Part shown: positions 1 to 34,008 of the stretch, piece by piece | How the letters are laid out: every line of letters starts with the position of its first letter | Numbering within the stretch: the stretch's first letter is position 1 | Source: Bacteroidales bacterium | GTDB lineage: Bacteria; Bacteroidota; Bacteroidia; Bacteroidales; UBA10428 | Length of the DNA stretch: 34,008 nucleotides | Direction of reading: 5' to 3' | Assembly: GCA_016926375.1 (NCBI GenBank) | Contig: JAFGOR010000093.1 | Coordinates: 1 to 34,008, forward strand | Translations under genes and position numbers: made by a program | The notes under the pieces: model-generated | What the model was told of the DNA's origin: nothing | Databases searched by the model: none | Seen by the model: the letters and a program-made list of their open reading frames with translations, nothing else

Positions 1-735
1 GTTTCTCAGCCTCGACCTGAATCTGAAAAGTCTCCTTACTTTGATCTGGCTGAAAAAAACAATGTGAAAATTGACTTTCAGCCCTTCAGTCACGTTGAGG
101 GCGTTTCATGTAAGGATTTCAGAAAGCAAAGGATTGATATTCTGGCTCATACTGCAGTTATATTCAACAGCAAAACAGCCATTGATCACTTTTTTCGCCT
201 GTGCGGTGAAATCAGGATTATCGTTCCGGATACCATGAAGTATTTCTGCATTTCTGAATCTGTGGCTTTTTATCTGCAGAAGTATATTATTTACCGCAAA
301 CGCAAGATTTTCTTCGGCGCCGGAACCATCAACGACCTGGTAGAGATAGTTACCAAGCACGGTGACGAGAAATTTCTGTTACCCTTCTCAGATCTGCCGC
401 ACGAAGAACTGACCGAGTTGCTCGACAAGCATAGCATCAAATTCGAAAGGGCAGTTCTCTACCACAATGTATCCTGCGATCTTTCGGATTGTAAACTGCT
501 TAATTACGACCTGCTTGTATTTTTTAGTCCTTCCGGTATCAGATCTCTGATAAAAAACTTCCCCCAGTTTCAGCAGAACGACATCCGGATTGGTTCCTTC
601 GGAACAGCCACTGCAAAAGCTGTACTCGACGCCGGATTGCGGCTTGATCTTCAGGCTCCCAGGCCCGAAGCTCCTTCCATGATCATGGCCCTGGATATGT
701 ATCTCCGCGAGCAAAACAAAAACGGCAAGAAGTAG
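1..735 (+). CDS. hemD: Uroporphyrinogen-III synthase (HemD), 5' end outside window
   Basis: This enzyme cyclises hydroxymethylbilane to uroporphyrinogen III in tetrapyrrole biosynthesis and is cytosolic. The frame is open from base 1. A GTG at 64 could start translation, but the codons before it read as a natural HemD N-terminus (VSQPRP...SPYFDLAEKNNV), so the true start lies before the window. The visible protein shows the two-lobed HemD pattern: HTAVIFNSKTAIDHFF in the first half and LLVFFSPSGIRSLI with IGSFGTATAKA near the C-terminus, which binds the tetrapyrrole side chains in this family. The family has low sequence identity, so the call rests on these conserved segments and on similarity to HemD-like proteins I know from Bacteroidetes. 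It is followed after 93 nt by a small Cys-rich ORF on the same strand. Confidence 0.85.
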   Translation, partial: VSQPRPESEKSPYFDLAEKNNVKIDFQPFSHVEGVSCKDFRKQRIDILAHTAVIFNSKTAIDHFFRLCGEIRIIVPDTMKYFCISESVAFYLQKYIIYRKRKIFFGAGTINDLVEIVTKHGDEKFLLPFSDLPHEELTELLDKHSIKFERAVLYHNVSCDLSDCKLLNYDLLVFFSPSGIRSLIKNFPQFQQNDIRIGSFGTATAKAVLDAGLRLDLQAPRPEAPSMIMALDMYLREQNKNGKK

Positions 736-828
736 TTTTCAGACTGTTGATTATTTTTTTTGAACTTTCATCCGATGCTGTAACCGCGGCCTTTTGTATT
801 ACGTACAAGAAAGGCAAAACAGCATTTT

Positions 829-1038
829 ATGAAGCCGTTGTCTACCGAAAAAACAAGTAAGCTTTGCAGGCGTTGCTATAAAAATAAAACAAATGACATC
901 ATTTGTCCGGCCTGTAAAAATGAGTTGATTGCAATATATGAAAACAAGGTGACCTGGCGTACTGCTTATGAAATTGAGAAAATCAGCAGGAAGGCCATGC
1001 GTTTCACCAGTCCTGAAACAGAAGAAGGACTGTATTAA
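829..1038 (+). CDS. Small Cys-rich (zinc-ribbon-like) protein, unknown function
   Basis: This 69-residue basic protein has two CxxC pairs, CRRC at residues 13-16 and CPAC at about 26-29, separated by ten residues. That spacing suits a small zinc ribbon or knuckle, but no family is recognised. The rest is charged and probably helical. The start is ATG, with an AAGG-rich stretch about 15-20 nt upstream, weak as a ribosome site. It lies between hemD and the S41 protease on the same strand. A GTAAC (780-784) followed 17 nt later by CGTA (802-805) lies upstream and resembles the ECF promoters seen further right, with one mismatch. Coding status is likely but not certain because of its size. Confidence 0.5.
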   Translation: MKPLSTEKTSKLCRRCYKNKTNDIICPACKNELIAIYENKVTWRTAYEIEKISRKAMRFTSPETEEGLY

Positions 1039-1091
1039 CCTTTTTTAACGCATTTCACCAGTCACCACTATCTTTTTTGTCTGAATTGGAT

Positions 1092-1099
1092 TAATTTTG
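1092..1099 (+). promoter_or_regulatory. Candidate -7 box (TAATTTTG) for the S41 protease gene
   Basis: TAATTTTG matches the Bacteroidota primary-sigma -7 consensus TAnnTTTG and lies 32 nt before the ATG at 1132, leaving a leader of roughly 25 nt. A TTTG at 1076-1079 is only 12 nt upstream, closer than the usual 19 or so, so the -33 part is weak. Confidence 0.4.
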
Positions 1100-1131
1100 A
1101 CATCCCGTATAACTTAATCCATTCATATTCC

Positions 1132-2838
1132 ATGGAAGCAAGGTTTAAAAGCAGGAAAACCAGGCTGGTAATCGTAATTACCCTGGTTGCCGGTCTTTCA
1201 TTAGGATTTGTCACCTGGAAGGACAAAGAATTTGACATTGTAAAAAATCTCGAGATATTCTATTCTCTGTTTAATGAACTCGACCGTTTTTATGTGGATG
1301 AGACCAACCCGGAAAAATTGGTCAAGTCTGCCATTGACGGCATGCTGACTTCTCTTGATCCATATACCACCTTTATTCCCGAAGAAGACCTGGAAGATTT
1401 TAACTTCATGACAACCGGTGAGTATGGCGGCATTGGCGCACTGATTCGTAAGGGTGGCGAATATGCCATGATTTCTGAACCGTATGAGAATTTTCCTGCA
1501 CAACTCGCGGGACTGAAAGCAGGTGACACCATTGTTACCATTGACGGAGTTTCGACCAGGGGCAAAAACATAAGCGATGTAAGTGAATTGCTTAAAGGAC
1601 TGCCCAACACCAACCTGACAGTTGCTGTTAAACGACCTGGAACAAGCGGTATTCTGGAGAAAACCATTACCCGGAAAAAGATAACCATTCCCAACATACC
1701 TTATTACGGGATCCTTGAAAGCAATATCGGGTACATCCGGCTTAGTAATTTTACCAAAGATGCCGGAAAAGAAGGAAGAGAAGCTCTTCTCAAATTGAAG
1801 CAGCAGGGTGCACAGTCCATCATTCTTGATTTGCGCGGTAACCCGGGCGGACTGCTTATCGAATCGGTTAACATTGCCAATCTGTTCCTGCCCAAAAACC
1901 AGGAAGTGGTTAGTACAAGGGGAAAGGTAAAGCAATGGGACATTACCTACAAAACAACAAACGAGCCGGTTGACACGCTTATTCCGCTTGTTGTGCTCGT
2001 GAACAGGGGATCCGCATCGGCTTCCGAAATAGTTGCCGGGGCCATGCAGGACCTCGACAGGGCTGTAATCATCGGCCAGCGTACATTCGGCAAAGGATTG
2101 GTTCAGACTACCCGGCCGGTGAGTTACAATTCACAGCTCAAGGTTACAACTGCCAAATACTACATTCCAAGCGGAAGATGCATCCAGGCTGTGGATTATT
2201 CGCATCGAAATGAAGATGGCAGCGTGGGTTACGTTCCGGATTCCCTCATACGCGAATTCAAAACACGCAAAGGAAGAAAGGTTTATGATGGCGGCGGTAT
2301 ATCACCCGACATGACCATTGAACAGGGAATGCCTGGCAGTATCACAGTGAGCCTTTTCAGTAAAAACCTGATCTTTGATTATGCCACAGAATACGCTTAC
2401 AAAAATCCCAATGTCAGCGGAATCAGTGAACTGAAACTGTCAGACAGGGATTATCAGGATTTTCTTACATTTCTGAAGGGGAAAAGCTATGATTATACCA
2501 CTGAAAGTGACGATCAACTTGAAGAATTGATCAAAACGGCAAAAAAAGAAAAATACTTTGCCGGAGCAGAATCCGAATTTGAAGCACTCAAAAGAAAACT
2601 TGCCCATGATAAGGAGAAGGACCTGCAAACTTTCAGCGGAGAAATCAGGGGAATTCTTTATGAGGAACTAGCCGGCAGGTATTTCTATCAAAAAGGCAGA
2701 GTCATTGCCTCACTCGATGAAGATCCTGATCTGGCCAAAGCAATTGAGGTACTGCGCAACCCTCCCGCATTTGCATCTTTATTGAGCAATTCTAACGGAT
2801 CAAACGGCAAAGCAGGTATGCGGGGAACGATCTATTAG
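1132..2838 (+). CDS. ctpA: S41 family C-terminal processing protease (CtpA/Prc-like)
   Basis: This is a periplasmic serine protease that trims or degrades envelope proteins from their C-termini. It has an N-terminal membrane anchor or signal (about residues 11-27), an S41 N-terminal helical region with the motif LDPYTTFIPEE (75-85), and a PDZ domain (about 95-170) that includes GGIGALI and the LKAGDTIVTIDG strand. The catalytic core follows (about 190-365). The Ser/Lys dyad is visible as GSASASEIVAGAMQD with predicted nucleophile Ser296, and FGKG with Lys321; the 25-residue separation is that of characterised CtpA proteins. A 200-residue C-terminal helical extension follows. At 568 residues it fits the longer Bacteroidetes form. 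The start is ATG. Its stop lies 5 nt from the stop of the convergent aminotransferase gene. Confidence 0.93.
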   Translation: MEARFKSRKTRLVIVITLVAGLSLGFVTWKDKEFDIVKNLEIFYSLFNELDRFYVDETNPEKLVKSAIDGMLTSLDPYTTFIPEEDLEDFNFMTTGEYGGIGALIRKGGEYAMISEPYENFPAQLAGLKAGDTIVTIDGVSTRGKNISDVSELLKGLPNTNLTVAVKRPGTSGILEKTITRKKITIPNIPYYGILESNIGYIRLSNFTKDAGKEGREALLKLKQQGAQSIILDLRGNPGGLLIESVNIANLFLPKNQEVVSTRGKVKQWDITYKTTNEPVDTLIPLVVLVNRGSASASEIVAGAMQDLDRAVIIGQRTFGKGLVQTTRPVSYNSQLKVTTAKYYIPSGRCIQAVDYSHRNEDGSVGYVPDSLIREFKTRKGRKVYDGGGISPDMTIEQGMPGSITVSLFSKNLIFDYATEYAYKNPNVSGISELKLSDRDYQDFLTFLKGKSYDYTTESDDQLEELIKTAKKEKYFAGAESEFEALKRKLAHDKEKDLQTFSGEIRGILYEELAGRYFYQKGRVIASLDEDPDLAKAIEVLRNPPAFASLLSNSNGSNGKAGMRGTIY

Positions 2839-2843
2839 CCTTT

Positions 2844-3656
2844 TCATAAACAGGTGGCAATCAGTTTGTCATAAGTCGACATCAGGTTTTTCACAACCGG
2901 ATGGGTAACATCGTACTGAATATTGGCAATCCTGCTGATTGGAAGGATTTTGGGAGAAGTACCCGTGAAAAAAGCAGCTTCATATTTATGTAAAGTAATA
3001 ATTGAAATGGATCTTTCAATTATCTTATAATTTAATTGATTACATAAATCAAATACTTTCTGGCGTGTAATTCCTTTCAGTACCTTGTCGCCGGGTGCGG
3101 TGTACAGAACTGCTTTTTTTACAAAGAAAACATTGGTTTTACTCCCCTCCGTAATGGTCTCATCTGCATCAACCAAAAGCGCATCATAGAGGTTTTCGGC
3201 CCTGATGAATTCTGAAATGCGCTGACGCATGGCAGGAACCATTAGTTTGATGTTGGGATTGTTTCTTACGGCCATGAATAGGTCAGTTTCCACACCGTCC
3301 TGATACATATCGGGAGTCGGATAGAAATGGGGAATGAAATAGGTATACAATACCGGCTGCTGGTGATCACTGAAGTGCAGCACAATTTTCACATTTCCCT
3401 CCTGAATCGCGTTTATTTTGATCAAATTCTTCAGAAGGTACCTGATAACCGTAAAGGAAAGGTTGTATTGATGGCCTGAAAGACGAATGGATGCCTGCAG
3501 ACGGCCCATGTGATCATCCAGGAAAAGCGGAATTCCTCTGAAAATTCTCAACACCTCATACAGCGCAACACCTTCTTTAAGAATATCAGGGGAGAAAAGG
3601 GTAACTTTCTGGAACTGGTTGTTCTCTGAAAAATATGTTCCTGTATATTCAGGCAT
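2844..3656 (-). CDS. Class IV PLP-dependent aminotransferase (IlvE/PabC/Dat fold)
   Basis: This is a fold-type IV PLP enzyme. The family includes branched-chain aminotransferase, aminodeoxychorismate lyase and D-amino-acid aminotransferase. Visible features are the early substrate segment LYEVLRIFRG with DDHMGRL (32-52), the Schiff-base lysine in NIKLMVPAMRQR (Lys137), and the cofactor segment ALLVDADETITEGSKTN (Glu170, TNVFFV). A late GTSPKILPI segment (about 232-240) contacts the PLP phosphate side in relatives. At 270 residues it is shorter than IlvE (about 300-340) and nearer PabC or Dat in length. The substrate cannot be chosen from sequence alone, so no gene symbol is given. It starts with ATG 22 nt downstream of the TonB-like gene, so the two are probably co-transcribed. 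Confidence 0.85.
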   Translation of the reverse strand: MPEYTGTYFSENNQFQKVTLFSPDILKEGVALYEVLRIFRGIPLFLDDHMGRLQASIRLSGHQYNLSFTVIRYLLKNLIKINAIQEGNVKIVLHFSDHQQPVLYTYFIPHFYPTPDMYQDGVETDLFMAVRNNPNIKLMVPAMRQRISEFIRAENLYDALLVDADETITEGSKTNVFFVKKAVLYTAPGDKVLKGITRQKVFDLCNQLNYKIIERSISIITLHKYEAAFFTGTSPKILPISRIANIQYDVTHPVVKNLMSTYDKLIATCL

Positions 3657-3678
3657 GCATTCAGCTTAATTAATGTAA

Positions 3679-4416
3679 TTATTGAGGTAAAAATATGTAA
3701 GATATAGTACCTAATTGTTTTACAGGCGACTTATTATCTGAATTGAAGGAGGCGGACAGGGCTGAATTGTATGCTTCCTCGCGCAGGCAGGGATCAGATG
3801 TTGATTTGTTTTCCGCTATAATGGCCGATACAACCTTCCCCGATTGGTTGATTACAATATCCAGGATTACCGTTCCTCCTCCCTGGCATTTATAAGTTGG
3901 AATGTACAGGTAGGTATGCCACCTTCCCTCAAGAAAGTAAGATACGGTTGTATTATCCTTCCTGATGACGTTGGGAACATCAAAATCTTTATCGGCAACC
4001 TCTTTGTTTTCCTGCTGAGAAATGGCATTTTCATCTGTGTTTTCCTGTACTGATTTTTCCATCTGGCCACCAGGGGCTTTCAGAGAAGAAATACCCAATT
4101 CCTGCATGACCTGTTTTTCGTAATTTTCTGTGCTGATCTCAGGGTCGAGTTTGCTGGCTACGTTGGATGCTATGCTGTGAAGCGTTTTCTGGTCAAGTTC
4201 AGGAATGCCCTCGCCCAAGCCATCCATTTCAAACTTTTCTTCAGCTTTTTCTTCTTCAAGCGGCTTGATTTCCTCATGGAACTCAATCAATACCTGTTCG
4301 GGTTTTACGTCATCTACCTCCCCCAGCTTAAACCAGAGAAAAGCGATGACTACCATCAGGTGTATACTGACGGCTCCAAGAATACTGTTTACATTATCTG
4401 TGAAAAAGTGTCTCAA
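3679..4416 (-). CDS. TonB-like envelope protein with N-terminal membrane anchor
   Basis: This 245-residue protein has one N-terminal transmembrane helix (about 10-30, including SILGAVSIHLMVVIAFLWF). A Glu/Lys-rich periplasmic linker follows (about 35-150), then a C-terminal domain (about 160-245) with the TonB C-terminal pattern GGTVILDIVINQSGKV... followed by a helix and a final strand ISYIFLP. TonB-like proteins couple the inner membrane to outer-membrane receptors, but the usual Pro-rich spacer is missing and no exbB/exbD genes are adjacent, so it may be a TonB-fold protein with another role. The start is TTG at 4416: an in-frame stop lies just upstream and the next Met is inside the membrane helix. 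It is divergent from the gene at 4529. Confidence 0.75.
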   Translation of the reverse strand: MRHFFTDNVNSILGAVSIHLMVVIAFLWFKLGEVDDVKPEQVLIEFHEEIKPLEEEKAEEKFEMDGLGEGIPELDQKTLHSIASNVASKLDPEISTENYEKQVMQELGISSLKAPGGQMEKSVQENTDENAISQQENKEVADKDFDVPNVIRKDNTTVSYFLEGRWHTYLYIPTYKCQGGGTVILDIVINQSGKVVSAIIAENKSTSDPCLREEAYNSALSASFNSDNKSPVKQLGTISYIFLPQ

Positions 4417-4436
4417 GTAAGTTTGCTTATTTCAGA

Positions 4437-4444
4437 CAAAAATA
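4437..4444 (-). promoter_or_regulatory. Candidate -7 box (TATTTTTG) for the TonB-like/aminotransferase pair
   Basis: On the minus strand TATTTTTG matches TAnnTTTG and ends 20 nt before the TTG start at 4416. There is no clear TTTG at the expected -33 distance. It lies in the 112-bp divergent region shared with the gene at 4529. Confidence 0.4.
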
Positions 4445-4498
4445 ATAAAATGCTTACAATCCGATTCATTTTTACCGGCAGGGAACACATCAAAATTG

Positions 4499-4506
4499 TA
4501 TTTTTG
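4499..4506 (+). promoter_or_regulatory. Candidate -7 box (TATTTTTG) for the gluzincin/propeller gene
   Basis: TATTTTTG matches TAnnTTTG and lies 22 nt before the ATG at 4529. The best upstream T-rich block (TTTA at 4471-4474) is somewhat too far for a canonical -33 element. Confidence 0.4.
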
Positions 4507-4528
4507 AATGATTACATGAACCGGTATT

Positions 4529-7393
4529 ATGAATTCGCAAAAACTCTGGTGGATACTTGCATCTTTAATGTACCCTGTTATGCTAACCGGGCAATTCTAT
4601 TCCACCGGCTCAGCGCCTGCCGCACACAAATGGAATGAAATCAGCACAGACCATTTCAGGATCATTTTTCCACGGGGACTTTCTGAAGAGGCAGATAGCC
4701 TGGCCGGTGAACTGGAGTATTATCTTCCTTATACCCTGAACGATTTTGCACCTTCCTGGAAAAGGAAAATGAATGTTCTTCTTCACAATACCTCTGTACT
4801 TTCAAACGGTTATGTTACACTGGCACCGCGAAGAATGGAACTGGTCACCACGCCGCCACAGGATTCCTATACTCAGAACTGGATGAGCCAGTTATTCGTG
4901 CATGAGTCGCGGCATGTTGCACAGCTCAGCCTCATGAACCAGGGTTTTACCAGATACCTGAGTTGGGTTGGCGGCGAAATTGTTCCCGGAATGGTTTCAG
5001 CCCAAATACCTTCGTGGTTCTATGAGGGAGATGCAGTATACAACGAAACCCGGCTTTCCGAAGCGGGCAGGGGACGCATTCCCGGGTTTGAAATGCCCCT
5101 GCGTACACTTCTTATGGAAAGGGATGGCGTTTACGGTTACGATAAAGCAGTTTTTGGTTCCTACCGCAATTTTGTTCCCGACCATTACTGCTATGGATAT
5201 CAGCTGACGCAATATGCAAGGGAAAAGCACGGTCCCGATACCTGGAGCAATGCCCTGAGCTACACAGCAAGGCATCCTTACTACATCTGGCCGCTTGCCC
5301 TGTATATGAAAAAGCAGTTTGGAATGTATAAATCGGGTCTTTATACAGCAACAATGGATTCTCTTAAAAAACAGTATTATAGTAATAAAGAGGTTTATAC
5401 ATCAACTAAATATTCAAGCCTTAACAAGAGAGAAAACCGGATTTATACAGATTATAAGTTACCAAAAGATTTGGGAGAAGGGCGGATTATTGCTTATAGA
5501 AAGGGATTGAACCAGGCAGGCAGCTTTGTTGTGGTTGAACCCTGCGGGAACGTCAGAAAAATATTTAATACCGGCCGGTTCAGCCAGTTGAAATATGATG
5601 TGCATGGAACAATGCTTGTTTGGGATGAAATTGTTCCTGATCCGCGCTGGGAAAGAAGGGATTATTCGGTTATTATGCTTGCAAACCTGGAAAAGAATAC
5701 CAAAAAGGCACTTACCCGAAAAACCCGATACTTCAGTCCCGATATTTCACCCGACGGCAACAGGATAGCTGTAATTGAAATAGATGAAAGGAGTCGCCAC
5801 TTCATTACACTGTTGGACTTGCATTCGGGCAAACCGGTCGGCCGAATCCCTGCTCCTTCGGGGCACACGCTTCAGTTGCCCGAATGGACCGATATGCAGC
5901 ATATTGTAACCACAGCAGTCACAAAAAACGGCAAACAGATTGTTATCCTGGATCTGGCTGATGAGAACTGGTCATTAATCATGCCTGCCGGTAGGATAGA
6001 TATTTCAGAACCTGTTAACTATAAGAATTATATTTTGTTCAGGGGAACATTTAATGGAATAGATAATATATATGCTGTAAATAAAAGTAAATCAGACGAC
6101 ATATATCAGGTTACTTTCTCGCCTTATGGAGGGTACTTTCCTGCTGTTAACAAAGATTCATCCTGTTTGCTTTTTTCTGATTATACCTCCCTGGGCTTTA
6201 ATGTGGCTTCGGTTTCCCTGGATACCCGACAATGGATTCAGGTTGATCCAAAACGAAAAACCAATTATACCTGGAAAGTTGATTCTTACGAAATGAGTGA
6301 TCATCCTCATACTTCTCAGTTTGTTTCTGACGAAAAACCCTACCGGAAAATGGCTCATTTGTTCCATTTCCACTCCTGGCTGCCTTTTTTTACCGATGTG
6401 GATGAGCTGACAGAAAGTCCCGAACAGGTTCCAATTACCCCTGGATTTATGATATTTTCGCAGAATATGTTAAGTACACTTACCTCAAGTATAGGTTATA
6501 GTTACGAACAGGGATACCACAAAATCTTTCCCTCCTTCAACTGGAGGGGCTGGTATCCGGTTTTTGAATGCTCAGGTCAGCTGGGCGGCCCTTCACTAAT
6601 TATGCCGCTGCCTGATGAGGTTGAAATACCTGAAAAACATATGCCGTATTACGAGTTGACGCTGAAATCATACATACCCCTGGTTTTTACCAGAGGCGCA
6701 TACAACATCCGCCTGCAACCCGGAGTCGATTATCAGCAATCGGGCATTTGGCATTATTCGGTTACCAGCCTGTCACAGGGAATCGACTTCATTCATTTCC
6801 GAACCCGGATAAGCCGTTTCAGAAGACTTGCAACGCGCGATTTCTTTCCGGTATGGGGGCAATCACTTTCGGTTACTTTCACGGAAACCATCCTGGATAA
6901 AGGACTATACGGCAACCTCTATTCAGTCGAAACAGGGTTGTATTTTCCGGGACTTGCCCCACAGCATTACTTTTATATAACAGGGGGCTACCAGGAACAA
7001 CATCTTGAAAAATATTACATTCCCATCAACAGGATAGATTTTCCAAGAGGTTATCAATCTACAGTTTCAGAGAAGCTTGGAAGCCTCAGCTTCAATTATT
7101 CGTTTAATGCCGGTTATCCGGATTGGTCAGTTGGACCGTTGCTCTATCTCAAACGGATAAGAATGAACCTGTTTTATGATTTGAGTTATGGTGTAAAAGT
7201 AAGAGCTTACAACCCAGCTGGAAGTGCTTATTTTACCGGGTATTACACTTCGGCAGGTACAGAAATCATGGCTGATTTACATCTGATCCGTTTTATTTTT
7301 CCCATATCCGCGGGAACCAGGCTGGCTTACCTTCCGGGAAGGCAAAAGCTGCAACTCGAATTCCTGTTTAGCATCAATACGGGTATCTTTTAG
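4529..7393 (+). CDS. Gluzincin (HExxH) - beta-propeller - outer-membrane barrel protein
   Basis: This 954-residue exported protein has a signal peptide at about 1-22, ending near LTGQ. Domain 1 (about 35-290) carries HESRH at 125-129 and WFYEGDAVY with Glu166. This HExxH-x(36)-E arrangement is the zinc site of gluzincin metallopeptidases (peptidase MA-like families). Domain 2 (about 310-610) has TolB/PD40-like repeats, the clearest being YFSPDISPDGNRIAVI (401-416) and VTFSPYGGYFPAV. Domain 3 (about 640-954) alternates aromatic strands and turns (GVDYQQSGIWHYSV, YNPAGSAYFTGYYTS) and ends in LFSINTGIF, as expected for an outer-membrane barrel. By inference it is a protease-like domain held at the outer membrane; substrate and activity are unknown. 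It has its own promoter candidate and is convergent with rnpA. Confidence 0.75.
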   Translation: MNSQKLWWILASLMYPVMLTGQFYSTGSAPAAHKWNEISTDHFRIIFPRGLSEEADSLAGELEYYLPYTLNDFAPSWKRKMNVLLHNTSVLSNGYVTLAPRRMELVTTPPQDSYTQNWMSQLFVHESRHVAQLSLMNQGFTRYLSWVGGEIVPGMVSAQIPSWFYEGDAVYNETRLSEAGRGRIPGFEMPLRTLLMERDGVYGYDKAVFGSYRNFVPDHYCYGYQLTQYAREKHGPDTWSNALSYTARHPYYIWPLALYMKKQFGMYKSGLYTATMDSLKKQYYSNKEVYTSTKYSSLNKRENRIYTDYKLPKDLGEGRIIAYRKGLNQAGSFVVVEPCGNVRKIFNTGRFSQLKYDVHGTMLVWDEIVPDPRWERRDYSVIMLANLEKNTKKALTRKTRYFSPDISPDGNRIAVIEIDERSRHFITLLDLHSGKPVGRIPAPSGHTLQLPEWTDMQHIVTTAVTKNGKQIVILDLADENWSLIMPAGRIDISEPVNYKNYILFRGTFNGIDNIYAVNKSKSDDIYQVTFSPYGGYFPAVNKDSSCLLFSDYTSLGFNVASVSLDTRQWIQVDPKRKTNYTWKVDSYEMSDHPHTSQFVSDEKPYRKMAHLFHFHSWLPFFTDVDELTESPEQVPITPGFMIFSQNMLSTLTSSIGYSYEQGYHKIFPSFNWRGWYPVFECSGQLGGPSLIMPLPDEVEIPEKHMPYYELTLKSYIPLVFTRGAYNIRLQPGVDYQQSGIWHYSVTSLSQGIDFIHFRTRISRFRRLATRDFFPVWGQSLSVTFTETILDKGLYGNLYSVETGLYFPGLAPQHYFYITGGYQEQHLEKYYIPINRIDFPRGYQSTVSEKLGSLSFNYSFNAGYPDWSVGPLLYLKRIRMNLFYDLSYGVKVRAYNPAGSAYFTGYYTSAGTEIMADLHLIRFIFPISAGTRLAYLPGRQKLQLEFLFSINTGIF

Positions 7394-7438
7394 TATGCAA
7401 ACATACCCTGGTTTATCAGCTTGCGTAAAACAGGCCGT

Positions 7439-7834
7439 TTAGTTTGCATTGATCAGCCGGGCCAACTTTTCCAGGCTTGCCACCATCGCTTTTTGAATAA
7501 CGGCAAAGGATGGGTCTTTTTCAGGGTCGACATAAACAAAACCGATATTCACACTTGACGTTTGAGAAACCAGGTTGTTCAGCAGGTGTGACTTGTTTAA
7601 GCGATAGGCTTCACGGATTTTTCTTTTCGCCCGGTTCCGGTCCACCGCATGTTTAAATTTTTTTTTAGGCACTGCCACAAGAATTTTCACCTCCATGGGC
7701 TTTTCGGTTTTTTCAATGGTGAAAATTATTTTAAATGGCTTCATATGGAAGGATTTACCTGAACCAAAAAGCATTTCAACGGAATTCCTGCCGGAAAGTC
7801 TTTCATTTCTTCCGAAAGTGTATTGATTTGTCAT
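7439..7834 (-). CDS. rnpA: Ribonuclease P protein component
   Basis: This is the protein subunit of RNase P, which helps the catalytic RNA bind and cut tRNA 5' leaders. It has 131 residues, normal for the family. The diagnostic RNR motif is clear: AVDRNRAKRKIREAYR at about 63-78. It is preceded by the central strand KILVAVPKKKFKHA and by an N-terminal RLSGRNSVEMLF, where family members usually have an RL-x(5-6)-F pattern. The start ATG overlaps the stop of the upstream histidine kinase gene by 4 nt (ATGA), so it is probably translated by coupling from that mRNA. No yidD or rpmH is adjacent, which are frequent rnpA neighbours in other bacteria. Confidence 0.93.
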   Translation of the reverse strand: MTNQYTFGRNERLSGRNSVEMLFGSGKSFHMKPFKIIFTIEKTEKPMEVKILVAVPKKKFKHAVDRNRAKRKIREAYRLNKSHLLNNLVSQTSSVNIGFVYVDPEKDPSFAVIQKAMVASLEKLARLINAN

Positions 7835-8979
7835 TTTTTCAGAACAATTCTGAATATGGTTCCCTTGTTCAGCTCGGACTGGTATACAAATACCCTTCCT
7901 TCATGGTATTCTTCAACAATTCTTTTGACAAGCGATAAACCCAGCCCCCATCCTCTTTTCTTTGTGGTAAAACCGGGTTTGAATATGGAGTGGTACATGG
8001 ACTTCGGAATTCCCTTACCCGTATCACAGATATCTATATAAACAACCTGAGTCAGATCGGAAACCACAATTTCTATGTCTCCTTTTCCCTGCAAGGCGTC
8101 GATTGCATTTTTGCACAAATTCTCAATCACCCATTCAAAAAGGGCAGCATTGACGGGAACAATGATTTCGCTAGGTGGCAGATTCAGTGTAAAACGTACT
8201 TTATCAGATGACCTGGTTTTAATATAATTCACTGCTGCTTTAATTACATCCAGCACGTTTTCTTTCACCAACACTGGTTTTGAACCAATTTTTGAGAAAC
8301 GTTCTGTAATTTTCTCAAGCCGGGTCACGTCTTTCTCCAATTCGTTCAACATTTCCTTGTCCCCATTCCGAATCTTCATCATTTCAACCCAGGCCATAAG
8401 TGATGAGATTGGTGTTCCCAGCTGGTGTGCAGTTTCTTTTGACAGGCCAATCCAAACCTGATTTTGTTCGAACTTCCGCGAAGTACTGAACGCAAAATAG
8501 GCGATCAGAATAAAAAGAAGAACTACTCCAAACTGAATCAGGGGATAAAAGCGAAGCAGATCAAGCAAAACCGATTGGTTATAGTAGAGGTACTGTTTGT
8601 CTGACGGTGCGAGTACAATGGTTATCGCAGGGGCATGTTCTTTCATCTTCCCGAGCTTCCGTTTCATGTATGCTTTGTTTCCCAGTTTAGCCGTATCCAG
8701 GTTTCTTGAAAGCAGGATTTGATCCAGGGAATCAGTTACAATTACGGGGATGGTTGTGTTGTCTTCAATCACACCCGCGTAAAAATCCAGGTTGGAATCA
8801 TCCGTTCCGGAACTCACAATCCGTGTCCATGCGTCAGCCAGCATCTCTGCCTTTTTCTTTTCCTGCTCGGCCATCCTGGCCACCAGTTGATTGGTATACA
8901 CCAGCGAGGCAATACCGATAAGCACAGCGGAAATAAAAAGCAGGAACTGCCAGCGTTGTTTTTGTCTGTAAGTGTTCAA
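7831..8979 (-). CDS. Sensor histidine kinase with two membrane helices, no adjacent regulator
   Basis: This 382-residue inner-membrane kinase has TM1 at about 11-30, a periplasmic sensor of about 110 residues, TM2 at about 144-164, then the kinase core. The H box is KETAHQLGTP with His185. The dimerisation helix continues through MKIRNGDKEMLNELEKD. The N box is ENLCKNAIDAL (Asn291), G1 is DTGKG (319-323), F is FKPGFTTK, and G2 is GWGLGLSL (343-350), so ATP binding looks intact. There is no HAMP or PAS domain and no response regulator next to it. The start is TTG at 8979: an in-frame stop lies upstream and an AAAAAGGGG stretch sits just before it. It follows the AsmA gene by 50 nt and overlaps rnpA by 4 nt. 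Confidence 0.9.
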   Translation of the reverse strand: MNTYRQKQRWQFLLFISAVLIGIASLVYTNQLVARMAEQEKKKAEMLADAWTRIVSSGTDDSNLDFYAGVIEDNTTIPVIVTDSLDQILLSRNLDTAKLGNKAYMKRKLGKMKEHAPAITIVLAPSDKQYLYYNQSVLLDLLRFYPLIQFGVVLLFILIAYFAFSTSRKFEQNQVWIGLSKETAHQLGTPISSLMAWVEMMKIRNGDKEMLNELEKDVTRLEKITERFSKIGSKPVLVKENVLDVIKAAVNYIKTRSSDKVRFTLNLPPSEIIVPVNAALFEWVIENLCKNAIDALQGKGDIEIVVSDLTQVVYIDICDTGKGIPKSMYHSIFKPGFTTKKRGWGLGLSLVKRIVEEYHEGRVFVYQSELNKGTIFRIVLKK

Positions 8980-9029
8980 GAACCCCTTTTTGTTGGTTAC
9001 TTTTTGTTTTCAACTAATCCGGATGACCT

Positions 9030-11600
9030 TCACTCATCCTCCCATTCAATCACGATGTCGTTGTCTTTTTCGGCTTCCGGTACCGGCTTTTTAATCTCCT
9101 TCTTTGGTTCCGGTTCTTCCCATTCGATCCTGAAATTATCGGACGAAGACTTGCCGGCTGAACCGGTATCCTTCCCCCTGATGTTATCGCGGGTTATGCT
9201 GAATGCCTTTTTCTTGTCGATCCGTACATCATAATTGTCCGGTGTACCCACAATCATCAGGGGTATGGTGGTCTGATCTTCCCTGGAATCTTCCATCAGA
9301 AACTCATCGATTTCTTTTTTCTTTTTCCTGGCTTTGTTGAAAAGCACTTCTGAAAGTAACACTTTTAAACGATAATCAAAAACATTGTCGAATGAATGTG
9401 TCCCTGCTGCCTTGATATTGAATGCAGTTGAGTTAATCGCCATCTCAGGTATGGTAACCAGGCGGTCACTGATATAAATGGTGTTCTTCAGCGTTTTGAA
9501 ACGGATGTGTTTCAATTCATCAACATCAATGTATTTCGACAATTTCATCATCGGTTCAAATTGTACCAGTTCACCATTGGTAATCACCAGATCTCCCTTT
9601 GCCTGGATGCTTTTGGGGATGACATGCAAGGTTGAATCCCAAATTCCACTGAAACCAATGGTTCCGGTAAGCTGTCCCTTGATGTTCTTTTCCACTATGA
9701 AACGCTGGGTGAAATTGTTGAAAGCCGCAAATAGCTGCTGGATATTTATTTTCCGGGGCTGTGCATTGCAGGTTACATAAAAGGTTTTGTCGGCTCTCCC
9801 CTGAATAAAAGCATTTCCGGTGATGGAACCATCCGGGAAATTCATCGAATAGTTTTCAATGAACAGGGAATCCCCAAACGCCGAGAGATTTAAGTTCACC
9901 TGTTCGGCTTCGAATTTGCCCGCTTTGAATTTGGTTGCCTTAACACGGGATTTCAGGTATATACCAGGAGGAAAAACCGACAGGCTCTTGTAACCGCTTG
10001 CGGATTTATTACCTGATGGGTGACTCAAATATTTACTAATGTCGAGATTATCAGTGCTTATTTCAAGTTTAGATTTAAGAATTTGATGATGCATCAGGTA
10101 ATCCGACAAATTTGCCATTTCGCCATGAATCAGCAGGTCAGTTTCATTCAGTTTCAACTGCAGGCTGTCAAGCCGTACCAGTTTACCCCAGGTGGCTTTG
10201 CCGGATATGTGATCCAGGGTAACGGGCACATTTTTAAACCTCATTGCTGCATCCTCAGCAATGAATACACCGCTTTTGATATAGTTCAATGCCAATAGCG
10301 CAGAATCAGCTGAAAACTCTTTCAGATTACCTGAAGCAACAAAGTCGGAACGAATCATCCCTTCCATCATTTCAACACTGTCTATGCCTGCAAACTCTTT
10401 TAAAGCCTTCAAATCGACCAATGAACTTACGTCGGCAGCAAAGCGCAACAGGTTCAGATCGCTGAGCCTGAAGCTGCCATTGATATTGCCTTTGCCAAGC
10501 GCTGCACTGAACAGGTCAATTTGCAGTAAAAATGTAGAAGCATTATAGCCTGACAGGTTTCCTATAACGCTGATGTTTTCTGCAGTGGTTTTGGTTCGCG
10601 GGTTTTTTGCCGAGCAGTTATCCAGTTCAAATTTCGAGGTATACAACAGGCTGCCTTTGCCTGAAACACTTCCTTTGATGGTCACATACATCTTTCCCTG
10701 GCCCGAGAAAACAAGTTCACGTATCAGACTGCTATCCGGCATGGGAAGTAGTGAAACGAGTTCTCCAAGGCCAAATTTTGGCAGGTTGATGGTGAGATCC
10801 AGGTTCTTGTTTTTGCCACCCTGATATTGTCCGTTTGCCAAAGCAACTGCTTTGTTCACCTGAATCCGGCTGTCGCTGAAACGGATGCGCCCGCTGCTGT
10901 ATACCAGCTTTCCGGAAAGTTGCACCGATGCATTTTTTAACAAGCTGTTATCCTTAACGGTAAGTCCGAACCGCGGCAAATTTCCCCTGATTTCACCTGA
11001 AAGCACTTCTTCGGCTGAAATGGAACCCCTGAAACCAACCTTTCCTGCATAAGAGGAGATAGCTACCTGTGAGGAAGCCGAAACGAACCTCATGGTCATA
11101 TCATTAAGTCCTATGCTGCGCAGGTTAACAGTCTGTTTTTGGCCGGAGGAATCAGCTGTTTTCCATACATTCAGGTTGTGATTGGTCTTTTTATCAATCA
11201 ATATATTTGTACTGCCATGTGAGATATCAATTTTTTTCAGCTCAAATTTTTTCTCAAAGAGCTTCAGCAGATCAAACTGCAGCAACACGCTTTTTGCCTC
11301 CATCAGCGTATCAGAAAAAGAATCCTCAAAATCACCTGTAGCAAAATTGTTGCCTGAAAGTAAAATCACATCTGAAATTTCAACGGTTGCATTAGGGAAT
11401 CCCTTCAATATCCTGAACTGGATTTCGCCCATTGAAAGTTCCGTCAGCAGGTGTTCGTCGAGGTATTTTTTCATGAATCGGATGGTGGTCTTTTCATAAA
11501 ACAAAGAGACCAAAATGGAAACAACCAGAATCAGACCCAGAATACCTGCGGTAAATAGTGAAATAATCCGCAGCAGCTTACGTAATTGTGAATTCATCAT
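9030..11600 (-). CDS. AsmA-like envelope protein
   Basis: This protein of about 856 residues has an N-terminal membrane helix (LRIISLFTAGILGLILVVSI) followed by a long, mostly beta-stranded periplasmic region. AsmA/TamB-type proteins form long grooved beta structures linked to phospholipid transport and outer-membrane assembly. Family hallmarks are the N-terminal LTELSMGEIQFRILKGFPNATVEI pattern (here LSMGEIQFRILKGFPNA) and the C-terminal segment GDLVITNGELVQFEPM...LSKYI, which matches the AsmA C-terminal domain. The tail (last about 45 residues) is Glu/Lys-rich and carries two IEWE motifs. The longest frame opens at a TTG at 11621; ATG codons at 11618, 11600 and 11597 are all possible, and 11600 (MMNSQLRKLL) is chosen because it gives a normal basic N-terminus before the helix. 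It is probably expressed with the downstream kinase and rnpA. Confidence 0.82.
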   Translation of the reverse strand: MMNSQLRKLLRIISLFTAGILGLILVVSILVSLFYEKTTIRFMKKYLDEHLLTELSMGEIQFRILKGFPNATVEISDVILLSGNNFATGDFEDSFSDTLMEAKSVLLQFDLLKLFEKKFELKKIDISHGSTNILIDKKTNHNLNVWKTADSSGQKQTVNLRSIGLNDMTMRFVSASSQVAISSYAGKVGFRGSISAEEVLSGEIRGNLPRFGLTVKDNSLLKNASVQLSGKLVYSSGRIRFSDSRIQVNKAVALANGQYQGGKNKNLDLTINLPKFGLGELVSLLPMPDSSLIRELVFSGQGKMYVTIKGSVSGKGSLLYTSKFELDNCSAKNPRTKTTAENISVIGNLSGYNASTFLLQIDLFSAALGKGNINGSFRLSDLNLLRFAADVSSLVDLKALKEFAGIDSVEMMEGMIRSDFVASGNLKEFSADSALLALNYIKSGVFIAEDAAMRFKNVPVTLDHISGKATWGKLVRLDSLQLKLNETDLLIHGEMANLSDYLMHHQILKSKLEISTDNLDISKYLSHPSGNKSASGYKSLSVFPPGIYLKSRVKATKFKAGKFEAEQVNLNLSAFGDSLFIENYSMNFPDGSITGNAFIQGRADKTFYVTCNAQPRKINIQQLFAAFNNFTQRFIVEKNIKGQLTGTIGFSGIWDSTLHVIPKSIQAKGDLVITNGELVQFEPMMKLSKYIDVDELKHIRFKTLKNTIYISDRLVTIPEMAINSTAFNIKAAGTHSFDNVFDYRLKVLLSEVLFNKARKKKKEIDEFLMEDSREDQTTIPLMIVGTPDNYDVRIDKKKAFSITRDNIRGKDTGSAGKSSSDNFRIEWEEPEPKKEIKKPVPEAEKDNDIVIEWEDE

Positions 11601-11666
11601 ACCGGGGAATAGCAACATCAATTAATCAGTAAACTCCCTTTGGGGGGTATTTATTACCAACCCCTA

Positions 11667-11674
11667 CAAAAGTA
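11667..11674 (-). promoter_or_regulatory. Candidate -7 box (TACTTTTG) upstream of the AsmA-like gene
   Basis: The minus strand reads TACTTTTG, matching TAnnTTTG, about 67 nt before the ATG at 11600. A T-rich block lies upstream but no exact TTTG at -33. A G/C-run hairpin (11642-11664: GGGG, TT bulge, GGTA, ATAAA loop, TACC, CCCC) overlaps the likely start of transcription. Confidence 0.45.
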
Positions 11675-11695
11675 TACTTATTTGGTGAAAAAAGA

Positions 11696-14362
11696 TCAGT
11701 TGGAAATGAACCCTGAACGGGATTCAATTGGGGATGAAATTGGCTTTATTACATGGTTTCCCGGAAAAAGACAGCGGTTCATGACCGATAAGGCATGTTT
11801 GAAGTCCAGGGGTTTGGAGATGTAATCGTCGCAACCGGCTTCCTGCATCCTTTCCTTGTCACCGGCCATGGCATATGCCGTTTGGGCAATCACGGGAATT
11901 TCCCGGTTCATGTTTTTGATGATCTTTGTTGCCTCATAACCATCCAATACAGGCATCATGATATCCATAACAACCAGGTCAATCTGCTGTGACGACCGGA
12001 TTATATCAAGTGCCTGTTTCCCGTTAGCGGCATGCAGGATTACGGCGTGGGTCTTTTTGAGCAGCTCATGGAGGAATTTGAAACTATTCAGGTCGTCTTC
12101 GGCAATTAAAATGGTTTTGCCTTTCCAGTTGTAATCACCATCTGATGCCTGGATGTATTCCCTGGATTCAGCATGGATTTGGGTTGACTTCAGGTAGGGC
12201 AGGGTAAACAGGAAGGTTGTTCCTGCACCCGGCACGGAGTCAACCCACATGTCACCACCAAGAAGTTGAACCAGGTTCCTGGATATGGCAAGGCCAAGTC
12301 CGGTTCCTGCAATGTTCTTCTCTTCCGAACGTTTGGCCCTCCGGAATCTCTCAAAAATAAGGTTCAATTCTTCACGCGACATTCCCGGGCCGGTATCTTT
12401 AACATAAAACTCAACCAGGGTATCTTCTCTCAGGGTGTATCCAAAGCAAATGGAACCCTTATCGGTAAACTTGATTGCATTGTTGACCAGGTTTATCAAT
12501 ACCTGCCGGAGTCTTAACGGGTCGGTTTTCAGATATACTTTTCCGGCATCCGGATCGGGTTTGTAACTGATTTCCAATTGATGCTTGCCAAATTTCTTCA
12601 GGATTTCCGATGAAGTGGTCAGCAATTCTTCTCCCAGGGAATTCAGGTCACAGTCTTTCTTGACAATTTTTAGTTCCCCTGCCTCAATCTTGGCCATATC
12701 AATGATATCATCAACCAGATTCAGCAATACCTCGCTGCTTGTCCGGATATACCTGGTGAAATCCTTCTTCTGTACTTCCGGAATCTGATCAGAAGCCAGC
12801 AGGTTGGAGAACCCGATTATGGAATTCATCGGAGTTCTGATTTCATGAGACATGTTGGCCAGATAGGATGATTTCAGCTCATCTGAAGTCTTTGCTTTGT
12901 CGGTTTCCTGTTGAAGTGTACGGATGTAGTCGACCCTGTCGGTGATGTCGATTATGATACCCCTTCTGCCGGCCACCCGGTTGTTTCTAATGATGTTGTC
13001 GGTATATACCGAGGCGGGGAACCGGGTTCCGTTTTTACGGATGGCAATGAAATTGGAATTTTCCAATTTCTCATTGCCCAGAATGTCTTCCCGGCTCGAT
13101 TCTGAAATCAGCGTTTCTATCAGGTTCAACCCTTCTGTAAGTGTTTCGGTTGAATAGCCAAAAGCCCTGTACCAGGCTTTGTTAACATACGTGTAATTCC
13201 CATATGAATCGGTTTCAAAAACGCTTTGAGGTAACATGTCAGCCAGTTCGCGATAACGCTGCTGGTTGTCCTCGGCTTTCTGAAGGGCAGTGTCGCGTTG
13301 CTTTTCCCATATTTTTAACTGCGAAAGTAAATTGCGGAATTCACGGTATATCTGTTTTACTTCATAAGCTGAATTCCTTAGGTCAATGGAATGGCTGCTG
13401 TCAAGATGATTCCTGGAAAGTACGGAAATGTAATTGGTGAGCGCTTCCAGATGCGAGGCAATATGGCGCGTGGCTTTGAAACTGAAAAAAACGGCCATGG
13501 CCAGAATAACTAAAACAGCCAGCACATAAAAAACATTCAGCCTGTTGATCAGCGTCTTTTGTGAAAGAACGGATTGTTTTGTCAGATCATTGAAGGAGCT
13601 TTCAATGAGCATGCTGATGCTGTTCAATGAAGCCTTCAGTGCTGCATTACTCCGAATCCCGGCCTGCCTGTCGAGATCAACCAGCCTGAAAAATGCTTCG
13701 GAATAGTTTTCAAGGAGTTTCCCGGAGCGGATTTTATCACCAACCGGTAAGCCCGTGTTTGCTGAGATTGCTTTATGCAGTTCAGGCAGCATTATTTGAA
13801 GCGATGCGGCTGATGTACTCACATCACCGGAGAAATAATCATTTTCAATTTTCTTAAGCCGGTAAATATCACGATTGGTAAAACCGGGCGCACCTTCAAT
13901 CTGATGTCCGTAATCCAACAATTCACCTTCCAACCCTGAGTTGCGGTATCCCCGTTTATAAACCAGATATACCAGGCTGTCAAACAGGTAATTGTATTTG
14001 TTTACACGCTCCGATAACACCTTCAGGCTGTCAGAAATGCCAAAAGCCTGACTTTGTTTCGAGGCTTGAATTTGAGTGAGGGCAGTCATCAGCTCCTGGC
14101 TGGTTTGCAGGTGCTCGGTTAAATAGGGATTGAAACCCCTGATAAAAAAATCTGAATTGGCCTGATCCTGAGCTAAAAAGTCGGTTACCGATCGCGAGTC
14201 TTTAAGAAACTGGATGTAAAGCCGGTTGATTTCATCGGTCACCCGGGTAATTGCCTTTTCCCGGGAATGATGAATTACACTCACAGGAATTATTAAACCG
14301 GCAGTGAGTAGCATAAAGATGAGAAACCAGGATAATAACCTGTACCTAAGAGAATTGAGCAT
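11696..14362 (-). CDS. Hybrid histidine kinase (sensor - PAS - HisKA - HATPase - receiver)
   Basis: This 888-residue inner-membrane signalling protein has TM1 at about 11-30, a mainly helical periplasmic domain of about 240 residues rich in heptad-like spacing (31-273), and TM2 at about 278-296. A linker helix (300-365) and a PAS domain (about 366-480; LPQSVFETDSYGNYTYVNKAW) follow. The H box is NMSHEIRTPMNSIIGF with His506, the N box is LINLVNNAIKF (Asn628), and G1 and G2 are DTGPG (657-661) and GTGLGLAIS (687-695). A C-terminal receiver (about 748-865) has VVMDIMMP with phospho-acceptor Asp800 and Lys850 in YISKPLD. All phosphotransfer residues are present. There is no DNA-binding output and no adjacent response regulator, so an Hpt protein or phosphorelay partner would lie elsewhere. 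The start is ATG. Confidence 0.92.
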   Translation of the reverse strand: MLNSLRYRLLSWFLIFMLLTAGLIIPVSVIHHSREKAITRVTDEINRLYIQFLKDSRSVTDFLAQDQANSDFFIRGFNPYLTEHLQTSQELMTALTQIQASKQSQAFGISDSLKVLSERVNKYNYLFDSLVYLVYKRGYRNSGLEGELLDYGHQIEGAPGFTNRDIYRLKKIENDYFSGDVSTSAASLQIMLPELHKAISANTGLPVGDKIRSGKLLENYSEAFFRLVDLDRQAGIRSNAALKASLNSISMLIESSFNDLTKQSVLSQKTLINRLNVFYVLAVLVILAMAVFFSFKATRHIASHLEALTNYISVLSRNHLDSSHSIDLRNSAYEVKQIYREFRNLLSQLKIWEKQRDTALQKAEDNQQRYRELADMLPQSVFETDSYGNYTYVNKAWYRAFGYSTETLTEGLNLIETLISESSREDILGNEKLENSNFIAIRKNGTRFPASVYTDNIIRNNRVAGRRGIIIDITDRVDYIRTLQQETDKAKTSDELKSSYLANMSHEIRTPMNSIIGFSNLLASDQIPEVQKKDFTRYIRTSSEVLLNLVDDIIDMAKIEAGELKIVKKDCDLNSLGEELLTTSSEILKKFGKHQLEISYKPDPDAGKVYLKTDPLRLRQVLINLVNNAIKFTDKGSICFGYTLREDTLVEFYVKDTGPGMSREELNLIFERFRRAKRSEEKNIAGTGLGLAISRNLVQLLGGDMWVDSVPGAGTTFLFTLPYLKSTQIHAESREYIQASDGDYNWKGKTILIAEDDLNSFKFLHELLKKTHAVILHAANGKQALDIIRSSQQIDLVVMDIMMPVLDGYEATKIIKNMNREIPVIAQTAYAMAGDKERMQEAGCDDYISKPLDFKHALSVMNRCLFPGNHVIKPISSPIESRSGFISN

Positions 14363-14484
14363 GCTACCTGAACATTAACAAAATGATAGACAAAGTAGTC
14401 AATAATCCATGATTCTTTTTTGTGAATGGAAAAAAGTTATTGACATTTTAATTGAAAGACGGGAAAGTTATCAATAGGTTGCGC

Positions 14485-14514
14485 AAAAAAAAGAGGCGCT
14501 GATTTCAGCGCCTC
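14485..14514 (-). terminator. Intrinsic terminator after the outer-membrane barrel gene
   Basis: A 9-bp GC-rich stem (GAGGCGCTG 14493-14501 with CAGCGCCTC 14506-14514, loop of 4) is followed on the minus strand by eight U residues (A8 at 14485-14492). It starts 12 nt past the stop of the gene at 14526. T4 on the other side gives weak bidirectional potential. Confidence 0.85.
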
Positions 14515-14525
14515 TTTTATGTTCT

Positions 14526-15548
14526 TTAGAACGTCATGGCCAGTCCAATGGTGAAGGGGTGTAAATCGGGCCCCTTATCCGCTACAAACATCGGAGTCAT
14601 GTAGTAATCGGCAAACAGGTAGGCAGTTCCGTAACCCACGCAAGCTGTTACACCCCAACGAAAAGGATTGATGTTGAAATCGTCGTTGTTCTTATCCTTA
14701 TTCTTACCGTTTTCTTCTTTAAAAACCACCTTGGTATGTGAGGCGAGTTTCAGACCTCCAACAATGCCTGCTGAAATGAACACCCTTTTTGCCCTTACCG
14801 TGTTGGGAAACTGCACTTCAAAAAGCAGCGGAACCCTCAAAAACAAAGTTGTCAGCTTGCTCTTGCCAACGTCGCCAAAAAGTGAATCCACCACAACCAT
14901 ATCATCGACCTCAACAATGGAATTGTTCCGGTCAAAGAAGTAATTGTTGTATTCCAATCCCAGTCCGGTTACCAGTCCGGCATGCGTGGTGCCAAACCCC
15001 AGGCTGTATTGGGCAATGTTCAAATCAATGGCCCATGATCTGCCTGTGTTCAGATCCATGAATACATCATCTCCTTCACGCGAAATGGTCATGTCATCGT
15101 CCAGGAAATTATTCAGACCCCAGCCAATACCGGCCCAGTGACCCCGGAATTTTTTGTTGCGTATCTTTTTATCTTCATCCAGTTCATAAATATTGATTTC
15201 CGGGTCCTGGTCTTCATCCCGCTTCACAATCCTGATTTCTTTGTCTCCAACCTTGATGCTTGTGGAATCGCGGTGATCGGCTACTTTAATAACCCCTTTT
15301 TCACCAAGTTTCACTACCGTAGTGTCTCCGTCTTCAATCACCTTAACCACTTCTTTATCCAGCACCCTGATGGTTACTTCTTCTTCATCATCATCAATAA
15401 TCAGCGGTGTGAATCCGTCGTCGTCTTCAATGATCACTTCATCAGGAGTATCTTCCTTTCCCATGATTCGTTTCAGCGAATCGAGTTCCTGGGCGTATAT
15501 ACCAGTTGCAAATGCAAAGAGTACAATTATTGTATACAGTTTTTTCAT
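14526..15548 (-). CDS. Outer-membrane beta-barrel protein with three 19-residue periplasmic repeats
   Basis: This 340-residue protein has a signal peptide cleaved near residue 20 (ATGIYAQ). An acidic segment follows (about 38-56), then three contiguous 19-residue repeats at 57-75, 76-94 and 95-113 with pattern T-x-[IV]-[KR]-[VL]-G-[DE]-K-E-[VI]-x-K-V-x-[DE]-x-x-D. From about residue 135 (KFRGHWAGIGWGLNNF) to the end it has alternating strands and turns ending in FTIGLAMTF, typical of Bacteroidetes PorT/OmpW-like 8-stranded barrels. It has its own ECF-type promoter and a strong terminator, and follows the sigma/anti-sigma pair, so it is the likely output or sensor partner of that system. The role of the repeats is not known. 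Confidence 0.8.
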   Translation of the reverse strand: MKKLYTIIVLFAFATGIYAQELDSLKRIMGKEDTPDEVIIEDDDGFTPLIIDDDEEEVTIRVLDKEVVKVIEDGDTTVVKLGEKGVIKVADHRDSTSIKVGDKEIRIVKRDEDQDPEINIYELDEDKKIRNKKFRGHWAGIGWGLNNFLDDDMTISREGDDVFMDLNTGRSWAIDLNIAQYSLGFGTTHAGLVTGLGLEYNNYFFDRNNSIVEVDDMVVVDSLFGDVGKSKLTTLFLRVPLLFEVQFPNTVRAKRVFISAGIVGGLKLASHTKVVFKEENGKNKDKNNDDFNINPFRWGVTACVGYGTAYLFADYYMTPMFVADKGPDLHPFTIGLAMTF

Positions 15549-15586
15549 AACACAGATAATTTTAAAGTTCTTGATTTTATCAGTCG

Positions 15587-15612
15587 GACGTTTTGAGGAG
15601 GCGGAAAGTTAC
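15587..15612 (-). promoter_or_regulatory. ECF sigma-type promoter of the barrel gene
   Basis: On the minus strand GTAAC (15612-15608), part of CCTGTAACTTT, is followed after 17 nt by CGTC (15590-15587). ECF sigma factors classically use a -35 with an AAC core and a -10 CGTC. The -35 begins 5 nt after the anti-sigma stop. The ATG lies about 38 nt below the -10. The same elements precede the sigma gene. Confidence 0.65.
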
Positions 15613-15617
15613 AGGTG

Positions 15618-16664
15618 TTATTTGATTTTATTGCCGGATATCTTGTAACTGTCCGTATTCAAAAGAATTCCCGATAATCTGCCGTTTTCATCAAGGGTTT
15701 TGTCAATGTCCAGATTGGCCTCGGTGAGGTAATTGAAACCCTGGATGGCTTTTTCGGCAGTTCTCCAGAAATCCACCCTGCTGAACAGGGAGCGCAGCAA
15801 GCTCTCGTTGGTTTCAGATAATTCCGGGTCAACAGTTGCTAAAAACCCCAAATTTTCATCAGATTGAATGACGCCGTTCATCCTTGAGAAGTCCGTGGAG
15901 GAATTAATGGCTGCGGTTAATACTCCTTGTGCGCCAATAGATACAATTGGATTAAGAACCGGATATTCAGTTGCGATTTCCCGCATCTCCGGCAAACCAG
16001 CTTCAGCAGGGGTTGCCTTTATATTGTTTTTAACAGGTTGATGCGTTTGCTGTACTTCCTGTTTTGCATATTCTATGGCAGGGGCAGTATGAACCGGGGT
16101 AATAGCCGGCACACGCACTTTTTCTGCACCCGACTGCGTATAGGTATACGCTGATTCAGCAGGTTTTTTCGAAACCAGCATGAGCAACAGCGCAAAGGAA
16201 GCTGCAATACCCATGGCATAATACAGAAAACGGGGCTTCAGCACAAAGGCAACATGCTTTTTCAGCAGTGCTTTGTCGGCAAAAACCACCGAAGTATCGG
16301 GCTGTAGTTTTATGCGGGTATACAGGTCGTATTCCTTCCTTTTTTCGGGATGCGATGCGATAAAGTCCGAAAGCCTTTTCAGGTCAGCATCACCAAGCAA
16401 TCCCTCGCACGAGGCAATGCAAAATTCATCAAAGTTTACCAGGGTAATTTCGGGCACATCTGCGAAGTCTTTTTTAAGCCGGTTTTTCTGATGGTATTCG
16501 TGGTTTCCGTTAAGGGCAATACGGGTATCATATTCCGGAATGTAACTTTCGTATTCCGGATTTTCAGCCAGAAAAGCCATCAGATCTGCAGTAAGCAACG
16601 GATCCAGGTTGCCTTCCAGGTAATCGAGCAGGTATGCTTCAAAATTGTTCCGGTTGATGGTCAT
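15618..16664 (-). CDS. Membrane anti-sigma factor (predicted)
   Basis: This 348-residue protein is encoded directly after the ECF sigma gene. The cytoplasmic N-terminal part (1-140) contains two similar segments, at about 6-51 and 77-122. Both run NF[DE]-x-[FY]...EG-x-L...F[IL]A-x(2)-P-E...Y-x(2)-Y-x-TRI-x-L, suggesting a duplicated anti-sigma-type helical domain. One transmembrane helix follows (about 146-165, FLYYAMGIAASFALLLMLVS), then a periplasmic part of about 180 residues without a recognised domain. It has no zinc-binding HxxxCxxC motif. The ATG at 16664 is preferred over the longer TTG/ATG-less extension because it lies 10 nt after the sigma stop and follows a CAGGAT sequence. Function is inferred from position and topology, not from a family match. 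Confidence 0.75.
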   Translation of the reverse strand: MTINRNNFEAYLLDYLEGNLDPLLTADLMAFLAENPEYESYIPEYDTRIALNGNHEYHQKNRLKKDFADVPEITLVNFDEFCIASCEGLLGDADLKRLSDFIASHPEKRKEYDLYTRIKLQPDTSVVFADKALLKKHVAFVLKPRFLYYAMGIAASFALLLMLVSKKPAESAYTYTQSGAEKVRVPAITPVHTAPAIEYAKQEVQQTHQPVKNNIKATPAEAGLPEMREIATEYPVLNPIVSIGAQGVLTAAINSSTDFSRMNGVIQSDENLGFLATVDPELSETNESLLRSLFSRVDFWRTAEKAIQGFNYLTEANLDIDKTLDENGRLSGILLNTDSYKISGNKIK

Positions 16665-16674
16665 GATATCCTGT

Positions 16675-17160
16675 TTATAATACTGCTTCAATACTTCCGA
16701 TATAATTCTTCAGGAACATCCTGGCCCTGAATATGTAAACCTTTACTTGCGACTCACTTAGTCCGGTTATTTCTGCAATTTCCTCGTACGAATATCCTTC
16801 ATAATCGCGCAACATAATCACGCTTCGCTGGTCCTCCGGCAACCGGGTTACTGCTTCATCCATGATTTGGGCGAGCCCGTTATAATGATCCGGTGCGGCA
16901 GGCCGATCATGTTTTTCTGCCTCAAAAACAGTAAGTTTTTTTTCTTTCCTGATCAGGTCAATCATGGTATGGTAGGCAGTAGTGAATAAATACGATCGTA
17001 CCTTTTCGGCGGACACTTCATTTACTTTTACCCACAATTTCTCATAGGTATCCTGAACGATGTCCCGTGCCTTATCCTCGTGTTTCAGATTTTTGAGAAT
17101 AAAGCGGTAAATCCCGTCGGAGTGCTCATCTACACTTTTATTGTATTCGGCAAGGGTCAT
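16675..17160 (-). CDS. ECF-type RNA polymerase sigma factor
   Basis: This 161-residue sigma-70 family protein has only regions 2 and 4. Region 2 is GIYRFILKNLKHEDKARDIV followed by QDTYEKLW (about 16-43) with the DNA-melting segment VRSYLFTTAYHTMIDLIRK (about 54-72). Region 4 is RLPEDQRSVIMLRDYEGYSY then EEIAEITGLSESQVKVYIFRAR (about 106-147), a standard helix-turn-helix. Extracytoplasmic-function sigma factors redirect RNA polymerase after release from a membrane anti-sigma factor. The gene for that factor follows after 10 nt. A GTAAC-N16-CGTC promoter lies 25-49 nt upstream, so autoregulation is likely. The start is ATG. Confidence 0.93.
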   Translation of the reverse strand: MTLAEYNKSVDEHSDGIYRFILKNLKHEDKARDIVQDTYEKLWVKVNEVSAEKVRSYLFTTAYHTMIDLIRKEKKLTVFEAEKHDRPAAPDHYNGLAQIMDEAVTRLPEDQRSVIMLRDYEGYSYEEIAEITGLSESQVKVYIFRARMFLKNYIGSIEAVL

Positions 17161-17184
17161 TTTATGATCCGGATTCGAGGGTAT

Positions 17185-17209
17185 GACGATTGAAGCGACG
17201 TAAAGTTAC
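17185..17209 (-). promoter_or_regulatory. ECF sigma-type promoter of the sigma gene (autoregulation)
   Basis: On the minus strand GTAAC (17209-17205) within CCTGTAACTTT is followed after 16 nt by CGTC (17188-17185), 24 nt before the ATG. The 11-base CCTGTAACTTT is identical in the promoter of the barrel gene at 14526. The -35 starts 7 nt downstream of the stop of the porin-like gene at 17217. Confidence 0.65.
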
Positions 17210-17216
17210 AGGAAAG

Positions 17217-18365
17217 TCAAAAATTATATTTCAGTCTCAGAAATACCATGTTGATCCTGGTTGTTATGCCGGACACGGTGCTGTTGAAATGCTGCCATAA
17301 CAGGGTAAAGTCCACATTTTCTGCCAGTGAATAATCCAGTGAAGGCCCGGCAAAATATCCTTCGAGGTCGGGCAACCACATGGCTGAAACAGTGGTATTC
17401 AGCAGGGGAGTAATGGCCCATGTGAACTGCCCGAAAGCCGAAAACTCCGAAAAGGCCAGGTCTTTACCAGAAAGTCTTCCCGAGTAAAGGCTGTTGAAAT
17501 CGGTCAAATCAAGTGGGTTATTGCAATACATGAATTGCAGCTGAACGGAGGAGTTGTCTTCAAAAACCCGGTCAAAGCCGGTTGTTGCAATCAGCGAGTT
17601 TTTACCTGAATGTGAATTCGCATCATGGTGAAACCAGGAGGCCTCACCCCTGAAAGACAGGTTCTTTATTGAACCCGACCATCCGGTGCCCACAACCAGG
17701 TCTTCACTGTTTACAATTCCTGCCAGGAATTGAATATCATAGCTCCATTTATTGAATCGGTATAAACCGGCTGCTGTAACATCATTATTCCTGTCGGCCT
17801 TTACTGCCAACTCCAGGGCGGAGGATGATGCCGGAAAATACTGTAATCTCACGGCATCACTGCCGGGCCGTTCCACGTAATCGAAATCAAAAAATGAATA
17901 GGCATTGAACAAATCGTTCGGGTTCCAAACGAAGGTTTGTCCCCAGTTAATACGCTGTCTTCCTGCAGTGACCTGGAATCTGCCCAGCTGAAAATCAAGC
18001 CAGAGTCTGTCAATAGTAGTGTTCAGAAGCAATGATTTTTTTTCAAGCACATTCCATGACATATCAGCAAATCCGTTGTCGGCTCCGATCAAATCACTGT
18101 AAATATTACCCATACGCACCCTGTCGCCGGTGAAAAGCCTGTTGCGGACTTCTGCTGCAAAAGTGATGTTGTCGCTAATGAATCCCTTGAAATTTAATCT
18201 GTTGTGTAGCATGTTTTCGTTCAGAAATGATCCCGACAGGGAGTCGAACAGGGAACTTTGCAGGGTGGTCAGGTAGCCGCTCAGGCTGTACGGCTTGTTT
18301 TTCTGCGGAAAAAGCATTCCGGCATTAAACAGCAACAGCAGCAACAGCAGCGGATATTTTTTCAT
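17217..18365 (-). CDS. Porin-like outer-membrane beta-barrel protein of an ABC export cassette
   Basis: This 382-residue protein has a Leu-rich signal peptide (1-21, cleavage near LFPQ) and alternating amphipathic strands throughout. It ends in LRLKYNF, whose terminal aromatic residue is the usual outer-membrane assembly signal. The motif GRQRINWG (135-142) with NPNDLFN (148-154) recalls DUF1302-type barrels, but the match is partial. It is the last gene of a five-gene run with an ABC ATPase, two permeases and a LolA-like protein, with a 12-nt gap to the ATPase, so it may be the outer-membrane component of that system. A GTG at 18368 precedes the ATG at 18365; the ATG is chosen. Confidence 0.75.
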   Translation of the reverse strand: MKKYPLLLLLLLFNAGMLFPQKNKPYSLSGYLTTLQSSLFDSLSGSFLNENMLHNRLNFKGFISDNITFAAEVRNRLFTGDRVRMGNIYSDLIGADNGFADMSWNVLEKKSLLLNTTIDRLWLDFQLGRFQVTAGRQRINWGQTFVWNPNDLFNAYSFFDFDYVERPGSDAVRLQYFPASSSALELAVKADRNNDVTAAGLYRFNKWSYDIQFLAGIVNSEDLVVGTGWSGSIKNLSFRGEASWFHHDANSHSGKNSLIATTGFDRVFEDNSSVQLQFMYCNNPLDLTDFNSLYSGRLSGKDLAFSEFSAFGQFTWAITPLLNTTVSAMWLPDLEGYFAGPSLDYSLAENVDFTLLWQHFNSTVSGITTRINMVFLRLKYNF

Positions 18366-18377
18366 CACGATAACAGG

Positions 18378-19073
18378 TTATGCCGGCATCCCCTTGATAT
18401 CATCCGAAATCACCTTTCCGTCTTCGAGTGTGATCACCCGGTGGGCCATTTTAACCACGCGCGGATCATGAGTAGAGAAAATGAAGGTGATTTTCGATTC
18501 GTGGTTCAGTTTTTCCATTATCTCCAGCAGGGTAGTGGCCGATTTCGAGTCGAGGTTGGCAGTGGGTTCATCCGCCAACACAAACTTGGGTCTCGATGCC
18601 AGCGCCCTGGCTACTGCAACTCTTTGCTGCTGTCCACCCGACAGCTTGCCGGGCCGGCTGTTGATCCGATCGCCCAGCCCCACGGCATTTAACAATTCCA
18701 GCGTGCGTTCATTTTTTTCTTTCTCCGGCCATTTCTGCAGGTTCATAATGAATTCCACATTCTCTTTTGCAGTGAGCACCGGGATGAGGTTATACGACTG
18801 AAACACAAAGCCAATATGATGAAGCCGGAAATCAATCAGTTGTGACGACCTGAGCGCAGAAAGGTTGGTGCCGCCAATGATGATATCACCCGAGGTAGGC
18901 TGATCAAGACCCCCAATCATGTTCAGCAGTGTGGTTTTGCCTGATCCCGACGGGCCTACAATGGCTGCAAATTCAGCTTCTGTAAAATCCAGCGTTACAT
19001 CATTTACTGCATGCACCTTCACTTCAGACGAATTGTATATTTTGTTCACGTTTTTTAATTCAATTACTTTCAT
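18378..19073 (-). CDS. ABC transporter ATP-binding protein (LolD/MacB family)
   Basis: This 231-residue ATPase belongs to the LolD/MacB/FtsE type that drives mechanotransmission permeases rather than ordinary substrate channels. Walker A is GPSGSGKT (40-47), the Q-loop lies in FVFQSYNLIPVL (89-100), the signature is LSGGQQQRVAVARAL (144-158), and Walker B is VLADEPTANLD (165-175) with the H-loop in STHDPR (His202). All catalytic residues are present. It follows two FtsX-type permease genes by 23 nt and precedes the barrel gene by 12 nt. It is cytosolic, bound to the permeases. Sequence alone does not separate LolD from MacB-type function; the LolA-like gene at the head of the cassette favours lipid or lipoprotein handling. 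Confidence 0.93.
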   Translation of the reverse strand: MKVIELKNVNKIYNSSEVKVHAVNDVTLDFTEAEFAAIVGPSGSGKTTLLNMIGGLDQPTSGDIIIGGTNLSALRSSQLIDFRLHHIGFVFQSYNLIPVLTAKENVEFIMNLQKWPEKEKNERTLELLNAVGLGDRINSRPGKLSGGQQQRVAVARALASRPKFVLADEPTANLDSKSATTLLEIMEKLNHESKITFIFSTHDPRVVKMAHRVITLEDGKVISDDIKGMPA

Positions 19074-19096
19074 GGGTTGTCTGGTTAAAAGTTGAG

Positions 19097-20518
19097 CTAT
19101 TCAGTTCTGAGTGCTTCTACCGGTATTAATTTCAAAGCTTTGCGGGCCGGCCACACCGAGGCAACAAGAGCGGTGAATATGACCATCAGGGTGGTAAAAA
19201 AAATGAACCCGGGTTTTACCACAGGATAAACCCGGGCCGCAAAACCAATGGCTTCAAATCCTTCACCCCAGCCCGAAAAGTGAATTCCGGTTTTTCCAAG
19301 TGCCAGTGCAATCGCCCATCCCAAAAGCATACCTGCCAGGGCTCCGGCAAAGGTCAGAAAAATGGTTTCGAGCATGATCATCGAAAAAATTCTTCTGTGG
19401 TTCATGCCAATGGCCATCAGCATGCCCAGCTCTTTGGTTCTTTCCAAAACAGCCATCATCATCGTATTGATAATGCCAAAAGCCAGTGCAAGCATAATAA
19501 TTCCAACGAAGACAAAGTAGTAAAGAAATATGAAATCATGCAGCATGGCTGCATCCGGAGCTAATTCCCTCCAGGTTCTGACGGCATTCCCTTTGAAATT
19601 CCCGTCCAGTTTTTCCTTAACAGTATGGGCATCATCAATACTGTTGCATAAAATGGCGATTTCATGTGTAAGCACTTCATTACCGCCATAAAGATCAGCC
19701 AGTTCCCGGGCATTTACAAATACAGATGCCTGGTCGAAACCGGCATTGGTTGTTTTATAAATGCCGCATACGCGGAATATTCCCTGAACCGGGTTTCCCC
19801 TGACATCGGAGAGGGTGATTTGAATTTTGTTTCTGATCCGGTAATCCAGTGCCTGCCCGGTGATCAGCAGCCCGTATTTGTTCAGTTCCCGGGTGCCAAG
19901 CTCTTTTTTTAAAGCTTCGGTGAATTCCTTGTACGACTTAAAACGTATATTTCTTAAGGGTTCCAGGTGCAAAACAACAGGCTCCGGGATTACCCCGGCC
20001 AGTTTTACAAGCACCGTGTCTGTGAGGTTATACTGTTTCAGCTTCAGCAAATCGGCAACTTTATCACCAATCAGAATGCCTCCGCGATGCGCGCTATCGA
20101 GATAATCACCGCCACCGGGAACAATTTTCCTGCATATCTCTGTGATTTTTTTTTCTTTTTCGGGATCAATGCCATAAACAACAACACCGGCGTTTGCCCA
20201 GGGAGTGCCGGCCATAGCTACCAGCTTTGTTCTCTGAACCCATCCTGATATTTCCCTGAGTGAATCGAGGCTTTGAATTACCTGGCCTGTCTGATCCACG
20301 GTTAGTCCAATTTCTTCGTTGCGCAGGTATTCGTTGTTATGAATCTGAACATGTGAAACCTCATTGTAAATGGCATCATGAAGCCGTTGTGTGGTCCAGC
20401 CTTCCATGATTCCCACAAGCAATACCCCTGCAATAATGCCAATTGTAACAGCAATGATTACTACCAGGCTTCTTTTCTTGTTACGCCATACGTTTTTCCA
20501 GGCAATTGACCAAATCAT
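19097..20518 (-). CDS. FtsX/MacB-type ABC permease, second of a pair
   Basis: This 473-residue inner-membrane permease has an N-terminal basic IAWKNVWRNKKRS segment, TM1 (about 16-37), a large periplasmic MacB-PCD-like domain (about 40-325), then three helices: about 330-355 (FLYYFVFVGIIMLALAFGII), 380-410 and 430-460. The cytosolic ERTKELGMLMAIGMNHRRI segment (about 362-380) is the coupling region conserved in FtsX-family permeases. It has the same length as the gene upstream (473 residues) and the same plan, so the two are probably paralogues forming a heterodimer, like LolC/LolE. Gaps are 12 nt to the previous and 23 nt to the next gene. Confidence 0.9.
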   Translation of the reverse strand: MIWSIAWKNVWRNKKRSLVVIIAVTIGIIAGVLLVGIMEGWTTQRLHDAIYNEVSHVQIHNNEYLRNEEIGLTVDQTGQVIQSLDSLREISGWVQRTKLVAMAGTPWANAGVVVYGIDPEKEKKITEICRKIVPGGGDYLDSAHRGGILIGDKVADLLKLKQYNLTDTVLVKLAGVIPEPVVLHLEPLRNIRFKSYKEFTEALKKELGTRELNKYGLLITGQALDYRIRNKIQITLSDVRGNPVQGIFRVCGIYKTTNAGFDQASVFVNARELADLYGGNEVLTHEIAILCNSIDDAHTVKEKLDGNFKGNAVRTWRELAPDAAMLHDFIFLYYFVFVGIIMLALAFGIINTMMMAVLERTKELGMLMAIGMNHRRIFSMIMLETIFLTFAGALAGMLLGWAIALALGKTGIHFSGWGEGFEAIGFAARVYPVVKPGFIFFTTLMVIFTALVASVWPARKALKLIPVEALRTE

Positions 20519-20530
20519 AACCTTGATGTT

Positions 20531-21952
20531 TTAAGCTCTGAGGGCTTCTATTTCTTTTAAACTGCCGATCTTTCTTAAGGGATAAATAGTGGCCACAACA
20601 ACCATAAGGGCAACCACCACAGCCTGCCAGTAAAAATACGGGCCGAACCAGGCTGTAGGCATTACGGCATCCCATCCATAGTCTTCCATGGTATTGTCCA
20701 GATCTCCTTTGAGCACAACCGGGTAGTAATAAAAATAAAGGATAAGGGGCACACTGGCCAGTAAGCCGCTCACCAGTCCGATACCGCCCAGCAGCAACAT
20801 TTCAATGGTCACAATACGTTTCAGCTTGGTTTTTTGCATACCAATGGATACCAGAACGCCGAACTCTCTTTTACGCTCGGAAACCATCATCAAAACCGTA
20901 CCGAATATGCCAAAGAAAATGATGAAGTACAATATCCCGAGCATTGCCATCCCGGTCTGACTGTCGCCCTGAATCTGCTGATATAGTATCGGATTCAGCT
21001 CATACCAGGTCTTGGATGTGGTATTTTCATCGCTCAGAAGAGAATTGATCAGGACTTTTGTTTTTTTCAGCGTACGTTCTGATTTGCTGTTCAGGTTTAC
21101 AACAAGCGAGGTGATGCGGTCACCGGTGTCAAAAAGTCGTTGAGCCGCAGGGATGGTCATGATGATCAATTTGTTGTCCATCTCCGGCGAAGGCAATTTT
21201 ATGATTCCCCGAACCGGAAACAACCCGGTTGCTGTAGACCCGTGATATCCCTGTCCCATGAGAATCACAGAATCACCAATGGCCACCTTCAGATAAGCGG
21301 CAAGCCTTTCTGAGACCAGTATGCCGTCATCGCGGGCAGTCAGGTAACCGTTAGAGAAGCCGGTATGATGCAGAATTCCGGGCATGTATTGTTGCGTTTC
21401 TTTGTCGGAAAAACCCATTTCCAGGGCTATACGTGCTGCGGAAGAATAGGACCGGCCCCTGATTTGCTTTAGTTTTGCAAATATTTTTTCAGGTAGCTGG
21501 TCTTCAGCTCCGATTTGGCTGATGGCTTCGTCGGTGATCCGGTATTTCACCAGTTTGCTTTCGGGGTTTGAAAATTCTTTTTCCTTTTCCGGGTCAATCG
21601 CAATAACGGCCACTCCTTTGGTTTGTGTGCCACTTGAGGCAAGGGTAAACGATTCAAGGTGCGGGGTCACGGAAACCACCCTGTCCAGTTTAGAAATTGC
21701 ATCAACCAGTGAGTCGTTGTATTCAAATGCATAATCCACCAGCGGATTATCCTGGTATTTTTCGTGTTGCACCTGAATGTAACCGGTGAACGATTCAATG
21801 AAGTTGATGATCATGTGGTCATACGAGCCCAGCTGGTAGGATCTCATAATCACTGCAAAGAAAACGGCGAAGAAAACAGACGCGGAAGTAATGAGGGTCC
21901 GGCGTCTGTTGCGCCACAGGTTTCTCCAGGCTATTTTGAGTTCATCTTTCAC
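20531..21952 (-). CDS. FtsX/MacB-type ABC permease, first of a pair
   Basis: This 473-residue inner-membrane permease has the basic N-terminus LKIAWRNLWRNRRRT, TM1 (about 20-40) and a periplasmic domain (about 42-310). Three C-terminal helices include MLGILYFIIFFGIFGTVLMM (about 318-340). The coupling segment is SERKREFGVLVSIGMQKTK. The start is GTG at 21952: in-frame codons upstream run into TAA without another start, and the ATG 5 nt upstream is out of frame and hits TGA after one codon. It starts 20 nt after the LolA-like stop and ends 12 nt before the second permease, so the cassette is transcriptionally tight. The substrate is unknown. Confidence 0.9.
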   Translation of the reverse strand: MKDELKIAWRNLWRNRRRTLITSASVFFAVFFAVIMRSYQLGSYDHMIINFIESFTGYIQVQHEKYQDNPLVDYAFEYNDSLVDAISKLDRVVSVTPHLESFTLASSGTQTKGVAVIAIDPEKEKEFSNPESKLVKYRITDEAISQIGAEDQLPEKIFAKLKQIRGRSYSSAARIALEMGFSDKETQQYMPGILHHTGFSNGYLTARDDGILVSERLAAYLKVAIGDSVILMGQGYHGSTATGLFPVRGIIKLPSPEMDNKLIIMTIPAAQRLFDTGDRITSLVVNLNSKSERTLKKTKVLINSLLSDENTTSKTWYELNPILYQQIQGDSQTGMAMLGILYFIIFFGIFGTVLMMVSERKREFGVLVSIGMQKTKLKRIVTIEMLLLGGIGLVSGLLASVPLILYFYYYPVVLKGDLDNTMEDYGWDAVMPTAWFGPYFYWQAVVVALMVVVATIYPLRKIGSLKEIEALRA

Positions 21953-21972
21953 GTCATTAATCAGTTAGCCGG

Positions 21973-22737
21973 TTATCGCACCCTTTTCATTTGTTGTTGC
22001 GAAAAGAAGCTTTCCTGAACCGGGGAATTGAATTTGATTTCCAGGATGGTAATAATGGTTTTGTTATCGGGCTCCTCTTCAGGCACCATTTCTATTTTTG
22101 ATGTAATGGTTCTGCCATCCATAACCTGGATATCCGAACCGGTTTCCGTCCGCACCAGGTAGCCATCTTCGTCATACAATTCGGCCTTCATCACCAGGAA
22201 ATCCTTTTTGTCGATCCACCTGATTTGTTTGCCCCAAACAATGGAGGCATCTTCTTTGGCTGTCATCAGAATCTTGTAACAGAGCCGGCCTCCGATGGTT
22301 TCTTCGCCAACGATTTTATGTGTGTAGTCATTCACCACCGAGGATTCCTTCAAAATATCGTCATTGGTGTAATCCGATCCCATCCAGCCCTGTGACATCA
22401 TGGAGGGGGGCAGTTTTATCAGCCGGCTGATCGAAGGATTCCAGCTCCACATCTCCGAACCCCTTTTCAGGAAACTCTGACCGGCTTCTTTAGCCGGGGC
22501 GGTAATCAGGGTAAGTGCATAATCCCGCTCCAGGGTCCAGTTTTTAAATTCAATGGTTCTTTTCCATCCGGGTCTGATGATGGTCATCGACATGATGCTG
22601 TAACTGCTTTTTTCACCGTTGAATTGCTCATCGGCTTTCCTGACAATGTCAGTGGCGGTTGGTGTTTGGGCAACAACCATTTTGGAAATCAGGACAGTTG
22701 ATAGCAGCACCAATGTTGCCGTGAATGTGATTTTCAT
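21973..22737 (-). CDS. LolA-like outer-membrane lipoprotein-sorting protein
   Basis: This 254-residue periplasmic protein has a signal peptide (1-23, cleavage near VVAQ). The body shows the pattern of the LolA_like group: FLKRGSEMWSWNPSISRLIK followed by LPPSMMSQGWMGSDYTNDDI (about 92-131), then alternating strands (MKAELYDEDGYLVRTE). LolA-fold proteins bind acyl chains in a half-barrel and carry lipid or lipoprotein across the periplasm. The frame extends to 22827, but the upstream residues look non-coding and the signal peptide begins at the ATG at 22737. It heads the cassette with two permeases, an ATPase and a barrel. No certain promoter is seen in the 143 nt before it. Confidence 0.85.
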   Translation of the reverse strand: MKITFTATLVLLSTVLISKMVVAQTPTATDIVRKADEQFNGEKSSYSIMSMTIIRPGWKRTIEFKNWTLERDYALTLITAPAKEAGQSFLKRGSEMWSWNPSISRLIKLPPSMMSQGWMGSDYTNDDILKESSVVNDYTHKIVGEETIGGRLCYKILMTAKEDASIVWGKQIRWIDKKDFLVMKAELYDEDGYLVRTETGSDIQVMDGRTITSKIEMVPEEEPDNKTIITILEIKFNSPVQESFFSQQQMKRVR

Positions 22738-22880
22738 GAGATTACTTTTTAATATTCCATTGAGCCTGAAGAAATGCAAATCATTGAACGGTTGGCAAAA
22801 GTTAGATCTTTTGAATAAAAAGTACAAGATTTCAGCTTTTTTTTTGGGCTACAAAAAGTTGGTTGCAGTGAGGTTTGAAT

Positions 22881-24320
22881 CTAACGGCTTATAGCCCGCA
22901 GCTGTTCAAACCGGGGATTTCTGTAAAGTGTTACATAAACCTGCAGGCATCGGTATTCCTGCTCCACGATCCATTCATTTTTCAGCTCGTCAAGCTCTTC
23001 GTTGGTGAACATGTTGAAGATATTCGAATAAAAAACATACGGGTGGTGCTGCAGGCTGGCACGCCGGAATGTTCTTTTATCTTCATTTACCAGGATGAAC
23101 TGATTCGGAGTTACATTGGGCACCTCGGAACCGATATTTTCAAAAGGAATGTGTTGTTCTTCGATATGGGCGATCATTCTGGCCCTCAGGTGGTGGTAGG
23201 GAATGTGTGCCAGTGTGGCATCCCAGCCATTGGCGATTTTGCCGGGGTATACCCAAAAACTGCCGCTGATGAGGCCCGAAAAAACCACAGCAATAAGAAC
23301 TTTGCGCAACCTCCCGTTAAGTGCACCGGTAAAGAGCAGGTAAGCGCTCAACATGGCCAGTATGTAATAAACGGGCAGCAGGTACCGGTGGTTGTTGAGC
23401 ATTTTGTAAAAGAGCATGGTAGGCGCATTAACTACCAGCATGATGACAAGCAGGAAAAACAATTGTTTCAGGGTTGCATCGGTTTTCAGCCTTCCCCTGA
23501 TAACCCAAAAAACACCTGATAAAACAGGAATCCAGAGGAACAACTTACCCAGGTCGGCCAGGCGCCAAACATAAATGAGCATATTCCTGAAAAAGCCTTT
23601 TGCATCAACTGTTTCGTAGCAGCCCAACCAGGGCGATTCGGGATGATGAAGTATCCACCCTGTGGTGTTATAATGAAAGATCATCCAGGCCCCAAACAGA
23701 GCCAGCGCGGGCAGGTAGGGCAGGGTAATGCGAATCAGATTGCGGTTCCTGTTGTTGAAATTCAGGAACAAATCGAAAATGCCAATGGTTAATGCTATCT
23801 GCAAACCCCGCATGTGTGAAAAGAGAAGGCCTGTAATGGCCAATGCCAGGGGTATTTTTTTATGGGATATTACGGCATAAAGCGCCAGTAACATAAAGAA
23901 GAGCATGACCAAATCGGTAGAGAACAAAATGGTTTGTGAGAGCAGGGTGGTGTCGGCGAAAATAAGCAGCATGGCGGCAACAACAAACCTGCCGTTGAAA
24001 AAGTAGTTAACCAGGTTCCGGGTGAGCCAAACGATACCCAGGGTGAAAGGAAGCATCAGGAGATGGGCGGAAAAGAGGCTTTTACCGGTAAGCTCCCATA
24101 CAAGTGCCAGTAAGTATCCCAGGGCAGGCGGATAACCTGCGTCCAGTTCAGTTGGTAAAACAAGGCTGAAATGATTTTCGGGCAACCAGTAGCCCAGCTT
24201 TGAAAAGAGCAGGTCTTTATCGGAAAAAAAAGGCAGACTGTAGGTTATAACAAACAGCAGAATAAAAAAGGCAAAGAAGGGAGCGAGTTGTGGCCAGGGT
24301 TTATCAGATGTGGTGGTCAT
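22881..24320 (-). CDS. GT39/ArnT-like polytopic membrane glycosyltransferase
   Basis: This 479-residue multispanning protein has about ten predicted helices. The first periplasmic loop holds PTELDAGYPPALGYLLA, the acidic-residue-plus-PP signature of the GT-C/GT39 (PMT/ArnT) superfamily, in which an Asp in this loop is catalytic. Further helices include HLLMLPFTLGIVWLT and LVMLFFMLLALYAVI. A hydrophilic C-terminal domain of about 90 residues faces the periplasm. These enzymes transfer sugars from polyprenyl-phosphate donors; acceptor and sugar are unknown. The start ATG at 24320 (MTTTSDKPWP) is chosen over the longer frame because the extension runs through a palindrome. It follows atpG by 58 nt. 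Nothing suggests a functional tie to ATP synthase. Confidence 0.82.
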   Translation of the reverse strand: MTTTSDKPWPQLAPFFAFFILLFVITYSLPFFSDKDLLFSKLGYWLPENHFSLVLPTELDAGYPPALGYLLALVWELTGKSLFSAHLLMLPFTLGIVWLTRNLVNYFFNGRFVVAAMLLIFADTTLLSQTILFSTDLVMLFFMLLALYAVISHKKIPLALAITGLLFSHMRGLQIALTIGIFDLFLNFNNRNRNLIRITLPYLPALALFGAWMIFHYNTTGWILHHPESPWLGCYETVDAKGFFRNMLIYVWRLADLGKLFLWIPVLSGVFWVIRGRLKTDATLKQLFFLLVIMLVVNAPTMLFYKMLNNHRYLLPVYYILAMLSAYLLFTGALNGRLRKVLIAVVFSGLISGSFWVYPGKIANGWDATLAHIPYHHLRARMIAHIEEQHIPFENIGSEVPNVTPNQFILVNEDKRTFRRASLQHHPYVFYSNIFNMFTNEELDELKNEWIVEQEYRCLQVYVTLYRNPRFEQLRAISR

Positions 24321-24335
24321 TGTTGAATGAATGAA

Positions 24336-24369
24336 TGTGCAGGGACATACCAGGGCATGTCCCTGCACA
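24336..24369. repeat. 13-bp perfect inverted repeat between atpG and the glycosyltransferase
   Basis: TGTGCAGGGACAT (24336-24348) pairs with ATGTCCCTGCACA (24357-24369) around an 8-base loop. No U-run follows on either strand, so it is not a typical terminator. It starts 9 nt after the atpG stop and ends 15 nt before the glycosyltransferase ATG. It may be a dispersed palindromic element. Confidence 0.8.
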
Positions 24370-24378
24370 GGGCATTTC

Positions 24379-25263
24379 CTATTCTTTCAATGCATTGGCG
24401 CCGCCCACGATTTCCAGGATTTCGTTGGTGATGGCTGCCTGGCGGGCCTTGTTGTAATTCAGTTCCAGTTCTTTGATGAGATCCGTAGCATTATCGGTTG
24501 CCTTGTGCATGGCCGTCATCCGGGCTCCGTGTTCTGCTGCGTTCGATTCGAGCAGGGCCCTGAAAAACTGAACCCTGAGCGTATACGGTATCATCTCATC
24601 GAGAATGGCCTTATCGGAAGGTTCAAGAATGTAATCGGCATGCGATTCGTATTTGTCTTCCGATTTGGGCGCAGGTTGCACGGGCAGGAAAAATTCGTCG
24701 GTGATTTCCTGTACGGCAGCATTTTTGAACTGGTTGTATACGAGCTTGATGGTGCTGTATTTCAACTGAAGGAAATCCTGAATCATCTGGTTCGACAGCG
24801 AGGTAGCCCCTTCAAAATTCAGCTTATCAAACAATTCGTGGTGGGTGGCGGCTATCTTAAAACCTTTCGACTTCAGCTGGTCGGCACCCTTTTTACCAAC
24901 GGCCACGATATCCAGTTTCCCGTTTCGGTAAGCCTCATGATATTGTTCGTTGATAATCTGTATGGCCCTTTTGCTGATATTCGCATTAAAAGCGCCACAA
25001 AGGCCCCTGTTTGAGGTTATCACCACGAGCAATACCCTTCCGGAATTATCGGCACGGGTATATACATTGTCATCTTCTTCTTCCACTCCGCTGCTGACAC
25101 GTCGCAACACATCATGAAGCTTGATGAAGAATGGCCTGAGCTGGAGGATGGCATCCTGTGCCCTCCTTAGTTTGGCAGCAGACACCATTTTCATGGCACT
25201 GGTAATCTGCCGGGTTGATTTAACGGAGTTCAGGCGTATTCTTATTTCTTTCAGGTTGGCCAT
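24379..25263 (-). CDS. atpG: F-type ATP synthase gamma subunit
   Basis: This 294-residue central stalk subunit rotates within alpha3beta3 and links to the c ring. The N-terminal helix is typical (LKEIRIRLNSVKSTRQITSA followed by MKMVSAAKLRRAQ, 4-36), with VVITSNRGLCGAFNANISK in the globular domain (about 78-96). The C-terminal helix MTAMHKATDNATDLIKELEL followed by NYNKARQAAITNEILEIVGG (about 249-289) is the highly conserved rotor end. It is the last atp gene in the operon, 31 nt after atpA. Confidence 0.97.
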   Translation of the reverse strand: MANLKEIRIRLNSVKSTRQITSAMKMVSAAKLRRAQDAILQLRPFFIKLHDVLRRVSSGVEEEDDNVYTRADNSGRVLLVVITSNRGLCGAFNANISKRAIQIINEQYHEAYRNGKLDIVAVGKKGADQLKSKGFKIAATHHELFDKLNFEGATSLSNQMIQDFLQLKYSTIKLVYNQFKNAAVQEITDEFFLPVQPAPKSEDKYESHADYILEPSDKAILDEMIPYTLRVQFFRALLESNAAEHGARMTAMHKATDNATDLIKELELNYNKARQAAITNEILEIVGGANALKE

Positions 25264-25294
25264 AATGCTTTACACTAATGCAGTCCTCGGTATG

Positions 25295-26869
25295 TTAAAT
25301 TCTTTCAGCCACATCTTTGGCAATATCAACGAGGTTTTTCTCAATCTCCTCGTTCAGTTTACCCTCTTTCAGGGTGTTCAGTATTTTCTTATGCTTGAGT
25401 TCAAGGAGGCTCAGAAATTCTTCTTCAAATTTCCCTATTTTTTCAACCGGCACGCTGGAAAGCAGGCCACGGGTTCCACAGTAGATAATGGCAATCTGTT
25501 TTTCCACGGTCATGGGACTGTGCAGGGGTTGTTTCAGAATTTCCACGTTCTTGGCACCCTTATCAAGTACCGACAGGGTAGCTGCATCCAGGTCAGAACC
25601 GAACTTAGAGAAAGCTTCCAGTTCACGGAACTGTGCCTGGTCGAGTTTCAATGTTCCGGCCACCCGTTTCATTGATTTAATTTGTGCCGAGCCACCTACG
25701 CGGGAAACCGAGATACCCACATTGATGGCGGGACGGATACCCGAGTTGAAGAGGTTTGTTTCCAGGAAGATCTGTCCATCGGTGATGGAGATCACGTTGG
25801 TGGGGATGTATGCCGAAACGTCACCGGCCTGGGTTTCAATAATCGGGAGCGCGGTGAGTGATCCTCCTCCTTTAACAATGGGCTTGAGTGTTTCGGGGAG
25901 GTCGTTCATTTGTGCCGCAATTTCATCGTTGTTGATTACTTTGGCAGCGCGCTCGAGCAGGCGTGAGTGCAGGTAGAAAACGTCGCCGGGATACGCTTCG
26001 CGTCCGGGGGGGCGGCGAAGCAGCAGCGAAACCTCACGGTAGGAAACAGCTTGTTTCGAAAGGTCGTCATAAATAATGAGGGCGGCACGGCCGGTATCGC
26101 GGAAAAATTCACCTATGGCGCAACCGGCAAACGGTGCGTAAAACTGCAATGCAGCAGGATCCGAAGCGGTTGCCATAACAATAATGGTATACGGCATGGC
26201 CCCGTATGATTCAAGTGTTTTGGCAATGTTGGCCACGGTAGAACCTTTTTGTCCGATAGCCACGTAAATACAATATACAGGTTCACCCTTATCGTAAAAC
26301 TCTTTCTGGTTGATGATGGTATCCAGTGCGATGGATGATTTTCCGGTCTGGCGGTCACCAATGATCAACTCACGCTGTCCGCGTCCGATGGGGATCATGG
26401 CATCGATGGCCTTGATACCGGTTTGAAGGGGCTCATTAACCGGCTGGCGGTAAATCACACCGGGAGCTTTGCGCTCAAAAGGCATTTCAATAGTTTGGCC
26501 GGTAATCGGACCTTTTCCGTCAACCGGTTCACCCAGCGTATTGATAATACGGCCAAGCATACCTTCGCTCACGTTGATGGAGGCGATTCTTCCCGTACGT
26601 TTCACCGTATCTCCTTCCTTGATCTGGTCGGATGAGCCCAGAAGAACTGCTCCAACATTGTCCTCTTCCAGGTTCAGCACTATACCGCGAACTCCGTTAT
26701 CGAATTCAATCAACTCATTTGAACAAACGTTTGACATGCCATAAATTCTGGCAATGCCATCGCCTACCTGCAATACAGTTCCAACCTCATCAAGCTGAGC
26801 CTTGGTGTCAATTCCCTGCAGTTGTTGTTTTAAAACCTTTGATACTTCTGATGGTTTAAGCGCCGACAT
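25295..26869 (-). CDS. atpA: F-type ATP synthase alpha subunit
   Basis: This 524-residue F1 alpha subunit forms the hexamer with beta and carries non-catalytic nucleotide sites. It shows an N-terminal beta-barrel (25-95; [13 protein letters not shown]), P-loop GDRQTGKS (171-178), the segment [14 protein letters not shown], and [19 protein letters not shown], which contains the Arg reaching the catalytic site on beta. The C-terminal helical bundle follows. The partner beta gene (atpD) is not in this window. Gap to atpH is 22 nt. Confidence 0.98.
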
Positions 26870-26891
26870 GTTATCTATAAATTAAATTATT

Positions 26892-27437
26892 TCAGGAATG
26901 TGATTGTATTAATGCTGTTTTAATGCGTTCCAGCTTGGTGGCGATGCTTGCATCAACCTGTTGATCGTCTACACGGAGGATAAAACCGCCAATTAGCTTT
27001 TCGTCAACCGATTCATGCAGCTCAACCTGGGCGTTAAATCGCCTGGCAATATATTTTTTCAGCGCATCGCGCAGGTTGGCATCAACCGTAAGGGCAGTGA
27101 TCAGTTCAGCCGATTTGATACCCTGGTCAGCCTTCATCAGCGTGATGAAATACCGGGAAATACCCGCCAGGTATTCTTCCCTTCTTTTCTCGAGCAACAG
27201 GGTAACAAATGAAGAGGTCAGCTCATGAAATGCTGCTTTAAAAACCTCCCTGAAGAGCCTGATCTTTTCACTGACTTTGATTACCGGACTGTTGATCACA
27301 AACTGAAGTTCGGGAACTTCATGAACACATTCGCCCAGCAATACCATATCATTTTTAACGGCTTCCAGAGCATTTCCTTCTTTGGCCAGGGCAAAGAGTG
27401 CCTTGGCATACCGCACCGTTATTTTGCTTTCGTTCAT
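26892..27437 (-). CDS. atpH: F-type ATP synthase delta subunit
   Basis: This 181-residue peripheral stalk subunit joins b to the top of alpha3beta3 (OSCP equivalent). It shows the N-terminal ITVRYAKALFALAKEGN (6-22), VINSPVIKVSEKIRLFREV in the helical bundle, and the C-terminal beta-rich signature ESVDEKLIGGFILRVDDQQV followed by DASIATKLERIK (about 142-173), diagnostic of the family. Gap to atpF is 21 nt. Confidence 0.96.
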   Translation of the reverse strand: MNESKITVRYAKALFALAKEGNALEAVKNDMVLLGECVHEVPELQFVINSPVIKVSEKIRLFREVFKAAFHELTSSFVTLLLEKRREEYLAGISRYFITLMKADQGIKSAELITALTVDANLRDALKKYIARRFNAQVELHESVDEKLIGGFILRVDDQQVDASIATKLERIKTALIQSHS

Positions 27438-27458
27438 CGGTTAATTTTCAGGCGTTGA

Positions 27459-27953
27459 TCAATTGAACTTGAGTTCATTCAATGTTTTTTCAATAAGCTC
27501 CTGTTGTTTGGCAGGATCAGCAAGTTCCCTTACCAGGATTTTTTCTGATATGGCCACCGAAAGTTCAGCTACCTGATTTTTGATATCCTGAATGGCAGCA
27601 GCCCGCTCACTCCGGATGGCTTCGCGTGCTTCGCTGATCAGCTTATGCCCTTCCTGCTTGGCCTGTTCACGGGCATTATTCATTACCGATTCTTTGAATT
27701 CACGGGCTTCCTGAATGATTTTGTCCCGTTCTGCCTTGGCCTCAGCCAGCAGTTTCTCACTCTCTGTGTGCAATTGCGACACGTCTCTCTTGGCCGCTTC
27801 AGCGGCCTGAAGGGCTTGCGCAATTGAATTGTCACGTTCTTTCAGCCCTTTCAGCAATGGTTTCCAGGCAAATTTGGCTAAAATCAGAAAGGTGATCAGA
27901 AAGCCAATAAATGACCAGATTATTGTACCAAATTCGGGAATCAGCAGATCCAT
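27459..27953 (-). CDS. atpF: F-type ATP synthase b subunit
   Basis: This 164-residue peripheral stalk subunit has one N-terminal transmembrane helix (IIWSFIGFLITFLILAKFAW, about 12-31) followed by KPLLKGLKERDNSIAQALQ and a long charged, Ala-rich coiled coil that dimerises. Only one b gene is present in the operon, consistent with a b2 stalk. A GC-rich hairpin with a U-run lies in the 68 nt between atpE and this gene and could lower its expression relative to the c subunit. Confidence 0.96.
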   Translation of the reverse strand: MDLLIPEFGTIIWSFIGFLITFLILAKFAWKPLLKGLKERDNSIAQALQAAEAAKRDVSQLHTESEKLLAEAKAERDKIIQEAREFKESVMNNAREQAKQEGHKLISEAREAIRSERAAAIQDIKNQVAELSVAISEKILVRELADPAKQQELIEKTLNELKFN

Positions 27954-27977
27954 ATTGTTTGATTTAAGGTTTCGATT

Positions 27978-28012
27978 AAAACCGGGACCAGCACCAATCG
28001 TGATGATCCCGG
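27978..28012 (-). terminator. Hairpin plus U-run between atpE and atpF (possible partial terminator)
   Basis: On the minus strand CCGGGATC (28012-28005) can pair with GGTCCCGG (27989-27982) over 8 bp including one G-U, and is followed directly by UUUU (27981-27978). The loop is 15 nt, long for a strong terminator. It starts 9 nt past the atpE stop. Confidence 0.5.
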
Positions 28013-28021
28013 GTTAATAAA

Positions 28022-29451
<1,430 letters not shown>

Positions 29452-29503
29452 ATCCAAAAAATGTGGCCATAAATATAGAAAACTAATTTGATAACTGCTT
29501 TGA

Positions 29504-29902
29504 CTAATTGCTATTTTCTTTCTTCTGTTTCAGCAAAGTCAGCATGATCCACAAATCATACACTGAATAAGTGAGATACATCACAAACAGGGTAATGGCA
29601 AAAACAAGGGCAGTTTTGGGGGTGGTCAGCACATAGGCAAGGATAAGAACCAGGTAAATAACCAATTTGGCACCGGTAGATGCCATAAAGGCCCGGATAA
29701 ATGCATTGGCAGGTTTTTGAAGTGATCTGTAGAAAAAGATAAAAAACCCGGCATTAATCAGGAACATAAACAGAACGAGCAGGGGAAAAAATCCAAAGTA
29801 TTTGCCAATCAGCACGGTTTTAAACAAAAGCAGGCCAACGACAAGAAAAACTACTGATATTGCTGCAAGTCCGAAAAGAATTTTCTTCAATCCTTTTTCC
29901 AT
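29504..29902 (-). CDS. Small four-helix membrane protein of the ATP synthase operon (AtpI-like)
   Basis: This 132-residue hydrophobic protein has four predicted membrane helices (about 8-28, 37-56, 73-92 and 98-120) with basic ends and no catalytic motif. Its position between atpZ and atpB matches the AtpI gene 1 position of other atp operons; AtpI helps c-ring assembly in some bacteria. The sequence is too plain to prove membership, so the call rests on topology and context. Gap to atpZ is 7 nt. Confidence 0.7.
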   Translation of the reverse strand: MEKGLKKILFGLAAISVVFLVVGLLLFKTVLIGKYFGFFPLLVLFMFLINAGFFIFFYRSLQKPANAFIRAFMASTGAKLVIYLVLILAYVLTTPKTALVFAITLFVMYLTYSVYDLWIMLTLLKQKKENSN

Positions 29903-29909
29903 GTTGTCT

Positions 29910-30146
29910 TTATTTCATCCGCAGAAAGTCCTTGATTCCGTAATAAACAGCAAGCCCGGTTGCCAGCAGCGAAAGCACCACAGTAAATACCGGGAACCCG
30001 AATTCAAGCCACCGGTCGAGTTTGATGCCGCCAAAAACTCCAATCAGGATGATGGCAACCATCTGAAATGCCAGGCTTGAATACTTGGCGTAACTACTTA
30101 GACTTTTTGCTGTCTTCTCCTGGTTTTTCAGGTTCTTTTCCGGCAT
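29910..30146 (-). CDS. atpZ: AtpZ/AtpI family F1Fo-associated membrane protein
   Basis: This 78-residue protein has two membrane helices (about 26-42 and 52-72). It shows the AtpZ pattern YAKYSSLAFQMVAIILIGVF followed by GGIKLDRW and VYYGIKDFLR. AtpZ is linked to ATP synthase assembly, and AtpZ/AtpI to Mg/Ca transport in some species. The ATG at 30146 lies inside the bactofilin gene, giving a 53-nt overlap in a different frame; no other start exists between that gene's stop and the first helix, so the overlap appears real. Confidence 0.8.
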   Translation of the reverse strand: MPEKNLKNQEKTAKSLSSYAKYSSLAFQMVAIILIGVFGGIKLDRWLEFGFPVFTVVLSLLATGLAVYYGIKDFLRMK

Positions 30147-30501
30147 AAGGGTTCAAATTATCAGCTGTCATGCTGCAGTTGCCGCTGAATTTGGCTCCGG
30201 GTTCAATGGCCAGCCGGCGGGTTACAATATCCCCGGTGAGTGACGAGGTAGCTTTCAGGGTAAGCAGTTCGGAAACGGTAATTTTTCCTTCAACCTTACC
30301 TTCAAGGACAGAATTCTTACAAACAATTTCGCCCTTAACGGATCCGGTTTCTCCGATAACCACTTTTCCTTTGGTTTTCAGGTTACCAGTCAGCGCACCA
30401 TCAAAACGGATGTCATTGTTGGTGGTCACGTCACCTGAAATTTCGGTGCCTACTCCGATTTGGTTGATTACGTTGTTTTCGGTTTCGATAATTTTTGCCA
30501 T
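30094..30501 (-). CDS. Bactofilin (polymer-forming cytoskeletal protein)
   Basis: This 135-residue protein is a single bactofilin (DUF583) domain. A short N-terminal tail precedes repeated beta-helix rungs from about 18 to 110: TEISGDVTTNNDIRFDGALT, GNLKTKGKVVIGETGSVKGE, and IVCKNSVLEGKVEGKITVSE. A charged disordered tail ends it (EPEKPGEDSKKSK). Bactofilins self-assemble into filaments at the membrane and scaffold envelope enzymes or shape determinants. Here it heads the atp operon, an arrangement I recall from other Bacteroidetes. The longer frame starts with a TTG at 30507; the ATG at 30501 is chosen. A -7 box lies 34 nt upstream. Confidence 0.92.
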   Translation of the reverse strand: MAKIIETENNVINQIGVGTEISGDVTTNNDIRFDGALTGNLKTKGKVVIGETGSVKGEIVCKNSVLEGKVEGKITVSELLTLKATSSLTGDIVTRRLAIEPGAKFSGNCSMTADNLNPYAGKEPEKPGEDSKKSK

Positions 30502-30534
30502 CTGCAAAAGTTTTTAATGTATGCTGCGAACAAA

Positions 30535-30542
30535 CAAAGATA
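30535..30542 (-). promoter_or_regulatory. Candidate -7 box (TATCTTTG) for the bactofilin-atp operon
   Basis: The minus strand reads TATCTTTG, an exact match to TAnnTTTG, 33 nt before the bactofilin ATG. The region at -33 is T-rich (from GTTATTAAAAA on the plus strand) but has no exact TTTG. Confidence 0.5.
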
Positions 30543-30586
30543 AGCAATCCGTTATTAAAAAGGGATACTGTTTTTACAAAAACGTG

Positions 30587-30612
30587 TAGAGACGCAAAAT
30601 CTTGCGTCTCTA
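30587..30612. repeat. 11-bp perfect inverted repeat, probable fabH terminator or dispersed palindrome
   Basis: TAGAGACGCAA (30587-30597) pairs with TTGCGTCTCTA (30602-30612) around a 4-base loop. On the minus strand the stem is followed after CACG by five U residues, so it can end fabH transcription. From memory, the AGAGACGCAA...TTGCGTCTCT sequence resembles a palindrome dispersed in Bacteroidetes genomes. Confidence 0.7.
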
Positions 30613-30627
30613 AGTGGTTAAAATTTT

Positions 30628-31626
30628 TTATTTAGGGTCGTATGCCCATTTCACATAGATGGAGCCCCAGGTAAAGCCGGCACCGAATGAGGAGAGGATG
30701 AGGTTGTCGCCTTTCTTCAGCTGTTTTTCATAATCCCACAGGCAAAGCGGAATGGTAGCCGCCGTTGTGTTTCCGTAACGTCCGATATTGATCATCACCT
30801 GCTCTTTATTGAGGTTCATGCGCCGGGCAGTTGCCTCAATAATTCGCATGTTGGCCTGGTGGGGAACCAGGTAACGGATGTCTTTGTGGCTCAGATGATT
30901 TCGCTCCATGATTTCAACCGATACATCGGCCATTTTTGAAACGGCCATTTTAAATACGGGTTGTCCTTCCTGGAAAATGTAATGTTGTTTGGCATCCACA
31001 GTTTCGTGTGTTGGAGGATGCAGTGAGCCTCCTGCATACATGTACAGGTACTTGGCCCCGGAACCATCAACAGCCAGGATGGAATCAATGATTCCTTCTT
31101 GTCCGGTTGCGGGTTCCAGTAACACGGCAGCAGCACCGTCGCCAAAAAGCGGACAGGTGGTGCGGTCTTCATAATCCACTATGGCCGACATCTTATCAGC
31201 ACCAACCAGGATGACTTTTTTATAGGCACCGCTTTCAATGAACCTGCGACATGTTTCCAGTCCGAATACAAAACCCGAACAAGCCGCATTGAGGTCGAAG
31301 CTGAAAGCGTTTGCCAGGCCTGCTTTTTCACAAATGATGTTGGCAGTGGCGGGGAAATGCATGTCGGAGGTGATGGTGGCGCACACAAGCAGCTGAATGT
31401 CCAGCGGGTCAGTTCCGGTTTTTTCAAGCAATTCTTTAACAGCCTTGGTGCCCATATAGGATGTGGCCTTGCTCTTGTCTTTCAGAATTCTACGTTCTTT
31501 GATACCAATGCGTTGCATGATCCACTCATCGCTGGTATCCACCATTCTGCTCAACTCATCATTATTAAGAACATATGACGGCAGATAACCGCCTACACCA
31601 GTAATTGCTGCTTTTATTCCGGACAT
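30628..31626 (-). CDS. fabH: Beta-ketoacyl-ACP synthase III
   Basis: This 332-residue thiolase-fold enzyme starts fatty-acid synthesis by condensing an acyl-CoA with malonyl-ACP. The catalytic triad is visible: Cys116 in NAACSGFVFGLE, His256 in VPHQANMRI, and Asn286 in GRYGNTTAATIPL. The start ATG lies inside plsX, overlapping its end by 13 nt, so the two genes are probably translationally coupled. It is followed by a palindrome that can act as terminator. A primer preference (straight or branched chain) cannot be read from the sequence. Confidence 0.97.
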   Translation of the reverse strand: MSGIKAAITGVGGYLPSYVLNNDELSRMVDTSDEWIMQRIGIKERRILKDKSKATSYMGTKAVKELLEKTGTDPLDIQLLVCATITSDMHFPATANIICEKAGLANAFSFDLNAACSGFVFGLETCRRFIESGAYKKVILVGADKMSAIVDYEDRTTCPLFGDGAAAVLLEPATGQEGIIDSILAVDGSGAKYLYMYAGGSLHPPTHETVDAKQHYIFQEGQPVFKMAVSKMADVSVEIMERNHLSHKDIRYLVPHQANMRIIEATARRMNLNKEQVMINIGRYGNTTAATIPLCLWDYEKQLKKGDNLILSSFGAGFTWGSIYVKWAYDPK

Positions 31627-32564
31627 TCTTTAAACGTTTCTTTAATTTTTTCACAGAGTTTTCCTTTGACTACCTCTGTGGTTTGCAAAATAAGGGTTTT
31701 AATCGCTTTATCATTTGAAATACCATGGGCAATCATAACAGGTGCATTGATACCAAGCACAGGAGTACCGCCATGGTTTTCGAAATTGAAATTTTCAAAA
31801 AAGTCATCCAGGATTTTGCGCTTTCTGATCATGTTGTAAAAAGCTTCAGCTTCCTTAAGCATAATATTACCCACAAAGCCGTCGCATACCATCACATCAG
31901 CCTTGTCACTGAACAGGTCTGTTCCTTCGAGATTGCCAACAAATTTAAACATGATTGAGTCTTTCATCAGTTGGTATGCGGCCTTGGTAACAAGGTTTCC
32001 CTTGGATTCCTCTTCACCAATATTCAGCAGGCCAACACGGGGTGTTTCAATGCCCAGTACCTGCCTTGCATAGATATTGCCCAAAATACCATACTGGTTG
32101 AGCTCTTCCTGTTCACAATCAGGATTCAGCCCAACATCAAGTAAAATCAATGGTTTTCCGGAAGGACGTGGCACCATGGCAGCAATACAGGGACGTATAA
32201 CTCCGGGGATCGATTTGATTACCTGCATGGCACCAACCATCATGGCACCGGTGTTGCCGGCACTGGCAAAACCGTCAATGTCACCTCGGGCCAATAGTTT
32301 AAACCCTTTGACCACGCTGGCTTCCTGCTTCTGAATAAAGGCTTTTGCCGGATGCTCTCCCATTTCAATTAACTCGGTAGTATGCACAATGTCAAATACC
32401 GAAGGATCAAAATGCTCGCGCTGACATATCAGGCGAATGCTGTTTTCATCGCCGATAAGCACCAGGCGTACATCTGCGGGCAAACTTTTTGTGGCCATGA
32501 TGGCACCGCGAACGGTGGCCTCAGGAGCAAAGTCCCCGCCCAGAATATCAATACCAATTCTCAT
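31614..32564 (-). CDS. plsX: Phosphate acyltransferase PlsX
   Basis: This 316-residue peripheral membrane enzyme converts acyl-ACP to acyl-phosphate for phospholipid synthesis with PlsY. The N-terminus RIGIDILGGDFAPEATVRGA is the PlsX signature. FASAGNTGAMMVGAM (about 109-123) and VMVCDGFVGNIMLKEAEA (about 223-240) are further conserved blocks. It lies between rpmF and fabH in the usual order and overlaps the fabH start. The start is ATG, 34 nt after the rpmF stop. Confidence 0.97.
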   Translation of the reverse strand: MRIGIDILGGDFAPEATVRGAIMATKSLPADVRLVLIGDENSIRLICQREHFDPSVFDIVHTTELIEMGEHPAKAFIQKQEASVVKGFKLLARGDIDGFASAGNTGAMMVGAMQVIKSIPGVIRPCIAAMVPRPSGKPLILLDVGLNPDCEQEELNQYGILGNIYARQVLGIETPRVGLLNIGEEESKGNLVTKAAYQLMKDSIMFKFVGNLEGTDLFSDKADVMVCDGFVGNIMLKEAEAFYNMIRKRKILDDFFENFNFENHGGTPVLGINAPVMIAHGISNDKAIKTLILQTTEVVKGKLCEKIKETFKECPE

Positions 32565-32598
32565 GATCCAAAAAGATCATTGGTTAGTTATTGGTTCC

Positions 32599-32784
32599 TT
32601 AAGCGGCAACCTCTTTCTTTATAGCAGGTTTTCCTTTGTAAAAACCACACTCAGGGCAAACCCTGTGATACAGAATAGCAGCACCACAATTCTGGCATGT
32701 TCCCAGTGTTGGAACAGCGGCCTTATCGTGCGTCCTTCTCTTATCTCTCCGCTGCTTCGAATGTCTTCGTTTCGGATTCGGCAT
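32599..32784 (-). CDS. rpmF: 50S ribosomal protein L32
   Basis: This 61-residue basic protein has the L32 start MPNPKRRHSKQRRDKRRTHD and a zinc ribbon with all four Cys retained: Cys30, Cys33, Cys43 and Cys46 (GTCQNCGAA and HRVCPECGFYKG). Zinc-independent paralogues lack these, so this is the zinc-binding form. An A/T-rich leader precedes the ATG. The 240 nt between this gene and the DUF177 gene upstream is unusually long for the pair and is filled with repeats. Confidence 0.97.
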   Translation of the reverse strand: MPNPKRRHSKQRRDKRRTHDKAAVPTLGTCQNCGAAILYHRVCPECGFYKGKPAIKKEVAA

Positions 32785-32838
32785 AATTAAAAAATTATAA
32801 ATTATAAATCATAAATGAGTGTGTTGTGTGTTGCTTTG

Positions 32839-33015
32839 CCCGCAGTAGCCAAAGCGTAGGCGGGTGTGTTGATGCCTGCCTGTTGGCAAGCTGTTTTTAG
32901 CTACGAGCTGTGAGCTGTGAGCTATGAGCTGTGAGCTTTTTGCTCTTGGTTTCTGGCTCCTGCCGATATCGACAGGCAAGCTTGGCTCGTAGCTTGTAAC
33001 TCATAGCTCGAAGCT
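32839..33015. repeat. Composite palindromic repeat between DUF177 and rpmF
   Basis: Within the DUF177-rpmF gap three structures can be seen. CCCGC and GCGGG (32839-32864) flank a 16-base centre. A 7-base tandem array of AGCTNNG units (32899-32937, mostly AGCTGTG) has a degenerate inverted copy at 32979-33015. Between these two arms sits an 18-base near-palindrome (32959-32976, CCTGCCGATATCGACAGG). The whole lies inside the operon and would be transcribed with it. Confidence 0.75.
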
Positions 33016-33024
33016 ATTAATTCT

Positions 33025-33498
33025 TCACTCACTCAAAAGGTACTCGTCCAGCTTGCGGAGCATATCCGGGTCACAACCCGGCTCTCCGTTTGCCTGATCG
33101 GGATGAACCTTCCGGATGGGAATGCTCAAACTCAGGCATTCATATAAGTAATGCCTCAGATCAAGCGCGTATTCTTCGGGCTGAATAAAGATTACCTCTT
33201 CGTCCGGCTCTTTTTCCGTTTCGCTGAACCGAACCACCAGGTGACCCTGATAGGAAACCGGCAGCGTGAAATACTCCAGGCAACGGTCGCATGGCACCTG
33301 CATTTCACCGGTAAGCGCAACAGCAAGCTCCATGAAAGTAGTTTTCTTGCTCAGCTCAATGTTCGCTTCCACATGGCCATCAGGAACTTCAAGCTGTTCA
33401 TAAAATTCAAAGAACGGTTTGTCAATGACAAAATTAAAATCATGAACACCTTCTTTCAGCCCTTTGAAATGAATAATATATTGATTCTCAACTTTCAA
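33025..33498 (-). CDS. DUF177 (YceD-like) protein upstream of rpmF
   Basis: This 157-residue cytosolic protein belongs to the DUF177/YceD group, which usually precedes rpmF and is linked to large-subunit rRNA (23S) accumulation in plants and bacteria. Visible features are the N-terminal strand-rich domain (YIIHFKGLKEGVHDFNFVI), VPCDRCLEYF (Cys70, Cys73), the acidic middle block, and a C-terminal helix YLYECLSLSIPIRKVHPD with GCDPDMLRKLDEYL. The start is TTG at 33498: a TGA lies just upstream in frame and the first internal Met is at residue 56. A strong promoter lies 28 nt upstream. It heads the rpmF-plsX-fabH operon. Confidence 0.88.
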   Translation of the reverse strand: MKVENQYIIHFKGLKEGVHDFNFVIDKPFFEFYEQLEVPDGHVEANIELSKKTTFMELAVALTGEMQVPCDRCLEYFTLPVSYQGHLVVRFSETEKEPDEEVIFIQPEEYALDLRHYLYECLSLSIPIRKVHPDQANGEPGCDPDMLRKLDEYLLSE

Positions 33499-33525
33499 AA
33501 TTCAGCCGAATAAAAAAAAGTGGTG

Positions 33526-33556
33526 CAAAAGTATGAATTAATTTGAGAATAACAAA
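33526..33556 (-). promoter_or_regulatory. Bacteroidota primary-sigma promoter of the DUF177-rpmF-plsX-fabH operon
   Basis: On the minus strand TTTG (33556-33553) is followed after exactly 19 nt by TACTTTTG (33533-33526). This agrees with the -33 TTTG and -7 TAnnTTTG consensus and spacing. The TTG start of DUF177 lies 27 nt downstream, leaving a leader of about 20 nt. Confidence 0.75.
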
Positions 33557-33591
33557 GATATTTTAATGTGTTTGGGGGTAGAGCCAGGATA

Positions 33592-33634
33592 GGGACAAGG
33601 GACAAGGAAGTAGCAGTAGCAGTAGCAGCGGCAG
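33592..33634. repeat. Two short tandem repeats
   Basis: GGGACAA occurs twice in tandem (33592-33605). TAGCAG occurs three times with a fourth variant unit CGGCAG (33611-33634). Both sit in non-coding DNA and could vary in copy number by slippage. Confidence 0.8.
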
Positions 33635-33714
33635 TCAAATCCCAAATTTCAGGCAAAAGCTTGGTGAAATAAGTACGACTTAGGCACAACCTGTCCCGCA
33701 TTCCTGCGGGAGCC

Positions 33715-33946
33715 CATAGCCGTCAAGCTAAGGATGTATTGTGTAGATATGCTTTCATTTGCACATTTTGATGCCAATATTATAGCAGTTGAGGCTGAAC
33801 ATAGTGCTATCCCCTGCCTACCGCCTGCCTACCGCCTGCCTGCCCTGCCTACCGGCAGGCAGGCGGTAGGCAGGGCAAGCAGGCCCGCTGCGCCTTCGCG
33901 TAGCCGCTTCGGCAGAGCAAGGCCAGCGGCATAGCCGTCAAGCTAA
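33715..33946. repeat. 17-bp direct repeats 215 bp apart
   Basis: CATAGCCGTCAAGCTAA is present exactly at 33715-33731 and at 33930-33946. The pair brackets the 21-base inverted repeat and adjoins a small hairpin on the left. No transposase is encoded between them. Confidence 0.8.
33824..33874. repeat. 21-bp perfect inverted repeat of GCCTGCC/GGCAGGC units
   Basis: The left arm 33824-33844 is the exact reverse complement of the right arm 33854-33874, with a 9-base loop. The arms are built from CCTGCC and CTACCG units. A second pairing (TGCCCTGCCTACCG 33841-33854 with CGGTAGGCAGGGCA 33864-33877) competes with it. Confidence 0.85.
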
Positions 33947-33995
33947 TATCTGTAATGCATTGATATTCTATTACTGGAATATTCTAGTGAAGGAA

Positions 33996-34003
33996 TATCT
34001 TTG
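33996..34003 (+). promoter_or_regulatory. Possible -7 box (TATCTTTG) for a gene beyond the right edge
   Basis: TATCTTTG matches TAnnTTTG on the plus strand five bases from the window end. No TTTG is found at the expected -33 distance and the downstream gene is not visible, so support is weak. Confidence 0.25.
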
Positions 34004-34008
34004 TAATA

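Follow-up and report, generated by a model that had tools for sequence, protein, structure and literature searches.

The outer-membrane barrel encoded at positions 14526-15548 of the window (the whole 34,008-nucleotide stretch of Bacteroidales DNA analysed here) is probably the outer-membrane member of a three-gene ECF circuit, in which the C-terminus of a membrane anti-sigma factor would meet the barrel and the logic of the Dma anti-sigma factors would be distributed over two genes. Barrel genes of this large Bacteroidia family lie behind the genes of a sigma factor and its membrane anti-sigma factor and are apparently activated by the former, in a circuit that is conserved across Bacteroidia and seems self-regulated. 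Judged by gene neighborhoods and promoters, the barrel is tied to its ECF pair more strongly than the initial annotation of this DNA could see. This place in a conserved ECF circuit resembling a divided Dma system is a more interesting result than the 19-residue repeats of the barrel protein, which by themselves are of minor interest. All genes and features of the trio described below lie on the minus strand.

The barrel gene encodes a protein of 340 residues. Its open reading frame was confirmed, and the layout given in the initial annotation, an acidic stretch followed by a repeat segment and then a barrel, was borne out: a signal peptide (residues 1-20, MKKLYTIIVLFAFATGIYAQ, 15489-15548, recognized by inspection) is followed by the acidic stretch, a 57-residue repeat segment, and a barrel matching Pfam family PF13568 (OMP_b-brl_2; residues 187-316, 9e-9, 36 bits against a gathering cut-off of 27). 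AlphaFold2 placed eight strands from residue 137 on (barrel domain at residues 137-340, 14529-15140) with low confidence (four sequences, mean pLDDT 51), and Foldseek matched the model to OmpA, Ail, and OmpX. Because of the OmpA-type topology, the N-terminal segment of the protein should be periplasmic. The first alignment for the genome scan was too diverse, and the narrower one that was used instead gave only three same-genus loci, which restricted the structure predictions to four sequences; the models of both the barrel and the anti-sigma factor are of low confidence. A hairpin just 3′ of the barrel gene (14489-14518, listed on the plus strand) has a run of T behind it on the minus strand, as read from the sequence, and the operon ends, by this pattern, at the terminator-like hairpin. 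Beyond it lies a gene for a hybrid histidine kinase/response regulator (11696-14362), which likewise follows the barrel gene in the relatives L031-L033, L035, and L038. Elsewhere in the window, short GC-rich direct and inverted repeats (CCTGCCTACCG and CGGCAGGCAGG) are found at 33813-33884, near the contig end.

Directly upstream of the barrel gene are the genes of a sigma factor and a membrane protein with one helix. The ECF sigma factor (16675-17160, 161 aa) carries the Pfam domains Sigma70_r2 and r4_2, and its best NCBIfam match, NF058625 (PG0214/GFO_1088), scored 117.8 bits, which is below the curated cut-off of 130. The membrane protein (15618-16664, 348 aa) matched no Pfam family, and we consider it a putative anti-sigma factor on the basis of its position, its single transmembrane helix, and its membership in a conserved family. 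It has, in its cytoplasmic part, a helical domain at residues 8-41 (16542-16643) and an internal duplicate of this domain at residues 78-117 (16314-16433; hhalign 1.4e-13), a predicted transmembrane helix at residues 144-165 (16170-16235), and, after about 115 predicted disordered residues, a conserved C-terminus of helices and then a beta hairpin (residues 280-337, 15654-15827). The arrangement of a membrane helix, a low-complexity disordered tether of 100-150 residues, and a conserved C-terminus is a predicted topology that is as expected for a protein spanning the periplasm. Upstream of the sigma gene, on the same strand, positions 17217-20518 encode an outer-membrane-porin-like protein together with the ATPase and permease of an ABC type, and these genes precede the sigma gene in L033 and L036 as well.

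The order sigma, anti-sigma, barrel is repeated in relatives. A search of 60 relatives turned up barrel homologues in 42, and among 130 barrel loci drawn from high-scoring matches across many families, 98 had this order with sigma factors of two unlike types (an automatic call for a sigma gene at most 2.5 kb upstream with a gene between); since the loci come from high-scoring matches, the proportion cannot be taken as an unbiased rate, and in a few of them (such as L067, L069, L202, L249, and L250) the gene in between is short and doubtful. In a 198-genome sample of the phylum, the coordinates place the barrel directly after the anti-sigma gene in nine of the ten class members, the window genome among them, that possess the anti-sigma family. 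The window genome has 12 other PF13568 barrels, only one of which has a sigma gene within 1.5 kb, and this one belongs to a Dma-like locus. The two sigma types beside the barrel family are the 161-aa type of the window and a type of 186-197 aa accompanied by a short anti-sigma protein with a transmembrane segment near residue 45; the barrels of both belong to the same family (hhalign 5e-39). The barrel profile matched at E <= 1e-15 in 244 of 296 sampled genomes, although some of these matches are perhaps other PF13568 barrels.

The promoters link the barrel further to the pair. An ECF-type promoter motif precedes the barrel gene (TGTAACTTT-N14-CGTCCGA, 15584-15613) as well as the sigma gene (TGTAACTTT-N13-CGTCATA, 17182-17210), and comparison of the upstream sequences of 13 sigma and 9 barrel genes showed a shared motif, GTAACTTT-N13/14-CGTC, with small variations. 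When the looser motif GTAAC-N14-20-CGT[CA] was scored in the 150 bp upstream of each gene, loci with the 161-aa sigma type had it before the sigma gene (60/69) and the barrel gene (45/69) and never before the anti-sigma gene (0/69), and the reversed control gave none; in the group with other sigma types it was found before 0 of 29 sigma genes, 1 of 29 barrel genes, and 0 of 29 anti-sigma genes. It also precedes 17 of 32 barrels that have no adjacent pair, again with a control of zero, and in one genome (G029), where the pair and the barrel are 15 kb apart on one contig, both carry the motif. Because the barrel has its own ECF-type promoter, it looks co-regulated with the anti-sigma gene, as the initial annotation had supposed.

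For the genome-wide regulon, the shortened pattern TGTAACN{15,19}CGTC was discarded: its control matches outnumbered the motif matches, and given this lack of specificity the extended motif alone was used. In the window genome, this strict motif has exactly two sites, those of the barrel promoter (matched at 15584-15612) and the sigma promoter (17182-17209); in other genomes there are zero to four. Sites away from the trio precede, by gene names given by eye, ABC permeases (L313, L317, and L335), a toast-rack-like protein (L303), SppA (L320), a 71-aa membrane protein (L310 and L334), and outer-membrane proteins (L329 and L331), and some of them may be chance matches because the reversed control gives a similar number per genome. 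The permease genes behind this motif, in three genomes, are of the MacB/FtsX-like kind, which hints at an envelope role of the regulon.

We suggest that the 161-aa sigma factor would recognize TGTAAC-N16/17-CGTC and switch on its own gene, the anti-sigma gene, and the barrel gene. The two helical domains of the anti-sigma factor would hold the sigma factor at the inner membrane, the disordered tether of 100-150 residues would extend the conserved C-terminus in the direction of the outer membrane to meet the barrel there, and newly made barrel would close a feedback loop. The recognition of the motif and the anti-sigma activity are deduced from position and conservation, and the feedback and the contact between barrel and anti-sigma factor are proposed. 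Alternatively, the barrel might be a mere output of the sigma regulon, a non-sensing, envelope-protective protein of the OmpX or OmpW kind, with the anti-sigma factor sensing something else. That the barrel has a sigma-type promoter of its own, also when it is unlinked from the pair, is consistent with such a role, as is the fact that relatives carry the motif at further sites in front of envelope genes (such as the ABC permeases, toast-rack-like protein, SppA, and other outer-membrane proteins). However, the barrel family stands behind two unlike sigma/anti-sigma types, one of them with an anti-sigma domain that is also found in Dma, whose barrel is fused to the anti-sigma factor, and the strict motif has no further site in the window genome. 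We regard a pure output function as rather unlikely and favor a barrel that takes part in the circuit.

The initial annotation had described three exact 19-residue repeats in the barrel protein. Their spacing is indeed exact, and residues 57-75 (EVTIRVLDKEVVKVIEDGD, 15324-15380), 76-94 (TTVVKLGEKGVIKVADHRD, 15267-15323), and 95-113 (STSIKVGDKEIRIVKRDED, 15210-15266) align without gaps, but the copies are degenerate, with pairwise identities of only 5, 8, and 6 of 19 positions (11/19 positives for each pair), and copy 1 is weak. The offset-19 self-score of residues 57-113 was above those of all 5,000 composition-preserving shuffles (P about 2e-4, for a region picked post hoc), and when all offsets 8-31 were compared in the linkers of four homologues from the same genus, 19 again came out best (P 0.001-0.03). 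With the profile of the relatives, for which the 1% threshold is 7.5 bits, copy 2 scored 16 bits and copy 3 scored 37, and copy 1 remained below threshold at 5.3 bits. Among four same-genus proteins, 3, 5, and 12 of the 19 positions are invariant in copies 1, 2, and 3, respectively, and copy 3 comes closest to the unit seen across the family. At the DNA level, no tandem repeat can be seen, and no Pfam or NCBIfam domain in the repeat region was above cut-off. In the AlphaFold2 models from four sequences, short hairpins appear at residues 70-79 and 95-106 with pLDDT <50.

Across the aligned homologues, the corresponding unit reads D[ST]T-x-[IV]-x-[LV]-G-x-K-x-[IV]-x-[IV], with constraint on the D-T, the G, and the beta-branched positions, and it usually occurs singly, just before the barrel. 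A profile built from 16 family units detected at least one unit in 63 of 121 proteins and two or more in 10, and doublings with a spacing of 17 or 19 occur in other lineages (L035, L041, and L059). Relative to the aligned family, the extra copies of the window protein are an insertion; on this comparison, its repeats have arisen by a multiplication, specific to the lineage, of a single linker unit that many members of the family, about half of them, possess. The repeat is found in other proteins, and its carriers usually lie next to an ECF pair (a sigma gene stands beside 46 of them); neither of the two findings that the initial annotation named as refuting its reading, a repeat confined to this protein or carriers that are never near an ECF pair, was observed. 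In other relatives, the linker position is occupied by a coiled coil, by a GIN domain (PF10988) that stands alone or together with units, or, in the same-genus relative L034, by nothing. The GIN domain (PF10988, DUF2807) is fused ahead of the same barrel in L053, L055, L059, and others, and open reading frames of 450-540 aa were frequent in the class survey. In the flavobacteria-like families L155-L163, a conserved coiled coil (approximately ...EEKEALKxEVExINxxLExxxITxEEAxxLKxxAAExRALNIENRxAI...) forms the barrel linker, and the anti-sigma factor has an all-helical C-terminus.

It had also been proposed that the repeats themselves contact the periplasmic part of the anti-sigma factor and make the barrel a sensor. 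Both the unit and the anti-sigma C-terminus look strand-turn-strand, and the unit is common in these barrels (63/121). However, among barrels paired with one type of anti-sigma factor it is present in 0 to 3 copies; L034 has no unit and yet keeps the sigma gene, the anti-sigma gene, and the promoter; relatives replace the unit by a coiled coil or GIN domain; and the first two copies show only weak conservation even inside the genus. The unit was not associated with an adjacent sigma gene (46 of 91 proteins with a sigma gene, 17 of 30 without one; Fisher p 0.67), and over 92 pairs the barrel linker and the anti-sigma C-terminus showed no correlation in helix or strand character (rho 0.02, p 0.83, on a crude propensity scale and with phylogenetically non-independent pairs). 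A covariation of linker type with C-terminus type, noticed by eye as helical with helical in flavobacteria-like families, accordingly failed over the 92 pairs, and L060 is a clear exception to it. As the unit is not tied to a neighboring sigma gene, nor the linker type to the C-terminus, a contact through the repeats is unsupported, and we consider it improbable. Still less probable is the suggestion that the repeats serve to bind a ligand or a metal, for which no evidence was found: the region is acidic, but beyond scattered D/E it has no conserved set of metal ligands, the constraint falls on the D-T, G, and beta-branched positions, and domain searches of Pfam and NCBIfam returned nothing above cut-off. 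Most likely, the 19-residue units are short beta hairpins that serve as a spacer or stalk between membrane and periplasm and not as the decisive contact.

The closest known system is Dma, a single chain that runs from an anti-sigma domain through a membrane helix and a disordered tether to a C-terminal barrel and that is encoded beside the gene of an ECF21 sigma factor (PMC13088901). The window trio has the same elements, namely, a putative anti-sigma domain, one membrane helix, a long disordered tether, a PF13568-type barrel, and a neighboring ECF sigma factor. In contrast to Dma, its anti-sigma factor (15618-16664) and barrel (14526-15548) are two open reading frames, the barrel has its own sigma-type promoter, and the sigma factor and anti-sigma domain are of another type. 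The window genome also encodes a separate, one-gene Dma-like protein of 487 aa (L102:3319-4782), with an N-terminal anti-sigma domain, a transmembrane segment, a linker, and a PF13568 barrel; its gene directly follows an ECF sigma gene (locus L102:2758-4782, G000:C67), and homologues of it are present in 33 of 60 relatives. The N-terminus of this protein is shared by the short anti-sigma proteins of the 186-197-aa sigma type (hhalign 5e-18), which belong to related two-gene systems of other Bacteroidia, whereas hhalign aligned only the transmembrane helix between it and the window anti-sigma factor, with no detectable similarity of the N-termini. The window sigma factor, of the 161-aa type, is 23% identical to the sigma factor beside the Dma-like protein, and the two barrels, both of PF13568, are distant (hhalign probability of 89%, over the last 98 columns only). 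Because the anti-sigma factor and barrel of the trio are separate polypeptides and no homology of its anti-sigma domain to that of Dma was detected, we regard it as a variant and not as a member of Dma; the comparison suggests a two-gene counterpart of the recently described Dma anti-sigma factors that span both membranes.

In having a barrel with an N-terminal periplasmic extension, an inner-membrane anti-sigma factor, and an ECF sigma factor, the trio also resembles the TonB-dependent signaling system FecA/FecR/FecI. Unlike FecA, the window barrel is predicted to be eight-stranded, has no plug or signaling domain (no such Pfam domain is present), and is under its own sigma-type promoter. PorT belongs to the PF13568 barrel family; compared with PorT and other PF13568 barrels, the window subfamily is marked by its periplasmic linker and its ECF setting. 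The nearest family to the window sigma factor, although below the cut-off, is that of PG0214 (NF058625). PG_0214 and PG_0215, a sigma factor and a putative anti-sigma factor, rise together in a mutant study of P. gingivalis (PMC10101095), and the genes listed after them encode a DUF4252 protein (PG_0216) and hypothetical proteins.

The proposed circuit of sigma factor, tethered anti-sigma factor, and barrel is supported by the gene order, the shared motif, its restriction to two strict sites in the window genome, the unlinked barrels that keep the motif, the pairing of the barrel family with a second sigma/anti-sigma type whose anti-sigma N-terminus is Dma-like, and the architecture of the anti-sigma factor; against it we count the negative test of linker against C-terminus, the low confidence of the structure models, the distance of the Dma barrel, and the absence of similarity between the N-terminus of the window anti-sigma factor and Dma. 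A partial literature search, which extended to papers on a GIN domain or a "PorT family protein" with a sigma and anti-sigma factor, found none on this sigma/anti-sigma/barrel trio; because the search was partial, this is weak evidence of novelty. It is quite possible, and we advance it tentatively, that the trio represents a widespread and undescribed three-gene envelope-sensing module of Bacteroidia, independent of TonB, in which the tethered anti-sigma factor reads the barrel and the barrel is the main target of the sigma factor, and which would be a counterpart, perhaps a forerunner, of Dma.

Since the barrel and the anti-sigma factor are separate genes, the proposed periplasmic contact can be tested partner by partner, by deleting or trimming each, which is harder in the fused Dma proteins, and the promoter motif provides a ready reporter. 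If the barrel and the tethered anti-sigma factor do touch, most Bacteroidia would carry a form of signaling from the outer membrane to the cytoplasm beyond TonB receptors and the one-gene Dma.
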